Of a DNA stretch of 64,000 bases, positions 1 through 64,000 are shown piece by piece. The stretch comes from Iphinoe sp. HA4291-MV1 (GTDB taxonomy: Bacteria; Cyanobacteriota; Cyanobacteriia; Cyanobacteriales; Nostocaceae). The stretch is from positions 83,728 through 147,727 of the forward strand of contig JAHHHH010000007.1 in NCBI GenBank assembly GCA_019359415.1, written 5' to 3'. Position 1 is the stretch's first letter. Each line of letters opens with the position of its first letter. The notes under the pieces were generated by a model. That model was given only the letters and a program-made list of their open reading frames with translations. It ran no database searches and was not told the origin of the DNA. A program made the position numbers and the translations under genes.

Positions 1-201
1 CAAGTAATTCCCATCAGATTGATCAACAGTACCTGACTTAATGAAACCAGCACAGTCAGAGCAAGAACCAGAGCGGCAAGAGTAAGGTAAGTCAAGATCA
101 GCTGCTTCCGCAATGTCTAGAATGTATTCATCATCTTCTACCTCAATTGTTTTGTTTATCCCTTCAGCTTGGCTAACCAGTGTCACTTTATAAGTAGGCA
201 T
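1..201 (-). CDS. Plant-type [2Fe-2S] ferredoxin, 5' part only
   Basis: The start codon lies at 199-201 and the gene runs off the left edge after 67 codons. The N-terminus [14 protein letters not shown] and the cluster loop [11 protein letters not shown], followed by SGTVDQSD, are those of the soluble electron carriers that pass electrons from photosystem I to FNR and other enzymes. Three of the four cluster cysteines fall in this loop; the fourth would lie beyond the window. The loop has SGSCSDC where the main photosynthetic ferredoxin usually has AGACSTC, so this may be an alternative ferredoxin rather than the major PetF. The divergent neighbour bvdR encodes an enzyme of bilin metabolism, but co-regulation is only a guess. 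Confidence 0.88.
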
Positions 202-493
202 TTTGTCATCCTCTCTTTCGCAAACGGATCGTATGAGTTATCCTAAAGCAGATACCAGGCTCATCTTACTAGATCAGCCGTTCGTTGAAATTGCTTCACC
301 TGTGATACTACGAGAAATAGAAAAAGGGATGTAACTGGAAATAGAAGTATAAAAAATCGCTAAATATATCAATCTTAAGTAAGTTGATTTATTAGAGCTA
401 TTTGAGTCAGGAATAGCGAAATAGGATTATTTTCACCCTTACACTCCTTCGTGCTCATGCACAAAAGCAATAAACTCAGCAGTGACGAGAATA

Positions 494-1516
494 ATGTACG
501 ATAACTTTGCTTTTTCACAAAAACGCCTTGTACGGGTGGGTTTGGTTGGTACTGGGTATACAGCTGTTGCTAGATCTGAAGCATTGCTGCATGATGAGCG
601 CTCCCATCTAGTCGCTGTTGTCGGTCACACACCAGAAAAGACAGAAGCTTTTGCGAGAAACTGCCAAGCTGAGGTCGTAGATTCTTGGCAACAACTGGTG
701 GAGCAAGACAATGTAGACTTGGTCATGATTTGTACTGTGAATCGGGATCATGGTGCAATTGCCCGAAGAGCACTTGCAAGCGGCAAACACGTTGTTGTAG
801 AATACCCTCTTTCTTTAGACGTGGCAGAAGCTGAAGAACTCATTGCCCTTGCAAAAGCACAAAAAAAATTACTCCATGTTGAACATATTGAACTGTTGGG
901 TGGATTACATCAAGCCTTGAAGCAACATCTACCAAAAGTTGGTCAAGTCTTTTTTGTGCGCTACAATACCATCAAGCCCGAACATCCAGCACCCCGCAAA
1001 TGGACTTACAATCACGAGCTTTTCGGCTTTCCTTTGATTGGTGGACTTTCTCGATTGCACCGTCTTGTGGATTTGTTTGGTAAAGTCATGTCCGTTAACT
1101 GTCATAACCGATTTTGGCAGACAGAGACAGAGTATTACCAAAGCTGTTTCTGCGATACTCATTTGTCCTTCGAGAGCGGACTGTTAGCTCATGTTGTCTA
1201 TGGTAAAGGCGAAACTTTATGGCAGGCAGAACGTAGGTTTGAAGTTCATGGTGAAGATGGCGGATTAATTTTTGATAGCAACACGGGAGTTTTGGTGCAA
1301 CTCGGCGAAATAAAGCCGATAGAAGTTGGTGCTCGTCAGGGTTTGTTTGCCAAAGATACGACAATGGTGTTAGACCATCTCATTAATGGCACTCCCCTAT
1401 ACGTTTCCCCAGAAGAAAGCTTGTACACCCTCAAGGTTGCAGATGCAGCAAGGCGTTCTGCCCAAACAGGGTTAACTGTAGTCGTTGAGGATGAATTATC
1501 AGCCACCCCAGCATGA
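494..1516 (+). CDS. bvdR: Biliverdin reductase (Gfo/Idh/MocA fold)
   Basis: Predicted NAD(P)H-dependent oxidoreductase reducing biliverdin to bilirubin. The N-terminal Rossmann motif GLVGTGYTA (about residue 20) is followed by the family pattern VNRDHGAIA, HVVVEYPLSL, LLHVEHIELLGG, and APRKWTYNHELFGFPL in the substrate half, matching from memory the cyanobacterial BvdR of Synechocystis. About 340 residues is normal for the family. A GTG at 482 is in frame, but ATG 494 is preferred because GACGAGA lies just before it. Cyanobacterial BvdR has been linked to phycobilisome metabolism. It stands alone here, with map about 120 bp downstream on the same strand. Confidence 0.85.
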   Translation: MYDNFAFSQKRLVRVGLVGTGYTAVARSEALLHDERSHLVAVVGHTPEKTEAFARNCQAEVVDSWQQLVEQDNVDLVMICTVNRDHGAIARRALASGKHVVVEYPLSLDVAEAEELIALAKAQKKLLHVEHIELLGGLHQALKQHLPKVGQVFFVRYNTIKPEHPAPRKWTYNHELFGFPLIGGLSRLHRLVDLFGKVMSVNCHNRFWQTETEYYQSCFCDTHLSFESGLLAHVVYGKGETLWQAERRFEVHGEDGGLIFDSNTGVLVQLGEIKPIEVGARQGLFAKDTTMVLDHLINGTPLYVSPEESLYTLKVADAARRSAQTGLTVVVEDELSATPA

Positions 1517-1636
1517 AATCTGGAATAAGGTATCAAATCATAAAAAGGATTTGTTGAGTTTTCTGTTGCTCAACCCAAAGTTATCTACGGAAACACGGCA
1601 AACTATATTTATGGCAGATTCTTTAGACAAAATTTC

Positions 1637-2410
1637 ATGAAAAGTGAAACGATTGTTATTTTATCTAACAGAGAACTAGATAAAATGCGTAAGGCTGGAC
1701 ATTTGGCAGCCGAGCTATTACACCATCTTGAACCAATGGTCAAGCCAGGGGTGAGTACTCTCGCACTGAATGACGAAGCAGAACGATGGACACAGGCACA
1801 TGGTGCAAAAAGCGCACCTCTGGGCTACAAGGGTTATCCTAAGTCAATTTGCACGAGTGTTAATGAAGTCATCTGTCACGGTATTCCCAATGCCAAGCAA
1901 ATCCTCAAGGAAGGTGACATCATCAATATTGATGTGACACCTATAGTTGATGGCTACCATGGTGATACATCCAAGACATTCTTTGTTGGCACGCCTTCCC
2001 CAAAAGCCAAAAAGTTGGTAGAAGTGACAGAGGAGTGCTTGAGAAGGGGCATTGCTGAGGTTAAGCCAGGAGCACGTATTGGGGATATCGGTGCAGCCAT
2101 TCAAGAGTACGCTGAACCACAAGGCTTTTCGGTGGTGCGAGACTTCGTAGGACACGGTGTTAGCAACGTTTTCCACACTGCACCAGAAATACCCCATTAT
2201 GGTACACGTGGCAAGGGGAAACGTCTTAGACCTGGTATGGTTTTTACCATTGAGCCGATGATTAACGAAGGTACTTGGGAAGTTGAGGTTCTCGGTGATG
2301 GTTGGACGGCTGTGACACGCGATCGCAAACTTTCCGCTCAATTTGAGCATACTCTCGCCGTGACTGAAAACGGCGTTGAAATCCTCACGTTACCCGAAGG
2401 CGAGACTTAA
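1637..2410 (+). CDS. map: Type I methionine aminopeptidase
   Basis: Removes the initiator methionine from nascent proteins in the cytoplasm. The five metal ligands of the pita-bread fold are visible: Asp in NIDVTP, Asp in HGDTSKTF, His in GHGVSNVFH, Glu in FTIEPMIN and Glu in QFEHTLAV. The upstream HGIP histidine is also present. At 257 residues it is a plain type I enzyme without the zinc-finger N-terminal extension. Cyanobacteria often carry several map paralogues, so this need not be the only copy. The ATG at 1637 has no strong ribosome binding site. A second in-frame ATG at residue 16 (MRKAGHLAAELL) is possible but would trim the usual N-terminal helix. Confidence 0.93.
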   Translation: MKSETIVILSNRELDKMRKAGHLAAELLHHLEPMVKPGVSTLALNDEAERWTQAHGAKSAPLGYKGYPKSICTSVNEVICHGIPNAKQILKEGDIINIDVTPIVDGYHGDTSKTFFVGTPSPKAKKLVEVTEECLRRGIAEVKPGARIGDIGAAIQEYAEPQGFSVVRDFVGHGVSNVFHTAPEIPHYGTRGKGKRLRPGMVFTIEPMINEGTWEVEVLGDGWTAVTRDRKLSAQFEHTLAVTENGVEILTLPEGET

Positions 2411-2452
2411 CTATCAAAAGCCTTCATCTTGATGGCGTTAAAACTATAGGAG

Positions 2453-2479
2453 GGATCTGTGGCAAAGCGACACAGATCC
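2453..2479. terminator. Perfect 9-bp hairpin downstream of map
   Basis: GGATCTGTG and CACAGATCC form a perfect stem around a 9-base loop, 43 bases after the map stop codon. No T-run follows, so an intrinsic terminator is uncertain; an mRNA-stabilising hairpin is equally possible. The remainder of the 331-base gap up to the DUF29 gene shows nothing else recognisable. Confidence 0.35.
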
Positions 2480-2741
2480 GCCTGGAAAATTAAATAACCG
2501 ACAGCTTAACTGAACCATGTTCAATTAGCTTTTCTGCTTTGAAGCAGTTCTTCAATCTAGTGCAAAAGTGTTTGGATGACGATTGATCGCTCAAGTTTTC
2601 AGGTCGTTTGTATAATTCCATAAGCTGATCCGTCTATCAATGCAGTCAATTAAATACGACAAATTATTACGATATCAAGCGTTATTATTGAGATGCTGTA
2701 GACACAGTCAGCGATGCTGCATTAGCAGTAGAGAGCGAGTC

Positions 2742-3182
2742 ATGAACGAAGTGTATTTGACAGATTTCAATTCATGGATTGACCAGACAGCCCAATTCTT
2801 GCGGGAGCGTCGCTGGCATGAAATTGACGTAGAGCATCTGATTGAAGAGGTCGAAGACTTGGGTAAGAGTGAGCGGCGCGGGATTGCTAGCCAACTAACT
2901 CGCCTTCTACTACATTTGCTCAAGTGGCAATATCAACCTCAGCGTCGCTCGGATAGCTGGCTAGATTCCATCACTGATGCACGCACTCAAATTGAATTAG
3001 CCATTGAAGATAGTCCTAGTCTTAAAAACTATCCCGCAGAGCAACTTGAAGAGAGTTACCAACGCGCACGCCGCCAAGCAGCTAAGCAAACTAATATACA
3101 GATTTCAGTGTTTCCAAAAGAGTGCCCATATTCTCTGGAGTTAGTATTAGATGAAAATTGGCTGCCAGAAGAGAGTAAGTGA
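2742..3182 (+). CDS. DUF29 family protein
   Basis: A small, charged, helical protein of about 146 residues. The N-terminal pattern YLTDFNSWIDQTAQFLRERR, then HLIEEVEDLGKSERR and LTRLLLHLLKWQYQP, is typical of DUF29, a family widespread and multi-copy in cyanobacteria with no established function. The reading frame is open further upstream to 2640, but the ATG at 2742 starts exactly where family members start and follows GAGAGCGAG. It faces the convergent TetR-type gene, whose 3' end is only 11 bases away. No toxin-antitoxin partner is visible. Confidence 0.8.
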   Translation: MNEVYLTDFNSWIDQTAQFLRERRWHEIDVEHLIEEVEDLGKSERRGIASQLTRLLLHLLKWQYQPQRRSDSWLDSITDARTQIELAIEDSPSLKNYPAEQLEESYQRARRQAAKQTNIQISVFPKECPYSLELVLDENWLPEESK

Positions 3183-3193
3183 TGTATTCATTG

Positions 3194-4408
3194 CTATTGA
3201 GGCTTATGATCGAGGCGAATCGCTTGCTCTAGAGCTAATTTTTCTCTGGCTCTACGAGCATATGGCTGTAATTTTGTGAGATTCCAGCCTGTAATTATAC
3301 TCATATCTTCCAAATTCATTCCCTTCATTAACATTTCTACACACCATGTCTGTTGAGCTTGCTTAATGACTGGCTGTTGCCCTTCTGGTGTTAATAATTC
3401 CTCAGTTAATATTTGCCAGCGCTGTTGTATTTCTACCTCTGAAATTGGCATTCCATCATCGTTGAGAAATAATGCAGAGTGGTTATCTTTTCGACCTTTT
3501 AACCATTGAGTTAAGGGATTGCGAGTATAAGAGCCATAGCGCTTACCCATGATCCACTGATTAACTGGAACTTGTCGAATAGCACCCTGAGTGATTTGCA
3601 ATAAGTGCTGGTTGGCATTACTAATTCGGTGAGTTCGCTCCAAATTCACAATTTCTTCTGGATATAAACCTGCTCCAAACAAAACATACATAAGAGCATA
3701 ATCTCGTAGTCCTGATTTTTTGGCTCTTTGCAAAATCAAGTGGACTAAATTTGCTGGTAAATCTACCACTTTTTCTGTCGTAATAGACTCATTGTTGACT
3801 TGAGGTGAGGATTGTGTAGCTACCTTTAAAAACAGTGCCATCAAATTTTCCAAAAACTCATCTCTATCATGCCAAAGTTCATGAAATTCACTGGTAAACT
3901 CAATCACGGCATACCCCAACAACATACTATTGAGTAAACTTGCCAGCTTTTGAGCCGACAATTGCGTGTGTAATTGCTCACGTTCCATTACTATTGCTAA
4001 ATATTCAGCAACATAGTAATTAGCTTGAGTTATGGTTCTTCCTAGTGCCTGACGATTTTCTACTGGATATTTTCCTGCCTCACCGACCATAGAACGTACT
4101 AGTTCAGGAACCTGTTCTAGAGCCTCTAATCGGTCTTCGCAGTAATCTTTGAGAGCTTGGTAAACACTGGTCGTTTGATTTGCTTGCATTTTTAAAGATT
4201 CACCCAGTTCTTTAAACACTGGCGATTCGGAAATGACCGCCAGAACCAATCCGTGCTTATTACCAAATTGCCGAAATAGCGTCACTTCATTAACTTTTGC
4301 TAATTCTGCGACTGCCTTTGTCGTCGTCTCGGTAATTCCTTGAGCCGCGAATAACTCCATTGCTGCATGAATCAGTCGCTGTCGCGTTGTCATTGTTTCA
4401 CCAGACAT
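3194..4408 (-). CDS. TetR-type regulator fused to a degenerate tyrosine-recombinase-like domain
   Basis: Residues 1-50 form a TetR DNA-binding domain (RQRLIHAAMELFAAQG, then TTKAVAELAKVNEVTLFRQF). Residues about 60-200 look like a TetR ligand/dimer domain. Residues about 220-395 follow the layout of an integrase catalytic domain: LRDYALMYVLFGAGLYPEEIV, a middle region, WCVEMLMKGMNLEDMSIITGW and PYARRAREK. The catalytic residues are mostly lost: the first Arg is Tyr in GLYPEE, and the HxxR box reads QAQQ. A recombinase function is therefore unlikely; the domain may serve dimerisation or DNA binding. At 404 residues it is twice the usual TetR length. It is divergent from a desaturase gene and starts 8 bases from a palindrome, suggesting autorepression and control of membrane lipid unsaturation, as known for other TetR regulators of desaturases. 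Confidence 0.8.
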   Translation of the reverse strand: MSGETMTTRQRLIHAAMELFAAQGITETTTKAVAELAKVNEVTLFRQFGNKHGLVLAVISESPVFKELGESLKMQANQTTSVYQALKDYCEDRLEALEQVPELVRSMVGEAGKYPVENRQALGRTITQANYYVAEYLAIVMEREQLHTQLSAQKLASLLNSMLLGYAVIEFTSEFHELWHDRDEFLENLMALFLKVATQSSPQVNNESITTEKVVDLPANLVHLILQRAKKSGLRDYALMYVLFGAGLYPEEIVNLERTHRISNANQHLLQITQGAIRQVPVNQWIMGKRYGSYTRNPLTQWLKGRKDNHSALFLNDDGMPISEVEIQQRWQILTEELLTPEGQQPVIKQAQQTWCVEMLMKGMNLEDMSIITGWNLTKLQPYARRAREKLALEQAIRLDHKPQ

Positions 4409-4415
4409 AAGTTAA

Positions 4416-4438
4416 AAGTGCAAGTATCACTTGCACTT
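4416..4438. promoter_or_regulatory. Operator candidate 1 for the TetR-type regulator
   Basis: A perfect palindrome: AAGTGCAAGT, spacer ATC, ACTTGCACTT. It begins 8 bases upstream of the regulator start codon, inside the 151-base gap between the divergent genes. Size and symmetry fit a TetR dimer site, and the position suits autoregulation. Confidence 0.7.
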
Positions 4439-4464
4439 CAATTTTACCTTTGCTAAACTGAAAA

Positions 4465-4483
4465 ATGTAAGTAACACTTGCAT
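4465..4483. promoter_or_regulatory. Operator candidate 2, desaturase side
   Basis: A second, slightly imperfect copy of the same palindrome: ATGTAAGT, spacer AAC, ACTTGCAT (one mismatch between arms). Its centre is 47 bases from that of site 1 and about 85 bases before the desaturase start codon. Shared half-site ACTTGCA supports recognition by the same protein. Confidence 0.65.
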
Positions 4484-4559
4484 CCTCTATTTCTAATTTA
4501 TAGTGCTAGTCATTAGGTACTCAGCACTGATACAGGCATTCACGTTAAAGGAAAGATTC

Positions 4560-5408
4560 ATGACAATAAACTCAGATGCGACTGTTGCTAAGCAGTCACT
4601 GGCTCTGAGCTGGAGCAATGTGGCATTTTTCGGTACAGTTCATGCTTTGGCAATGCTTGCTCCTTGGTACTTTTCTTGGTCTGCGTTGGGAGTAATGATA
4701 TTCCTGCACTGGTTGTTTGGCAGTATTGGCATCTGTTTGGGATATCACCGACTTTTAACTCACCGAAGTTTATCTGTGCCAAAGTGGTTGGAATATGCGA
4801 TCGCTACCTTGGGAGCACTTGCTATGCAAGGAGGACCAATCTGTTGGGTAGCTGGACATCGGCTGCATCATGCACATACAGAGGACGCAGATAAAGATCC
4901 CTACTCTTCCCAGCGTGGTTTTTGGTGGAGTCATATGCTTTGGATTTTTTACCTACGTCCAGATTTTCTTAACTACGAAACATACAAACGATTTGCTCCT
5001 GAATTAGAGCGCGATCCATACTATCGTTGGCTAGAGCGCTACTTCTTACTGCTTCAAATTCCTGTTGCTGTTTTATTGTATGCTGTGGGTGGATGGTCTT
5101 TTATCGTCTATGGAGTTTTTCTCAAGTCAGTATTACTCTGGCATAGCACTTGGTTTATCAACTCTGCGGCTCACTTACGCGGTTACCGTCGTTTCCAGTT
5201 GAAGGACAACTCTCGTAATCTTTGGTGGGCAGCTATCCTAACTTATGGAGAAGGTTGGCATAATAATCACCATGCTCACCCAAATGTAGCAAAAGCCGGA
5301 TACCATTGGTGGGAAGTAGATATGACTTGGTGGGCAATTAAAATATTGCAAACTCTGGGTTTAGCGAAGAAAGTTGTGATGCTTCCAACGCCAAAAGCAG
5401 AAGTTTAA
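4560..5408 (+). CDS. desC: Acyl-lipid/acyl-CoA delta-9-type fatty acid desaturase
   Basis: Integral membrane di-iron enzyme that introduces a double bond into saturated acyl chains. The three histidine boxes are present: HRLLTH (about residue 62), HRLHHAHTE (about 98) and HNNHHAHP (about 235). Several hydrophobic segments separate them. The order and spacing match the DesC/stearoyl-CoA desaturase branch, and 282 residues is normal. The reading frame extends upstream to 4503, but ATG 4560 is preferred because AAAGGAAAG precedes it. It is transcribed divergently from the TetR-fusion gene, with paired palindromes between, so repression by that protein is likely. Regiospecificity cannot be read from the sequence. 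Confidence 0.88.
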   Translation: MTINSDATVAKQSLALSWSNVAFFGTVHALAMLAPWYFSWSALGVMIFLHWLFGSIGICLGYHRLLTHRSLSVPKWLEYAIATLGALAMQGGPICWVAGHRLHHAHTEDADKDPYSSQRGFWWSHMLWIFYLRPDFLNYETYKRFAPELERDPYYRWLERYFLLLQIPVAVLLYAVGGWSFIVYGVFLKSVLLWHSTWFINSAAHLRGYRRFQLKDNSRNLWWAAILTYGEGWHNNHHAHPNVAKAGYHWWEVDMTWWAIKILQTLGLAKKVVMLPTPKAEV

Positions 5409-5436
5409 CCTCTTGCAATCAATCTCAGGGTATTGA

Positions 5437-5507
5437 GAACCACAGATGAGCACAGAGATGTACACCGATAAATTATCTGCATGTATCTCTGTGTGCATCT
5501 GCGGTTC
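5437..5507. repeat. Long imperfect inverted repeat after the desaturase gene
   Basis: The left arm beginning GAACCACAGATG and the right arm ending CATCTGCGGTTC pair over about 30 bases with few mismatches around a short centre. It lies between desC and ureF and could act as a transcript terminator or be a copy of a dispersed palindromic repeat. No coding potential is seen. Confidence 0.6.
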
Positions 5508-5572
5508 CAAATATTCCTAAACCAGATTTTTGCAAGAAATCTAATGTACCGTTTTAGCCGAAAACAGTACCT

Positions 5573-6262
5573 ATGGACACCATAACACTCACTGATCACC
5601 ATCTTTTGTGTCTTTTACAACTGGCTAGCCCAGCTTTACCAGTGGGAGCTTATAGCTATTCTGAAGGATTAGAAACGCTGGTGGAGAATAGCACAATTGA
5701 TAACCAAGCAGCTTTACAGCACTGGTTAAAAGCAGAACTGCGTTACGGCGCAATTCGTTTAGAGGCGGCGGTGATGGTACGAGCTTTTCAATCTGTGAAG
5801 GTGGGTGATTTCAAGGCGCTATCATATTGGAATATGTGGTTATCTGCTGTGCGGGAAACGGAAGAATTACGCGCTTCTAGCTGGCAAATGGGGCGATCGC
5901 TAATCCGCTTACTTGCAGAATTACAACCACAACTTGTAGCTATTGTCAATACTGTTGGTCATCCTTGCAATTATGCAATTGCTTTTGGCATTGCGGCTGC
6001 TCATTGGGATATCAATATAAAAGCAGCATTACTAGGATATCTGCATAGTTGGGCAAGTCACATGGTCACTGTTGGGGTAAAGCTAATTCCTTTGGGACAA
6101 ACAGCGGGACAGCAGTTATTGCTGGAGTTACAAGAATTGCTGAGTGATGCAGTTGAAGAGATTATAGAGTTGGAGGATGAGGATTTAAGTTGTTGTAGTT
6201 GGGGTTTGTCGTTGGCGAGTATGAGACATGAGACACTTTATACAAGGCTATTTCGGAGTTGA
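5573..6262 (+). CDS. ureF: Urease accessory protein UreF
   Basis: Part of the UreFG(H) complex that loads nickel into urease. The N-terminus carries the family signature [21 protein letters not shown], followed by [10 protein letters not shown], and the protein ends with the characteristic [13 protein letters not shown]. At 229 residues it is full length and all-helical, as expected. ureG follows after 32 bases on the same strand, forming a two-gene unit. The urease structural genes and ureE/ureD are not in this window, consistent with the scattered urease genes of some cyanobacteria. Confidence 0.93.
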
Positions 6263-6294
6263 TGAAGAAGGTGAGGACACAAAAGGATTAACTA

Positions 6295-6903
6295 ATGACT
6301 ATGACTGCGAGTGCTTTTCGAGTTGGTGTTGCTGGTCCGGTGGGGTCGGGTAAAACGGCTTTGGTTGATGCTTTGTGTAAGGCGATGCGTGATGAGTATC
6401 AAATTGCCGTCGTGACGAATGATATTTATACGCAAGAGGATGCTCAATTTTTGGTGCGTTCTCAAGCTTTGGTAGGCGATCGCATTCTGGGTGTGGAAAC
6501 TGGAGGTTGTCCTCATACGGCTATTCGGGAAGATGCTTCAATGAATTTGGCAGCAATTGAACAGTTGGAGGTGCGTTTTCCAGATTTGGATTTGGTATTT
6601 TTAGAAAGTGGTGGTGATAACTTGGCGGCTACTTTTAGTCCTGAGTTAGTAGATTTAACAATTTATGTTATCGATGTTGCTGCTGGTGATAAGATTCCCC
6701 GTAAAGGTGGTCCTGGAATTACTAAGTCTGATTTGTTGGTGATTAATAAAACTGATTTGGCTCCCTATGTCGGCGCTGATTTAAGTGTGATGGAACGAGA
6801 TGCTAAAAAAATGCGTGGGGAAAAACCTTTTATTTTCACGAATTTGAAAACGAAGGAAGGATTGGCAGAGATTATTCAGTTTGTGGCTACAAATATTTGC
6901 TGA
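6295..6903 (+). CDS. ureG: Urease accessory GTPase UreG
   Basis: A SIMIBI-class GTPase that carries nickel and powers urease maturation. The P-loop GPVGSGKT lies near residue 14, the nickel-binding CPH motif in [12 protein letters not shown], a switch motif in ESGGDNL and the guanine-specificity motif NKTD near residue 145. The 202-residue length is standard. A second ATG four codons... is not needed: the frame begins MTMTAS, so initiation may be at 6295 or 6301. It is the second gene of the ureFG unit. About 280 bases without a gene follow. Confidence 0.95.
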
Positions 6904-7000
6904 TAAACATACTCAAAAGAAGAATTATCGATAAACATAGGCAGATTTGAATAAGCTAATACGCATTTAACTTGGCCTTTGTTGATTTTGGAGAAAAAGC

Positions 7001-7021
7001 GCGGAGCCGGAGACGCTCCGC
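7001..7021. repeat. GC-rich palindrome in the ureG-antitoxin gap
   Basis: GCGGAGC and GCTCCGC pair within a GC-rich patch (about 6997-7060) of the 284-base gap after ureG. It resembles the short dispersed GC-rich palindromes found at other places in this window (19897, 29047, 32880, 36200). A role as terminator is possible. The rest of the gap shows no gene. Confidence 0.4.
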
Positions 7022-7187
7022 CTCCGGTCAATCCTTCTCCCCTGCTCCTGGAGCCCCTCTGCCCCCCTGCTGTCTAAATGTGCAAATTAGGTGTTTAACA
7101 GCTTAGCCGTTATTTTCTTTGTACTATGCCAAACAAAAAATTGGATACCCAGTGCTAACATGATTGTTAGTTTAGGGAACAAGCAAG

Positions 7188-7424
7188 ATGAATTGGGGAA
7201 TTGGGGAAGCACAGCAAAAGTTTTCTGAACTCATTAATGCTGCAATTGATGAACCTCAGCTGGTTTATAACCAGGAGCAGTTAGTGGTAGCGGTAATAAA
7301 AGCTGAGATGTTTCAAGAGTTTTTGGCTTGGCGTAAGCAGCAAGAAAAGTTGTCTGTTGCAGACGCTTTCGCAGAATTACGACAGCTTTGCGCTGAGGAG
7401 GACTATATATTTGAGATTCCTTAA
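7188..7424 (+). CDS. Phd/YefM-type antitoxin, no adjacent toxin
   Basis: A 78-residue protein whose N-terminal half reads like the DNA-binding part of Phd/YefM antitoxins: WGIGEAQQKFSELINAAIDEP, then QLVYNQEQLVVAVIKAE. The C-terminal half would normally wrap around a toxin. The downstream gene is a metabolic amidohydrolase only 24 bases away and the upstream gap contains no toxin, so this appears to be an orphan. It might still act as a transcriptional regulator of the next gene, which is an inference from spacing only. Confidence 0.7.
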   Translation: MNWGIGEAQQKFSELINAAIDEPQLVYNQEQLVVAVIKAEMFQEFLAWRKQQEKLSVADAFAELRQLCAEEDYIFEIP

Positions 7425-7448
7425 TTCTAACAAAATACTACAGCAGCT

Positions 7449-8414
7449 ATGACTCACCACATCCTCAAAGCCACCAAGAAAACCGTGCATCTTGGTGGAT
7501 TCTCTCATCTTTTAGAACCAGCACTCACTGTTGACTCTGGCGACACAGTTGATGTAGAAACATACAGTGGTTACTACGTTTACGACAAAGCACCACCTGA
7601 GTTTCTCACACCTACATTTCTTGATATTTGCCAAAATCTTACCCCAGAACGCAAAGTTGCAGCAGGACCACATTTGCTGACTGGACCAATTTATGTACGG
7701 GGTGCGGAACCTGGAGATGTTTTGGAAGTAAAACTAGAAGCAATAACACCCAGTTTACCCGTTGGTTTTAACGCGATTCGTACAGGTTGGGGAGCATTAC
7801 CACATCAGTTTTATCAACCAGCTTTGAGATTTATTCCTCTTGATTTAGAAAATAAAATTACAGAATTTCCAATTGGTAGTGGTATAAAAATTCCCCTCAA
7901 ACCCTTTTTTGGTATCTTGGGTGTCGCTACTACAGAAGCATCCCGAAACTCAATCCCTCCTGGTCATTATGGTGGTAATATTGATAACCAGGACCTGCAA
8001 GCCGGTTCTAGAATTTTTTTGCCGATTTTTGTTCCTGGCGCTTTATTTTCTATCGGTGATGGACATTCAGCACAAGGAGATGGTGAAGTTAATGTTACCG
8101 CAATCGAGACTTCAATGAACGGCACGATTCAGTTAAAACTTCGCAAGAATTTACAATTGACAATGCCAATTGCCGAAACTCCTACAGATATTATCACGAT
8201 GGGATTCGGTCAAACATTAGATGAGGCTTTAGAACTGGCTTTAAAAAATATGATTGATTTCTTAGAACGCTTCATCAATTTGTCACCTGAAGATGCTTAT
8301 GTATTGTGTAGTTTAGCTGTAAACTTTCGTATCACCCAAGTTGTCAACAGTCCGCAAAAAGGTGTTCATGGAATGCTACCAAAGTCAATTTTGCCTAAAG
8401 CAATGGAACTATAG
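7449..8414 (+). CDS. Acetamidase/formamidase family protein
   Basis: A metal-dependent amidohydrolase of the FmdA/AmdA family, which splits formamide or acetamide to ammonia and the acid. Supporting motifs are TGPIYVRGAEPGDVLEV near residue 80, PGHYGGNID near 180, GDGHSAQGDGEVN near 205 and EDAYVLCSLAVNFRITQVV near the C-terminus. At 321 residues it is a typical single-domain member. Substrate specificity cannot be assigned by eye. The ATG follows a weak purine stretch. The stop codon lies inside the left edge of a dispersed repeat (8411-8487). Confidence 0.85.
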   Translation: MTHHILKATKKTVHLGGFSHLLEPALTVDSGDTVDVETYSGYYVYDKAPPEFLTPTFLDICQNLTPERKVAAGPHLLTGPIYVRGAEPGDVLEVKLEAITPSLPVGFNAIRTGWGALPHQFYQPALRFIPLDLENKITEFPIGSGIKIPLKPFFGILGVATTEASRNSIPPGHYGGNIDNQDLQAGSRIFLPIFVPGALFSIGDGHSAQGDGEVNVTAIETSMNGTIQLKLRKNLQLTMPIAETPTDIITMGFGQTLDEALELALKNMIDFLERFINLSPEDAYVLCSLAVNFRITQVVNSPQKGVHGMLPKSILPKAMEL

Positions 8415-8487
8415 GACTCATATTTTATTTTTGAAAAAAGTCCGTACACCTCTACCTCCCTTATTTCCTGTTCCCTAAGAGTTCCCT
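8411..8487. repeat. Dispersed repeat, copy 1 (inverted copy at 57860-57932)
   Basis: The reverse complement of this segment matches 57860-57932 almost base for base: AGGGAACTCTTA, then a 4-base difference, AGGAAATAAGGGAGGTAGAG, GTGTACGGACTTTTTTC and TATGAGTCCTAT. The copies are about 49 kb apart in opposite orientation. This copy overlaps the stop codon of the preceding gene. It is probably a small non-autonomous mobile repeat. Confidence 0.8.
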
Positions 8488-8620
8488 AGAACACCGATTC
8501 AGTAATCGGGAAAAAGGTAAAAATTCACTTAACCACTTAGTAAACAGTGAAGGATAAAATAGCTGAAAAGCTGTTCAGGCACTAATTGTAGCGAAAAGTA
8601 AGGTGTTGGCGATATTTAAT

Positions 8621-8752
8621 AAACTCTCAAGGTCAAATGCACTGTTGGTTCAGGTATATTCGGTTTAACACAGGTGCATTAAAGACCGAGAGTTTACGTA
8701 TGCGACCAGGAAATTGGCATCCACCGATAGAACTGAATGCCCAAGAAGAAAA
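8621..8752 (+). pseudogene. IS1182-type transposase remnant, extreme 5' end
   Basis: From ATG 8700 the frame reads MRPGNWHPPIELNAQEEK, the recognisable beginning of cyanobacterial IS1182-like transposases, then runs into the convergent panE 3' end. Just upstream, AAACTCTC (8621) pairs with GAGAGTTT (ending 8695), with ATGCAC/GTGCAT pairing inside, which looks like the structured terminal region of the element. Only about 18 codons of the transposase remain. The family call is from memory of the N-terminal motif. Confidence 0.5.
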
Positions 8753-8755
8753 ATC

Positions 8756-9745
8756 TCATATTTTTCTAGTTCCCCATGTGGTTTTCTCCAGCAACTTAAC
8801 ACTGGCATAGATAGCATCAATATGAGGAGTGGGAGTTTGCGTCAGTCTTCCCAATTCTGCGACAGCGCCGACGATCGCATCCACCTCTGTCGGACGACAT
8901 GCTTCAACATCCTGCAGCATTGAAGTTTTGTGAGCACCAACTTTTTGCGCACCTTCAATCCGCTGCTCCAAGGTGATGCCAAAATCAATTCCCAGTTTCT
9001 CGGCGATTGCCTGTGCTTCGCTCATCATTTGTCTTGCGAGTTCGCGAGTCAAAGGGTATTGGCAAATATGATCGAGTGTTGCACGAGTTAAGGCGCTGAT
9101 GGGATTAAACGCGACGTTTCCCCACAACTTCACCCACATGTCAGTGCGGATTTGAGTGCGTATGGGTGCTTTCAATCCTGCCAACTTTAAAGCTTGCGCT
9201 AACAACTGAATCCGTTCGGTTTTAGAAGCATCGATTTCACCCAGACTGAAGCGATCGCCTTCAATATGTTTAATCACACCTGGTTCAACTATCTCAGTTG
9301 CTGGGTAAACAACACAACCAATCACGCGCTCAGCACCAATATTAGCTTCAATGATACCATCCGGATCGACAGACTGAATCCGAATTCCTTCATACACGCC
9401 GCTGTGCTTGCGAAAGTACCACCAGGGAATGCCATTCTGAGACGTCACCACCATTGTTTCTGGTTTATAGAGATAGGGGAGATGGGGAGCGATCGCTGCT
9501 ACACTTGTAGCCTTGACAGCCAAAATCACCACATCTTGGGGTTGAGCTTGACTCATATCACTGGTTGCTAAACTTGGAGTCGCTATGTGGATTGAGCCAT
9601 CCGCCATTATCAGTTTCAGCCCATTTTTTTGAATTGCTTCTAGATGAGCACCACGAGCAATCAGCGTAACTTCTTTCCCAGAAAGCGCTAACTTTGCTCC
9701 TAAATAACCACCAATAGCACCCGCGCCAACAATACAGATTTTCAT
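8756..9745 (-). CDS. panE: 2-dehydropantoate 2-reductase (ketopantoate reductase)
   Basis: NADPH-dependent enzyme making pantoate for vitamin B5 and coenzyme A. The dinucleotide fold is at the N-terminus (KICIVGAGAIGGYLGAKLA), followed by VVILAVKAT near residue 75 and SQNGI near 102. The second domain carries the catalytic-lysine region DMWVKLWGNVAFNPISALTR near residue 205 and the late motif MLQDVEACRPTEVDAIVGAV. 329 residues fits the family. The proximity of a coaX gene 16 kb away is not an operon. Some ApbA/PanE homologues use other 2-oxo acids, so the substrate is inferred. Confidence 0.85.
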   Translation of the reverse strand: MKICIVGAGAIGGYLGAKLALSGKEVTLIARGAHLEAIQKNGLKLIMADGSIHIATPSLATSDMSQAQPQDVVILAVKATSVAAIAPHLPYLYKPETMVVTSQNGIPWWYFRKHSGVYEGIRIQSVDPDGIIEANIGAERVIGCVVYPATEIVEPGVIKHIEGDRFSLGEIDASKTERIQLLAQALKLAGLKAPIRTQIRTDMWVKLWGNVAFNPISALTRATLDHICQYPLTRELARQMMSEAQAIAEKLGIDFGITLEQRIEGAQKVGAHKTSMLQDVEACRPTEVDAIVGAVAELGRLTQTPTPHIDAIYASVKLLEKTTWGTRKI

Positions 9746-9799
9746 GGAATTTTATGTAGCTTTAAGCTTATTAACTCGCTGCTAATTGCCATCTGCTAA

Positions 9800-10237
9800 C
9801 TATATCGCTAAACGAGCATAAATTTCTGGTGCGTTGTTTTTCAAGTCATTTATTAAAAGAGCGATCGCACTCGTCCCTGCATTACGTAAATAACGTTGTT
9901 TGCTCCCCGGTTCTAGCAACATCCCACCGCTATGATGAATACCAACTACCTGAAAATTATCATCGAAAACAGGCGAGCCTGATGAACCTGGTTCTGTACT
10001 TGTAGTATATTGCAATACTTGATTGTCGGCGTAGGCGACAAAGTTATTCTGTATGGAGATTTTCTTCAAATGTCCGCCGGGATGCTGAATGATTGCTACA
10101 CGTTCATCTCGTCGCATCAACTTATTTTTGAAGATTAAGGGTTTGCCGAAGTCGGGGACATCTTTCAGGGTTACTACTGTAAAATCCAGTTCTTTGTTAG
10201 TGTAAAAAGCACCATCCGGTAAAGCGCTACATTTTTC
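9800..10237 (-). pseudogene. Trypsin-like peptidase, C-terminal fragment
   Basis: An open frame without a proper start runs from 10237 to a stop at 9800. It holds the catalytic Asp region (FYTNKELDFTVVTLKD) and the catalytic Ser motif TEPGSSGSPVFDD followed by VVGIHHSGG. The part carrying the catalytic His is missing and a stop lies at the boundary with the hairpin element starting at 10241. A separate fragment at 10497-10646 looks like the N-terminal adaptor domain of the same original gene. Members of this class combine a short helical adaptor with a trypsin-like domain and are thought to act in signalling or defence. This copy is almost certainly inactive. Confidence 0.75.
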
Positions 10238-10240
10238 CTA

Positions 10241-10498
10241 GACAAAACCGGACAACCTTGGCAAAAAAGGCGGGTTTTTCGGTCAATAAGCACGATTAAT
10301 TGAGAATCGCCGCCTTTTTTGCCCCCACCACAGATATCTGTGAGTGCTTCAAGAGTACTCGTGGGGGTTTGGGTCTAACACGTAAGAAATGGAGCCAGCC
10401 TTTGTTGAATTGATCTGTGTTCCAAGACGAGTACGCGTAGTAGTAAGGCTGGCTCCATTTCTAGGGGACAATGAAAGGGAAGGAAGTCCTGTTTTGTC
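10241..10498. mobile_element. Hairpin-rich MITE-like element splitting the peptidase gene
   Basis: The ends are GACAAAACCGGA (10241-10252) and TCCTGTTTTGTC (10487-10498), inverted repeats differing at one base. Inside are three successive perfect inverted repeats: GGCAAAAAAGGCGG/CCGCCTTTTTTGCC (10260-10273, 10310-10323), CCCCCAC/GTGGGGG (10322-10328, 10361-10367), and an 18-base arm pair with core ATGGAGCCAGCC (10385-10402, 10445-10462). There is no coding frame of note. The 258-bp size, terminal repeats and position inside a broken gene suggest a non-autonomous transposable element. A clear target-site duplication was not found. Confidence 0.6.
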
Positions 10499-10646
10499 AT
10501 GGTTTCACCCAACCCCCAATAATCTGTGTTGGGCATTCTTTACCCAACGCAGCAATTAAGAAAGATTGACGTTCTCTCTGTGATTCTACAAATGGTCTGA
10601 GGATTTCTGCCAACTCATTGATAGTGTTGGGGTCTAATTTCACCAT
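10497..10646 (-). pseudogene. N-terminal adaptor (effector-associated-like) fragment of the broken peptidase gene
   Basis: ATG at 10646 opens 49 codons: MVKLDPNTINELAEILRPF, ESQRERQSFLIAALG, then a stop formed at the element edge. The pattern, with LxxILRPxxE followed by RxSFLIxALG, resembles the short helical effector-associated domains that precede trypsin-like and caspase-like domains in cyanobacteria. Together with the fragment at 9800-10237 it would make one gene read on the minus strand. Roughly the middle 100 residues, including the catalytic His, are missing, so a deletion accompanied the insertion. Confidence 0.55.
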
Positions 10647-10777
10647 CGACTCAACCTTTCACCTGCGCCAATGTTGTGACTAACACGCTTAATTACAAAT
10701 ATAATGTAGAAAATACTGCTTCAAGTTGTGAGAGGTAATGATGCTGTTTTCCTGAGAATGAGTGAGTGTATGTTTCT

Positions 10778-11356
10778 TTATTCCTCGGTTTCAAATACAA
10801 CACCTTCATACAGCAGTTCAATCGGACACTCAAATTCAATGCTTGATAAAGTGATGATATCTCCAGCAGTGTAAGGATAGTAAAGCCACATTCTTCCCTC
10901 TCCCCGAGAGTAACGCTCAACGGAGATTTTTTCAGAGTCAATCAAGATATACTCTTGCAAAGTAGGGATTGTCAAATAGTAAGTGAATTTTTCACCTCTA
11001 TCTTTAGCGCTTGTACCAGGGGATAGGACTTCTGCAATTAGTTTGGGATTTTGAATAAATTTGCGGGCATTGAGGTCTTGAGGGTTGCAACTAACGATAA
11101 CATCAGGATAGTAGTAAGGGCTTCTAGAATTGACTTGCACTTTCACATCTGATACATTCACCCGACAATTTCTGGAACGCAGATGGGGACGTAAGGCTGT
11201 GTAAAAGTTAAGTGCAATGTCGTTATGGGGAATTGTACCACCCGTCATGGCAAATACTTCGCCGTTGACATATTCGTAGCGAACATCTTGCTGAGGTTCC
11301 CATTCGAGATATTCCTCGACTGTCATTTTTTGAGGTTGTTGGGGGGTAACTATCAT
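10778..11356 (-). CDS. Uma2 family endonuclease (DUF820)
   Basis: A 192-residue PD-(D/E)XK-fold protein of the Uma2/DUF820 family, greatly expanded in cyanobacteria. The N-terminus MTVEEYLEWEPQQDVRYEYV, the nuclease core SPYYYPDVIVSCN (Asp), PKLIAEVLSPGT (Glu) and the segment RGEKFTYYLTIPTLQEYILI are typical. The biological role of the family is unknown; a nuclease activity is predicted from the fold only. It stands alone between the broken peptidase gene and an acyl-CoA ligase gene. Confidence 0.85.
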   Translation of the reverse strand: MIVTPQQPQKMTVEEYLEWEPQQDVRYEYVNGEVFAMTGGTIPHNDIALNFYTALRPHLRSRNCRVNVSDVKVQVNSRSPYYYPDVIVSCNPQDLNARKFIQNPKLIAEVLSPGTSAKDRGEKFTYYLTIPTLQEYILIDSEKISVERYSRGEGRMWLYYPYTAGDIITLSSIEFECPIELLYEGVVFETEE

Positions 11357-11471
11357 ACCAAAATTTCTTCAAGCTTGCTTTGATTGTAGCCAATGGTTAA
11401 CATTTGAGATGTTGCAAGTCGAGTTGCGATTGGCTTTGCCACTGCCCCTTGGGCAATCGCCATGATTCCTA

Positions 11472-12986
11472 TTACTGTTCACTCTCTAGCTTGAGCAACT
11501 TCGCCATATTCAGCCGTTGCAGCTTCCCTGTAGCTCCACGGGGTAGTTCATCCAAAATGTGAATTTGCTTAGGAACTTTGAAGTCTGCTAGCATAGTTGC
11601 ACAGTAAGCTAAAAGTTCCTTTTCACTGGTTTCACCCTTAAGGACGACAGCGGCGTGAATATCCTCTCCCAAGGATTTATGGGGTACCGCAAAAGCAAGG
11701 GCTTCAGCAACCCCAGGATGGCGCAGCAGTACACTCTCCACTTCTAGTGGAGAAATTTTTTCACCGCCTCGGTTAATCAATTCCTTAATCCGTCCAGTCA
11801 GACGGAGATAGCCGTCAGCATCTTGTGTCCCCTGATCGCCAGTACGGAACCAACCGTTTATAAAAGTAGTGGCATTAGCTTGTGGGTTATTCTCGTAGCC
11901 ATCAATCACATTTAGTCCTCTTACTACAACCTCACCCAAACTTCCTTGAGGGAGCAAATTGCCATCTTCGTCCATAATACCAACTTCCACACCAAAGCCG
12001 TAGCCAACCGTGCCCGGTTTACGTACTTTCGGCGGTAGCGGATTAGTCGCCATCAAGTGAGCAGCTTCGGTCATGCTGTAAGATTCCAAGACAGGAGCAT
12101 TGAGTGTTGCTTCCATTTGTTCGCTAATGACAAGGGGAAGGGGAGCGCTGCTAGAGCGAATGAAGCGCAACGGGTTCGCTTTGACAATTTCTTCATTGCG
12201 GCTAGCTCGTGCTAGAATTGCTTGGTGCATGGTGGGTGCAGCCGAGTACCAAGTGGGTTGGAAGGTTTCCACCAGTTTCCAAAAACTTAGGGCATTAAAA
12301 CTATCAGGTATGACGAGTGTTCCGCCAGATGCCAGAGTTGCCAGCATACACCCCACTAGCCCGTGAATGTGGAACAGAGGCATTAAACAAAGTGTAGTGT
12401 CAACTGCCGAGAGCGAGTATGCACTGATAATATTGTTAACAGAAGCAATCAGGTTACGATGCCGAATCGGGACTCGCTTGGGACGACTGGTGGTACCGCT
12501 GGTGTGAAGAATCATCGCCACATCGTCAGAGTCGGGAAAATCTTGATTGCCCAAAAATTCCCCTTGCCTAGTGGAGGCTGTTTTCACTAATTCAAAGCTT
12601 AATGTGCTCTCAGCATTAACTCTAGTATAAATCCGCATCATATCTGGCGAAGCTGCAGCAATTGCTGCTTCTGGTACGTCAGCGAGCGTAATCAGCGCTT
12701 TCGCCTGAGTATCTTCGTAGTAGAAGGCAAATTCTTCTTGCTTGTATTTTGGATTCAATGGTGCTGCGGTACCGCATAAAGCAGCAGCAAGAAAGCTGAG
12801 TACCATTGGTACTCCATTTGACATGACAATAGCGATGCGATCGCCCCGTTGCAAACCAAAACTGTTAAGTTGGGATACCAGTTCGACGACGTTCTCACAC
12901 AGTTGCTTATAAGTTAGTGTTGCTCCCTCGGGTGCAGCTAGCGCTGAATGATTGTCTTCCCCTGCTAAAAGCTCAAATATGTTCAT
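11472..12986 (-). CDS. Acyl-CoA ligase resembling oxalate--CoA ligase (AAE3 type)
   Basis: An adenylate-forming enzyme of 504 residues. The AMP-binding P-loop region reads LHTSGTTSRPKRVPIRHRNL, followed by PLFHIHGL, SAAPTMHQAIL, ESYSMTEAAHLMATNPLPP, GWFRTGDQG, LTGRIKELINRGGEKISP and the C-terminal lysine region LPRGATGKLQR. The TSRPK and AAHLM/NPLPP stretches are those of plant and fungal oxalyl-CoA synthetases (AAE3), suggesting oxalate activation, but small organic acids in general remain possible. The frame is open back to 13133, but start ATG 12986 (MNIFELL) fits the family. The usual Gly after PK is Arg here (PKRVP). No oxalyl-CoA decarboxylase lies nearby. Confidence 0.75.
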   Translation of the reverse strand: MNIFELLAGEDNHSALAAPEGATLTYKQLCENVVELVSQLNSFGLQRGDRIAIVMSNGVPMVLSFLAAALCGTAAPLNPKYKQEEFAFYYEDTQAKALITLADVPEAAIAAASPDMMRIYTRVNAESTLSFELVKTASTRQGEFLGNQDFPDSDDVAMILHTSGTTSRPKRVPIRHRNLIASVNNIISAYSLSAVDTTLCLMPLFHIHGLVGCMLATLASGGTLVIPDSFNALSFWKLVETFQPTWYSAAPTMHQAILARASRNEEIVKANPLRFIRSSSAPLPLVISEQMEATLNAPVLESYSMTEAAHLMATNPLPPKVRKPGTVGYGFGVEVGIMDEDGNLLPQGSLGEVVVRGLNVIDGYENNPQANATTFINGWFRTGDQGTQDADGYLRLTGRIKELINRGGEKISPLEVESVLLRHPGVAEALAFAVPHKSLGEDIHAAVVLKGETSEKELLAYCATMLADFKVPKQIHILDELPRGATGKLQRLNMAKLLKLESEQ

Positions 12987-13354
12987 AGTTTGCGAAAAGC
13001 ACATGAACTTCAAATAATTATCATTTTTATTGAAAGAGTGTCTCTTGAGTTTTTTGTATGATTTATTTTTTTGCAGTCCCTTAAGAGCACGACAGTTGGT
13101 ATCATGGGAGCAAATATACACCATTTTCGCCACTCAAACTTCTTTCGGCGTTTTGTTTTTCCCGATCATAACGAATCCTGTTCGTTGGAAGCTCACGTTG
13201 ATTTATCAAAGCGTGATTCCTACATAGTATCACTGCAAGTTTTGCTACTTAGAGAACCAATGAAATTGACAATTTAGACGAGTTTAGGCGTAATGTTATT
13301 ACGGCAATTTTTGCTACTATAGGACACGCTTGAAGCGGCAATATCTTATATCTT

Positions 13355-14497
13355 ATGGAGCGTCGAAAATTTCTAAAGTATGCCACTTTAGCAGGAACTA
13401 GCTTTACGTTTGCTAGCTGTACCCAAGGCGGCAAATCTCAATCCCAAAGTGAAGTGCCTGTCCTAGCTTCGCCTATAGCGGCGGATGAACCTCTTAAGGT
13501 AGGATTTGTCTATGTTGGATCTGTAGGTGACTTTGGTTGGACTTATGCTCACGATTTAGGTCGCAGAGAGATGGAGGCAAATCTCCAGGAGAAGGTGAAA
13601 ACGACTTTTGTAGAAAATGTCAGCGAAGGTGCAGACGCTGAGAGAGTCATTCGTCAACTGGCGTTAGAAGGTAATAAGTTAATCTTCACGACTTTTTTTG
13701 GCTACATGAACTCAACCCTTAAAGTAGCAAAAGACTTTAAGGGTGTTCATTTTGAACATTGTACTGGATACAAACGCGCTACAAATGTCGGTACCTATCT
13801 GGGACGCTTTGAAGAACCGCGATACTTAACTGGCATGATTGCTGGCAAAATGACAAAATCGAATGTGATTGGTTTTGTTGGTTCATACCCAATCCCTGAA
13901 GTCATTCGAGGAATTGGTGCGTTTACGCAAGGACTGCGGGAAACAAATCCTAAAGCAAAAGTGAAAGTAGTTTGGGTGCTAAGTTGGTATGATCCAGCTA
14001 AAGAACGAGAAGCAGCCCAAGCTTTGGTGAGTTTGGGTGCGGATATCCTCGCACAGCATACCGATTCTGCTGCTCCTATTCAACTAGCAGAAGAAAAGGG
14101 TATTTATGCTTTTGGTCATAACAGTGATATGAGTAGGTTTGGTGCAAGAGCTTGTTTAACATCAGCTTTGAATAAATGGGGTAAATTTTATACAGAAAAA
14201 GCCTTGGCTGTCATCAACGGTACTTGGCAGTCTGATGAAGTTTGGTATGGAATTGCTCAAGAAATGGTGGATATTGCACCCTTGAATCCTGTGATTCCTC
14301 AAGATGTTCAACAATTAGTGATGGCGAAGCGTGATGAGTTCGTTAAGGGTGCTGCACATCCTTTTGATGGTCCGGTGAAAGACCAAAAGGGTGTGGTACG
14401 AGTCCTTAAGGGTCAAGCGTTGAGTGATAAGGAACAACTACTGATGGATTGGTATGTTGAAGGAATTGAAGGGTCAATTCCGAAGAAGGAATCCTAG
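13355..14497 (+). CDS. BMP-family solute-binding lipoprotein
   Basis: A periplasmic binding protein of the basic membrane protein (Med/BMP) family, which usually binds nucleosides. The N-terminus RRKFLKYATLAGTSFTFASC combines a twin-arginine-like motif with a lipobox ending at Cys22, so it is probably exported and lipid-anchored. The mature part shows GFVYVGSVGDFGWTYAHDLG, NVSEGADAERVIRQLA, GTYLGRFEEPRYLTGMIAG and FGHNSDMSRFG, all typical. No ABC permease or ATPase gene is adjacent, so the transporter must be encoded elsewhere. At 380 residues it is complete. The 221-base gap to the divergent acyl-CoA ligase presumably holds both promoters. Confidence 0.85.
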   Translation: MERRKFLKYATLAGTSFTFASCTQGGKSQSQSEVPVLASPIAADEPLKVGFVYVGSVGDFGWTYAHDLGRREMEANLQEKVKTTFVENVSEGADAERVIRQLALEGNKLIFTTFFGYMNSTLKVAKDFKGVHFEHCTGYKRATNVGTYLGRFEEPRYLTGMIAGKMTKSNVIGFVGSYPIPEVIRGIGAFTQGLRETNPKAKVKVVWVLSWYDPAKEREAAQALVSLGADILAQHTDSAAPIQLAEEKGIYAFGHNSDMSRFGARACLTSALNKWGKFYTEKALAVINGTWQSDEVWYGIAQEMVDIAPLNPVIPQDVQQLVMAKRDEFVKGAAHPFDGPVKDQKGVVRVLKGQALSDKEQLLMDWYVEGIEGSIPKKES

Positions 14498-14558
14498 CCC
14501 TTGTAGTTTCAAATATCCTATTTTACCCTGCGCAGCGATAGACTTCTACTAGGTTAAG

Positions 14559-15212
14559 CTAAACAGCTGCTGGTTCTAGTAGCTTAATGTTGAAATAATT
14601 AAACTCAGTTGATGTGCGAGTGCTATCTTTATACTCTTGCACAACTTGTTTAGTCATTATATAATAGCCCTCTATCTTCTCATAAGAATCTTCAAATTTG
14701 AGAACAGTGGTCACTTCATTAGTTTTCAAGTTACGGAAAATCGCATCATAGCGAGTTGCAATGTAACCAGAACCTGTATCTGAATTTTCGTAGGTATCAA
14801 TAATAAAAGCCATGCGACCCATAACTCGACTGACCTGACAAACTTCATTGCCCCGGAGTTTATAATTTGAATCCATGGAATCGCCGCCCTTCACTAAGAT
14901 TTCTATTGCACCATTCGGGTCTTCTTGACCAAAACTAAACTCGTGCTTTCCATGAGACTGCTCAAAGTTCGTACGTTGACGATGGGTGACTATATCTCGC
15001 AATTGGGTATAAATCCCTTCTTCTATTTGCTCATCTACAACACCCGTAACTTCTACGCTTAAATCGCGGTTAATTCGAATCTTACCTGTGTGGACTTCAT
15101 CTCCCTGAACCAGGTGTACATCTGCGCTGTAGCCTGGAAAGTAATCATTCCAAGTGTAACGACTTTCGTAAGCGGTTTGGAATATCTGACGGGCTGTTGT
15201 TGGATGTGTCAT
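14559..15212 (-). CDS. DUF3386 family protein
   Basis: A 217-residue conserved cyanobacterial protein of unknown function. Recognisable features are the N-terminal RQIFQTAYESRYTWNDYFPG, GKIRINRDLSVEVTG, RTNFEQSHGKHEFSFG and the late YIMTKQVVQEYKDSTRTST. No signal peptide or membrane segment is seen, so it is probably cytosolic. It is convergent with the BMP gene, with 61 bases between the stops, and has a separate promoter region from the histidine kinase located downstream on the same strand. Confidence 0.8.
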   Translation of the reverse strand: MTHPTTARQIFQTAYESRYTWNDYFPGYSADVHLVQGDEVHTGKIRINRDLSVEVTGVVDEQIEEGIYTQLRDIVTHRQRTNFEQSHGKHEFSFGQEDPNGAIEILVKGGDSMDSNYKLRGNEVCQVSRVMGRMAFIIDTYENSDTGSGYIATRYDAIFRNLKTNEVTTVLKFEDSYEKIEGYYIMTKQVVQEYKDSTRTSTEFNYFNIKLLEPAAV

Positions 15213-15324
15213 ATAACCACTTTGACTTCACCTTTTTTCAGTTTAGTCTACTGAGTAGGTAAATCTGTTGAGAGGTCCGTGACTCACGATCCATAGCATT
15301 TTTCAGTTACGTGAAGTACAAAAC

Positions 15325-15351
15325 CCCATTGCCCAATGCCCAATGCCCATT
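15325..15351. repeat. Short heptamer repeat (CCCAATG/CCCATTG type)
   Basis: Three to four tandem copies of a 7-base unit of the CCCATTGC/CCCAATGC kind directly before the stop codon of the convergent-side histidine kinase gene. It belongs to the same repeat class as 17750-17888 and 56571-56650. Confidence 0.7.
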
Positions 15352-15353
15352 AA

Positions 15354-17105
15354 CTACTCTTGTGAGTCGCTATCTGAGGATAAAACCATAACTGGTTGTT
15401 GATAGAGCGGTACAGTAAATGTCACTGTTGATCCTAGCCCTTCGCCTAAACTGTAAAAATTAACCTCACCTCCCATCGCCTCTACCAGTTTTTGGGATAT
15501 TGCTAGTCCCAAACCTGTACCACCGTACTGGCGAGTGCGGGAGCTATCTACCTGACTAAATAATTGAAACAGTTTCTCCTGTTTGTCGAGAGAGACACCA
15601 ATCCCAGTGTCTGCTACGCGCACTCTTACCATACCAGGAAATTGTTGGTCTTGAAATGTCACTTTTTTGCGAACGACATCAGCACTGATAGTTATACCAC
15701 CTTCATGAGTGAATTTAATCGCATTACTAACTAGATTTAGCATGACTTGCTTTAGGCGCTGGTAATCGCCACAGACGATAATTTCATCAGAAGTTGCAGG
15801 CATTTGCATACGGAAGCTAAGGTTTTTCCCATCTGCTTGAGGGCGGAGAAAACTTTCTAAATCACTGAATAGCTCATCTAACCTAACTGATCGCAATTCC
15901 AGTTCCATTTTGCCTGCTTCAATTCTGGCAATGTCTAAGATGTCGTTGATAATATCAAGCAAATACAGTGATGATTTATGAGCTTCTTCAAGAAACTGCC
16001 TTTGTTCTTCTGGATCGTCTGCCATGCCCTCCAAAACTAACTTTAAAAATCCGATAATGCCATTGAGTGGTGTTCTCAACTCATGGGTGACATTGGCGAG
16101 AAACTCTCTGATGCGACGGGTGGCTTGTTCGGCTTGTTGACGTGCTTGTTCCAGTTCTTTGTATAAAGTTGCGTGGGCGATCGCTGTTCCTAGCTGATCT
16201 GCCACATCTTTTGCTATTTCAAGTTCCTCTGCAGTTATCGCATAGCATCTGGTGCCTAAAGTCACAGCAATCAATCCATTTGGTTGGTCTTGATGGCAAG
16301 TCGCAACCACTAACATTTTCTGCTGGTCAAACTGAAGATGTTGTGGATTTTCTGCCAAAATAGGTTGTAGGGTTGCCAGTGCTTGGGCAAAGCCCGGCTC
16401 AGAAGCTATGTCTATTTCCAAGCCAAGCATAGAGTTTAGAGACGGTTGGCAGTACTCTGCGATCACCTGCACTTTCGTGCTAGATGATTGATAAGGACAA
16501 ATGATACAGCGTTCTAATCGCAGCGCTTTACCCAAACTATCCACCGTTTGTTGCCAAATGATATCCAGATCCAATGTCCGCCGGATATTTCTGGTAATTT
16601 GGTTTATCAGTTTATGGTGGCGCTGTGAACGTATCGCTGAATCTAGCTGTACAGGTGTTTGAGATGTCAAGTTTTCTTCTTTGCAAAGAGCTGCTTGCAG
16701 CAGTCGTCCCATGACGAAAACTGTTGTTGGAGTACTTGCTAAGGAAGACATTATTGGACTCATTACCAACTCAAACTCAAACAGCTGCTGACCGTACCTA
16801 AACCAGCACTGATTCCTTTCGGGTATTAAAGTTATTAAAATATGCTGCAACTTTTCGGTGTATGCAGCCTTATCCACTGGAATAAAGGCATATTCTTTAC
16901 CGCTTTGGTTTTCAACAATTTGCTTAGGGTTTAACCCCAAGCGTTCGCAGTGTTGCCACCAGAAGGTCAGGTAGCATCCTGTACTATCTTGTGTGTACAC
17001 CAACTCGGCTCCTAAATTTGCCCATGAGCCATTAGTGTTACTGGTAATATCTTCTAGATTTTCTGACAATATGTTCGACCTTTGGGAGTTAGCAGTAATA
17101 CTCAT
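15354..17105 (-). CDS. GAF-domain sensor histidine kinase
   Basis: A soluble two-component sensor of about 583 residues. The first about 140 residues resemble a PAS-like input (QHCERLGLNPKQIVENQ, VFVMGRLLQA). A GAF domain spans about 165-315, then a short coiled coil (LYKELEQARQQAEQATRR), the HisKA box FLANVTHELRTPLNGIIGFL with the phospho-His, and the HATPase domain with N box VMLNLVSNAIKF, G1 VADTGIGVS and G2 GGTGLGLAISQKLVEAMGG. No receiver domain or transmembrane segment is present, and no response regulator gene is adjacent, so its partner is elsewhere. The frame extends to 17138; ATG 17105 (MSITANS) is the preferred start. Confidence 0.88.
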   Translation of the reverse strand: MSITANSQRSNILSENLEDITSNTNGSWANLGAELVYTQDSTGCYLTFWWQHCERLGLNPKQIVENQSGKEYAFIPVDKAAYTEKLQHILITLIPERNQCWFRYGQQLFEFELVMSPIMSSLASTPTTVFVMGRLLQAALCKEENLTSQTPVQLDSAIRSQRHHKLINQITRNIRRTLDLDIIWQQTVDSLGKALRLERCIICPYQSSSTKVQVIAEYCQPSLNSMLGLEIDIASEPGFAQALATLQPILAENPQHLQFDQQKMLVVATCHQDQPNGLIAVTLGTRCYAITAEELEIAKDVADQLGTAIAHATLYKELEQARQQAEQATRRIREFLANVTHELRTPLNGIIGFLKLVLEGMADDPEEQRQFLEEAHKSSLYLLDIINDILDIARIEAGKMELELRSVRLDELFSDLESFLRPQADGKNLSFRMQMPATSDEIIVCGDYQRLKQVMLNLVSNAIKFTHEGGITISADVVRKKVTFQDQQFPGMVRVRVADTGIGVSLDKQEKLFQLFSQVDSSRTRQYGGTGLGLAISQKLVEAMGGEVNFYSLGEGLGSTVTFTVPLYQQPVMVLSSDSDSQE

Positions 17106-17301
17106 GACTCGAGTTGGATAACATAGATGCCAACTCAAAGAAGCTTTGCTATTCGCTGCCTAAAGTTGGGAATAAATTTTTACAGCTGTAGCATACATAG
17201 CGGCGATTTTTGATTGTTCTAAAATCTCGCATCGGAAATTCTACATTTTTTAATCCTCCATATATATCTTATCTTTTTACTTTTTTTAGCTTTTTGTGAG
17301 T

Positions 17302-17568
17302 TTAATCATTCCACTCCCCTCGAGATGGTAAAGGTCTACGTACAGGTGTACGCGTCAGTTCATCATCTCTTGGGGTTTCACCCCTCAACCACTGACGGAT
17401 CGCCACCTCAATAACTTTACTTGGGTCATTGGTAAGATGCTGAATTTGTTCTAGTAACTCGGAATCTAGGCGAATGGCAATTTCTACCTTGTCGGCAAGT
17501 CTTTGTTCCGCATCAATAGCATTCTCGTTCATATTCATAGGGTAATACTGTTGAATTTGTTTTTCCAA
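17302..17568 (-). CDS. Small ribbon-helix-helix-like protein
   Basis: An 88-residue protein with a stretch KVEIAIRLDSELLEQIQHL followed by DPSKVIEVAIRQWLRGE. One short beta strand plus two helices is the layout of CopG/MetJ-type DNA-binding domains, often antitoxins or small repressors. The C-terminal tail TRTPVRRPLPSRGEWND is basic and probably unstructured. The start could be residue 1 or the Met at residue 11 or 13. No toxin gene is adjacent. The family call rests on weak pattern similarity only. Confidence 0.5.
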   Translation of the reverse strand: MEKQIQQYYPMNMNENAIDAEQRLADKVEIAIRLDSELLEQIQHLTNDPSKVIEVAIRQWLRGETPRDDELTRTPVRRPLPSRGEWND

Positions 17569-17749
17569 GGCTTTGTAAAGTCGCTCTATTCAAACCAATG
17601 TGGCTCTTGCAGGTAGCAGTCGCTCATGAAGTCCGTATTTTTGTACTTCTTGTTGTTTATTGTACGCCTCTAACTGATAAATACGAGAAGCTATGCATAG
17701 ACCTTCATATCTTCATTTGAAAGTCCACAAACTAATATTCATTTGTCAG

Positions 17750-17888
17750 TAGTCATTAGTCAATAGTCATTAGTCATTAGTCATTAGTCATTAGTTATTC
17801 CTCTTGTCCCCCTGTCGCCCATTGCCCATTGCCCATTGCCCCTTGCCCATTGCCCCTTGCCCATTGCCCATTGCCCCTTGCCCCTTGC
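17750..17888. repeat. Two adjacent short tandem repeats upstream of lepA
   Basis: A (TAGTCAT)n-type array at about 17750-17797 is followed by a mixed CCCATTG/CCCCTTG array at about 17817-17888. Such STRRs are typical of filamentous cyanobacteria. The second array reads open into lepA and makes a false N-terminal extension ([16 protein letters not shown]). Confidence 0.85.
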
Positions 17889-17969
17889 AACGTCTTAGCT
17901 AAGAAAGTATTAAAATACGTTAAGTATATTGCTGTTTTATTCCTTGTTGCTGATAAAGCAAAGAAGTCT

Positions 17970-19781
17970 ATGACTGACGTTCCCGCAAATCGTATTCGGA
18001 ATTTTTGTATTATTGCTCATATTGACCACGGAAAATCTACCCTAGCAGACCGATTGCTGCAAGTGACAGGCACTGTAGATCAGCGGGAAATGAAGGAACA
18101 ATTTCTCGATAACATGGATTTGGAACGGGAGCGCGGCATTACTATTAAGCTGCAAGCAGCCCGAATGAACTACAAGGCAAAAGATGGTCAAACATATGTA
18201 CTGAATTTAATTGATACGCCAGGGCATGTGGATTTTTCGTATGAAGTGTCTCGCAGTCTTGCTGCTTGCGAAGGGGCGCTGTTGGTAGTAGATGCTTCTC
18301 AGGGAGTGGAAGCTCAGACTTTGGCAAATGTCTACTTAGCTTTAGAGCATAACCTGGAAATTATCCCGGTTCTGAATAAAATTGACTTACCTGGAGCAGA
18401 ACCAGAGCGGGTCATCAAGGAAATTGAAGAAATCATTGGTTTAGATTGCAGTGGTGCAATTCTCGCCTCTGCTAAAGAGGGAATTGGCATTGATGATATT
18501 TTAGAGGCAATTGTCGATCGCATACCACCGGCACAAAACACAGTCAGCGATCGCTTACGAGCATTGATTTTTGATAGCTACTACGATAGCTACCGAGGAG
18601 TCATTGTTTATTTTCGGGTGATGGATGGCACACTCAAGAAGGGTGATCGCATCTACCTCATGGCTTCTGGCAAGGAATACGAAATTGATGAGTTAGGAGT
18701 GCTTTCTCCCACCCAAAAGCAGGTTGAAGAACTGCACGCTGGAGAAGTCGGTTATTTAGCTGCAGCAATTAAAGCTGTGGCTGATGCACGGGTGGGAGAC
18801 ACAATGACTTTATCCAACGCCAAAGCCGCTGAACCTTTGTCTGGTTACAAAGAAGCTAACCCAATGGTCTTCTGTGGAATGTTCCCCATTGATGCTGACC
18901 AATTTGAAGACTTGCGCGAAGCCTTGGATAAGCTGAAACTTAACGATGCAGCACTGCACTTTGAACCAGAAACCTCTAGCGCAATGGGTTTTGGTTTCCG
19001 CTGTGGCTTCTTAGGCTTGCTGCACATGGAAATTGTGCAAGAACGCTTAGAGCGAGAGTATGACCTAGACTTAATCATTACAGCTCCTTCTGTTGTTTAC
19101 AAGGTACATACCCTCAAGGGCGAGGAAGTGTACATCGACAACCCCAGTCACCTACCCTCTCCCAACGAACGGGAAAAAATTGAAGAACCCTACGTTCAAG
19201 TGGATATGATTACGCCAGAAACTTACGTCGGTACTTTGATGGAGTTGTCGCAAAATCGGCGTGGTGTCTTTAAAGATATGAAATATCTCACCCAAGGACG
19301 CACCACACTCACTTATGAGTTGCCCTTGGCAGAAGTTGTCACAGACTTTTTTGACCAAATGAAATCTCGCTCACGTGGATATGCCAGTATGGAATATCAA
19401 CTAATTGGCTACCGAGAAAATCCCCTAGTTAAGCTCGATATTTTAATTAATAGCGAGCCAGTGGATTCTTTGGCAATGATTGTCCATAGAGATAAAGCAT
19501 ACAACGTCGGGCGGTCAATGGCAGAAAAACTTAAAGAATTGATTCCCCGGCATCAATTCAAAGTACCAATTCAAGCAGCTATTGGTAGTAAAATTATTGC
19601 CAGTGAACACATCCCGGCATTGCGGAAAGATGTACTTGCCAAATGCTACGGCGGTGACATTAGCCGGAAGAAGAAACTCTTGCAGAAGCAGGCAAAAGGT
19701 AAAAAGCGGATGAAAGCTGTGGGTACAGTGGATGTACCGCAAGAAGCTTTTATGGCAGTACTGCGTTTAGATCAGCAGTAA
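17970..19781 (+). CDS. lepA: Elongation factor 4 (LepA), ribosome back-translocase
   Basis: A membrane- and ribosome-associated GTPase of about 603 residues. G1 is [14 protein letters not shown]2 RERGITIK, G3 [10 protein letters not shown]4 NKIDLPGA and G5 SAKEGIG. The LepA-specific C-terminal region is present ([49 protein letters not shown]). The frame is open upstream through a tandem repeat to 17829, but ATG 17970 ([12 protein letters not shown]) matches the family start. No domain IV of EF-G is present, as expected for LepA. Confidence 0.95.
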
Positions 19782-19896
19782 TTCTACCGTTTCCTTACAT
19801 CTTGCACCAGTTAATTTATTGCAATTTTTGTAGGGGAGCCAGTACTTGATGAGGGTTTCCCGACAGAGGTATCTGGTGAGACCAGCGCTGCACCGA

Positions 19897-20006
19897 CGTC
19901 TCCCTTAGGAGAAGGGCGTTGGGCACTGCTTACCGTTCGCTCAAACTGCTATTTTTACGTTGACAGCAGTGCCCACCTGTTCGCGCAGCGTCTCCCTTAG
20001 GAGAAG
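19897..20006. repeat. Palindromic dispersed repeat after lepA
   Basis: CGTCTCCCTTAGGAGAAG occurs twice in direct orientation (19897-19914 and 19989-20006), and between them TGGGCACTGCT (19920-19930) pairs with AGCAGTGCCCA (19965-19975). The structure is like a small composite repeat. It fills most of the gap between lepA and the dioxygenase gene. Confidence 0.65.
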
Positions 20007-20074
20007 AGTTTTGAGAATGGTGCAAGATTTCAGTTTTGCTCAGAATGACAGTTAACCGAGAAGTATTGAATCGC

Positions 20075-21016
20075 ATGGTCAAGATTCCAATTATTGATTT
20101 TTCTCTCTTTACCAGTGGTCATGCAACAGCTAGGCAAACTGTAGTTCAGCAAATTTATCAAGCTTGCCATCAAATTGGATTTATGTACTTAAAAAAAACA
20201 AAAATATCAAATGACTTAATTAACCAAGTATTTCAACAAAGCAAAAACTTCTTTGAATTACCTTTCACACTGAAGCAGCAGTTAGCTTGGAGTGATGAAT
20301 TTAGTAATCAAGGTTACGTTGGTCTTGAGAGAGAACGTCTTAACCCTAACAACCCAGGAGACTTGAAAGAGGCATTTAATATTGGTAAACAAAAGGCAAC
20401 GAATCATACAGATGTCACAGATAAATTATCCATTATATTCACTGCCTCAGCTTCTCCGGCAAAAAACCCTCACATTCTCACCTTCTACGGAGCTTGTACA
20501 GAACTTGCTAACAAGGTGCTGCAAGCATTTGCTTTGGCTTTAGAATTGCCAGAAGATTTTTTTACGACAAACCATAGCCAGCAAAATCATACCTTGCGAC
20601 TACTGCACTATCCATCTTTGTCGCAGTCACCTAAACGAGGACAAGTTCGCGCTGGTGAACATTCCGACTATGGCAGCATGACCTTGCTGTTTCAAGATGA
20701 AGTTGGAGGATTGGAAGTACGAACAGCATCAGGTGAGTGGATTGCAGCTTCACCCATTCCTGATTCTGTTATAGTCAACACTGGCGATTTAATGGAACGC
20801 TGGACAAACCATATATTTTGCTCAACTAAGCATCGGGTGATGATTCCAAATGATGATAGGGTAAAGCAGTCAAGATATTCTGTGGCGTTTTTCTGTCATC
20901 CTAATGACGATACAGAAATTGTTTGTCTAGAAAGCTGTCAGAGGCATAAATCACCTATTTATCCTCCTATTCTTGCAGGAGAGTATCTTTTGAGCCGTTT
21001 ACAGGCAACTTATTAA
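20075..21016 (+). CDS. 2-oxoglutarate/Fe(II)-dependent dioxygenase (isopenicillin N synthase type)
   Basis: A 313-residue member of the plant-type DIOX/IPNS superfamily. The N-terminal domain begins VKIPIIDFSLF and carries GFMYLKK and a FFELP motif. The iron ligands His and Asp are in GEHSDYGSMTLL and the distal His in STKHRV; the 2-oxoglutarate-binding Arg-x-Ser is in KQSRYSVAFFCHP. Substrate is unknown; cyanobacterial members have been suggested in oxidation of secondary metabolites or hormones. The frame is open to 20036; Met at 20075 (MVKIPIIDFS) is chosen because the domain starts there. No biosynthetic neighbours help the assignment. Confidence 0.85.
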   Translation: MVKIPIIDFSLFTSGHATARQTVVQQIYQACHQIGFMYLKKTKISNDLINQVFQQSKNFFELPFTLKQQLAWSDEFSNQGYVGLERERLNPNNPGDLKEAFNIGKQKATNHTDVTDKLSIIFTASASPAKNPHILTFYGACTELANKVLQAFALALELPEDFFTTNHSQQNHTLRLLHYPSLSQSPKRGQVRAGEHSDYGSMTLLFQDEVGGLEVRTASGEWIAASPIPDSVIVNTGDLMERWTNHIFCSTKHRVMIPNDDRVKQSRYSVAFFCHPNDDTEIVCLESCQRHKSPIYPPILAGEYLLSRLQATY

Positions 21017-21032
21017 CAGTTATCAGTTATCA

Positions 21033-21171
21033 GTTATTGATCGCCTGGGTAGATTAATTCGGATTTGGGTCGATGGAGGGCATCGTGGCAAGGATTTTAG
21101 CCACTGGGTAATTGATGTTTATCGCTGGTTTTGGAGCGTTGTCACACGTCATGAACAGCAGAAAGGCTTAC
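21033..21171 (+). pseudogene. IS5-family transposase internal fragment
   Basis: One frame reads RIWVDGGHRGKDFSHWVIDV, then YRWFWSVVTRHEQQKG, which is the second DDE aspartate region (VDGGYRG) of IS5/IS1031-like transposases. Neither the start nor the C-terminal part is present, and the fragment stops at the 3' end of the flv1-type gene. A TTATCAG short repeat precedes it. It is a decayed leftover with no function expected. Confidence 0.7.
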
Positions 21172-21179
21172 CGAGGTTC

Positions 21180-22892
21180 TTAGTAATGATTTCCCGACTT
21201 ACGATGATGCACAGCGGTAATCCCCTCACCATCCAGCACTTTACCATTATCCACAGTCGCATAAACAAGCCAATGATCGCCTACTTCCATCCGACTTTTT
21301 ACGGAGCATTCCAGGTAAGCTAAAGCATCATTGAGAATGGGAGAGCCGTTTCCAGCTTCTTGTGTTGCGACATCATCGAATCGGTTTTGTCCTGGACCAA
21401 AAGGTTTGAGGAAGTGCTTCATTAAGCCGATGTGGTTTCCCTCTTTCAAGACATTAAGGACAAAATTGTTACCAGAATGTGTCAGTGTTTCTACAGCACG
21501 CTCTTTCGCGACAGCAATGGTTAAACCAGGTGGATTAAAGCTTGCTTGAGAGACCCAAGAGGCTAACATCGCACTGGATATTTCGCCTTGCTTTGCTGTG
21601 AGGATACACAGTGAACCCACAACGCGTCCGACTGCTTGTTCAGTAGTTGTGGCGCTTTGGCTTGGAGTACGCACTTTTTTAGCTTTCTTCAGTGCTTGGG
21701 CGAAATCAGTTCCTGCTTCTTCACACATTTGCAGGGTGGCATCATTAGGTTTAAACTTCACCCTGATGGTTTCAAAACCAAATCGATAGCCAGCATCTCT
21801 CAATTTACCCTCGATAATATCGACAGCTTCTCCACTCCAGCCAAAGGAACCAAAGACACCAGCAAGTTTGTTGTTAGTCGCACCTGAAAGTACAATACCC
21901 AAAGCGACTTGCACAGGAGTGGGTGCATGACCACCAAGGGTAGGAGAACCAATGATAAAGCCAGATGCTTTTTCCACTGCAGAGCGGATTTCTTCTGGAT
22001 CAGCAAATTCGCAGTTAATTGATTCTACAGCAACGCCCGCTTTTGTCATACCACGAGCGATCGCTTGGGAGAGAGTCGCTGTGTTTCCATACGCAGAAGC
22101 ATAAATCAATGCGACAGATGTATCTTGCGATGCTTGCTCCTGACACCATTGGCGATAAAATTCTGTTAGTTCAATTAAGCTGTAGCGTACTAATGGTCCA
22201 TGCCCAGTCGCATACATTCTCACGGGTAAATCGCCAAGTTTATCGAGTGCAGTTTCGACTTGACGAGCGTGGGGAGCCATCAGACAATCAAAATAATAGC
22301 GTTTATCTTCGTTAAAGGTTTCCCAGCCTTCATCAAAAACTTGGTCGCCACAGATATGCGCTCCAAAAAGCTTATCTGTGTAGAGAATTTCTGTTTGCGG
22401 ATCGTAGGTGCAAAGTAAGTCTGAATAACGGGGATTGGGAGTGGGGATAAATTGCAAATAATGACCTTTGCCCAAGTCTAAAGTTTCTTCCCCCCGCATG
22501 ACAATGACTGGTAAATCTGGGTTTTCCAGTGCGCCACGCAAATTTATTGCTCCTGGGTTAGAACAAACAAAGGTGATTTGCGGTGCAAGTTCTAACAAAG
22601 CTTTGAGAGTTGTGACGCGGTTGAGATTGATATGACCGAGAATGACGTAATCAATGTCTTTGAAATCAAACCGTTGCTGCAAAGCTTCCAGGTAAATTTC
22701 TGTAAATGTTTCTCCTGGAGGATCAATGAGGGCTGTTTTATCTCCTTTGATGAGATAAGAATTTGCAGTTGTCCCCTTTGCTAGAGCATATTCTATTTCA
22801 AATCTCAGGCGTGTCCAACTGCGGGAACGAAGCACAGTTGTGTCTGTAGCAATGGGGTAAACCTGAACGTCACGGGGCTTAGTTTCTGGCAT
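21180..22892 (-). CDS. flv1: Class C flavodiiron protein, Flv1 type
   Basis: A 570-residue three-domain flavoprotein: metallo-beta-lactamase-like domain (about 1-250), flavodoxin domain (about 258-400, SVALIYASAYGNTATLS) and C-terminal NAD(P)H:flavin reductase domain (about 420-570, SSAMLASWVSQASF). Flv1 works with Flv3 to reduce oxygen to water after photosystem I. The canonical diiron loop HxExDH is replaced here by GHINLNRVT, and another ligand region reads TPNPRYSD, a substitution pattern known for Flv1. Whether it is the vegetative (A) or heterocyst (B) form cannot be told by eye. It is the last gene of the flv3-hydrolase-flv1 group on this strand. Confidence 0.9.
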   Translation of the reverse strand: MPETKPRDVQVYPIATDTTVLRSRSWTRLRFEIEYALAKGTTANSYLIKGDKTALIDPPGETFTEIYLEALQQRFDFKDIDYVILGHINLNRVTTLKALLELAPQITFVCSNPGAINLRGALENPDLPVIVMRGEETLDLGKGHYLQFIPTPNPRYSDLLCTYDPQTEILYTDKLFGAHICGDQVFDEGWETFNEDKRYYFDCLMAPHARQVETALDKLGDLPVRMYATGHGPLVRYSLIELTEFYRQWCQEQASQDTSVALIYASAYGNTATLSQAIARGMTKAGVAVESINCEFADPEEIRSAVEKASGFIIGSPTLGGHAPTPVQVALGIVLSGATNNKLAGVFGSFGWSGEAVDIIEGKLRDAGYRFGFETIRVKFKPNDATLQMCEEAGTDFAQALKKAKKVRTPSQSATTTEQAVGRVVGSLCILTAKQGEISSAMLASWVSQASFNPPGLTIAVAKERAVETLTHSGNNFVLNVLKEGNHIGLMKHFLKPFGPGQNRFDDVATQEAGNGSPILNDALAYLECSVKSRMEVGDHWLVYATVDNGKVLDGEGITAVHHRKSGNHY

Positions 22893-22931
22893 AAGTCATC
22901 TTTAATAAAATTTAATATTGAACTGTATGCT

Positions 22932-23684
22932 TTATGTAGAGGCGACTTTAGCTAGTACATCGGCGAGCTGAGCAGGGTGAGAGAACATTGGGTAATGACC
23001 CGCAGGTAACTCAATTGCATCAACTCCAAGACGTTTGCGTGCAGCATATCGACACCATGCAGGTGAAAGTATTCGGTCTTCACCACAGACGATATATGTA
23101 CACTCCACATCTTGCCAAGCTTGTAGGGGACTGACCTCGCTTATGTATAAAAACTGCTGATTGCGTAACTTCGGAAATGCCCAACGTACCATATCTGGTG
23201 AGGAACCATGAAAGATAAACTCCATCGCGACAGCCTCGTCTTGTAAAGGGTTTATCCCCAACGCCGCCGGATTGAATATATTTGGCTCATCGCGGAACTG
23301 GTCTAACTTATCAGCTTCTGGCAGTTCGTAGCCTATTGCCTTGAGAAAGTTGGGATCTGCCTCATCATAAGACTGGTCGAGGAGACTTACACCGATGTGC
23401 GGGATCAGCCCATCAACGAAAACAAGCTGACGCACTGGACGCTGACTGGCAACGAGGGGGATAATTAAGCCTGCCATCGAGTGACCAACTAGCACCACAT
23501 CGTCTTCAAATCCTTGCAGTGCCTTGCTCACAACCTCGGCATATTGAGCGACACCAGCAGTGGGGTCTTCAATTGGGAGATCCACTGCTACCGTCTGATG
23601 ACCACGCGCTTCTATATCTTGGGTGAGTAGATCCCAACACCACGCGCCCAGGTAAGCACCGTGAACTAAACACAAAAGACTCAT
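22932..23684 (-). CDS. Alpha/beta hydrolase (esterase-like)
   Basis: A 250-residue hydrolase related to plant methylesterase/hydroxynitrile lyase-type enzymes. The oxyanion region is LCLVHGAYLGAWCW, the nucleophile elbow GHSMAGLI (Ser about residue 88), a probable acid in YIVCGEDRILSP and the catalytic His in LPAGHYPMFSHP. It lies between flv1 and flv3 on the same strand, with gaps of about 40 bases on either side, so co-transcription is likely. The substrate is unknown and a role in photoprotection would be an inference from context only. Confidence 0.8.
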   Translation of the reverse strand: MSLLCLVHGAYLGAWCWDLLTQDIEARGHQTVAVDLPIEDPTAGVAQYAEVVSKALQGFEDDVVLVGHSMAGLIIPLVASQRPVRQLVFVDGLIPHIGVSLLDQSYDEADPNFLKAIGYELPEADKLDQFRDEPNIFNPAALGINPLQDEAVAMEFIFHGSSPDMVRWAFPKLRNQQFLYISEVSPLQAWQDVECTYIVCGEDRILSPAWCRYAARKRLGVDAIELPAGHYPMFSHPAQLADVLAKVAST

Positions 23685-23722
23685 AAGCAGTTATCAGTTA
23701 TCAGTAGAGTGGACTGCTGTTG

Positions 23723-25447
23723 TTAATAATGGTTTCCAACTTTACGGTGGTGAACAGCAGTGAGGGCTTCTGGCTTACTCACTCGTCCTGCGTATACGGT
23801 ACTATATACAATCCAGTGGTCACCACCATCCATCCGACTGATGACTTCGCACTCCATATATGCTAGAGCGTCTGCAAGGATGGGTGTACCGTTTTCGGCT
23901 GGTTGGGTTCTGACTCCTTCAAAGCGATCAGCACCCGGGGCAAAGCGTTTGAGGAAGTGCTTCATCAATTTTTGATAGTTACCTTCTTCTAGGACGTTTA
24001 GCACGAATTTATCGCCCACTTGCATGAGTGATTCAATTGCCCTATCTTTGGCAACAGCGATGGATATTCCTATAGGTTGGAAGCTGGCTTGAGATACCCA
24101 AGAAGCTAGCATGGCGCTGGATACATCGCCTCTTTTAGCGGTGATGATATACAGTCCACCACTGATTCTACCCAATGCTTTGTCGAGTTCAGCACCTAGG
24201 GATTTCATGTGCTTGATGCTGCGATCGCGTGTCACCCACTGTCCTATGTCTGTCCCTGCTTCTTCACACTGCTTGTAGGTGTTTTCTGTGGGTGTTTGTT
24301 TAATCCGAATTGCTGGAAACGCTGGTATCAAACCCAAATTCCGGAATTGACTCAGCAACAGGTCAATTGGTTCGTCATCGCCACCGCCTGATTCAAAAAT
24401 GCCCACTGCTTGCTTTTCATTAACTGAGCCTAAAATGGTGCTGAGGGCGGCTTGGGTATCAGCTGCACCAGAAGCTGGAGGTATTCCGACGATAATACCA
24501 GCACAACGGCTGACAAGTTCCCGCAATTCTTGTAAGTCAACGCCTGCACGCAAGTCTACCATTTCTGTAGCGACGCCAGTTTTGGTAATACCGCTGGCAA
24601 TTGCTTGAGCTAGGCGATCGCTATAACCGTAATCTGAAACGTAAAAGACTCCTACACTCGTTTCTGCCTTGGCTTGAGTTTTACTCCAATTGCGATAACG
24701 CCCAGTGAGTTCGTCAACGTTATGTTGTAGCAACGGTCCGTGTCCCGTAGCAATTATGCTAATTTTTTTCAGTTCAGCCATCCGCTTGAGGGCAGACAAA
24801 ACTGAACGGGCATTGGGAGCCATGAGACATTCGTAGTAGTATTGAAAATCTGCTTCTATAGTTTTTAAGTCTTCGTCAAAGGTGTTATCTGAGCAATAAT
24901 GCATCCCAAACGCATCGCAGGTAAACAGAGTTTGGGTTTTATGGTCGAAGGTGAAGATGGTGTCAGGCCAGTGTAAATTTGGTGCAATGACAAATTCTAG
25001 TTCGTGTCCGTTGCCTAAATCCAGGCGATCGCCATTTTTCACAATTTGCCGCTTAAACGGACGATGCACCATATTCTCTAGAAACTGGATGGCGACTTTA
25101 GAACCGACAACCGTTACATCTGGCGCAAGTTGCAGAATATCTTTCACTAAACCGCTATGGTCTGGTTCAGTGTGGCTGATAATTAAATGATGAATATCTG
25201 CTGGATTAACTAAACCTTTAAGGGTATCTAAGTACAGTTGGCGAAACTTTTCGTGTGAGGTATCAACCAGAGCTATTTGCTCACCGCGTATGAGGAATGA
25301 GTTGTAGGTAGTACCATTCTGCAGACCGAACTCAATATCAAAGCGATCGCGATCCCAATCCAAAGAGCGAATTGCTGTTGTCTGGGGAGCAATCTCAGCA
25401 GTTTGCATGGTTAGCCTTTTCTTGGTTTTTTCGGTGAGCGCTACCAT
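23723..25447 (-). CDS. flv3: Class C flavodiiron protein, Flv3 type
   Basis: A three-domain flavodiiron protein of about 574 residues with an intact diiron site: HTEPDHSGL (His, Glu, Asp, His), APNLHWPD (His), TCDAFGMHY (Asp) and ATGHGPLLQHN (His). The flavodoxin domain starts VGVFYVSDYGYSDRLA and the flavin reductase domain contains SSAMLASWVSQASF. It would be the catalytically competent partner of the Flv1-type protein encoded two genes downstream. The frame extends to 25465, but ATG 25447 is preceded at good distance by AAGGAG, which decides the start. Metal ligand assignments follow the known family. Confidence 0.9.
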   Translation of the reverse strand: MVALTEKTKKRLTMQTAEIAPQTTAIRSLDWDRDRFDIEFGLQNGTTYNSFLIRGEQIALVDTSHEKFRQLYLDTLKGLVNPADIHHLIISHTEPDHSGLVKDILQLAPDVTVVGSKVAIQFLENMVHRPFKRQIVKNGDRLDLGNGHELEFVIAPNLHWPDTIFTFDHKTQTLFTCDAFGMHYCSDNTFDEDLKTIEADFQYYYECLMAPNARSVLSALKRMAELKKISIIATGHGPLLQHNVDELTGRYRNWSKTQAKAETSVGVFYVSDYGYSDRLAQAIASGITKTGVATEMVDLRAGVDLQELRELVSRCAGIIVGIPPASGAADTQAALSTILGSVNEKQAVGIFESGGGDDEPIDLLLSQFRNLGLIPAFPAIRIKQTPTENTYKQCEEAGTDIGQWVTRDRSIKHMKSLGAELDKALGRISGGLYIITAKRGDVSSAMLASWVSQASFQPIGISIAVAKDRAIESLMQVGDKFVLNVLEEGNYQKLMKHFLKRFAPGADRFEGVRTQPAENGTPILADALAYMECEVISRMDGGDHWIVYSTVYAGRVSKPEALTAVHHRKVGNHY

Positions 25448-25592
25448 AACGAGTCTCCTTAGCAACTGAGTATTTATTACTCTGCTCCTATTGTGACACG
25501 TTTTTTTTGTAACTTTTTTTTAAAAAATCTATAGTTAAGTTAAAAAAACTAAAAGTATCAGTGAGGGTGAGGGATGTAAAGGTGAGTAGCAG

Positions 25593-26450
25593 ATGAGAAA
25601 CACTCAGCAGACAATTTGGTTGGGGTTGATGATTGGAAATTCCCGTCTGCATTGGGCACACTTTACAGGCGAAACACTTATTCATACTTGGGACACAGAT
25701 TATCTACCAGCAGATGTTGTCCATCAACTGTCTCAATCTCAAACACTGAAGGACTTACCACCAGAGATTTTCCCAACCGCAGAAGAGGACAAGGGGACAA
25801 GGGGACAAGGGGACAAGGGGACAAGGAGACAAGGAGACAAGGAGACAAGGAGGATAAATTTCCCCTCCCCCCATCTCCCCCTCCCCCTCCTCCTAGCCTC
25901 TGTTGTTCCCAGTCAAACAGCACTGTGGCAAACTTATCCTAATGTTCGCATTATTACCTTAGATCAAGTCCCTGTAAAAGGGATGTATCCGACACTGGGA
26001 ATTGATCGCGCCTTGGCTTTGTGGGGTGCTGGGCAGAATTGGGGTTTTCCAATACTGGTGATTGACACCGGAACAGCACTGACATTTACAGGTGCTGATG
26101 CTAACCATTGTTTGGTTGGAGGCGCAATTCTTCCAGGATTGGGCTTGCAGCTTGCGACTCTTGCTGAACAAACAGGACAATTACCAACAGTCGAGTTACC
26201 TGAGCAATTACCCCAACGGTATGCTTTGAATACTCAAGAGGCGATGCAAAGTGGGGTAATTTATACTTTAGTTGCAGGAATCAAAGATTTTATTGAAGTG
26301 TGGTGGCGCGATTTTCCTGAAGGTAATGTTGCGGTAACTGGAGGCGATCGCGAGTTACTGGTAAATTATATGCGATCACTTTTTCCTGAAATTGCAGCAC
26401 GTTTAATTGTGGAACAGAATTTAATATTTTGGGGGATGTCGAGCAATTAA
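25593..26450 (+). CDS. coaX: Type III pantothenate kinase with an internal tandem-repeat insert
   Basis: Phosphorylates pantothenate, the first step of coenzyme A synthesis. Family motifs are [12 protein letters not shown] near residue 12, [13 protein letters not shown] near 130, [14 protein letters not shown] near 152, [11 protein letters not shown] and a late VTGGD. Between residues about 65 and 88 an octanucleotide repeat encodes GTRGQGDK-type units rich in Gly, Arg, Lys and Asp, followed by a Pro/Leu-rich stretch. This segment is absent from ordinary CoaX and probably forms a surface loop. Because the unit is 8 bases, gain or loss of one copy would shift the frame. The gene is divergent from flv3. 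Confidence 0.88.
25787..25850. repeat. (GGGGACAA)n octamer repeat inside coaX
   Basis: About eight tandem units, the first five GGGGACAA-like and the last three GGAGACAA. It lies inside the coaX reading frame and is read through in frame. A polypyrimidine stretch (about 25857-25895) follows directly. Confidence 0.92.
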
Positions 26451-26564
26451 GGCAAGAAGCAAACAAGCAAGGTATTCCAATGTCTGACTTAGTTACACTT
26501 TCCACTAGGAAAAGCCTATAAATGAAAATAGTTCGTATAGATTTTGAGTGAAGTATCCATCTTT

Positions 26565-27932
26565 TCAGACTCCTACCTTGTAAGCTTCTTGCACTTTTAT
26601 AGTGGTCGAAGGAACATCGTTGGTAACAGTTTTCGCTTCTTCAAAAGCTTCTCGACCTGTAATCAATCTAGAGCGACGATTACGAGTGATATAATTCCAT
26701 GCCCACTGAAATACTACTAATAATTTAGTGTCGAACTCGATTAAGAAGTAGATATGAACGACTAACCAAAATATCCAAGCAAGGAAACCTTGGAGTTTGA
26801 TGAAGCTTAAATCTACAACAGCTAAATTTTTGCCAATCATCGCCAAACTACCTACGTCATTGTAACGAAATTGTGGTAGTGTTTGACCTTGAAGGCGTTT
26901 TTGAATAAGTTTAGCTACATACTCTCCTTCTTGTTTGGCTACGGGTGCAACACCAGGTAAGGGTTTTCCATCTTGATGAGAGAAGTTGCCTAAATCTCCG
27001 ATGACAAAGATGTTTTTAGAACCCTTAATCGTCAAGTCTGGTTCTACAATCACACGTCCGGAGCGATCGCACTCTACACCTGTGCGGTTTGCTAAAACTT
27101 GCCCTATGGAGGAACCTTTCACACCTGCTGCCCATAATATAGTTTTTGAGGCAATTTCTTGAACTTTATCACCTTGCTTGAAAGTAACGATATCATTTTC
27201 AATATTCGTCACCCTGGTATTAGTTTGGGTAACCACACCTAACTTTTGCAAAGATACTTTTGCTACTTTTGATAACTGTGGTACCATATGAGGGAGGATG
27301 CGATCGCCCCCTTGCAATAATAAAATCTTAGTTTCTGAGGTGTCGATGTTGCGGAAATCTTCTTTGAGAGTTTTGTACGCCAATTCTGAGATCGCACCTG
27401 CTAACTCTACACCTGTGGGACCAGCTCCGACAATCACAAAAGTCAACCAAGCACGGCGTAGTTCGGGGTCAGTTTCTTTTTCTGCTGCTTCAAATGCCGA
27501 AAATATCCGGCGACGTATTTCTATGGCGTCTTCAACAGTTTTCAAACCAGGAGCCAATGGTCTCCAGTTATCGTGACCATAATAGGAATGGTTAGCACCT
27601 GTGGCAACAACTAATGTATCGTAGGGTATTGTTCTATCACCCAGAGTAACTTCTTGGGCTTCTGGATCAATATCATTTACTTCTCCCAACAACACTTTTG
27701 TATTCTTGCTTTTCCTGAATACAGCTCGTAATGGTGAGGAGATATCAGCAGGTGATAGCGTGCCTGTCGCAACTTGATATAAAAGCGGCTGAAATAAATG
27801 AAAGTTACGTTTATCGATGAGAGTAACATTGACATTCGCTTTGGCAAGAGTCTTTGCTGTATACAGTCCACCAAAGCCTCCACCAATGATTACAACGTGA
27901 TGTAGTGCATTATTCTCATGTACAACTACCAT
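26565..27932 (-). CDS. Type II NAD(P)H dehydrogenase (NDH-2)
   Basis: A single-subunit FAD enzyme that oxidises NAD(P)H and passes electrons to quinone. The FAD-binding motif is VVIIGGGFGGLYTAKTLA at the N-terminus; the NAD(P)H fold is FVIVGAGPTGVELAG near residue 160; a late FAD motif is NIFVIGDLGNF. LFQPLLYQVATGTLSP near residue 45 is typical of NDH-2. The C-terminal hydrophobic part (FLAWIFWLVVHIYFLIEF) fits membrane attachment. The frame is open to 27977; ATG 27932 is chosen because AAAGGAAA precedes it. Cyanobacteria have several Ndb proteins and the paralogue cannot be fixed by eye. Confidence 0.88.
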   Translation of the reverse strand: MVVVHENNALHHVVIIGGGFGGLYTAKTLAKANVNVTLIDKRNFHLFQPLLYQVATGTLSPADISSPLRAVFRKSKNTKVLLGEVNDIDPEAQEVTLGDRTIPYDTLVVATGANHSYYGHDNWRPLAPGLKTVEDAIEIRRRIFSAFEAAEKETDPELRRAWLTFVIVGAGPTGVELAGAISELAYKTLKEDFRNIDTSETKILLLQGGDRILPHMVPQLSKVAKVSLQKLGVVTQTNTRVTNIENDIVTFKQGDKVQEIASKTILWAAGVKGSSIGQVLANRTGVECDRSGRVIVEPDLTIKGSKNIFVIGDLGNFSHQDGKPLPGVAPVAKQEGEYVAKLIQKRLQGQTLPQFRYNDVGSLAMIGKNLAVVDLSFIKLQGFLAWIFWLVVHIYFLIEFDTKLLVVFQWAWNYITRNRRSRLITGREAFEEAKTVTNDVPSTTIKVQEAYKVGV

Positions 27933-28096
27933 AAGAACTATTTCCTTTGTTAAGAGGTTTGTAAACTTTCTTAACAAAGATCTAGCAAAATTAGAATAAA
28001 GGCTGCCGTTTATTTATAGCATTTGAAAAAATACTAAAAGTAGTCTAAATTACAGCAATTCACGCTTAAGAAATTACCCTATGTCCGCCAAAGACC

Positions 28097-28918
28097 TCAA
28101 TTATTTTTACCTTTGAGAAAGTCGCGAATATCCCCAGCCACAACTCCAGCACAGGACTCTGGTAAATTATTCCCTCCGTGGGTAATCATTTTCAACTGTG
28201 CGTGAGGAATGTACTGAGCGTAAGCCCGACTTATAGCAAGAGTTTCTTGGTTCTCTTTTCCACCTTGTAGAATCAAAACTGGGGTTGTCATCATCAAGTA
28301 CAATCGCTCATGTAGCAATTCTGCCTGAATTTCTGGATGCTGGCGTTGGAAGAGGAGCTGACAAGCGGTAGGGTATTGCAGCATCACCTGATGAAACTGC
28401 CAATCTTGTTCAATTTTTTCATTCAAACCAAAGATTTTGGTAATGGGACGAAGTAGTCGCAACAATTGAAAAACCAGCGGTGGACGCTTCTGTATACGTT
28501 GCATTCTTTGCCAACGTTTTTTTTGCCCTTCTATCTCTACACCTTCTGGCGCTAATAGCACCAAACCACTAACTTGTTCTGGATATTTCAAAGCATAGCT
28601 AGCAGCAATCCAACCTCCAAGGGAATCTCCAACTAAATACACCTTTTCTTGCTTCAAAGCGTGTAGAAATTCTGCTAAACACTCTACTTGCAAATCAATT
28701 GAATAATGAACATTAGGAAACTCTGACTCGCCAAATCCTAGTAAATCTGGCGAAAAGCAATGGAAATCTCGTGACAGCATCTCCATAACACAGACCCATT
28801 GGCTACTATCATTCCAAGCACCATGTAAGAAAACTATGGAAGTTCCCTCTCCAATTTCACGCCAGAAAAGTGTCCCTTGAGAAAGCTTTATCCGGGAATT
28901 ACGGAATATAGAGTCCAT
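28097..28918 (-). CDS. Alpha/beta hydrolase
   Basis: A 273-residue cytosolic hydrolase. The oxyanion region is VFLHGAWNDSSQW, DLLGFGESE follows, the nucleophile elbow is GDSLGGWIA (Ser about 98) and the catalytic His is probably in MITHGGNNLPES. The usual catalytic Asp position reads LQGGKENQET, so the acid may be Glu or lie elsewhere. Such proteins have diverse substrates and none is suggested by neighbours: it is downstream of nothing obvious and separated from NDH-2 by 164 bases on the same strand. Confidence 0.75.
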   Translation of the reverse strand: MDSIFRNSRIKLSQGTLFWREIGEGTSIVFLHGAWNDSSQWVCVMEMLSRDFHCFSPDLLGFGESEFPNVHYSIDLQVECLAEFLHALKQEKVYLVGDSLGGWIAASYALKYPEQVSGLVLLAPEGVEIEGQKKRWQRMQRIQKRPPLVFQLLRLLRPITKIFGLNEKIEQDWQFHQVMLQYPTACQLLFQRQHPEIQAELLHERLYLMMTTPVLILQGGKENQETLAISRAYAQYIPHAQLKMITHGGNNLPESCAGVVAGDIRDFLKGKNN

Positions 28919-29046
28919 ATCTAATTATTTAATAAAAGCCTTATCTTTAGTAGATTTTAGATTGGAAATTGTGAGTAATGAGTTGGTAGTTGCTAGTAGT
29001 TAAGCTGTTGCGTATCTAATTTGTATATCGGACGCGGGCTGTCCGG

Positions 29047-29231
29047 CCCCGAAGTCGCTACAACGCGCTTAACCCGACGCCAGATGCTTCTCCCAAGGGG
29101 AGACGCAATCATGCGAACAAGCGGGGGAACCCCGCCAACGCACTGGCTCCCTTCGGGAACGCCCGTCGCCTACGGCGGGAAACCCGCCTGCAGCGCTGGA
29201 TTCACCGCAACGCGCAACTCTTGGCACTACA
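29047..29231. repeat. GC-rich dispersed repeat, copy A (inverted copy at 36200-36380)
   Basis: Both ends match the reverse complement of 36200-36380: CGAAGTCGCTACAACGCGCT then TAACCCGACGCCA at the left, and GGCTCCCTTCGGGAACGCCC, GTCGCCTACGGCGGGAAACC, and CGCGCAACTCTTGGCACTAC at the right. A middle part of about 60 bases differs. It fills most of the 408-base gap between the hydrolase and NUDIX genes. No convincing gene is seen in it. Confidence 0.75.
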
Positions 29232-29326
29232 ATGATTTTACGTTTTAGTCTTATACAATCTAGCTGCACATCAGCTTAGTACAAAATTCAACTAACTACT
29301 AATCACCAACCATTACTGAAATAGCG

Positions 29327-29821
29327 TTACGCCAATGTTGTCAAGCCATCTAGATAGTCTTGCAACTGGCGACTATGGTCATGAGACATCTGTCCTGGAG
29401 GTAGGGAATTGAGTGGAAAAGCCTGAATTTCCATCACTTCTAAAGTATCTTGAATTTCCATTTTTCCCTGCACTTGGGCTTCAACCACAATACAAATTGA
29501 GTGGATTCTAGGATCGCGGTCTGGTGCGGAGTATACACCAACTAAACGCCGAATTGATACCAGTTCTAGTCCTGTTTCTTCCATCAACTCTCGTCGGATA
29601 GCATTAGGAACATCTTCTCCCCAGTCCACCATACCTCCAGGTAATGCCCACAGACCGTTGTCGCGCCGACGGATCAGCACAATTCGACCATCTGGTAAAA
29701 TCGGGATGATGCTTGTGCCTGGGATGGGATGACGGAAGATAATGCCCAGTACAGTTTGTCCAATGCGCCATAAGTTACGTGTCGACTGAACAGCCACAGC
29801 AAAAAAAGCAAGAATGTTCAA
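29327..29821 (-). CDS. NUDIX hydrolase
   Basis: A 164-residue protein with the NUDIX box GGMVDWGEDVPNAIRRELME followed by ETGLEL, fitting the GX5EX7REUXEEXGU pattern. The N-terminal 30 residues are hydrophobic (MNILAFFAVAVQSTRNLWRI), which is unusual and may be a membrane anchor or an upstream start choice. The enzyme would hydrolyse a nucleoside diphosphate linked to another moiety, with ADP-ribose or NADH as common substrates, but specificity is unknown. No operon partner. Confidence 0.85.
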   Translation of the reverse strand: MNILAFFAVAVQSTRNLWRIGQTVLGIIFRHPIPGTSIIPILPDGRIVLIRRRDNGLWALPGGMVDWGEDVPNAIRRELMEETGLELVSIRRLVGVYSAPDRDPRIHSICIVVEAQVQGKMEIQDTLEVMEIQAFPLNSLPPGQMSHDHSRQLQDYLDGLTTLA

Positions 29822-30050
29822 TTTTCAAATGTTTGACTTGTTGTGTAGAGTTCCCCCACCACTCACACTTTTTCAACTGTCTTGTTGAGTTGCCCATTTT
29901 ACAACAATGCTCGTGGATTGGAGTTTTATCCTAACGATTAACGTAGAATCTAAATTGATTCTATCATTTACTGAAACGAAAAAAATGTATATATATATAC
30001 AGACACCTCTCAGTTGATACAGTTTTGAGCTTCTAGCAAAAGCATTATGT

Positions 30051-30150
30051 TTGCTGCGAGTAGAAGCAAATTCTTATTTTTCGATACAAATTTATCATAC
30101 TTGCTACGAGTAGAAGCAGATTCTCGTTTTTCCAGACAAATTTATTAGAT
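30051..30150. repeat. 50-bp tandem duplication
   Basis: Two adjacent 50-base copies (30051-30100 and 30101-30150) begin TTGCTGCGAGTAGAAGCA and TTGCTACGAGTAGAAGCA and end in near-identical ACAAATTTAT segments. The copies differ at a handful of positions. They lie 85 bases upstream of the NTF2-like gene, within an AT-rich 413-base gap (29822-30234) that also has a short (TA)n run near 29988. Confidence 0.8.
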
Positions 30151-30234
30151 AAATGAGAAAAATTAGTATGTTGCGCGGCGTGTCCTCAAGTTGTAAATAA
30201 TGGGAGAGAAAAGAATTTGAAAAAGGAGTAAATC

Positions 30235-30801
30235 ATGAGCGTCCAAGACAACTTCGGTTCACAGGTAAGCCTCACTGCTGCACAAGAGTTTCTGCAGAAT
30301 CTCTGGGAGGAGCATTTGCGATGCGAGTTTGCATCACACGACACCGAGGATACCCTCGCCACCATGGTCGAGGACGCCTACGTCAACAATATCCCGGTGT
30401 TGACTGGAGGTGTTGGACTGGACAAGCTGCGGGAGTTCTACTCCAAGCACTTCATTTCCCAGATGCCTCCTGATACGGAAATAATACCCATCTCACGAAC
30501 CATTGGCAACGATCAACTGGTTGATGAAATGGTGTTTAAGTTCACTCATACCATAAGAATGGACTGGATGCTGCCCAACATTGCTCCTACCAGTAAGCGT
30601 GTTGAGGTGCCGCTGGTCGCTATTGTTCGATTCAGGGACGGAAAGTTAGCCCACGAGCACATCTACTGGGATCAAGCTTCCGTGCTGGTTCAACTCGGAC
30701 TGCTCGATGCTAGCACCCTGCCCGTCGTCGGCATTGAAAGTGCCCACAAAGCCCTCGATCCGAGTTTGCCATCGAACGCACTGATGCACCGTGCTGGCTA
30801 A
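30235..30801 (+). CDS. NTF2-like (SnoaL-type) protein
   Basis: A 188-residue cone-shaped-fold protein. EFLQNLWEEHLRCEFASHDT, then a polar segment, REFYSKHFISQMPPDTEI and the late FRDGKLAHEHIYWDQASVLV are typical of NTF2-like proteins, some of which are fused to dienelactone hydrolases. The function is unknown. The start has a strong ribosome binding site, AAAAAGGAG, seven bases before ATG. Base composition is clearly higher in G+C than around it (33 of 60 bases in 30361-30420 are G or C) and it ends in GC-rich codons, suggesting acquisition from another lineage. Confidence 0.75.
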   Translation: MSVQDNFGSQVSLTAAQEFLQNLWEEHLRCEFASHDTEDTLATMVEDAYVNNIPVLTGGVGLDKLREFYSKHFISQMPPDTEIIPISRTIGNDQLVDEMVFKFTHTIRMDWMLPNIAPTSKRVEVPLVAIVRFRDGKLAHEHIYWDQASVLVQLGLLDASTLPVVGIESAHKALDPSLPSNALMHRAG

Positions 30802-31058
30802 AGCCAGTTGTCCCTCAGCCATCCGTAAACTTTCAAGAGCAGCAGGTTTATTCTACAGTATGCTCTACCAATCGCAAGCACCAGACATGATTCTACAGAT
30901 TAATTGATATTTTAAATGAGAATGTGCTACGCTAGTCTACCGTTTGAAAATATGTTAGTTGCAAAACTAGGCTAAAGTCATACAAGTAATACCAATAGCT
31001 GTTATTGCCTATATTCAGCCTAGAAGTAGCTTTTTTGTTGTTTATTAATGAGGTGAAC

Positions 31059-31226
31059 ATGGCTAAGCGCCGCAATCCAAAGAAAGAAAAGGCGCTACGG
31101 AACCAGGCATATGCCCGAAAGTTTCGTAAACGGACTACAACGGGACGTTTCCAAAGAAGGTTCCAACAACGACCGCCGAAGAGTGAAGAGGATGAGGGCG
31201 CAGCATCAATTACAGCTGCTGAATAG
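31059..31226 (+). CDS. Small, very basic conserved protein
   Basis: A 55-residue protein: MAKRRNPKKEKALRNQAY, ARKFRKRTTTGRFQRRFQQR, then an acidic tail PKSEEDEGAASITAAE. The first 40 residues are dominated by Arg and Lys, as in small ribosomal or RNA-binding proteins. The GAGGTGA ribosome binding site six bases before ATG 31059 sets the start; the frame is open further upstream. I recall similar tiny proteins in other cyanobacteria but know no function. A hairpin terminator follows at 31274-31294, supporting an independent transcription unit. Confidence 0.7.
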   Translation: MAKRRNPKKEKALRNQAYARKFRKRTTTGRFQRRFQQRPPKSEEDEGAASITAAE

Positions 31227-31273
31227 TTCTCTATTCAAATATTTTTTGCCCCATAGCTCTTTGAGGTGTCAGG

Positions 31274-31294
31274 GCGTACATAAAGTACGCTTTT
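31274..31294 (+). terminator. Intrinsic terminator of the small basic gene
   Basis: GCGTAC, loop ATAAA, GTACGC, then TTTT. It lies 48 bases after the stop codon of the small gene and 6 bases before the convergent argH stop. Confidence 0.65.
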
Positions 31295-31299
31295 GTTGA

Positions 31300-32688
31300 T
31301 TATTTATCGGTAATTTGGGTGCGGGCGGCAAGGAGTGCTTGCTTGACTTGGGCAAAGCCTGTACCACCGTAGCTATTACGAGCAGCAACTACTTGCCGAG
31401 GTGATATTGCCTGGTAAATGTCTTGTGCAAATGCTGGATGAAGTTGTTGCCACTCCTCCAAGCTTAAATCTTTGAGGAGTTTACCAGCGGCAATACTGGT
31501 TTTTACTACTTTGCCCACAAGATTGTATGCTTCCCGGAAAGGGACACCCCGTGCAGCAAGATAGTCTGCTACATCGGTAGCATTAGAAAAGTCTTCTGTG
31601 ACTGCTTCTGCTAAGCGCCCTTTACGAAATTCTAAACCTTCTTGAAGTAAGATGATCATTGCTTCTAAACAAGCTTTGATGGTAGTAACGCTGTCAAATA
31701 AACCTTCTTTGTCTTCTTGCAGGTCTTTGTTGTATGCCAAGGGTAGCCCCTTCATCATGACCAACATTGCCTGAAGATGACCAAATACGCGTCCAGTTTT
31801 CCCGCGCACCAGTTCCGGTACGTCGGGATTTTTCTTTTGGGGCATAATGCTGGAACCAGTGGCGCAGCTATCCTTGAGGGTGACAAAGCTAAATTCCTCT
31901 GACGCCCAAAGAATGACTTCTTCTGAAAGACGGCTAAGGTGAACCATAATGAGACTGGCAGCACAGAGAAATTCGATCGCAAAATCGCGATCGCTCACTC
32001 CATCAAGGCTGTTTGCATAAACTCCCTCAAAATCCAAGAGTTTTGCTGTATAATGGCGATCTATAGGGAAAGTCGTTCCTGCTAGAGCACCGCACCCTAA
32101 TGGTGAGATATTGACTCGGCGAGAAACATCTCCTAAACGTTCCCAGTCGCGTTGCGCCATATGAAAATATGCCAGCAAGTGGTGAGCCAAACTCAAAGGT
32201 TGGGCACGTTGCAGGTGGGTATAACCAGGAATCAGCGTTTCAACGTGTTTTTCAGCGATATCTAGTAAAACTTGTTGAAATTCTCGCAGTTGATTGCGGA
32301 TTTGTTGAATTTGGTCGCGGAGATAGAGTCTAGTATCAGTACCTACTTGGTCATTTCGGGAGCGAGCAGTGTGTAACTTTTTACCCAAATCGCCAACAAT
32401 TTCCACTAAACGTCGTTCAACGGCAAAATGTACGTCTTCCGCTTCGACACCTGGCAAAAATTTACCTTGGCGATATTCCTGGCGAATTTGCTCTAAACCT
32501 GTAACGAGTTGCTCTCCTTCTTCCTGAGAAATGATACCAGTATGAGCCAGCATTTTGGCATGAGCTTGAGAGCCAGTGAGGTCATACTCGATTAATTGAA
32601 TGTCAAAATGAATACTGGCATTAAACAGAGCGATCGCAGGATGTAGTGCCGATTCAAACCGTTGGCTCCAAGTTTGTTGTTCTGTCAT
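31300..32688 (-). CDS. argH: Argininosuccinate lyase
   Basis: Cleaves argininosuccinate to arginine and fumarate, the last step of arginine synthesis. The superfamily signature [12 protein letters not shown] lies near residue 280. Other conserved parts are [10 protein letters not shown] near the N-terminus, [37 protein letters not shown] and [10 protein letters not shown]. About 462 residues is standard. The frame is open eight codons further upstream; ATG 32688 ([11 protein letters not shown]) is the usual start. It is a single gene with no arg cluster around it. Confidence 0.96.
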
Positions 32689-32843
32689 GGGCGTGGGAAA
32701 TCTATTAATCACAAATTATGAATTATGAAATAATAAACGTTAATCTTCAATGACATCCACCCAAAACCAATTCTCATTAATTTTTAGAGAATCTAAGAGC
32801 CAAATATATTGAAGAAGGAGTCAGAAGTCAGAAGCAATTAGTG

Positions 32844-32990
32844 GGGGATTCAAACCCGCCACTGTCTTGTTGACCACCACCACCCTTCGGGTTCGCCAGA
32901 TACCTACGGTAAGTCCTGCGGAGGCTTGAGCCAACGCGTAGCGTCTCCGCTATTGAGAGGGAGACGTCGGTGCAGTACTGGACTCACCAA
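32844..32990. repeat. GC-rich dispersed repeat patch between argH and the DUF1778 gene
   Basis: A segment with short palindromic pieces such as CCCTTCGGG, CGTAGCGTCTCCGCTA and GAGACG, resembling the other GC-rich patches in this window. The left part, GGGGGATTCAAACCCGCC, looks superficially like a tRNA T-arm but no acceptor or anticodon parts accompany it. The 360-base gap otherwise holds no gene. Confidence 0.5.
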
Positions 32991-33050
32991 ATTTCCAATC
33001 TTGCGTGGGGGTCTTAAACCCATTTATTCCTCCCTTGCGTCGTACAGAAT

Positions 33051-33299
33051 TCACGACAGATTCTGTTTGAGTTCTGGCGGATTTTCTATTACTGACAGAA
33101 ACAAATCTCTATCTCGATTAGACAGCACTAGCCTTTCATGAGCATCTATATCTTGTTTAGCGGCTGGCAAAACATGAAAGAGTGTATAAGCACTCAAAGA
33201 AATTCCTTTGAGACTCGCAGCACGCTCTAACAGTTCTTTTTGTTCTTGGGTAACTCGTAAATCGATGCGACAATCTTTTGCAGATGATGCTTCTGACAT
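33051..33299 (-). CDS. DUF1778 (TacA-type) antitoxin, toxin missing
   Basis: An 82-residue ribbon-helix-helix antitoxin. The DNA-binding part is RIDLRVTQEQKELLERAASL and KGISLSAYTLFHVLPAAKQD, followed by ANERLVLS-like AHERLVLSNRDRDLFLSVIE and NPPELKQNL. In TacAT modules the GNAT toxin gene follows the antitoxin at once; here the downstream side is only the GC-rich repeat patch, and the acetyltransferase gene lies upstream and belongs to another GNAT branch. The last few residues may already be cut short. It is therefore a probable orphan left after loss of tacT. Confidence 0.82.
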   Translation of the reverse strand: MSEASSAKDCRIDLRVTQEQKELLERAASLKGISLSAYTLFHVLPAAKQDIDAHERLVLSNRDRDLFLSVIENPPELKQNLS

Positions 33300-33410
33300 G
33301 ACTAATTCCCAGCTTCAGCTTAGTCTTGATTTACAGTATAGAAATAGTGGCGGACAATATACACACAATTCTCAACTCTATGCTTATGCCTGTGGGAACT
33401 TCAGCTTAGA

Positions 33411-33929
33411 TCAGAAGGTTAGACGGTAGATGAGTTCATCGGAAAGTTTTCCTTTGATGAACTCCGCGTTTTTCTTGATGTTGTGCAGTTCAAACCCAAG
33501 CTTCTCAACCACCTTACGGGACGCATAGTTCTGCTCGTTCACCGAAGCGTACAGCGCGGGAAAGTCGAAGCGCTTTCGAGCAAGAGCGATCGCTCTTGAG
33601 CAGTAGACAGGCGCATACCCCAGGTTCTGGAAGTCTACGAAAGTCATGAAGCCGATTTCTGCGTATGCATCATCGAAAATACCTATCTCGACAACTCCAA
33701 CGTACTGCTGTTGTGGAAGTACCGCAACCCACTTCAGCCAGGTCATAGTGTTGTTATCTGGGGATTTTTCCAGTGCGGCGAACTTGAACTTTTGCTTAAG
33801 CTCCAACAGAGTCGGGATGTTATCTTCTAGATATTCGTATAATCTCGGGTTGCTCAGGTGAGAGCACAGCAGTTGGGCGTGGTGTTCCGTTACTTTTTCT
33901 AAATGCAAAAGCACCGGGGCTTTGTCCAT
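33411..33929 (-). CDS. GNAT family acetyltransferase (RimJ/RimL-like)
   Basis: A 172-residue N-acetyltransferase. The acceptor-side region reads YVGVVEIGIFDDAYAEIGFM, and the acetyl-CoA site is near SRAIALARKRFDFPALYASV, then NYASRKVVEKLGFELHNIKK, which is the usual GNAT motif A/B pattern of the RimL type. The start ATG 33929 has GGAGAAGGA upstream; the frame extends 14 codons further. The region is richer in G+C than its surroundings, suggesting acquisition. Being a RimL-type enzyme, it is not the expected toxin partner of the adjacent DUF1778 antitoxin. Confidence 0.78.
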   Translation of the reverse strand: MDKAPVLLHLEKVTEHHAQLLCSHLSNPRLYEYLEDNIPTLLELKQKFKFAALEKSPDNNTMTWLKWVAVLPQQQYVGVVEIGIFDDAYAEIGFMTFVDFQNLGYAPVYCSRAIALARKRFDFPALYASVNEQNYASRKVVEKLGFELHNIKKNAEFIKGKLSDELIYRLTF

Positions 33930-34003
33930 GTCGAGTCTCGTCCTTCTCCAATCATGTGAACACCAGTGCAAATTCTTCTACAAATTGCAAGGTGAACAAA
34001 ATT

Positions 34004-34777
34004 CTAATTCCTTAATTTATAAGCTGTCCGTACAACTTGTCCTGCTAACACTGCTGCACCAAAACCATTATCAATATTCACCACACCCACACCAGCAGCA
34101 CAAGAGTTGAGCATTGTCAACAGTGGCGCTAAACCTCCAAAACTAGCACCGTAACCAACGCTGGTGGGAACAGCAATCACAGGACAATCTGCTAAACCCG
34201 CAACCACGCTGGGTAAAGCGCCTTCCATCCCCGCTACAACAATCAACACGGATGCTGATTCAATAACATGGCGGTTATTTAACAAGCGGTGAATTCCTGC
34301 AACTCCGACATCCCAAAGGCGTTGTACATGGAAACCAGAAAGTTCTGCAGTGACAGCAGCTTCTTCAGCAACAGGTAAATCAGCAGTGCCAGCAGAAAGA
34401 ATCCCAATTGTACCAGGATACTCTGGTTCAATGGTAGGAGGTGCAATTGCACAAATTCGCGCCAAGTTATAGTAGCGCAGACCTTGAACTTTTGTTTCCA
34501 GTGCGGCGAAAACATCTGGTTCTATGCGAGTCGCCATCACCACAGGGTTACGCTGGCGCATAGCTTCCATAATTTGAGCAATTTGCTCAGGAGTTTTGCC
34601 TAATCCCCAAATAACTTCTGGAAATCCAGTTCTCAAGGCGCGATGATGGTCAACTTTGGCAAAATCGCCTACAGGTTCATAAGCCAAGTGTCTCAGTTTT
34701 TCTAATGCTCCATCTGGAGTCATGTTACCATTGGCAACGCTTTCTAAGAGCGATCGCAAAGATGTATCATCGGTCAT
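34004..34777 (-). CDS. larB: LarB, pyridinium-3,5-biscarboxylic acid mononucleotide synthase
   Basis: LarB carboxylates and hydrolyses nicotinate adenine dinucleotide, the first step of the nickel-pincer cofactor of lactate racemase. The protein has the PurE-like C-terminal domain: GTIGILSAGTADLPVAEEA, VGVAGIHRLL, VVAGMEGALPSVVAG and VIAVPTSVGYGASFGG. LLESVANGNMTPDGALEKLR is the typical N-terminal part. The frame begins seven codons upstream with residues derived from a short tandem repeat; Met at 34777 is preferred. larC and larE are not in this window, so the cofactor pathway cannot be confirmed here. Confidence 0.88.
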   Translation of the reverse strand: MTDDTSLRSLLESVANGNMTPDGALEKLRHLAYEPVGDFAKVDHHRALRTGFPEVIWGLGKTPEQIAQIMEAMRQRNPVVMATRIEPDVFAALETKVQGLRYYNLARICAIAPPTIEPEYPGTIGILSAGTADLPVAEEAAVTAELSGFHVQRLWDVGVAGIHRLLNNRHVIESASVLIVVAGMEGALPSVVAGLADCPVIAVPTSVGYGASFGGLAPLLTMLNSCAAGVGVVNIDNGFGAAVLAGQVVRTAYKLRN

Positions 34778-34854
34778 TTGTCCTTTGTCGCTCGTCATTT
34801 GTTAGTTGTTAATTCTTTGTTGACTGTTAGTTGTTAATGATTAAGTCTCAACCT

Positions 34855-35589
34855 CTAAATTCTATTTGGATCAATTCCTTGTTGCTGTAATTTCACTAAA
34901 AGTTCCTGAAGTTGTTGTTGAGTTTGTTCTAGTTGTTGCTGTTGTTTTATTAGTGTTTCTTCTAGTGTTTGGTATCTGTTACCATTTTGGTCATACCAAT
35001 ACAGCCATTCTCGTGTTCGTCCCTGATAGGTTCCGCGATGCTCCAGCAGGGAGCCGCCCAAAGGGCTATCGCGCCCAATACCTAAAGCTATCTCAGGCAT
35101 CCAAACTATATCCCCAGATTGTAATACATATTTACCTTCAACTAAGCGATAAACTTCTAAACGTTGTCGCTTACGACGCAAGCGCGTTGGAGCATAAATA
35201 ATATAGTATAAAATGCCCAATTGAGCATAGTCTATTTTCTTTTGTTCGTATTCGCCATTGTAGGTTTGAGAAACAACTTCTAAAGCCAGAATGGGGACAA
35301 TCCCATCTTCTTCCCAGAGAACATAACTGGAACGTCCATTTTCTCCGACAAACCTTTCTACTCCTAAACTCAAAAATCCATCTGGTACAATTGCTCCTTG
35401 ATTGGGAGCATAATAAATTCCCATATTTATACCAAAAAACCAATCATCACGGTTTTGCCATATGAAAGATAAGATAGCTAATAATAAATTGGGAATTAAT
35501 ATTTGCAGTTCGTTATCCACAGGTGTATCATCTGAGTCAGGCAATTCTGCTGATGAAGGTAGACAGTCTAAGGGATTGTAGCTAAACAT
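34855..35589 (-). CDS. Uma2 family endonuclease with Gln-rich coiled-coil tail
   Basis: A 244-residue Uma2/DUF820 protein. The fold core is FGINMGIYYAPNQGAIVPDG (Asp), IVPILALEVVSQTYNGEYEQ (Glu) and KKIDYAQLGILYYIIYAP. The last about 45 residues, with repeated QQQLEQTQQQLQELLVKLQQ, form a probable coiled coil, common in cyanobacterial members. Function unknown beyond the predicted nuclease fold. It is 56 bases upstream of larB on the same strand, but an operon with larB is not suggested by function. Confidence 0.82.
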   Translation of the reverse strand: MFSYNPLDCLPSSAELPDSDDTPVDNELQILIPNLLLAILSFIWQNRDDWFFGINMGIYYAPNQGAIVPDGFLSLGVERFVGENGRSSYVLWEEDGIVPILALEVVSQTYNGEYEQKKIDYAQLGILYYIIYAPTRLRRKRQRLEVYRLVEGKYVLQSGDIVWMPEIALGIGRDSPLGGSLLEHRGTYQGRTREWLYWYDQNGNRYQTLEETLIKQQQQLEQTQQQLQELLVKLQQQGIDPNRI

Positions 35590-35820
35590 AAGTTGTCATC
35601 CCTCCCTAAAATCAAAATCTAAACTCATTTGTCCATAACTCAACGGTAACTCAGTCTAAACATTCTTTAGCGATTAATACTAACGATGTCGATTCTCAAG
35701 GTCCGTGATAGACACGCAAAACTACAACATCTAACGGTTGCGTTTGCCCTGTGACTGTTCTACTTCGCCTTGTTTGCATACCCTAAAATTATAGAAAGTA
35801 CAACCCCAAACCAAGTTCCT

Positions 35821-36057
35821 ATGAGCGTCTTAATACCAGATGACATTCTCCGGGCAACAAAAATGACTGAGGATGAATTAAAGTTGGAGATCGCTATCAT
35901 GCTCTACAAGCAAGAAAAAATTAGTAGTGGCAAAGCTCGTGCTTGGACTGGACTGACAGTGATTAAATTTCAACATGAACTTGCCAAGCGCGGATTCTGC
36001 ATCAACTATGATGTGCAGGATTTCCAGTCGGATGTCAGAACGCTACAATCGAACTGA
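35821..36057 (+). CDS. UPF0175 family protein (antitoxin-like)
   Basis: A 78-residue protein starting MSVLIPDDILRATKMTEDEL, then LKLEIAIMLYKQEKISSGKA and RAWTGLTVIKFQHELAKRG, the pattern of UPF0175, a small winged-helix-like family often found before DUF3368 PIN-type toxins. The expected toxin gene is not downstream: the next 140 bases are non-coding and then comes a dispersed repeat. The frame is open upstream to 35770, but ATG 35821 fits the family start. Regulatory or orphan-antitoxin roles are both possible. Confidence 0.78.
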   Translation: MSVLIPDDILRATKMTEDELKLEIAIMLYKQEKISSGKARAWTGLTVIKFQHELAKRGFCINYDVQDFQSDVRTLQSN

Positions 36058-36199
36058 GTTTTTATACAGTCTGACAATCTGTTATGCCGTGATCGCTCTG
36101 CACATAAATAAAACGTAAAGTTATCATTGGCAACGCCTTTTAAGAGCGATCGCAAAGATTTGTCAGCGAGCATCCAAAATGTGTAAATTTATTTTATTT

Positions 36200-36380
36200 T
36201 GTAGTGCCAAGAGTTGCGCGTTGCGGTGAATCCAGCGCGAATGACGGGTTTCCCGCCGTAGGCGACGGGCGTTCCCGAAGGGAGCCACTCCGCCCTTAAA
36301 GGTTCCCTCCGTTGTTGCAAGAGCGTCTGGGCAAGGAGAAGGACGTGGCGTCGGGTTAAGCGCGTTGTAGCGACTTCGGG
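36200..36380. repeat. GC-rich dispersed repeat, copy B (inverted relative to 29047-29231)
   Basis: Its reverse complement shares both ends with 29047-29231 and differs in a middle part of about 60 bases. It lies in the 488-base gap between the UPF0175 gene and the first binding lipoprotein gene. The remainder of that gap, 36460-36545, contains ATGACTAA-type short repeats. Confidence 0.75.
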
Positions 36381-36545
36381 ACATCTTGCCCGCTTTGGTT
36401 ATAAAGTAGGGAGCAATCCTCGTCTCCCACTACCGTTTTTTTGCATGCATTGGGATGCTCCCGATTTGTCATCCGTCATGTGTCCCTTGTCCTTTGTTTA
36501 GCAGCAGTCCTTTATCCTTGCTAACAAATGACTAATGACTAATAA

Positions 36546-38360
36546 CTATTCTGCGACTTTAATTTCATACTTATTCCACAACGCTCCCCTTTGAGAACCA
36601 ACAGCAGAGAATTTCACATTTTGTAGGCGATCGCGTACTGCTGCTAATGATAAAGGATTCACCAAGTAAATGAAAGGTAAGTATTCTTGTGAAATACGTT
36701 GCGTTTCGGCGTAAATCTCTTTACGCTTGTTTTGGTCAAACTCCTGCGCTGCTTTAATATAAAGACGACCAATTTCCGCTTCCCATTCTGGAACTTCCCT
36801 TCCAGTGAGGGGTTGTTTTCCTGGTAGTGGTTTTTGGTTGAAGACATGCAATCCACCATCAGGTAACCAGACATTTGCTCCATCATGTGGTTCTGGTCCT
36901 CCAACAAAGCCTCCTATGTAACATTCCCAATCATAGGTATTGGTAAGCTTGTCTGTGAGAGTATTAAAAGTCATTGGGTTAAAATCTACTTGAATACCAA
37001 TTTTACTTAGGTCTTGCTTTATTTGTGACCCCATTGTCACACGGGTTTTATTTTCAACATTAGTTAATAGGGTGAAGCGTACGCGATTACCGTCAGCATC
37101 TAATAATTCGTTTCTGGCATTATATTTAAAACCTGCATTTAAGAGTAATTGTTTCGCTTTTTCTGGATTATAGTCATAAACCTTGACATCTTTCCTTAGA
37201 GGAGTATAAAAGGGACTTTGGGGCTCAATTGGTGAATCTTGGAGCGTACCAATTCCCCGAAAGACGTTTGTTAAGATTGCTTTTCGATTGATAGCATGAG
37301 CAATTGCTTGTCGAAATGCCAATGTATTAAACCAACGAGATTTTATAGGGTTAATGAGAGGCTGACCGTTTTGTCGCCGGCCTTTGTTTAAATTAAAGGA
37401 AATAAAAGTTGTTGTAAATTCTGGACCACCATTGTAGATGGTAAATTTTCCTCGTTTTTCTTCTCGCTTCAATAAGGAGAAATTTTCAGGACTCACAAGA
37501 ACTGTATCTAATCCACCAGAGCGAAATTGTAGAATCATCGTATCGGTAGATTCAATAATTTGCCAAACAATTCGCTCAGTATAAGGCAATTGATGACCTT
37601 GCTTATCTTTGCGCCAGTAATAAGGATTGCGCCAAAATACCACACGCTGACTAGGAGTATAACTTTCTATTTTATAAGGACCATTAACAATAATTTTGGA
37701 CGGGTCAGTACCTGTTCCCCAAGTCGAGAGAAATTGAGGATTACCATTTGCATCATGAGATTTGAGAGATGCTTCTAAAGCATGTTTTGGTAAGATACCA
37801 ACTGAATTTGTTGATGGTCCGCCCGTTGTGTAGAGAAAAGGTGAAAACGGTTCGGTAAAACTAAATTCAACTCGACGGTTATCTATTTTTCTAATTTGAG
37901 GAAAAGCTCCAGTAGAACCTATTTTGAGTGCATCTTTCCAATCAGTAGGAATTTTTGAGTTAAAAATAATATCTTGATAAGTGAAGATAACATCATCAGC
38001 CGTTAGCGGTTCTCCATCAGACCATTTTAAACCCTCTCGCAAGGTAAAAGTAATCAGCTTTTTATCATCAGAAATTTGCCATGATTCAGCTAAAGCTGGC
38101 TCAATTTTGCCCGTCATACCGTTAAGGGTTGTTAGTCCCTCAGCAGTGAACAAAAAAACATGAGGATACTCTTGATTGAAGGCGTAGTTAAAGGTTTTCG
38201 GGTCACCTATGGTACCTGTAACCCATTGGGAGACTTGCGCCGCCTGAATTTTAAAGTTTGCTGGGTTGCAACTGGTGAAAATTAGTTGACAACTTAGCCA
38301 TAGAGCTAATATTAGGACAATCGAAAGCCAGCGGCGGCGAAATGGGAAGAAGGTAGACAT
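36546..38360 (-). CDS. Peptide/nickel-type ABC substrate-binding lipoprotein, paralogue 1
   Basis: A family 5 solute-binding protein of 604 residues. A signal peptide with lipobox LIFTSC (Cys about 31) precedes QAAQVSQWVTGTIGDPKTFN, LREGLKWSDGEPLTADDVIF, VNGPYKIESYTPSQRVVFWR, AFRQAIAHAINRKAI and LPFIYLVNPLSLAAVRDRL, typical of DppA/OppA-like proteins. It is a close paralogue of the protein at 42966-44753, and the two genes, on the same strand, flank a cluster of defence and toxin-antitoxin genes. No permease or ATPase genes are adjacent. The frame extends to 38399; ATG 38360 gives a proper signal peptide. Confidence 0.9.
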   Translation of the reverse strand: MSTFFPFRRRWLSIVLILALWLSCQLIFTSCNPANFKIQAAQVSQWVTGTIGDPKTFNYAFNQEYPHVFLFTAEGLTTLNGMTGKIEPALAESWQISDDKKLITFTLREGLKWSDGEPLTADDVIFTYQDIIFNSKIPTDWKDALKIGSTGAFPQIRKIDNRRVEFSFTEPFSPFLYTTGGPSTNSVGILPKHALEASLKSHDANGNPQFLSTWGTGTDPSKIIVNGPYKIESYTPSQRVVFWRNPYYWRKDKQGHQLPYTERIVWQIIESTDTMILQFRSGGLDTVLVSPENFSLLKREEKRGKFTIYNGGPEFTTTFISFNLNKGRRQNGQPLINPIKSRWFNTLAFRQAIAHAINRKAILTNVFRGIGTLQDSPIEPQSPFYTPLRKDVKVYDYNPEKAKQLLLNAGFKYNARNELLDADGNRVRFTLLTNVENKTRVTMGSQIKQDLSKIGIQVDFNPMTFNTLTDKLTNTYDWECYIGGFVGGPEPHDGANVWLPDGGLHVFNQKPLPGKQPLTGREVPEWEAEIGRLYIKAAQEFDQNKRKEIYAETQRISQEYLPFIYLVNPLSLAAVRDRLQNVKFSAVGSQRGALWNKYEIKVAE

Positions 38361-38482
38361 TCTGGAACAGATATTCTGAATTTTTTCGTAATCATACACT
38401 TTAACAGATTAACAAGGTTTATTTCTTTGCAAAAGGCAGAAAAGAAAATGTTGGAATTTTTAGAGGAAGTGGGGTATGGATC

Positions 38483-38689
38483 ATGATTGACCATGCTCGC
38501 TTGTTTAAAGAACTCCTGTCCACTTTTTTCGTAGAGTTTATCAAGCTATTTCTACCGTATGTCTTGACTTATCTGAAAACAGATTCGGTGACGTTTTTGG
38601 ATAAGGAAGTGTTTACAGATGTCACCGCAGGAGAACGTTATGAAGCGGATTTATTTGTGCAGGCGCAGGCTCCACCACATACCAAATGA
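38483..38689 (+). pseudogene. Rpn/PDDEXK transposase-like protein, truncated N-terminus
   Basis: The 68-residue frame reads MIDHARLFKELLSTFFVEFI, KLFLPYVLTYLKTDSVTFLD, KEVFTDVTAGERYEADLFVQ, which is the beginning of the cyanobacterial Rpn-type nuclease family normally about 300 residues long. After VQAQ the sequence runs into the 3' side of a truncated vapC on the opposite strand and stops. The catalytic core is gone, so it is a broken gene. The junction appears to be a deletion endpoint shared with the vapC remnant. Confidence 0.75.
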
Positions 38690-38720
38690 TAGTATGTGTA
38701 TCTGCGACAACGGCGGTCAT
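38622..38720 (-). pseudogene. VapC-type PIN toxin, 5' remnant
   Basis: ATG 38720 overlaps the stop of the antitoxin gene (ATGA) and begins MTAVVADTHTIIWYVVEP, the usual first 18 residues of a PIN-domain toxin with the first catalytic Asp. The frame then changes into unrelated sequence (APAQINPLHNVLLR) and stops at 38622, where it overlaps the truncated Rpn gene in antisense. The remaining three acidic residues of the active site are missing, so no toxin is made. Confidence 0.75.
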
Positions 38721-38944
38721 GCGAAATCCTCTCTAGGAAAATTTCCCCACATCTCACGTCGCGCTTGTGCAATATCTTCTTCGGTGATACGAACGCTTAA
38801 ATCCGCACAAAGCCCTTTAATATTGCGACGATTCCCTTTGGAAGGGCTTTTAGTTTTAAGAAATTCAACGAAGTCTAGGACTTCCTGTTGTTTTTCTGGG
38901 GGTAAATCTCGTAAATTATTGAGAATTGTTTGTTCGATGGTCAT
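38717..38944 (-). CDS. DUF2281 (VapB-type) antitoxin
   Basis: A 75-residue antitoxin starting MTIEQTILNNLRDLPPEKQQ, then EVLDFVEFLKTK, the DUF2281 pattern, and a tail ITEEDIAQARREMWGNFPRE that would bind a PIN toxin. Its stop codon overlaps the start of the truncated vapC in an ATGA arrangement, the normal coupling of vapBC pairs. The toxin is destroyed, so the antitoxin is now an orphan. The frame is open far upstream through a dispersed repeat, but ATG 38944 is the family start. Confidence 0.82.
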   Translation of the reverse strand: MTIEQTILNNLRDLPPEKQQEVLDFVEFLKTKSPSKGNRRNIKGLCADLSVRITEEDIAQARREMWGNFPREDFA

Positions 38945-39008
38945 AAATTTTCCGATAAGCACAATTTCATCTAATAGTACCAACGCGATTGTGCAGAGCG
39001 CACTGATA

Positions 39009-39145
39009 AAGCGCGATCGCATTTCACAAAAAGCAGAGTTATGATCAGCGCTCTCTATTGCCAACGCGATCGCCTATGGCGGGCACTTCGTGCCAATGCC
39101 CTTTGGGCACGCTACGCGAACGCATTTCAGAAAAACTAGAGTGTT
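39009..39145. repeat. Dispersed repeat copies near the decapitated vapBC
   Basis: Two partial copies of a unit seen between all toxin-antitoxin modules here: ATTTCACAAAAAGCAGAGTT followed by ATGATCAGCG (from 39015), and ATTTCAGAAAAACTAGAG (from 39123). A palindromic GGCACTTCGTGCC (39081-39093) and HIP1 copies lie between them. The second copy runs into the 3' end of the HNH gene. Confidence 0.65.
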
Positions 39146-39705
39146 GTTTTTTTTATCGTACGGGCTATTAGAGGAGCCTTTTTTTCTAATCCTTGTAGCG
39201 TTAAATCTCCATCCAAATAAAGTTGATACCATTGTTGACGCTGGCGCAACACTCGCTCATCATCACGTAACCGCAACCGTTCCAACGTAAATTCTGCTTT
39301 TTGACGTTGTTGCGCAGGAACTTTATCTGTCAATACTAACTGTAGAGAAGGAAGTAGAATTTCAAACCAATCTTCTCCCAAATCAAAAGGGTCAAGTACT
39401 TGGTCATCAAGAGTCCCTTTACTACTATTAATCCAAGCAGAAGCAAAGCGCAAATTACTCCACTCATAAGCCAAATGACGATAATTTTCACGACTGAGAT
39501 AATGCTCTACTGTACCAACTGGTTCGTACATGACTGAGTAAGCACAAAGATTATTAAATCCATCAGCTAAATAACTTTTGAAAGACGACCAATAATCTGG
39601 AGTTCTTTTTTTTGGATCTGGATTTTTTGCCAACCAAGCATTTCCTGGTTATCGCACTTTTTCATTAAATAAAAGTGGTTCTGGTGGAGGATGAAATGGT
39701 ATCAT
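39136..39705 (-). pseudogene. HNH-type nuclease (PtuB-like), interrupted by an early in-frame stop
   Basis: ATG 39705 opens MIPFHPPPEPLLFNEKVR, then TAA at 39649-39651, and the same frame continues PGNAWLAKNPDPKKRTPDYW to the end at 39136. From memory related proteins read through this spot with Arg or Gln, so a single base change would restore about 189 residues. The HNH part shows NNLCAYSVMYEPVGTVEHYL (His), LAYEWSNLRFASAWINSSKG (Asn) and VLDPFDLGEDWFEIL. It begins four bases after the stop of the ATPase gene, so the pair is one operon resembling the Septu (PtuAB) defence system. Reinitiation at TTG 39633 could give a shortened protein that keeps the HNH region. Confidence 0.72.
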
Positions 39706-39709
39706 CTAC

Positions 39710-40954
39710 TTAAACCTCTGATAGTCCAGAACTTCTTCTTTCTGCTGTCACTATCCAACGTGGCCAAAATGGGTCATGTCCGGGTAAAACTCTTTGCAAT
39801 TCTTGATGGATTTGTGTCTGGCTTCTCAAGTTTTCTGGAAAAGCATCCATATCATCATCACGCATCCATGCTTCTGCTGCTTCAATGGCAATTTCTGCTT
39901 CCTTGGAACGAGCTTGTTTCAGTCCAAAAATTTCTGATGTTAACCATCCAACTGTATCTCCCTGTTTAGACCAAGGTATCTCATCAAGCCTCACTTCTTG
40001 ACCTGCTAATTGAAATAAAAATAATCTATCTTCTGACTCATCAAAACCTGGTTCTAAGGATGCAAGAACAAGTGGAGAGTGAGTCGTTACTAAGGCTTGT
40101 ATTTTCATTTCAACCTGTAATTCTGTAACGACTTCTAAAATAGCTGGTAAAATCACTCGTTGCCACCGAGGATGTAGGTGTGATTCAATTTCATCAATTA
40201 ATAAAACTATCTGATGAATTGGCTTTTGTTTTCGCAGTTGGGAAGCTTTTGTATGTTCGTACCAAGTCCACACCAGTAAATAAGCAAGTCCCAAAATACG
40301 CTTCATTCCGGCTGAAGTGTAAATAACAGGAACATTACCGTAAGGTAGATTAACAGTAGGAATATCGCGTATATCTTCCACAGAAACTCGCGTTGGTTCC
40401 CCCACATTTATCCATTCATCCGGGTGAGGAGCAAGCTTTTCAATCACATTAGAAAAAAGTTGAAATGGATATTTATTGGGTTGATTTTGCCATGTCACCC
40501 AATCTTGAATTAGACCATTACAAAGAACTTTACCCTCTGATTTTAAGCCATTCCAAAGCGTATCTGGAGTAAAATTATAAGCATTATCGCGTTTGCGAGT
40601 TGGGTCATAAACAGAAAAACCACCATCAACCCGCACATAAATCGCAACCTCTTCTAATGATTGAGGCGTTTGTAAATTCTGCCATTGTTGTTCGGAAAAA
40701 TCAAATGAACTTTGATACTCTCTTGTATTTTCTAACGTGCTAACTATTCCTATAATTTTTGGATTTTCTTCTCTTACTCTTTGGGGATATGCTGGTTGTT
40801 CTGCCCAATTTGCTGTCAACACCCACCAAGCAACATCGAGTAAAAAACTTTTACCATTACCGTTATCGCCCGTGATTATATTGAGTCTATCTGCAAATTC
40901 AATATCAAAATGGGAAGCTGGACCAACTTTTTGCAGATGAAGTTCTTTTAACAT
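39710..40954 (-). CDS. AAA/ABC-type ATPase of a Septu-like defence pair (PtuA-like)
   Basis: A 414-residue AAA_15/21-type ATPase related to SMC/OLD ATPases. Walker A is ITGDNGNGKSFLLD near residue 30, the signature-like part is TSAGMKRILGLAYLLVW near 215, Walker B IVLLIDEIESHLHPRW near 250 and the H-loop LVTTHSPLVLAS near 288. The N-terminus MLKELHLQKVGPASHFDIEF is the usual beginning. It is followed at once by the HNH gene. In Septu, PtuA senses and PtuB cuts nucleic acid during phage infection; that role is inferred from gene pair and motifs. Other ATPase-HNH pairs, such as those attached to retrons, are an alternative, but no reverse transcriptase gene is nearby. Confidence 0.78.
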   Translation of the reverse strand: MLKELHLQKVGPASHFDIEFADRLNIITGDNGNGKSFLLDVAWWVLTANWAEQPAYPQRVREENPKIIGIVSTLENTREYQSSFDFSEQQWQNLQTPQSLEEVAIYVRVDGGFSVYDPTRKRDNAYNFTPDTLWNGLKSEGKVLCNGLIQDWVTWQNQPNKYPFQLFSNVIEKLAPHPDEWINVGEPTRVSVEDIRDIPTVNLPYGNVPVIYTSAGMKRILGLAYLLVWTWYEHTKASQLRKQKPIHQIVLLIDEIESHLHPRWQRVILPAILEVVTELQVEMKIQALVTTHSPLVLASLEPGFDESEDRLFLFQLAGQEVRLDEIPWSKQGDTVGWLTSEIFGLKQARSKEAEIAIEAAEAWMRDDDMDAFPENLRSQTQIHQELQRVLPGHDPFWPRWIVTAERRSSGLSEV

Positions 40955-41070
40955 TGGACTGTCTCAAACAAACCTACACTCATAGTTCTACATTGTACGG
41001 CAGGGGTTTTTCTCCCTTGCTAAGAGTATTCTCAACGCGATCGCCTGACTTGAAAATGAATAAGGGGCAA

Positions 41071-41185
41071 TGGGTTTGACAGACTGTATTTCTTTTGTGG
41101 TATGTGGGAGCAAGGTTTAACTGATGCAGTAACTGCCGATTTGCATTTTGTTCAAGCGGGTTTTCGGGCGTTGTTGGGGGAGTAA
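41071..41185 (+). pseudogene. Stray 3' tail of a vapC toxin gene
   Basis: This segment nearly repeats the end of the vapC at 42255-42668 (from about 42553): GGTTTGACAGACTGTATTTC, then TTTTGTGGTATGTGGGAGCA, where the intact gene has two extra bases, and on to the same stop. The two-base loss shifts the frame. No start or N-terminal part is present. It is followed by the same dispersed repeat as the intact gene, showing that a block was duplicated and mostly deleted. Confidence 0.85.
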
Positions 41186-41240
41186 TTTCGCATTTCACAA
41201 AAACTAGAGTTATGATGGCGCTCACTATATTTCATATATC

Positions 41241-41615
41241 ATGGTCGATAGGGAAAATATTCTAGAAGTGCCTTTACGCCCTCTTGTCTGGATGGGCGAC
41301 TCTCGTAAAAATATCCGTGAATTTCCCTCAGAAGTGCGTGCATCGGTAGGGTATGCGCTGCAATTAGTCCAAGTAGGGGAAACACCAACGGATGCCAAGC
41401 TTTTTAAAGGGGTAGGAAGCGGCGTGTACGAAATCGTCAAACGCTACGATACCGACACCTATAGGGCAGTTTACGCTGTTAAAATTGGGAAAAAGGTCTA
41501 TGTCCTACACGCTTTTCAAAAGAAATCAAAGCAAGGTATCAAAACTCCACAGACTGATATTAACTTGATTAAACAACGCTATAAGGACGCGCTAGCTAGA
41601 GAGGAACAACCATGA
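41241..41615 (+). CDS. HigB/RelE-superfamily toxin (Gp49-like)
   Basis: A 124-residue protein with RPLVWMGDSRKNIREFPSEV, then GYALQLVQVGETPTDAKLFK, YRAVYAVKIGKKVYVLHAFQ and KKSKQGIKTP, which is the pattern of phage-derived Gp49-like HigB toxins, ribosome-dependent mRNA interferases. The stop overlaps the antitoxin start in ATGA (41612-41615). Toxin-first order is typical of higBA. The start ATG follows the dispersed TA-region repeat by about 20 bases. Confidence 0.87.
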   Translation: MVDRENILEVPLRPLVWMGDSRKNIREFPSEVRASVGYALQLVQVGETPTDAKLFKGVGSGVYEIVKRYDTDTYRAVYAVKIGKKVYVLHAFQKKSKQGIKTPQTDINLIKQRYKDALAREEQP

Positions 41616-41938
41616 CACAAGAACCTGTTTTTGAAGAAAGCAGCGGAAACGTATTCGCTGACCTCGGTTTAGAGGATGCAGACGAACTTTTTACCCGTGG
41701 TAAGATAGGGATTGTGGTGCTCCGCCTCCTGAAAGAACGCAACCTAAAACAGCGCGAAATCAGTGATCTTCTCGGTATTCCACAGCTAGAAGTCTCTTAT
41801 TTGATGAAAGGAGAGTTTCAACGGTTCAGCGAGGGCAAACTACTTGTTTTCCTCAAGCGACTTGATACGGAAATCACCTTGCATCTTCGCCCCCGGAATG
41901 CGGGAAAACAAGCTGCTGAAACTGTGGTGTCGCTATAG
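41612..41938 (+). CDS. HigA-type XRE antitoxin
   Basis: A 108-residue antitoxin. An XRE helix-turn-helix lies at about 45-85: LRLLKERNLKQREISDLLGI, PQLEVSYLMKGEFQRFSEGK. The N-terminal 30 residues are acidic (EESSGNVFADLGLEDADELF), as in HigA partners of Gp49-like toxins. It overlaps the toxin gene by four bases and would repress the shared promoter. The tail RPRNAGKQAAETVVSL is basic and unstructured. Confidence 0.88.
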   Translation: MTQEPVFEESSGNVFADLGLEDADELFTRGKIGIVVLRLLKERNLKQREISDLLGIPQLEVSYLMKGEFQRFSEGKLLVFLKRLDTEITLHLRPRNAGKQAAETVVSL

Positions 41939-42009
41939 TGTGAACAGCTATCTGGCGTTAAATTTGGAAAGTGATTCCTATTGATCAAGGCGATCGCATT
42001 TGACAACAA

Positions 42010-42258
42010 GTGATGAACAAAAGAGTAACGGCTGTATTTGATGGCGATGTTTTACATCCGGATGCACCCTTGGATTTAAAACCGAACACGCGCTATGTGA
42101 TTATAATTCAAGAGTTTAGCGAACCACCTGTAGCAGGTGATGCTTGGGATGTGCTGGAGGCGATAACAGGAACAATAGAAGCACCGCCGGATTGGTCTAG
42201 TGAGCATGACCATTATTTATACGGTACACCCAAACGGGAGACAGAAGGCACGGAATGA
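42010..42258 (+). CDS. DUF104-type (AF2212-like) antitoxin
   Basis: An 82-residue protein with KRVTAVFDGDVLHPDAPLDL, then KPNTRYVIIIQEF, the short beta-barrel N-terminus of AF2212/DUF104 antitoxins, followed by a toxin-binding tail AWDVLEAITGTIEAPPDWSS. It overlaps the vapC start by four bases (ATGA 42255-42258). The start lies directly after a repeat containing HIP1 and TTTGACAACAAG, a fused 5' region shared with other modules here. Confidence 0.85.
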   Translation: MMNKRVTAVFDGDVLHPDAPLDLKPNTRYVIIIQEFSEPPVAGDAWDVLEAITGTIEAPPDWSSEHDHYLYGTPKRETEGTE

Positions 42259-42668
42259 GTGATGAACGCTTATTTCTCGATACTGTATTTATCCAAGCTT
42301 TACTGAATAAACGCGACCAATATCATGCTCAGGCTAAAGTGTTTGTCCCAAGAGTGCGAGCAGCGGCGGCTGTTTGGGTTACGGAAGCGGTGTTGATAGA
42401 AGTTGGTAATGCTTTGGGTGCTGTCAATCGTCCCGCAGCATTGCAATTTATCCAACAATGCTACCATACGGCTAATTTACAAGTGGTCACGGTGGATACG
42501 CCATTATTCACCCGTGCGTTACAGCTTTACAGTGAGCGTCCTGACAAAACTTGGGGTTTGACAGACTGTATTTCTTTTGTGGTGATGTGGGAGCAAGGTT
42601 TAACTGATGCAGTAACAGCTGATGTGCATTTTGTTCAAGCGGGTTTTCGGGCGTTGTTGCGGGAGTAA
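42255..42668 (+). CDS. vapC: VapC-type PIN-domain toxin
   Basis: A 137-residue PIN ribonuclease. The four acidic residues appear in RLFLDTVFIQALL (Asp), EAVLIEVGNAL (Glu), WGLTDCISFVVM (Asp) and AVTADVHFVQAGF (Asp). The neighbouring antitoxin overlaps at the start. VapC toxins cut tRNA or rRNA when the antitoxin is lost. The last about 115 bases of the gene are duplicated as a dead fragment at 41071-41185. Confidence 0.9.
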   Translation: MSDERLFLDTVFIQALLNKRDQYHAQAKVFVPRVRAAAAVWVTEAVLIEVGNALGAVNRPAALQFIQQCYHTANLQVVTVDTPLFTRALQLYSERPDKTWGLTDCISFVVMWEQGLTDAVTADVHFVQAGFRALLRE

Positions 42669-42960
42669 TTTCGCATTGCATAAAAAGTAGAATTATGATG
42701 AGCGATCGCGCTTTGTCAAGGCGATCGCCCAAGGGGCACAGGCATTGCCAATCGCATTTCACAAAAACTAGAGTTATGATGAGCGATCGCTCAAGGGGCA
42801 CAGGCATTGCCAATCGCATTTCACAAAAACTAGAGTTATGATGAGCGATTGCCCAAGGGGCACAGGTATTGCCAATCGCTATTGTCAACGCGATTGTGCC
42901 CAGCGCACCTCGGAAGGGCGATCGCGTTTGACAAGAAGTAGAGTTATCAATGTCTATAGC
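42669..42960. repeat. Array of degenerate direct repeats between vapBC and paralogue 2
   Basis: Three or four units of about 62 bases start TCGCATTTCACAAAAACTAG, go on AGTTATGATGAGCGATCGC, then CAAGGGGCACAGGCATTGCC. The first unit is longer and the last is only partly conserved. Related single copies sit at 39015, 39123, 41187 and 41998. The unit includes TATGAT, which could act as a -10 box, but no good -35 box is at the right distance in all copies. Confidence 0.82.
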
Positions 42961-42965
42961 TTAAG

Positions 42966-44753
42966 CTACTCTATGACTTTGATTTCATACAAGTTCCAGA
43001 ATGGACCACCCAGAGCACTATATTTGATACCTTGGAAGCGATCGCGCACTGCTCCTAATGAATAAACGTTAACCAGGTAAATAAACGGTAAATATTCCTG
43101 GGTAATCTGCTGAGTTTCGGCATAAATCGCTTTAACCTTAGCTTCGTCAAATTCCCGTGCAGCTTGAATGTAGAGTTTCCCAATTTTTGCTTCCCAAGGA
43201 GCTACCTCCCAACCTTGAATCGGCTTTTGTCCTGGTTGAGGTTTCTGATTAAACATATGTAATCCACCTTTAGGTGCCCAAACATTCGCACCATCATTCG
43301 GTTCTAAGCCGCCAGTCAGCCCCATCAGAGAAGCTTCCCAGTCTAAGGTGTTAGAAATTTTGTCTGTGAAAGCACTCCATGCCAATGGGGTAAAATCGAC
43401 TTGCATACCGATTTTGCTGAGGTCTTGTTTAATTTGCGATCCTAGTGCCTCACGGATTTTATTTCCTGCATTGGTGAGCAAAGTGAAGCGGACGCGGTTT
43501 CCCTCAGCATCTAGTAGCTGACCTCTGTCGTTATACTTAAATCCTGCTTTCAGTAGCAGTTCCTTCGCTTTTTGTGGATTGTAATCGTAAACTTTCAGCC
43601 CTTCTTTAGACGAAAGGTAATAGGGGCTTTGCACAGAAATTGGAGAATTTTGCAGTTCTCCCAAACCGCGAAAAGTGTTGTTAATCATCGTTTGGCGGTC
43701 GATAGCATAAGCTACCGCTTGCCGAAATTCTACAGTATTGAACCAACGCGACTTTACTGGATTGACTAGCGGCTTGCCGTTCCTTTTACCTTTATTGAGA
43801 TTGAACCAAACAAAATTAGTACCAGGGGCTGGACCATCATTGTAAATTGTGAACTTACCTTGTTTTTCTTGCCGCTTTAGCAAAGAAAAGAAATCTGGTG
43901 TTACCGCTACAGAATCCAATCCGCCAGAACGAAATTGCACTAAGGAAGTATCTGTCGATTCCACAATTTGCCAAATCATGCGTTCAATATAAGGCTGAGA
44001 ATTGCCTTTATCATCCTTACGCCAGTAGTAGGGATTGCGCCGTAACACCACACGCTGACTGGTTTCGTAACGCTCTATCTTGTAAGGACCGTTGACAATA
44101 ATTTGGTCTGGAGGAGTATCAATGCGCCACTTTGATAAAAAAGTCGGTTTTCCCTCTGCGTCTTTCGTTTTTACCGATTTTTGCAGTGCATGAGCAGGCA
44201 AAATTGGATTACCTGTACTCAGTAGGAAAGGTCTAAAGGGTTCCGGTACGCTAAACTCAACCCGACGTTCATCGACTTTTCGCACAGTAGGTAGTTTACC
44301 ACTTTCACCAATCCTCAAGGTGTCTCTGACATCCGTGGGAATTGCTTCATTGAGGTAAATGTCTTTGTAGGTAAAGACCACATCATCTACTGTTAGTGGC
44401 TGTCCATCAGACCATTTCAAACCCTCGCGCAAGGTAAAAACAATCCGTAGTTTGTCATCGGAAATTTGCCAGGATTCGGCTAGGGCTGGCTCGACCTTAC
44501 CAGTTATTGGGTCTTGGGTGATTAACCCCTCAAAAGTTAATCCAAGAAGAGCTGTTGTTGATGCATCTTGATTGAGTGGGTAATTAAAGGTTTGCGGATC
44601 ACTGAGCATGCTGCGTATCAATTGAGGTACTTGTGCAGCTTGGCTCTTAAACTGACTGGGATTGCAGCCATTGAGGGCTAACGCTACCCAAATACCTAGT
44701 AATGCCAAAACCCAACTACGTCGGAAAATTTGTTTAAAAATACTAAGCTTCAT
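42966..44753 (-). CDS. Peptide/nickel-type ABC substrate-binding lipoprotein, paralogue 2
   Basis: A family 5 binding protein of 595 residues. Signal peptide with lipobox ALNGC (Cys about 30), then SQFKSQAAQVPQLIRSMLSD, LREGLKWSDGQPLTVDDVVF, VNGPYKIERYETSQRVVLRR, EFRQAVAYAIDRQTMI and EYLPFIYLVNVYSLGAVRDR. Long stretches are identical to paralogue 1, so they arose by gene duplication. No permease or ATPase gene is adjacent. The ligand is unknown. It is on the same strand as paralogue 1, 4.6 kb apart. Confidence 0.9.
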   Translation of the reverse strand: MKLSIFKQIFRRSWVLALLGIWVALALNGCNPSQFKSQAAQVPQLIRSMLSDPQTFNYPLNQDASTTALLGLTFEGLITQDPITGKVEPALAESWQISDDKLRIVFTLREGLKWSDGQPLTVDDVVFTYKDIYLNEAIPTDVRDTLRIGESGKLPTVRKVDERRVEFSVPEPFRPFLLSTGNPILPAHALQKSVKTKDAEGKPTFLSKWRIDTPPDQIIVNGPYKIERYETSQRVVLRRNPYYWRKDDKGNSQPYIERMIWQIVESTDTSLVQFRSGGLDSVAVTPDFFSLLKRQEKQGKFTIYNDGPAPGTNFVWFNLNKGKRNGKPLVNPVKSRWFNTVEFRQAVAYAIDRQTMINNTFRGLGELQNSPISVQSPYYLSSKEGLKVYDYNPQKAKELLLKAGFKYNDRGQLLDAEGNRVRFTLLTNAGNKIREALGSQIKQDLSKIGMQVDFTPLAWSAFTDKISNTLDWEASLMGLTGGLEPNDGANVWAPKGGLHMFNQKPQPGQKPIQGWEVAPWEAKIGKLYIQAAREFDEAKVKAIYAETQQITQEYLPFIYLVNVYSLGAVRDRFQGIKYSALGGPFWNLYEIKVIE

Positions 44754-44836
44754 AAATTTAAATGATTTGTATTACTTCATGATTTACGTCTAAAGTCGAT
44801 ATGACAGCGCTTATTCTTATGATTAGACCACAAATC

Positions 44837-44906
44837 GTAGGGTGGGCATTGCTCATAAAGCCTATGTGATGCACATTTGAGATATTAGTAGGCAATGCCC
44901 ACCTAC
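44837..44906. repeat. Inverted repeat of the GTGGGCATTGC type
   Basis: GTAGGGTGGGCATTGC (44837) pairs with GGCAATGCCCACCTAC (ending 44906) around a 38-base centre with one mismatch. It is in the 240-base gap between paralogue 2 and the PIN toxin gene. A hairpin of this kind with the word GGGCAATGCCCACC is common as a dispersed repeat in filamentous cyanobacteria. Confidence 0.65.
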
Positions 44907-44993
44907 AGAAAACTTTTACATAGAATTCTAAGGGACAACAGACTTTGTTTAGCGATCAATTTAGCGATCGCCACAAACTTGTTTGGATCTCCC

Positions 44994-45422
44994 TTACTGA
45001 TTATTTGGTTCGAATAACTGGACAAAACCCTTCGTTTGCAACCCCTCTCTAAGTTTTTTATCTCCTGTCCAAAGCAAGCCATTCAATTCTATAGTCAAAG
45101 CGACATGAGGAGTATCGGTTTCGTCAATATCCCGACACAACTCGTAGGCTGTTGCTAAATTAGGCGTTGCAATCAAGTCTTCTTTGTAGAGGTTAATACG
45201 TTTGAGCAATATCTGGTAAACCGTAACAATTTCTTCTTCTCTTAACTGACTGGTTTTCAGTATCTTCTCCTTGCGTTTAAATAATTCTACCAGCACCTGC
45301 TCGCAGATAAAAAAGCGATAATTTGAGTCGAGTAGTAACTCGCTAAAACGAGATTTATCTCTAAGTAATGCTGAGAACAGAATGTTGGTATCAACTATAA
45401 TCGGTGCTTTTTGTCCAATCAC
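44994..45422 (-). CDS. PIN-domain toxin
   Basis: A 142-residue PIN protein. The acidic residues lie in PIIVDTNILFSALL (Asp), CEQVLVELFKRKEKI (Glu), DIDETDTPHVALTIEL (Asp) and LLWTGDKKLREGL (Asp). It follows a 74-residue antitoxin gene by six bases, so the two form an operon. The spacing of the acidic residues fits the PIN family with DUF-type antitoxins rather than classical VapC, but the fold call is firm. Confidence 0.85.
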   Translation of the reverse strand: MIGQKAPIIVDTNILFSALLRDKSRFSELLLDSNYRFFICEQVLVELFKRKEKILKTSQLREEEIVTVYQILLKRINLYKEDLIATPNLATAYELCRDIDETDTPHVALTIELNGLLWTGDKKLREGLQTKGFVQLFEPNNQ

Positions 45423-45428
45423 AATTTA

Positions 45429-45653
45429 CTATTGAGTAAGTTTAGATTTAACTTTAGACCAAACAGTAGAGTCGATTTCATTTGCTAATTCAGCCGCTAC
45501 CTCTTCTGTTAGTTGGCTTCGCTGCCTGATTGACTTGAGTTCAAGATGGTTTAGTAGTTGTGTCAGTTGCTGATAATCAATTGCTTTTTTATCAATCTTG
45601 ATAATAATATTTTGTTCGTCAACACTAAGATTGTAATAAGGATTGTTAGACAT
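45429..45653 (-). CDS. Antitoxin partner of the PIN toxin
   Basis: A 74-residue protein, MSNNPYYNLSVDEQNIIIKI at the start, then a helix YQQLTQLLNHLELKSIRQRS and EVAAELANEIDSTVWSKVKS at the end. It lacks a classical DNA-binding motif by eye. Position directly before the PIN gene, six bases away, and size identify it as the antitoxin. No close family name is recognised. Confidence 0.72.
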   Translation of the reverse strand: MSNNPYYNLSVDEQNIIIKIDKKAIDYQQLTQLLNHLELKSIRQRSQLTEEVAAELANEIDSTVWSKVKSKLTQ

Positions 45654-45951
45654 AATTTCTAAGTCAATACAGTAGTAAGGTAATAGTAATACATTTCATA
45701 TATTAGAATTCATATTTGATTTTTACTCAGCTAGGTACACTTGATGTTCCCTGTTAAGGGTTAACAGATCATTTTCATTAGTTTTCTTCGTTGTGCTTCT
45801 TCTTTAGTTCCTATGTACTAAACTGCTTGTGTTTTGTTGAGGTGTGACAGTTGAGGGTGCGGAATGTGGGTTATTTTATTATATCTAGCAGGGCGACAAA
45901 ATAGCCTAAAAAGCTTATTTGATAGAGAGTGTAGCGATTCGTAGTAAGAAA

Positions 45952-45984
45952 AGATAGGTCTAGTTATGTCAAGAAGACCTATCT
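45952..45984. terminator. Perfect hairpin in the TA-to-aroA gap
   Basis: AGATAGGTCT (45952-45961) pairs perfectly with AGACCTATCT (45975-45984). It lies in a 459-base gap (45654-46112). Downstream, frame MMPEYYQKHFRTNLHVRF at 45990-46043 looks like the beginning of an IS4-like transposase, so the hairpin may belong to a mobile remnant. A further small palindrome GCATGAG/CTCATGC follows at about 46053. Nothing else is recognised. Confidence 0.45.
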
Positions 45985-46112
45985 AATGATAATGATGCCT
46001 GAATATTACCAAAAACACTTTAGGACAAACCTTCATGTCCGGTTCCTACGCCTTGCATGAGGGGTGACTCTCATGCTTAGGTTAACGGAGAGCTTGACTA
46101 AATAGTCAAAGT

Positions 46113-47498
46113 TTAGCGATCGCCCGCAAGGGCTTGGCTCCCCTTGGGAGCATCGCCACAAACTTGTTGCAGTGTTGTCACAAATTCTGGGTAAGAGACT
46201 GCAGCAGCTTCTGCACGCTGGATGGTCGTTTTACCAGAAGCTTTGAGAGATGCGATCGCTAAACTCATGGCAATACGATGATCGGTATGACTATCAACAT
46301 CTGTCCCCGCTAGGGAGGTACCGCCAGTAATTTCCATACCATCAGGTAATTCTGTCACCTGTGCTCCCATTTTGTTGAGTTGCTGCGCTGTGACAGCAAT
46401 GCGATCGCTTTCTTTCACTCTTAACTCAGCAGCATCCCGAATGATTGTCGTTCCTTCAGCAAAAACCGCCGCCACTGCCAAAATTGGAATTTCATCAATT
46501 AATCTAGGGATAATATCACCTGCGATGGTGCAACTTTTCAAACGACTGGAACGCACTCGCAAATCCGCGACTGGTTCCCCAGCAACTGAACGCTGATTTT
46601 CCTGTTGGATGTCTGCTCCCATCATCGCCAGAGCTTCTAAAATTCCTGTGCGGGTGGGATTCACTCCAACATTTTCAATCACTAGTTCAGAATCTGGTAC
46701 AATAGCCGCAGCGACTAGCCAAAAAGCAGCTGAACTGATATCTCCTGGAACAATGACTGTTTGTCCGTAAAGTTGAGTTGGTCCAGTGATTGTGATACTT
46801 TTGGTTTCAGGGTGAGTAACTAAATCTGCTCCAAATGCCCGTAGCATCCGTTCGCTATGATCCCGTGAAAGTGATGGTTCTGTGACAGTCGTTTTTCCCT
46901 CTGTCGTCAAACCTGCAAGCAGAATGCAAGATTTCACTTGGGCGGAGGCGATAGGGGAATTGTAGTGAATGGGTTTGAGGGACTTTCCTTGAACTGCTAA
47001 GGGGGCGAGTGTATTGGCTTTTCGTCCCCAAATTTCTGCTCCCATTTCTTGTAATGGTTTGATAACACGGGACATGGGACGCGATCGCAAGGAACTATCA
47101 CCTGTCACAGTAAAAAAGCGCCCTGCATGAGATGCCAAAAGTCCCAGCATTAAGCGTATTGTTGTCCCAGAGTTACCAGCACTCAAGACATCAACTGGTT
47201 CTTGTAAATTTCCTAGACCAATACCTTTAACCCGCACTAATTCCGTATTCAGTTCAGAAATTTCTGCTCCCATAGCTTGGAAACAACTTGCTGTGCTACA
47301 GGGGTCTTCTCCCAAGAGTAGACCTTGAATCTGGGTTTCACCTTCGGCTATAGCACCCAGCATCAATGATCTATGGGAAATAGATTTATCACCCGGAACA
47401 CGGATGCGACCTTGTAGAGATAAAGAAGCAGGTCGCTGAATGATTAAGTTTTGAGAAGCGTTTTCTCTCTTTTCTACGGTTATAACAGAAGCTGACAT
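46113..47498 (-). CDS. aroA: 3-phosphoshikimate 1-carboxyvinyltransferase (EPSP synthase)
   Basis: Adds enolpyruvyl to shikimate-3-phosphate in aromatic amino acid synthesis; target of glyphosate. Conserved parts are [115 protein letters not shown] and [10 protein letters not shown]. The stretches SRDHSERML and [10 protein letters not shown] are like class II (CP4-type) enzymes, so glyphosate tolerance is possible but untested. At 461 residues it is complete. The C-terminal tail (QALAGDR) runs into a HIP1-rich segment. Confidence 0.94.
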
Positions 47499-47625
47499 TA
47501 GGATAAACTGGCGTTGACTGCGCTAGTATCCTATCGCTTTCCTTGTCTCGTCAGCTCTACCAATACTTATCAACTCTTGTTGTAACTCACATTTCATTGA
47601 TTGGCTTTTTGCCCTTATCGCTCCC

Positions 47626-48141
47626 ATGCTTACTCACCATCGCAAGCCCGTGTGCTTATCACTTATTTCCACAGATCTGCCAGTTTGGTCTGTTGTTGAA
47701 ACTGCCGCAACACTCTACCAAAAAGACCGCGACAGATTTCACTTACTTTTATCTGCACCGTCTGTAAAAGATACGGAACCAGTAGACGACTCCCTGCTTA
47801 CAGACAACACTCTTTGTCAAGAGCAAGGTCATACTCAAGTCCCCAGTGGTCCTCGGATATTATGGCTAGAAATTTCCCCTTACAGAGTTATCATGACCAT
47901 GCAAGGCAATGGTCAGTTGAGTTACCGTCACTTCTGGGAACAGGGAGTTTACGGCATGACTCGTTACTGGTTACCTGTTGAGTCATTACAACCTAGCGAG
48001 CCTATTCGCTTACGAAATTTTACTCGCAGCCTAACACTTGATGGACACCCCTTACCAAAGCATTTGCGGGTGGAGTACGAATTGTGGGCAGGAGAAATCC
48101 AACTGGGATGTTATGTCCTTAGTTTAGAAGTAAAACAGTAA
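47626..48141 (+). CDS. Conserved cyanobacterial protein of unknown function
   Basis: A 171-residue protein without recognised domain: PRILWLEISPYRVIMTMQGN, then QGVYGMTRYWLPVESLQPSE, IRLRNFTRSLTLDGHPLPKH and LRVEYELWAGEIQLGCYVLS. It looks like a small beta-rich globular protein with no signal peptide. Its stop codon is at the very start of an AAAAAGT repeat array. The gene is divergent from aroA. Nothing in the neighbourhood suggests a role. Confidence 0.6.
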   Translation: MLTHHRKPVCLSLISTDLPVWSVVETAATLYQKDRDRFHLLLSAPSVKDTEPVDDSLLTDNTLCQEQGHTQVPSGPRILWLEISPYRVIMTMQGNGQLSYRHFWEQGVYGMTRYWLPVESLQPSEPIRLRNFTRSLTLDGHPLPKHLRVEYELWAGEIQLGCYVLSLEVKQ

Positions 48142-48189
48142 AAAGTAAAAAGTAAAAAGTAAAAAGTAAAAAGTAAAAAGTAAAAAGTA
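48136..48189. repeat. (AAAAAGT)n heptamer repeat
   Basis: About seven tandem units of TAAAAAG directly after, and partly including, the stop codon of the preceding gene. Typical short tandem repeat of filamentous cyanobacteria. Loss of units would not change the protein because the array is behind the stop codon. Confidence 0.9.
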
Positions 48190-48261
48190 AGACGATTTCC
48201 TTCTTTCTTTTGCCTTTTAGCTTTTTACTTTTGTCTTGTTCTGTTATGTGATGTATGCTGT

Positions 48262-48843
48262 TTAACCGAAATAACTTGGTTCGTTACCTGGTTTCCACTT
48301 AATATTGCAACCAACACTTGGCTTTTGCTCGCCTGTAACTGGTTGACTCGCTAATACAGCATCAATAGCTGCGCGTAAATCTGCACCTGTTACAAGTTTG
48401 CCATTACTAGGACGGCTATCATCCAATTGTCCTCGATAAACGAGTTGGCGCTTGGCATCAAAGAGGAAGAAATCCGGTGTGCAAGCTGCTGTGTAAGCTT
48501 TTGCGGTTTCTTGGCTTTCGTCATAGCAATAGGGAAACTTAAAGTCAAGTTCTAGCGCCATTGCCTTTAAAAATTCAGGATCATCATCTGGATAATTCTT
48601 AACATCATTGGTGCTGATGGCAACAATTCCTAAACCATTATGAACGTAATCTTTGCCCAACTGCGCTAATTCTAACTTCACGTATCTTACAAACGGGCAA
48701 TGCTGGCAAATAAACATCACAAGTAATGCTTTTTTATCGGCAAAAGTGGAAAGCGAAATCGTTTTTTCAGACACCACATCCGGTAGATGAAAATCTGGTG
48801 CCTGAGTTCCTAGCGGCAACATTGTTGAAGCAGTTAAAGCCAT
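48262..48843 (-). CDS. Thioredoxin-fold redoxin (AhpC/TSA-like)
   Basis: A 193-residue thiol oxidoreductase. APDFHLPDVVSEKTISLSTF is a redoxin N-terminus, and the active site is VMFICQHCPFVRYVKLEL, a CxxC of the CxHCP type. ACTPDFFLFDAKRQLVYRGQ with the cis-Pro loop follows. It has no signal peptide, so it acts in the cytosol. Homologues in cyanobacteria are annotated thioredoxin family protein; the reductant partner is unknown. It could reduce peroxide or transfer electrons. Confidence 0.85.
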   Translation of the reverse strand: MALTASTMLPLGTQAPDFHLPDVVSEKTISLSTFADKKALLVMFICQHCPFVRYVKLELAQLGKDYVHNGLGIVAISTNDVKNYPDDDPEFLKAMALELDFKFPYCYDESQETAKAYTAACTPDFFLFDAKRQLVYRGQLDDSRPSNGKLVTGADLRAAIDAVLASQPVTGEQKPSVGCNIKWKPGNEPSYFG

Positions 48844-48917
48844 AGGTTTGATATGTTTTTCCTAAAGAATAAATTATCAATTGTTTTCAATATACCAATT
48901 ATTTGTGATGAATAAGA

Positions 48918-49394
48918 TCAGAGCCTAGAGGGAGTTCTTAATTTTGAATTTGAGCCAGGCGAGTGGGTCGGATTTGGAAGCCGATATGAGGAAGAAGGAG
49001 GCACGTTGCTTCGTAAAAGGAGCAAAGGAATACTGAGAATTCCAAAAATAATCACTGCTGCAGTCATCACCCAAACTGTCAATCTACTGGGTTGATAGTT
49101 TCCTTGTTCAATTTGCCAAAAAACTTGGTTATACCGCCAAACTGCTAAAACTAAAGTAATAATACCAAAGATGACCAAACAAATCCCCAAATTTTCTGAA
49201 GTGAAAAAAGGATGTGGTGATGGTTCCTGGTGCTGTTGAGTCAGAGTAAAATTAAGCTGGCGTATAAATAGACCAAATCTAGCAATAGCAAAACCAAAGC
49301 CAATTAATGCTATGGAAGTGCGTAACCAAGCTAAAAATGTCCGCTCGTTTGCTTGGTGCTCTCGTTGGCGGTCGATTTTGGGTATTTTGGTCAT
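48918..49394 (-). CDS. DUF202 (YidH-type) membrane protein
   Basis: A 158-residue membrane protein. The DUF202 signature is ANERTFLAWLRTSIALIGFG at residues about 15-35, with hydrophobic segments at about 24-45, 68-88 and 108-128. The C-terminal tail is polar and Pro/Ser-rich (PPSSSYRLPNPTHSPGS). Function of the family is unknown. It is 74 bases upstream of the redoxin gene on the same strand, so the two may be transcribed together. Confidence 0.85.
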   Translation of the reverse strand: MTKIPKIDRQREHQANERTFLAWLRTSIALIGFGFAIARFGLFIRQLNFTLTQQHQEPSPHPFFTSENLGICLVIFGIITLVLAVWRYNQVFWQIEQGNYQPSRLTVWVMTAAVIIFGILSIPLLLLRSNVPPSSSYRLPNPTHSPGSNSKLRTPSRL

Positions 49395-49485
49395 AATTAC
49401 TGATTTTATTCTTTTTTACCCACTAGAGAACATACCGTATTCTGTCCCCATAGATACTCTCTCTGATGGGTAGCTTTTCTAAAAC

Positions 49486-49586
49486 AGGACTTACGCAAAG
49501 AAACCCGGTTTCTACCAAAAATCGTCTGTTTTGCAACGAAAAACGAACAAAGAAACCGGGTTTCTGACAGATTCTGCGTAAGTCCT
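49486..49586. mobile_element. 101-bp MITE with perfect terminal inverted repeats
   Basis: AGGACTTACGCA (49486-49497) and TGCGTAAGTCCT (49575-49586) are perfect inverted ends. Inside, AGAAACCCGGTTTCT and AGAAACCGGGTTTCT form an inner palindromic pair. There is no open frame. It sits in the 273-base gap between the DUF202 gene and the thymidylate synthase gene. Confidence 0.8.
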
Positions 49587-49667
49587 ATAAAAGTAGAGAC
49601 GCAAAACTTTTGTAGATTGATATAAAAGTTTCACTGGGTGTAAGATAAAGAGTTTGTATATGTAACT

Positions 49668-51158
49668 ATGACAGCAAGCAGATCTCTATTTCACTACAAT
49701 GCACTGCACAAGCCCAACCAACTGATTTATGGTCAAGGTCAGACAGTAGTAATTACAGGATGGACAGTAAAGAGTGCGATCGCTAAACATCTGCACCCCC
49801 AGGAGTATGCTGTCATTGGACAGCTCTACTCACCCACAAGAGGGATAAACTTACTGATTCGTAATTTGCTTTATAATCCCCACGTTTGCTACTTAGTTGT
49901 CCTCAACGCGACAAGGGAAGATAAGAACGCAGGTGCATGTCAATGCTTGCTAGATTTTTTCCGCAATGGCTTTGAAGAAGGTTTGTGCGATACTGGGAGG
50001 CTTTGTTGGGTGATTCGCTCCCCCTATCCTGGGTATATTGATATAGAAGTTGAAGCCAATACGCTACAAAAACTGCGGCAGTCTGTAGAATTTAAAGAAG
50101 CAAAATCAATTGCTGAAGCTTGTACTCTGGCAAAGTCTTTTGGAGAAAGAGAAGCGGTGGAACCTTGGAGTTTACCGTTAGAATTTCCCATGTCTACTGT
50201 TGAACCAAATATTTTACCAGGACCACGCTACGGACATAGAATTGAGGGAAAAACCATTGCTGAAACTTGGGTGAAAATAATTCATCGCATTAAAACAACA
50301 GGAACAATTCGACCAACTGGTTATGATGGACAATGGCAAGAATTAATTGATTTGATGGCAGTTGTGACTGATGAACCTCCTAACTTTTACTTTCCTGAAC
50401 CTAATTATTTACCAATTGATCGGAGTTTTTTAAAGGAATACATTTCCCAAATTTTAGATGATTCATTGTATCGAGAAGGGTTAAAATATACATATGGTCA
50501 ACGTTTACGTTCCTGGTTTGGACGCGACCAAATTCAACAAGTCATTCAAAAGTTAATTGGAGAAATTGACGCTGCTAGTGCAGTGATGAACCTATGGGAC
50601 GTGAAAGACCACGATAAAGGCGGAAGTCCATGTCTTAATCATATTTGGCTGAGAGTTGTTAATAATGAATTATCGCTAACAGCAACTCTGCGAAGTAATG
50701 ATATGTTTGCTGCATGGCCTGCAAATGCGATGGGATTGAGAGCACTACAGCAATATATCAGAGATGAAATACAAGAGCGTTCTGAATATGACTTGAAAAT
50801 GGGACCATTAATTACCATTAGTCAGAGCGCTCATATTTATGATGATACATGGTCAAATGCAGAGCAACTGATTCAGCAACAGTATTCAGCAATTTGTAGA
50901 CAAATAGATTACTACGATCCAGCAGGAAACTTTTTAATCGAAGTTGCAGAAGATAAAATAGTGGTTACACACACAACCCCTGGTAGCGGTGAGGTTGTAA
51001 ATTGCTATTCTGGTAAAGATGCCTTGAAATTAGTCAGAGAAATTTGCGCAGCTTCGCCTTCGATACGTTCAGATCATGCTGGGTATTTAGGAATGGAATT
51101 ACACAAGGCGGCTGAGTGTTTGAAAACGGGTAAGCAATACGTTCAGGATAGTAAGTAA
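49668..51158 (+). CDS. Thymidylate synthase (archaeal-type) with N-terminal DUF4346-like domain
   Basis: A 496-residue protein made of two parts. Residues about 1-185 are DUF4346-like (VVITGWTVKSAIAKHLHPQE, YAVIGQLYSPTRGINLLIRN). Residues about 190-495 are thymidylate-synthase-like: DKGGSPCLNHIWLRVV carries the catalytic Cys, then LTATLRSNDMFAAWPANAMG, LRALQQYIRDEI and MGPLITISQSAHIYDD, similar to archaeal thymidylate synthases. It overlaps the dCMP deaminase gene by one base (TAATG), so the two form a dUMP-to-dTMP pathway unit. The usual ThyA His-Cys-Gln motif is altered (PCLN). Standard for cyanobacteria lacking ThyX. Confidence 0.85.
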   Translation: MTASRSLFHYNALHKPNQLIYGQGQTVVITGWTVKSAIAKHLHPQEYAVIGQLYSPTRGINLLIRNLLYNPHVCYLVVLNATREDKNAGACQCLLDFFRNGFEEGLCDTGRLCWVIRSPYPGYIDIEVEANTLQKLRQSVEFKEAKSIAEACTLAKSFGEREAVEPWSLPLEFPMSTVEPNILPGPRYGHRIEGKTIAETWVKIIHRIKTTGTIRPTGYDGQWQELIDLMAVVTDEPPNFYFPEPNYLPIDRSFLKEYISQILDDSLYREGLKYTYGQRLRSWFGRDQIQQVIQKLIGEIDAASAVMNLWDVKDHDKGGSPCLNHIWLRVVNNELSLTATLRSNDMFAAWPANAMGLRALQQYIRDEIQERSEYDLKMGPLITISQSAHIYDDTWSNAEQLIQQQYSAICRQIDYYDPAGNFLIEVAEDKIVVTHTTPGSGEVVNCYSGKDALKLVREICAASPSIRSDHAGYLGMELHKAAECLKTGKQYVQDSK

Positions 51159-51712
51159 TGGCTTGTGATGACCAAAGACCAAAATGGGATGAGTACTTTC
51201 TCATGTTGGCTAAACTTGCAGCTACTCGCTCAACTTGCCTGGCTTTTCCTGTGGGTGCTGTGATAGTAAAAAATAAGCAGGTTGTGGCAACAGGTTATAA
51301 TGGGTCACCATCGGGTTCGGTTCATTGTACCGCTCAAGGATTCTGCTATCCAGGCTTGAGTAGCTGTGATGCCAGTACAACTTTACCATCAAGAGCTGTA
51401 CATGCAGAAGCAAATGCGATCGCACAAGCAGCAAAGCATGGTATTTCCACAGATGGTGCAAGTATTTACGTTACCTTAGAACCATGTTTGTCTTGCTTAA
51501 AACTAATTATTTCGACAGGTATTAAGGAAGTTTTTTACGAAACTTCCTTCAACAGTGGAGAGAAAGCCTTAGTGAGAGATTCATTTATCAATGAAGGTTT
51601 AGTAACCCTCAAGCAAATTCAATTATCTGAGACAATAGCACAAAAAGCGGCTCAATTCCTACTCAATCCGACATCTGTTGCTAGAGCAGTAGGGTGTGTT
51701 CCAGAAGTATGA
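51158..51712 (+). CDS. dCMP deaminase (cytidine/deoxycytidylate deaminase family)
   Basis: A 184-residue zinc deaminase that makes dUMP from dCMP. The zinc and catalytic residues are in VHAEANAIAQAAKHG and LEPCLSCLKLIISTG. AFPVGAVIVKNKQVVATGYN near residue 30 is typical of the family. It overlaps the preceding thymidylate synthase gene by one base, giving a coupled unit for thymidylate synthesis. The C-terminal 30 residues are less conserved. Confidence 0.9.
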   Translation: MACDDQRPKWDEYFLMLAKLAATRSTCLAFPVGAVIVKNKQVVATGYNGSPSGSVHCTAQGFCYPGLSSCDASTTLPSRAVHAEANAIAQAAKHGISTDGASIYVTLEPCLSCLKLIISTGIKEVFYETSFNSGEKALVRDSFINEGLVTLKQIQLSETIAQKAAQFLLNPTSVARAVGCVPEV

Positions 51713-51756
51713 GCACCCTACTTGTTTGAAATTATTAAATCAAAAATCAAAATCAC

Positions 51757-52293
51757 TTATGGCTGATGACTGCGGCGGATTTCGGTGATTTGGTCTGCGA
51801 TTTCTAGAATAGATTTGGGTATTTCTGGTCCTGTGAGGATAATATCGACGTGGGAAGGACGTTTTTCCAGAAATGCTAGAACTTCTGTTTCAGCAATTAA
51901 GCCAAAGTGAATGGCTAAGCTAAGCTCATCTAATACAACGAGAGAATACTTACCTTCAAAGACAACCTTTTGTGTATGTTGCCACAACTTTTGTAGAGAT
52001 GGGGTTTCGATTTCGTCCAAGTGTGGTGTATCAATGCAACGAGGCAAATCACAGCGAATCCAATCTAATTTTTGTCCCAGTCGGATGGGGTTTTCGTGTC
52101 CTTGATGAATGCCGCCCTTGAGAAACTGTACTATTAACACTGGTGTGCCTTGACCAGCAATTCTCAGTGCTTGAGCCATGACACTAGTAAAAAAGCTACG
52201 GTGAGAGCTAGTGAAAACTTGCAGTAACCCTTTCACAGAGTATGGTAAGTCAAGAGTTGAATTTGAGCTAGGGGTTTCTAACTGAGCAACCAT
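51757..52293 (-). CDS. CobO/BtuR-like protein with degenerate P-loop
   Basis: A 178-residue protein clearly related to corrinoid adenosyltransferase CobO (BtuR): GLLQVFTSSHRSFFTSVMAQ, ALRIAGQGTPVLIVQFLKGG, YSLVVLDELSLAIHFGLIAE, EVLAFLEKRPSHVDIILTG. The Walker A loop of CobO, GNGKGKT, is replaced by SSHRSFF, so normal ATP binding is not expected. The acidic LDEL motif remains. It may have lost adenosyltransferase activity and serve another role. It is convergent with the dCMP deaminase gene, 44 bases apart. Confidence 0.8.
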   Translation of the reverse strand: MVAQLETPSSNSTLDLPYSVKGLLQVFTSSHRSFFTSVMAQALRIAGQGTPVLIVQFLKGGIHQGHENPIRLGQKLDWIRCDLPRCIDTPHLDEIETPSLQKLWQHTQKVVFEGKYSLVVLDELSLAIHFGLIAETEVLAFLEKRPSHVDIILTGPEIPKSILEIADQITEIRRSHQP

Positions 52294-52761
52294 AAAAAAA
52301 GTTTAAAACTATACAACAAAATAAGGCGCTTTTGCTTAGAGTTGTTCTAGTGAATCTAGACTTTAATGTATTATCTAGCTGTTTTTGACAATATGTAATG
52401 TATCTAACTCGTCGCATTCTTAGTCAAACACTACGTTTATCCTAAAGTCAAGAGCTATGAAAACTGAGATTCTTGCCTTTTGTAGGAAAGTCGTTGTAAA
52501 AATAAAAACATACAAATAAAACTGTAAATTGATTAAGAAATAGGGAGGATGGCTGTGAGAGTTTAATATCAAGTCCGTTTGATTGTTTATTGCTAGTTCA
52601 GACGTACTAAACACACTAGATGTTCCGATACACAGAGTATTTACAGTAAGCGACTAAGCAGATTTCATATGAAAATCTTCAGATTAAACAGAGGTGAAAC
52701 TTACCGTCGGCTTTGGCAAAACAGATGAATAACGTTGTGAACTTGACAAAATTGGGAGTGA
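52294..52761. other. 468-base AT-rich intergenic region
   Basis: Between the divergent CobO-like gene and the adenylate-kinase-like gene lie 468 bases without an obvious gene. Only short open frames of low quality are seen. It probably holds the two promoters. No tRNA, repeat family or hairpin could be supported here. Confidence 0.5.
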
Positions 52762-53325
52762 ATGGTTGTGAGATTGGTGATTCTGGGAGGTTCAGGAGCA
52801 GGGAAAAGCACTCAAGCACAAGGGCTTTGCAGATACTTTAATATTCCTCTGATTTCCAGTGGTGAGATATTACCGGATGCAATGACATTCTTTCCCAACC
52901 TTGGTCATCTCACACAGCCATACGTGGAAACAGGAGAACTCGTCCTGGATGAAATAACGATTGAATCCATTCATACTCAACTAAAAAAGCCCGATTTTAA
53001 CTGTGGTTGGGTGTTAGAGGGTTATCCTCGTACAACCTTGCAAGCTGAAGAACTGGACTTCTTGTTAGATAATATAGGACACAATTTAGACTGGGCAATT
53101 TACTTACAAGTCCCACAAGCAGTTATGGTGAGTCGTTCAATGGGGCGTTCTCTTAGCGATGACCAACCAGAAATTGTGCAGCGTCGCGTAGAAATATTTT
53201 ATGACCTTACTATTCCCATCTTAGAGTACTATGATCGTCGTCGTCGCTTATTAACTATCAATGGAGACCAGTCACCAGAAATTGTGCAGCAAAACATAGT
53301 CACTCTGCTCTCAACCCCCGAATAG
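52762..53325 (+). CDS. Adenylate-kinase-like nucleoside monophosphate kinase
   Basis: A 187-residue P-loop kinase. The P-loop is LVILGGSGAGKSTQAQGLCR; FNIPLISSGEILPDA follows in place of the usual IStGDmLR; GWVLEGYPRTTLQAEELDFL is the NMP-binding part; the short LID is SRSMGRSLSDDQPEIVQRRV. The usual Arg after the GDML motif is absent, so it is a diverged paralogue whose substrate may not be AMP. It is a short-LID type. The housekeeping adk is probably elsewhere. Confidence 0.8.
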   Translation: MVVRLVILGGSGAGKSTQAQGLCRYFNIPLISSGEILPDAMTFFPNLGHLTQPYVETGELVLDEITIESIHTQLKKPDFNCGWVLEGYPRTTLQAEELDFLLDNIGHNLDWAIYLQVPQAVMVSRSMGRSLSDDQPEIVQRRVEIFYDLTIPILEYYDRRRRLLTINGDQSPEIVQQNIVTLLSTPE

Positions 53326-53481
53326 AGTATATGTTTTTTTACAACAAATGCTTAAGAAAAAATACGCTTTGTCCCTGCAAAATGCAGAATACTTGCGATG
53401 CCTTATCTGAATAACTTAACAATGTGAAATATGAAGTTGTTCTTTAGAAATATTGTATATACAAATTTTGAGGCAAACCCA

Positions 53482-54216
53482 ATGGCTTGGCAACGTCCAG
53501 ACGATCGGCAACCCTACCAACTACGTCCTATTAGCTTTCAGCAAGGTTTTACTCGCTTTGCGCCTGGAGCCGTTCTTACAAAATGTGGCGAAACTCAAGT
53601 ACTTTGTAGCGTCAGCGTTATACAGGGAGTCCCCAAGTTTCTAGAAGGAACTGGCAAAGGTTGGTTAACGGCTGAATATCGAATGTTACCGACAGCGACA
53701 CCGCAACGACAAGAACGAGAATTCATGAAGTTGTCTGGACGAACTCAAGAAATCCAACGTTTGATTGGACGTAGTTTGAGAGCAGCACTGGATTTAGATG
53801 TGATAGGAGAACGCACCTTGACTGTCGATGCGGATGTGTTGCAAGCAGACGCCGGAACCAGAACAATCGCGATTACAGGCGGATTTGTGGCGTTAGCTCA
53901 TGCAATTTCTAAATTGTTGCAGCAGGGAGTGTTGGAGCGATCGCCCATTATTGGACAGGTAGCAGCGGTTTCTGTAGGATTGTTGCAAGGAGAGCCATTT
54001 TTGGATCTGAACTATATCGAAGATGTTAGGGCTGAGGTAGATTTTAATGTGGTTATGAATCAGCAGTTGGGGATAATTGAAGTTCAGGGAACTGCTGAGG
54101 AAGGTAGTTTTAGTCGTACCCAACTCAATCATCTACTAGATTTTGCCCAAAAGGGAATTCAACAATTGTTAATTGCCCAACGAGAAGCAATTACAGACTG
54201 GAATGAGTTGTCTTAG
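53482..54216 (+). CDS. rph: Ribonuclease PH
   Basis: A phosphorolytic 3'-5' exoribonuclease trimming tRNA 3' ends. [20 protein letters not shown] at the start, then [60 protein letters not shown] and [20 protein letters not shown] are all typical. The 244-residue length is normal. The frame extends upstream to 53431, but ATG 53482, with GAGG eight bases ahead, is the family start. A 130-base gap precedes it. Confidence 0.95.
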
Positions 54217-54342
54217 GATTAAGACAGTACTGAATGTGACGTTAATAAATATTTTTGTTACGATTTTGCAAGAATTTTGTACAACGGGCAATGGGTAATG
54301 TTTTGACCACACCCGTTGAATTTAGAGCTTCCCGGTTTTCAT

Positions 54343-54373
54343 CCCACCGTTAAGTCGAAGCGACTATGGTGGG
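54343..54373. repeat. Hairpin in the rph-pgl gap
   Basis: CCCACC pairs with GGTGGG, and inside them AGTCG pairs with CGACT over a 3-base loop (AAG). It is a compact, strong hairpin in the 259-base gap. It resembles the structured ends of IS200/IS605 elements, but no transposase or TnpB trace is nearby. An rph terminator is the simpler option although no T-run follows. Confidence 0.4.
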
Positions 54374-54475
54374 GAACCTCCTGCCGAGATAGTTAAAAGT
54401 TTCAAAAAGTAAAAAGAGAAATTGTCAGAATTTCGCTATTGTATTGCTGGAAGTTGCTAGTGTGATGATAAAGCG

Positions 54476-55207
54476 ATGAGCAAAAAAGTTGAAGTTCTTC
54501 CAGACCAAGGAGCGCTAATTGCGCGATCGCTAGAACTAATTTTGTCCAAAATAGAAGCTGCTATCAAACAGCAGGGGCAATTCACTATTGCCCTTTCTGG
54601 TGGTAGTACACCGAAACCGTTATACGAAGCAATCTCCACTCAAAAACTCCCTTGGGACAAAATTCACGTGTTTTGGGGAGATGAACGTTACGTCCCACCG
54701 GATCATCTAGATAGCAATCAACTGATGGCGCGTCGTGCTTGGTTAGATCGTGTTGAGATCCCACCAAGTAACATCCACCCCATACCCACAGATGAAGCTG
54801 ATCCCGCAGTAGCAGCGGCTAAGTACGAAAAACATCTGCAAGAATTTTTTCACTCCTCACCTGGAGAGTTTCCCGCTCTGGATGTCAATTTATTGGGAAT
54901 GGGAGATGATGCTCACACCGCATCATTGTTTCCCCATACAGAAGCTTTAAAAGTCACAGATAAGCTCATCACAGTAGGGAACAAAGATGGAAACCCCCGC
55001 ATCACCTTCACATACCCATTCATTAACTCTGCTCGCTGCGTTATGTTTGTCGTTGCTGGTGCCAATAAAAGACCAGCTCTGGCTCAAGTCTTTGCACCAG
55101 TGGCAGATGATTTGACTTACCCATCCCGCTTCATTCAACCTCAAGGAGAACTTTGGTGGTTGCTAGATGCAGCAGCAGGAAGTGACTTAAAACAGGATGC
55201 AGGATAA
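54476..55207 (+). CDS. pgl: 6-phosphogluconolactonase
   Basis: Hydrolyses 6-phosphogluconolactone in the oxidative pentose phosphate pathway. FTIALSGGSTPKPLYEAIST, VFWGDERYVPPDHLDSNQLM, NLLGMGDDAHTASLFPHTEA and the late ITFTYPFINSARCVMFVV are the family patterns. At 243 residues it is complete. It is a stand-alone gene, separated from rph by 259 bases and followed by a 334-base gap in which nothing was recognised. Confidence 0.94.
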   Translation: MSKKVEVLPDQGALIARSLELILSKIEAAIKQQGQFTIALSGGSTPKPLYEAISTQKLPWDKIHVFWGDERYVPPDHLDSNQLMARRAWLDRVEIPPSNIHPIPTDEADPAVAAAKYEKHLQEFFHSSPGEFPALDVNLLGMGDDAHTASLFPHTEALKVTDKLITVGNKDGNPRITFTYPFINSARCVMFVVAGANKRPALAQVFAPVADDLTYPSRFIQPQGELWWLLDAAAGSDLKQDAG

Positions 55208-55541
55208 AGCAGGAAGGACGAAGCATAAACTGTTCCACATTTAACTTGCATTACCAAAGGCAGCAGCGGATGAAATAATGAATGTAACGGTAGTGGTACT
55301 TGAACGCTTTTTGTTTATCTGCTACATCCGCTATAACATCCGTTGCCCCACCCCACAAGAATTTGAAAAAATTAAAGCAAGCAAATTAAATGTACTTTAG
55401 TTTATAAAGATGAAAACCTATCACACTTCACAATACTTTATACTTCAGCCTTCAAACAGACTTGTTAAAATCAGAAGCTAGAGTTGCCCCTGTTGCTTGC
55501 CAGCACCATTTTATAATTGAACATCAATAAGGCTTAACCTC
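55208..55541. other. 334-base intergenic region
   Basis: Between pgl and the zinc-ribbon/FHA gene. Nothing gene-like, no marked repeat and no terminator with a clear T-run was found. The FHA gene promoter presumably lies here. Confidence 0.5.
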
Positions 55542-56492
55542 ATGATCGTCTGCCCTAATTGCAATCACCCAAACCCAGACGGCGCTGTCCAGTGTGAAGC
55601 TTGCTACACCCCATTACCAGCTACTACTAACTGTCCCAGTTGTGGGGCAACCGTGCAGGCAGATGCAGCTTTTTGTGGTCAGTGCGGTTATAACCTGCGT
55701 GCAGGCACTTCCACTGTTGTTACCCCAACCGTCGCACCAGATATCCCACCAGATGTCCCACCTCTGCTCGATGCTGATCCACTTGTATCACCACAACCGA
55801 TATCGGTAAGTAGTACTAACTACACATCCCCTAACTCCGCACCCTCACCACCAACAGCAGTTATGGCTCCAGATCAATTAGAAGAAGAGACAACACAAAG
55901 CAGTCCCCTGACACCAACCATTGCTACTCCACCCCCAACACCTGCACTCAGCGAACAGGAATCAATTCCACCTTCACCCCCAACACCTGCACTCAGCGAA
56001 CAGGAATCAATTCTTACTCCACCCCCCGCAGCACCTGCTCCACCTCCAGCACCGGAACTATCCGTAACACCAACTCCACCCCCCGCAGCACCTGAGCCAC
56101 CCCCAACACCTGCTCCACCGCCACCAGTCGCCCCGTCTGGTTTTTCTAGAACTCAATTGCAGCAGGAGACCGCAAGACTCATTCACGTCCAAACAGACAG
56201 GGCAATTGAATTACCGCACAACCTCTCTGTTGTTCATATCGGCAAGCCTAATGATCGCATTCCTCCAGATGTGGATGTCTCAGGATTTCCCAATTCGGAA
56301 ATTGTTTCGCGCATTCATGCTGATATTCGTTTGGAAGGAGGCGATCACTATATCGAAGATGTAGGAAGTTCCAATGGTACCTACGTCAATAACTTGCCTT
56401 TATTACCAGGAAATCGGCATCGTTTGCGCCCAGGCGATCGCATCAGTTTGGGTAAGGGTGATTTGGTCACATTCCTGTTTCAACGTACCTAA
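55542..56492 (+). CDS. Zinc-ribbon, proline-rich linker and FHA-domain protein
   Basis: A 316-residue protein. Residues 1-55 hold two zinc ribbons (CPNCNHPNPDGAVQCEAC and CPSCGATVQADAAFCGQC). Residues about 55-200 are a Pro/Ala/Ser/Thr-rich linker with a near-exact internal repeat TPALSEQESI. Residues about 215-315 are an FHA domain (VVHIGKPNDRIPPDVDVSGF, SEIVSRIHADIRLEGGDHYI, EDVGSSNGTYVNNLPLLPGN) that would bind phosphothreonine. It is probably a signalling adaptor in a Ser/Thr kinase network. The partner kinase is not in this window. Confidence 0.85.
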   Translation: MIVCPNCNHPNPDGAVQCEACYTPLPATTNCPSCGATVQADAAFCGQCGYNLRAGTSTVVTPTVAPDIPPDVPPLLDADPLVSPQPISVSSTNYTSPNSAPSPPTAVMAPDQLEEETTQSSPLTPTIATPPPTPALSEQESIPPSPPTPALSEQESILTPPPAAPAPPPAPELSVTPTPPPAAPEPPPTPAPPPPVAPSGFSRTQLQQETARLIHVQTDRAIELPHNLSVVHIGKPNDRIPPDVDVSGFPNSEIVSRIHADIRLEGGDHYIEDVGSSNGTYVNNLPLLPGNRHRLRPGDRISLGKGDLVTFLFQRT

Positions 56493-56570
56493 AATAATTT
56501 GTGTCTGGTGGTTAAAACAGTAAACAGGGAACAGTAATCAGTGAACAGGCAACAGGCAACAGTTATCTAG

Positions 56571-56650
56571 CATTGCCCATTGCCCATTGCCCATTGCCCA
56601 TTGCCCATTGCCCATTGCCCATTGCCCATTGCCCATTGCCCATTGCCCGT
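56571..56650. repeat. (CCCATTG)n heptamer repeat
   Basis: About eleven tandem units of CCCATTG directly downstream of the FHA gene. Flanking sequence contains TTATCAG/CTGATAA-type short repeats. It is the longest perfect array of this class in the window. Confidence 0.93.
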
Positions 56651-56756
56651 TGATAACTGATAACTGATTAATGATGCTACTAGACACAAATTGCAGTTAG
56701 GATGGATACAACTACAATCAAAGCTATAGGGGTACAGCGCCCTTGGTAAGTGACCC

Positions 56757-57500
56757 ATGAGCAACCTTGGGAAAGATTTTGAACCTTTGCTAACAAGAGA
56801 AGCCCCACGAACAATTGACCGGATGGGACTGACTTGGCTTCTTGCTGCAGCGATCGCTACTATTGTATTGTGGCAAGTTCCAGGAGGAAATTACATTTTA
56901 TACCCATTTACCATCCTAGCAACTTGGTTTCATGAAATGGGTCATGGCTTGATGGCACTCCTTTTGGGAGGACAGTTCCAGCAGTTGCAGATTTTTTCCA
57001 ATGGTTCGGGTGTCGCTTTTCATACCGTTTCGTTATACTTGGGACTCATCGGTCGCGCCTTGGTTGCAGCAGCAGGACCAATGGGTCCACCTATTGCTGG
57101 TGCAGTTTTAATTTTGGCTTCCCGTAGTTTTAGAGCAGCACATCTAAGTTTAACTATCTTGGGGGGTTTTTTACTTCTCTCAACACTTATCTGGGTACGC
57201 TCGCCGTTTGGAATTGTTGCAATTCCCTTAATTGGTTTCATTATCCTTGGTGTAGCACTAAGAGCTCCTCGTTGGATGCAGGGATTTGCTATTCAATTTC
57301 TCGGCGTGCAAGCTTGTATTAGTACATACCATCAACTGGACTATTTATTTAGCTATAATGCTGGTTCCCTCGGACTTTCGGATACAGCACAAATACAGCA
57401 GCAATTATTTTTACCTTACTGGTTCTGGGGTGGATTGATGGCGATCGCATCTCTCGTTATTTTAGTGCAAAGTCTCCGTGTTGCTTATCGCTCTAAATAA
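56757..57500 (+). CDS. M50-family membrane metalloprotease
   Basis: A 247-residue multi-pass protein. The zinc site is ATWFHEMGHGLMALLLGG (HExxH as HEMGH) in the second hydrophobic segment. Six or so hydrophobic stretches follow, for example GLIGRALVAAAGPMGPPIAG and LVILVQSLRVAYRSK at the end. M50B-type proteins cut other membrane proteins, often in regulated proteolysis. The target is unknown. No partner is adjacent, and the third zinc ligand, an Asp in a later segment, was not pinned down. Confidence 0.82.
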   Translation: MSNLGKDFEPLLTREAPRTIDRMGLTWLLAAAIATIVLWQVPGGNYILYPFTILATWFHEMGHGLMALLLGGQFQQLQIFSNGSGVAFHTVSLYLGLIGRALVAAAGPMGPPIAGAVLILASRSFRAAHLSLTILGGFLLLSTLIWVRSPFGIVAIPLIGFIILGVALRAPRWMQGFAIQFLGVQACISTYHQLDYLFSYNAGSLGLSDTAQIQQQLFLPYWFWGGLMAIASLVILVQSLRVAYRSK

Positions 57501-57521
57501 TCATTACTGCTTTATAAAACT

Positions 57522-57761
57522 TTCTACAATTACCCTTACACTTTCGGACTTCTATTTGGTATTGGTCTTTATGCTTGCTATAAAGCAGAACCATTATCAT
57601 TTAGAATCAAATATGATGAACTGCTTACCTCAACAGGGATGCGTAGTGCAGCTGATCTAGCAGCGCATTTCAATATCGATATTCGTACACCTGATTTTTG
57701 GCGTCTTGGACTCAATCTCATCCGGCAGGATATTAAATGTCTTGAAGCACTCGTCGGCTAA
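57522..57761 (+). pseudogene. M3-family oligoendopeptidase, C-terminal remnant
   Basis: An 80-codon frame reads FYNYPYTFGLLFGIGLYACY, then KYDELLTSTGMRSAADLAAH, FNIDIRTPDFWRLGLNLIRQ and ends in a stop at 57759. This is the C-terminal end of M3 oligoendopeptidases (YPYTFG, TSTGM..A..LA, DIRTPDFW). No start codon or HExxH zinc site is present in the gap, so the gene is a decayed fragment. Confidence 0.8.
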
Positions 57762-57859
57762 ATACTAAATACTTTCTTCATTTTTCAACAAGCTCATCTT
57801 TTTGCTGTGAGCAGTTATATAGGAATCCGGTTTAATTTGGTGAATTTATTCGTAGAGAG

Positions 57860-57932
57860 AGGGAACTCTTAACAGGAAATAAGGGAGGTAGAGGTGTACG
57901 GACTTTTTTCAAAAATCAAGTATGAGTCCTAT
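57860..57932. repeat. Dispersed repeat, copy 2
   Basis: Inverted partner of 8411-8487, with the same 20-base core AGGAAATAAGGGAGGTAGAG and the end TATGAGTCCTAT. A four-base insertion distinguishes copy 1. It lies in the 386-base gap between the peptidase fragment and the sucrose synthase gene, which has no other recognisable content. Confidence 0.8.
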
Positions 57933-58147
57933 ATGACTGACTTCTAACTTGTTTGTTGATTTGTTGATGTTCAACAAATACCTAAAACCTTCTGTAAAAG
58001 CCAAGCCTTTAAGCGAGATATGCGCTAACGTAGGGGTGAATAATCCTCTGTGGTTTTCTGCGGAAATCGTTAGACAAGAACAGAGCTATTTTCAGGGTAA
58101 GTGGAGAAAAATGAGGTCTTGGTCTAGCTAATGTTCAGGAATTTGCT

Positions 58148-60574
58148 ATGCATGAATTGGTTCAAACTATCTTAAATAGTGATGAGAAGACTGCTCTGAG
58201 TCATTTAATCGATACTTTGAGTGCCTTAGATAAAAGGTACTTCTTGAGAAACGAAATTTTACAAGCTTTTGCCGACTACTGTCAGCATTCACAAAAGCCA
58301 GCCTATTTTTTTCACTCTTCCTCTATAGGGACACTCATACACTACACACATGAAATGATTATTGAGGAGGAAAGTACTTGGTTTCTTCTGCGACCAAGGA
58401 TTGGTAGCCAAGAGATTTGGCGACTTGGAGCAAATCTGACAAGTTTTGAGCAGATGACGCCACAAGAATTGCTGGATGTGCGCGATCGCTTGGTTAACCG
58501 CTCTCAATCCCAAATTTTAGAAATTGATTTCAGCCCATTTTACCCCAGTGTCCCCAAAATTAGCGACCCGAGAAACATTGGTCAAGGTCTAGGCTTCCTC
58601 AACCGTTACCTATGCGGTCAAGTGTTGACTGACCCTGAATACTGGTTAGAGGTCTTGTTTGATGTTTTTCATCGATGTTCCTATGATGACATGCCCTTGC
58701 TCATCAACGCTCGCATTGACTCAGGTCAACAGCTCACCAAACAAGTCAAGCAAGCCCTACATTTCCTCAACGAACGCCCTCAGGGCGAACCCTACGAAAA
58801 ATTTCGCTTCGACCTCCAAGAACTCGGCTTTGAACCGGGTTGGGGTAACACTGCGTCACGGGTGCGTGAAACCCTAGCGCTTTTCGACCGACTGATTGAC
58901 ACTCCAGAACCAGCCATTCTAGAAGCCTTTGTCTCTCGTATTCCGACAGTTTTTCGCGTTGTCCTCGTTTCCATTCACGGCTGGGTTTCTCAAGAAGGTG
59001 TTTTGGGAAGACCTGAAACAACAGGTCAAGTCATTTATGTTCTTGAACAAGCCCGTAACTTAGAAAACAAACTACAAGAAGAAATCAAACTTGCTGGATT
59101 AGATCTCCTTGGTATCCAACCTCAAGTTGTCATTCTTACCCGCCTCATCCCCAACTGCGAAGGGACTCTGTGTAGCTTACGCTTGGAAAAAGTTGAGGAA
59201 ACAGAAAACGCTTGGATTTTGCGCGTTCCTTTTGGTGAGTTCAATCCTAATGTCACTCAAAACTGGATTTCTAAATTTGAGATTTGGCCCTATCTAGAGA
59301 CATTTGCTCTTGATGCAGAAAGAGAACTTTTAGCTCAATTTCGGGGTCATCCCGACCTCATCATTGGTAACTATAGTGATGGTAACTTAGTTGCCTTTTT
59401 GCTAGCACGCCGTCTCAAAGTGACCCAGTGCAACATTGCTCACTCGTTAGAAAAACCCAAACACTTGTTCAGCAATTTGTACTGGCATGATTTAGAGGAG
59501 AAATACCATTTTTCAGGACAATACACTGCCGATCTCATCGGCATGAATGCAGCAGACTTCATCATTACATCAACCTACCAGGAAATTGTGGGCACGCCTG
59601 ATACACTGGGTCAGTATGAGTCTTACAAATGTTTTACTATGCCCCAGTTGTATCATGTGGTCGATGGAATTGACCTGTTTAGTCCCAAGTTCAACATGGT
59701 ACCACCAGGGGTTAATGAACAGATTTTCTTCCCTTATAAACAGATACAAGACCGAGACTATACTGTTAGCGCAAGAGTCCAAGATCTACTCTTTACTCAT
59801 GAAGACTCTCAAATCCTTGGACACCTGGAGAACCAAAGCAAGCGACCTATCTTTGCCGTTGGTGCTCTCACTCCTATTGATAATCTTACGGGTTTGGCGG
59901 AATGCTTTGGCAAAAGCAAGGAATTGCAGGAGAGTTGCAACTTAATCATTGTGACTGACAAACTGCATCCCCATCAAGCGATAAATTCAGAAGAAGCAGG
60001 GGAAATCGAAAGACTCCATAATATTATCAACGAGTATAATCTTCATGGTCATATCCGTTGGCTAGGAATACACCTCCCCATTGCTGACCTTGGAGAAGTA
60101 TACCGTGTTATTGCGGATTCTCAGGGAATCTTTGTCCATTTTGCCCGCTTTGAAGCCTTCGGACGAACCATTCTCGAAGCTATGAGTTCCGGGTTGCCAA
60201 CTTTTGCCACTCAATTTGGCGGTTCCTTAGAAATCATCGAAGATGGAATCATCGATGGTGGAGAAAATGATTTTCATCTTAATCCAACAGACTTAGAAGG
60301 AACAGCCAAAACGATATTAAACTTTATTGACCAGTGCAATTCTTATCTAGAACACTGGTATAAAATATCAGAGTTGGTGATTCAGCGTATCCGCAACAAG
60401 TATAACTGGCAGTTACACACCAATCAGTTGTTATTGCTAGCTAAAATCTATAGCTTTTGGAACTTTGTCCACCAAGAAATAGGCGAAGCCAGATCTCGCT
60501 ATCTAGAAACTTTATTCCATCTGCTCTACAAACCTAGAGCCGAAAAAATTTTGGAACAACACATGCAAAGGTAA
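58148..60574 (+). CDS. susA: Sucrose synthase
   Basis: GT4-type enzyme that reversibly makes sucrose and UDP from UDP-glucose and fructose, and in heterocystous cyanobacteria mainly cleaves sucrose. The 808-residue length is normal. Motifs include FLNRYLCGQVL, RVVLVSIHGWVSQEGVLGRP, ETGGQ-like PETTGQVIYVLEQARNLENK, GNYSDGNLVAFLLARRL, DLIGMNAADFIITSTYQEI, VDGIDLFSPKFNMVPPGVNE and FARFEAFGRTILEAMSSGLP. The start follows AGGA. The GH65/PGM gene follows after 29 bases, so both are probably one operon linking sucrose and glucose-phosphate metabolism. Confidence 0.93.
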   Translation: MHELVQTILNSDEKTALSHLIDTLSALDKRYFLRNEILQAFADYCQHSQKPAYFFHSSSIGTLIHYTHEMIIEEESTWFLLRPRIGSQEIWRLGANLTSFEQMTPQELLDVRDRLVNRSQSQILEIDFSPFYPSVPKISDPRNIGQGLGFLNRYLCGQVLTDPEYWLEVLFDVFHRCSYDDMPLLINARIDSGQQLTKQVKQALHFLNERPQGEPYEKFRFDLQELGFEPGWGNTASRVRETLALFDRLIDTPEPAILEAFVSRIPTVFRVVLVSIHGWVSQEGVLGRPETTGQVIYVLEQARNLENKLQEEIKLAGLDLLGIQPQVVILTRLIPNCEGTLCSLRLEKVEETENAWILRVPFGEFNPNVTQNWISKFEIWPYLETFALDAERELLAQFRGHPDLIIGNYSDGNLVAFLLARRLKVTQCNIAHSLEKPKHLFSNLYWHDLEEKYHFSGQYTADLIGMNAADFIITSTYQEIVGTPDTLGQYESYKCFTMPQLYHVVDGIDLFSPKFNMVPPGVNEQIFFPYKQIQDRDYTVSARVQDLLFTHEDSQILGHLENQSKRPIFAVGALTPIDNLTGLAECFGKSKELQESCNLIIVTDKLHPHQAINSEEAGEIERLHNIINEYNLHGHIRWLGIHLPIADLGEVYRVIADSQGIFVHFARFEAFGRTILEAMSSGLPTFATQFGGSLEIIEDGIIDGGENDFHLNPTDLEGTAKTILNFIDQCNSYLEHWYKISELVIQRIRNKYNWQLHTNQLLLLAKIYSFWNFVHQEIGEARSRYLETLFHLLYKPRAEKILEQHMQR

Positions 60575-60603
60575 CGGTTTCATCTCAAAAACCCCGGTTT
60601 GCC

Positions 60604-63483
60604 ATGGATAAAACAGATTATTCCCACCACTTTCTTTATACAGATTGGACACTGATCGAAACCCAGCTTAACCCTAAAGCGACTCAGCACAGAGAAACTG
60701 TTTTCACTATTGGCAACGGTTATCTAGGAACGCGAGGTAGTTTTGAGGAAGGTTCTACTCATGCATTGCCAGCGACCTTCATTCATGGGGTTTATGATAA
60801 TGTTCCTCTTGTCTACACCGAACTTGCTAACTGTCCCGACTGGTTACCATTGGTTGTCACTATCGATGGCGAACGCTACCGCACTGAACGCGGCGAGATA
60901 TTGAGCTATGAGCGACAGCTTGACCTCCGTCGCGGGATTCTGAGCCGTAAAGTACGTTGGCGTAGCCCAGACGGAAAAACAATAGACCTGTGTTTTGAAC
61001 GCTTTGCGAGTCGGGCAGATGAGCATGTGTTAGGGCTGCGCTGTCAGTTAACGCCAGTAGATTTTGAGGGTTTGATAGAGATTCAAGGTAGCATTAATGG
61101 CTATCCGGAAAATCAAGGTTTCAACCACTGGGAATTGATAGACCAGGGCAAAATCAACCGAGGAACCTGGTTACACCTCCAAACCCGCAACACCCGCATC
61201 GACTTGGGCATGGCTGCTGGAATGACGGTATCGGGAGCTGATGCGCCAGTACAAGTCACTAGTCCCCCAGGTTATCCTACTTTGACCGCCCTATTCCAAG
61301 CTTCTTCAGGACAAACGGTTACAGTAGATAAAATAGTAACGGTTTTTACATCGCGAGATGTGGATAACCCTGTCAAAGAAGCGAAAGAAAAGCTTGTACA
61401 ACTTCCTTCTTATGAAGCGTTGATAGATGCCCATGCAAAAGCATGGGATGAAGCTTGGCACAAAAGCGACATCTTGATTGAAGGGGATACCAAAGCTCAA
61501 CTTGCCGTCCGGTACAATATTTTTCAATTGCTTATCAGCGCCCCAGAGCATGATGATAAAGTGAGTGTCCCAGCAAAAACGCTTTCCGGTTTTGGCTATC
61601 GCGGTCATGTATTTTGGGATACTGAAATTTTTATCTTGCCCTTTTTCATTTACACTCAACCAAAACTCGCTCGAAACTTGCTCACTTACCGCTACCTTAC
61701 GTTAAATGGAGCGAGACGTAAGGCATCTCATTATGGGTATAAGGGGGCAATGTATGCTTGGGAAAGCGCAGATACTGGTGATGAAGTGACACCACGTTGG
61801 TTACCTCCTAATGATTTTTACGGAGAAGATGTGCGGATTTGGTGTCGCGATCGCGAAATCCACATTAGTGCTGATATTACTTATGCCGTCTGGTACTATT
61901 GGCAAGCAACTGGTGATGATGAGTGGATGCGGGACTGTGGCGCGGAAATCATTCTTGATACCGCTGTTTTCTGGGGGAGTCGCGTTGAGTATAGCACCAA
62001 GCACGAACGGTATGAAATTCGTGGAGTGATTGGAGCAGATGAGTACCACGAGATCGCAGACAACAACGCCTTTACGAACCGGATGCTGCAATGGCATTTG
62101 GAGAAAGCGCTTCTCGTCTATGACTGGCTGCGTCAGACTTACTCCGACAGAGCTAGCACAATAACACAAAAATTGCAACTGACACCAGGAAGGTTTTCTC
62201 GTTGGCAAGACATTATCACCAATATATGGATTCCCTGCGACCCATTGACAGGGCTCATTGAGCAATTCGAGGGATTCTTTAAATTAGAAGATATCAACTT
62301 GGCTGACTACGAACCACGCAACCGTTCAATGCAAGCCATTTTGGGCATTCAGGAAGGGAACAAGCGGCAGGTTCTTAAGCAGCCAGACGTGTTGATGCTT
62401 CTGTATTTAATGCGGCAATCACAGGAATTTCCTTACACTCACCAAACGCTGCAAAAGAACTGGGACTACTACGCACCCCGTACAGACATTACTTATGGTT
62501 CGTCTCTAGGACCCGCAATTCACGCCATCTTAGCCTCAGATTTGGGCGAATCAAAAGAGGCTTACGAACGTTTTATGCAAGCTGCATTGGTGGATATAGA
62601 AGATGTTCGTGGCAATGCTCACGAAGGAATTCATGGTGCCAGTGCTGGTGGTGTTTGGCAGGCTGTGATTCTGGGGTTTGGAGGAGTCCAACTTGCAAAA
62701 CATGGACCGACAGCAACGCCACAACTACCGCCAGGATGGAAGCGTTTGCAGTTCAAGCTTCACTGGCGTGGTGAGTGGCACGAGTTCGATCTACGTCCTA
62801 CAGCACAAGATACTATGACACTTGCAGATATTCGAGGAGTGATTTTCGATTTAGATGGTGTTCTGACAGATACAGCGGAATACCACTACTTAGGCTGGCA
62901 GAAATTGGCAGATGAAGAGGAATTGCCCTTTAATCGCCAAGCAAACGAAGCGCTACGGGGTGTCTCTCGTCGCGAGTCACTGCTCAAGATAGTTGGTAAC
63001 AAGCAGTACTCAGAAGTACAACTCCAGGAGATGATGGACCGCAAGAACCGCTACTATGTGGATTTTATCCAGACAATGACACCAGCAGATCTATTGCCGG
63101 GGACAATTGCATTGTTGGATGAGTTGAAACAAGCTGGTATTAAGATAGCCATTGGCTCTGCAAGCAAAAATGCTCGAACGGTGATTGAGAAACTGGGAAT
63201 TGCTGATTACATTGATGTGCTTGCTGACGGTTACAGCGTGCAGCAACCCAAGCCAGCACCAGACTTATTTCTCTTTGCTGCCCAACAGCTAGGACTCGAA
63301 CCTGAGCAATGTGTCGTTGTCGAAGATGCTGCAGCAGGCATTGAGGCTGCGCTTGCGGCTGGGATGTCTGCCGTAGGACTTGGTCCTACTGAACGAGTGG
63401 GAGCAGCACACGTTGTCTTACCTAGTCTGGCGGGAGTTCATTGGACGGAACTGCTAGATAAATTGAGCAGTAGTCGTCGGTAA
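60604..63483 (+). CDS. GH65 phosphorylase fused to beta-phosphoglucomutase
   Basis: A 959-residue fusion. Residues about 1-740 are glycoside hydrolase family 65 (ETVFTIGNGYLGTRGSFEEG, SGFGYRGHVFWDTEIFILPF, VIGADEYHEIADNNAFTNRM carrying the probable catalytic Glu, GNAHEGIHGASAGGVWQAVI), with maltose, trehalose, kojibiose or nigerose phosphorylase specificity. Residues about 745-959 are a HAD-type beta-phosphoglucomutase (GVIFDLDGVLTDTAEYHYLG, GSASKNARTVIEKLGI, VVVEDAAAGIEAALAAGM). The first would make beta-glucose 1-phosphate from a disaccharide and phosphate, the second glucose 6-phosphate. The gene follows susA in what looks like an operon. Confidence 0.9.
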   Translation: MDKTDYSHHFLYTDWTLIETQLNPKATQHRETVFTIGNGYLGTRGSFEEGSTHALPATFIHGVYDNVPLVYTELANCPDWLPLVVTIDGERYRTERGEILSYERQLDLRRGILSRKVRWRSPDGKTIDLCFERFASRADEHVLGLRCQLTPVDFEGLIEIQGSINGYPENQGFNHWELIDQGKINRGTWLHLQTRNTRIDLGMAAGMTVSGADAPVQVTSPPGYPTLTALFQASSGQTVTVDKIVTVFTSRDVDNPVKEAKEKLVQLPSYEALIDAHAKAWDEAWHKSDILIEGDTKAQLAVRYNIFQLLISAPEHDDKVSVPAKTLSGFGYRGHVFWDTEIFILPFFIYTQPKLARNLLTYRYLTLNGARRKASHYGYKGAMYAWESADTGDEVTPRWLPPNDFYGEDVRIWCRDREIHISADITYAVWYYWQATGDDEWMRDCGAEIILDTAVFWGSRVEYSTKHERYEIRGVIGADEYHEIADNNAFTNRMLQWHLEKALLVYDWLRQTYSDRASTITQKLQLTPGRFSRWQDIITNIWIPCDPLTGLIEQFEGFFKLEDINLADYEPRNRSMQAILGIQEGNKRQVLKQPDVLMLLYLMRQSQEFPYTHQTLQKNWDYYAPRTDITYGSSLGPAIHAILASDLGESKEAYERFMQAALVDIEDVRGNAHEGIHGASAGGVWQAVILGFGGVQLAKHGPTATPQLPPGWKRLQFKLHWRGEWHEFDLRPTAQDTMTLADIRGVIFDLDGVLTDTAEYHYLGWQKLADEEELPFNRQANEALRGVSRRESLLKIVGNKQYSEVQLQEMMDRKNRYYVDFIQTMTPADLLPGTIALLDELKQAGIKIAIGSASKNARTVIEKLGIADYIDVLADGYSVQQPKPAPDLFLFAAQQLGLEPEQCVVVEDAAAGIEAALAAGMSAVGLGPTERVGAAHVVLPSLAGVHWTELLDKLSSSRR

Positions 63484-63656
63484 AACGACTTTTCCTATAG
63501 CCAAAATCAGGTAGTCAAAATTTGCTTGGTCTAATCTTAGATGGGCGGTGCAGTTGCTCCGCTCACTCCATCATCAATAGGTTTGCAATATCACTGTCGA
63601 GCAAATTTTTGCCAATGCTCTTTCATTTGAACTGACACTTGAACTGATCCACTGCG

Positions 63657-63882
63657 TTATTCACCAGTTGCATAACTTTGAGTTGCGCGGCGATCGCGAC
63701 GATGGTTAGCCGAAATCTCCAAGAGTACAGAGAGCACGAGTGTGCTGAATTCTTTTGAGTGCCATTGCGCGTAGTTAATCACCCGCTTTCCATCGTCACT
63801 CGCATGGAAACTCGCAGAAACGAACCCGGCATAACGCTTGAAGTGCTGTTCAACTTGGTCGGCGATCGCATTATTGAGTAAA
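63657..63882 (-). pseudogene. Monooxygenase-like (ABM) gene, 3' exon split by a group II intron
   Basis: Minus-strand codons from the intron edge read LLNNAIADQVEQHFKRYAGF, VSASFHASDDGKRVINYAQW, HSKEF, then a tail that does not match the family. The pattern GFxSAxxHxSxDGxRVxNYAQW belongs to antibiotic biosynthesis monooxygenase (ABM) domain proteins. The 5' exon is beyond the right edge. The tail after KEF (TLVLSVLLEISANHRRDRRA) may be a frameshift. If the intron splices, an intact protein could be made; the diverged tail argues for a dead gene. Confidence 0.55.
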
Positions 63883-64000
63883 GTCAGTGAAGGTGTTACC
63901 ACCTCCACTGCTCTTCAAAACCGTGCTTGATAGTTTCCCATCACACGGCTCCTCAATGTTTTGGTGCTTGTTACGCACACCCCACGCTATCTCTAGCTGT
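63883..64000 (-). mobile_element. Group II intron, 3' end (domains V and VI)
   Basis: On the minus strand, 63951-63918 forms domain V: GAGCCGTG, TGATGG, loop GAAA, CTATCA, a two-base bulge AG, CACGGTTT, a 34-base hairpin with the AGC catalytic triad at positions 2-4. Domain VI follows as CAGTGGAGGTG, loop GTAA, CACCTTCACTG (63910-63885). The intron probably ends AC at 63883. The open reading frame, if any, lies outside. It is inserted in the ABM-like gene. Confidence 0.85.

Follow-up and report, generated by a model that had tools for sequence, protein, structure and literature searches.

What does a tyrosine-recombinase domain do in a transcriptional regulator once its catalytic residues are gone? 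The question is raised by a gene at positions 3194..4408 of the window (the whole stretch of 64,000 nucleotides analyzed here, taken from a draft genome of 7.36 Mb), in which the original prediction saw a TetR regulator joined to a dead recombinase-like domain. Our study confirms this observation; the coordinates are correct, and the strand, which had not been given, is the minus strand.

A TetR regulator with a recombinase domain

The open reading frame starts with ATG and runs uninterrupted for 404 amino acids plus the stop codon, and the whole gene is delimited by its translation, by Pfam, and by 143 distinct full-length fusions; the nearest named relatives are the cyanobacteria Brasilonema, Tolypothrix, and Scytonema. 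Residues 1-200 (3809..4408, minus strand) had been described as TetR-like, and Pfam agrees: they hold a TetR helix-turn-helix (residues 12-58) and a helical domain of the ligand-binding type, which place the protein in the TetR family. Residues 212-404 (3197..3775, minus strand) make up a catalytically dead tyrosine-recombinase domain, as indicated by Pfam, a profile alignment, a structure model, and residue counts. Here, Pfam assigns residues 221-385 to Phage_integrase above the cut-off, and the predicted structure of the C-terminal half matches the tyrosine-recombinase fold, in line with the integrase catalytic fold proposed for residues 220 to 395 or so; with this catalytic-domain fold and its sequence similarity, the half belongs in PF00589. 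The predicted model is moderately confident for the TetR half and does not fix how the two halves are placed relative to each other. The N-terminal core-binding domain is missing, and the TetR half stands in its place. Judged from its sequence, the C-terminal half derives from the catalytic domain of a tyrosine recombinase and has been domesticated; it has neither the core-binding domain nor the catalytic arginines and histidine.

In active tyrosine recombinases, the catalytic arginines and histidine touch DNA. We fixed the register of the active site by a profile alignment to XerA, in which the first arginine corresponds to residue 249 and the HxxR box to residues 349-352, and we counted residues in the 143 distinct full-length fusions, including that of the window (165 before identical ones were removed; incomplete fusions were also left out). 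The key residues of the window's protein are Y249 (first arginine), K349 and Q352 (HxxR), W375, and Y383. The first arginine is therefore a tyrosine, as had been predicted; among the 143 fusions, this position is serine in 113 and arginine in 4. The HxxR box had likewise been called lost, which is correct, but it had been read as QAQQ, one residue off, the register giving K349-Q-A-Q352. Histidine at 349 occurs in 0 of 143 fusions, and position 352 is glutamine in 112 and arginine in 24. This arginine is found mostly in lineages distant from the window, often within QARHTW or QARQTW, which resembles a remnant of the RHT found in active enzymes. Position 383 is tyrosine in 131 of the 143 and phenylalanine in 8; Tyr383 sits one residue nearer to the GH/GW motif than the XerD nucleophile, so that its place in the active site is unsure. 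The beta hairpin of the catalytic lysine is short and gapped in the alignment. A complete catalytic set is present in none of the 143 distinct fusions, and the counts support the term dead for the first arginine and the HxxR box. Four fusions (L044, L153, L212, and L220) have arginine at both active-site arginine positions, as relics or reversions, and lack the histidine.

The domain is nevertheless conserved. R278, P298, W331, Q350, W355, and D400 are invariant in 143 of 143 fusions, and strong conservation also extends to an unusual block around RQVPxNQWIMGKRYGSYxxNPLTQWLKSRK. In 12 close pairs, dN/dS was 0.10-0.23 for the C-terminal half, while residues 1-60 gave 0-0.10 and residues 61-200 gave 0-0.19; dN of the C-terminal half exceeded that of residues 1-60 in all 12 pairs, and its dN/dS was higher in 11 and equal in one. 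These values show that the C-terminal half is under purifying selection, though weaker than that on the DNA-binding domain. The C-terminal half has a median pI of 9.0 (5-95%: 6.7-9.4), against 5.3 for the TetR half.

Gene context, distribution, and origin

The presumed target is a divergent fatty-acid desaturase gene (4560..5408, plus strand), recognized by PF00487 (3.8e-21) and by synteny. In 142 of 142 loci, taken from two sets (62 and 80) with some contigs in both, the regulator is divergent to a homologue of this desaturase, and apart from L060 and L061, which are TetR-only, it is a single fused gene. Neither this survey of homologues nor the structure prediction went against the proposal that a recombinase fold has been reused in a transcription factor, which our results support. 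Among 45 further loci, the desaturase lies beside the regulator in 39, being divergent in 37 and on the same strand in two (L179 and L180, both of one genus); of the six loci without it, two are C-terminal pieces at a sequence edge (L183 and L190), and four (L197-L199 and L201) form the separate TetR clade. In the 84 loci with larger, unequal flanks, only the regulator and the desaturase are present throughout. Other genes of the window include one for a DUF29 protein (PF01724; 2640-3182), directly downstream of the fusion gene and convergent with it, UreG at 6295-6903 (TIGR00101, 371 bits), and a formamidase-family protein at 7449-8414 (PF03069); the reading frame before UreG (5573-6262) is presumably UreF, NCBIfam giving no match.

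The pair also occurs on the 29-kb mobilizable plasmid pP742403 of Gloeothece citriformis PCC 7424, where it is annotated as "fatty acid desaturase" and "TetR/AcrR family transcriptional regulator"; under so plain a label, the recombinase domain is easily overlooked. On this plasmid (L239:1-9236), the pair adjoins genes for an orange-carotenoid-protein N-terminal-domain protein, an Ssl1498-family light-harvesting-like protein, and a fasciclin-domain protein, a neighborhood that is perhaps a photoprotection cassette.

Some match to the protein was found in 191 of 193 genomes of the same family. It was stronger than 1e-70 in 147 of them, and 44 had weak, TetR-like matches alone, so the fusion gene is common but patchy. 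Among the matches listed for 292 phylum and 388 class genomes, near-full-length ones occur in many families of the class, and among those listed for the 292 phylum genomes, the best match in other classes was no better than 1e-8. In five draft genomes (L181, L184, L185, L186, and L189), the fusion is split over two frames, through either sequencing error or genuine decay.

We built a tree of the TetR domain with 72 rows and the separate TetR clade as outgroup. A TetR-only clade, f27, lies near its base, and the TetR-only genes L060/L182 and L194 are nested inside the fusions. The tree needs three changes, and one gain with two losses fits; f27 may also be a loss, since the program flagged that f27 and the outgroup, both on long branches, join at the base.

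As to the source of the domain, the C-terminal half has no other match below E 6 in its own genome, and no match at E 1e-5 in phage records. In 11 of 40 genomes picked for lacking the fusion, the domain had a match at E up to 0.5, and the five strongest matches (1.7e-8 to 7.2e-7) come from stand-alone recombinases of clade f27 (L229-L233), whose genomes also carry a TetR-only orthologue. The recombinases of L230 and L231 have the intact motifs GLRAQEL, GKGSKPR, TPHQFRHSF, LLGH, and RYTQR. We do not claim a donor, because the stand-alone recombinases of f27 score 35 bits, below the 43.9 bits of XerA in the PDB.

Putative operators and the role of the added domain

The divergent region contains palindromic putative operators that are conserved beside the regulator gene, a trait of the TetR family. 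Box 1, AAGTGCAAGT-ATC-ACTTGCACTT (4416..4438, no strand assigned), is a perfect 10-bp inverted repeat kept in relatives, located 7 bp ahead of the ATG of the regulator. Box 2, ATGTAAGT-AAC-ACTTGCAT (4465..4483, no strand assigned), lies 47 bp from box 1 at a conserved spacing, and together the boxes make a 27-nt direct repeat with a spacing of 47. Our box counts cover 157 unique intergenic regions; they leave out identical regions, loci without a desaturase, the two same-strand loci, and L202-L206, which are second views of L181, L184, L186, L189, and L188. Two boxes were found in 150 regions and one box in 7, compared with 0.008 boxes in each shuffled region. In the 150 two-box regions, the median spacing is 47 bp (IQR 46-47), with 47 bp in 83, 46 in 34, 48 in 11, and 43 to 85 bp in the other 22; by comparison, the interval between box 1 and the regulator's start is far less constant, as is the interval between box 2 and the start of the desaturase. 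Strict helical phasing of the boxes was rejected, as most of the others are spaced by 43-53 bp and five loci by 58-85 bp.

A candidate desaturase promoter (4431..4459, plus strand) combines a -35 element, TTGCAC, within box 1 with an extended -10 element, TGC-TAAACT, 17 bp apart. A plain consensus promoter scan found no site. In 129 of the 157 regions, a TA...T hexamer occurs at one constant distance from box 1 (in 154 with a 1-bp shift), and TG precedes it in 119; box 1 therefore probably holds the desaturase -35. This putative promoter between the boxes explains part of their conserved spacing.

Perfect GYAAGTNNNACTTRC sites number five in the own genome, the two described here and three within ORFs, so the regulator looks local to one divergent pair, and a genome-wide regulon was rejected on the same count. 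With up to one mismatch allowed, there were 78 places, and the reversed control gave 46. A one-mismatch operator-like site recurs at G000:C31:27876, 28392, and 28908, and this exact spacing suggests that a 516-bp repeat may exist there. The control of a desaturase, also part of the original prediction, is thus supported at the level of sequence by the divergent synteny and by conserved palindromes over a promoter-like site, with further support from the own genome, where no other perfect site lies outside ORFs.

On balance, we lean towards a local TetR-type repressor of the desaturase that uses two operators and in which the dead recombinase domain is an accessory contact module. The repressor, perhaps of the FadR kind, would control the divergent desaturase and probably its own gene by binding at two palindromes, the first covering the -35 and the second close to where the desaturase transcript would start, and it may be released on binding acyl-CoA or acyl-ACP. 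The C-terminal half would bridge the TetR dimers bound at the two operators, in the way that recombinase domains contact each other in a synapse, or would instead grip the promoter DNA between the operators; either way, repression would be tightened. C-terminal segments take part in recombinase synapsis, and we propose only tentatively that the domain has been reused for such contacts, coupling TetR dimers about 47 bp apart across the desaturase promoter. If this were true, a bacterial repressor would act as a frozen, non-cutting recombination synapse, and gain or loss of the domain would go together with gain or loss of the second operator.

The distribution of box 2 is in part what bridging predicts. 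Two boxes stand beside 140 of 141 fusions, 3 of 9 TetR-only genes, and 7 of 7 broken or incomplete copies; Fisher's test of fusions against TetR-only genes gives 4e-8, a value that takes no account of ancestry. A single clade, f27, supplies five of the six one-box TetR-only loci; it keeps sequences resembling relics of box 2 (L195, one of its members, is scored as having two boxes) and may therefore have lost both the domain and box 2. In L194, a separate loss of the domain, box 2 is lost too; in L060/L182, the domain is lost and both boxes are kept at 47 bp; and L178 keeps the fusion with one box. The pattern is confounded by ancestry and not decisive.

The main rival to the contact-module reading, one we regard as possible but doubtful, is an MrpR-like reading of DNA by the recombinase domain itself, which would recognize a sequence of its own, near the TetR boxes or away from them, and widen specificity without bridging dimers. 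In the stretch for which a consensus was made, which starts 5 bp ahead of box 1 and ends 10 bp past box 2, nothing stood out except the palindromes, the promoter-like site, and flanks rich in A/T. The core-binding domain that MrpR keeps is absent here, and TetR-only orthologues retain box 1, so the TetR half is probably enough for recognition. Rather unlikely is a domain that stays off DNA and binds a partner protein or a ligand, modulating the TetR half: the loss of most catalytic arginines and histidines beside a strongly conserved block would suit it, but the conserved arginines and lysines of that block fit nucleic acid too, and no partner gene besides the desaturase is present in all 84 loci. 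A domain still active as a recombinase or nuclease is highly improbable and was rejected, because the tyrosine near the nucleophile position (131 of 143) and the few proteins with both arginines (4 of 143) are outweighed by the counts for the HxxR histidine (0 of 143), the first arginine (4), and the HxxR arginine (24), and by the lack of any complete set. A sequencing or annotation error joining two genes has a negligible chance and was rejected as well, for although the halves lie in different frames in a few drafts (e.g. L181, L184, L186, and L189), there are 143 distinct intact fusions, some of them within multi-megabase contigs and one in the annotated record of a plasmid.

Comparison with known regulators and recombinases

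Since the presumed target is a desaturase, the regulator probably bears on membrane fluidity in cyanobacteria. DesT is an acyl-CoA-responsive regulator of desaturase genes, and DesT and MadR are both TetR proteins; neither is known to have a recombinase domain. MadR reportedly regulates desaturase genes in response to acyl-CoA, like the role presumed here. The TetR half resembles the acyl-CoA-binding FadR, although the drug-binding MexL and QacR score the same, and it lies far below the FadR equivalog cut-off (NCBIfam NF053878, 21.3 bits against 200). FadR of Thermus and Bacillus is an acyl-CoA-responsive TetR-family repressor that has no recombinase domain and is reported to control fatty-acid degradation. 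The fusion protein in turn differs from XerA, XerH, and Cre in lacking most catalytic residues and the core-binding domain.

Literature titles and abstract openings yielded neither a TetR-recombinase fusion nor TetR control of a cyanobacterial desaturase. The original prediction knew of no described example; within these titles and openings, that holds for the fusion to TetR, but not for regulators built on dead recombinases, which are already known from MrpR (PMC10516654) and DUF3504 (PMC3212892). The TetR-only orthologues, with the same neighbor and operator, offer a natural comparison for the role of the added domain.

MrpR shows that a dead tyrosine recombinase can serve as a repressor, and its authors consider such recruitment probably more widespread (PMC10516654). 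MrpR/YopR, the lysogeny repressor of phage SPbeta, with which SroF of phage phi3T is grouped by its entry title, differs in keeping the core-binding domain, in having no TetR half, and in not regulating lipid genes. DUF3504 is a domain derived from tyrosine recombinases without most catalytic residues, often found in animal transcription regulators with other DNA-binding domains (PMC3212892). Its carriers (ZMYM2-4, QRICH1, KCTD1, and WOC) are domesticated Crypton recombinases, eukaryotic and with other partner domains, and the two domestications were probably independent. The cyanobacterial fusion provides a widely shared bacterial case in which an enzyme domain of mobile DNA has been made part of an ordinary gene regulator.
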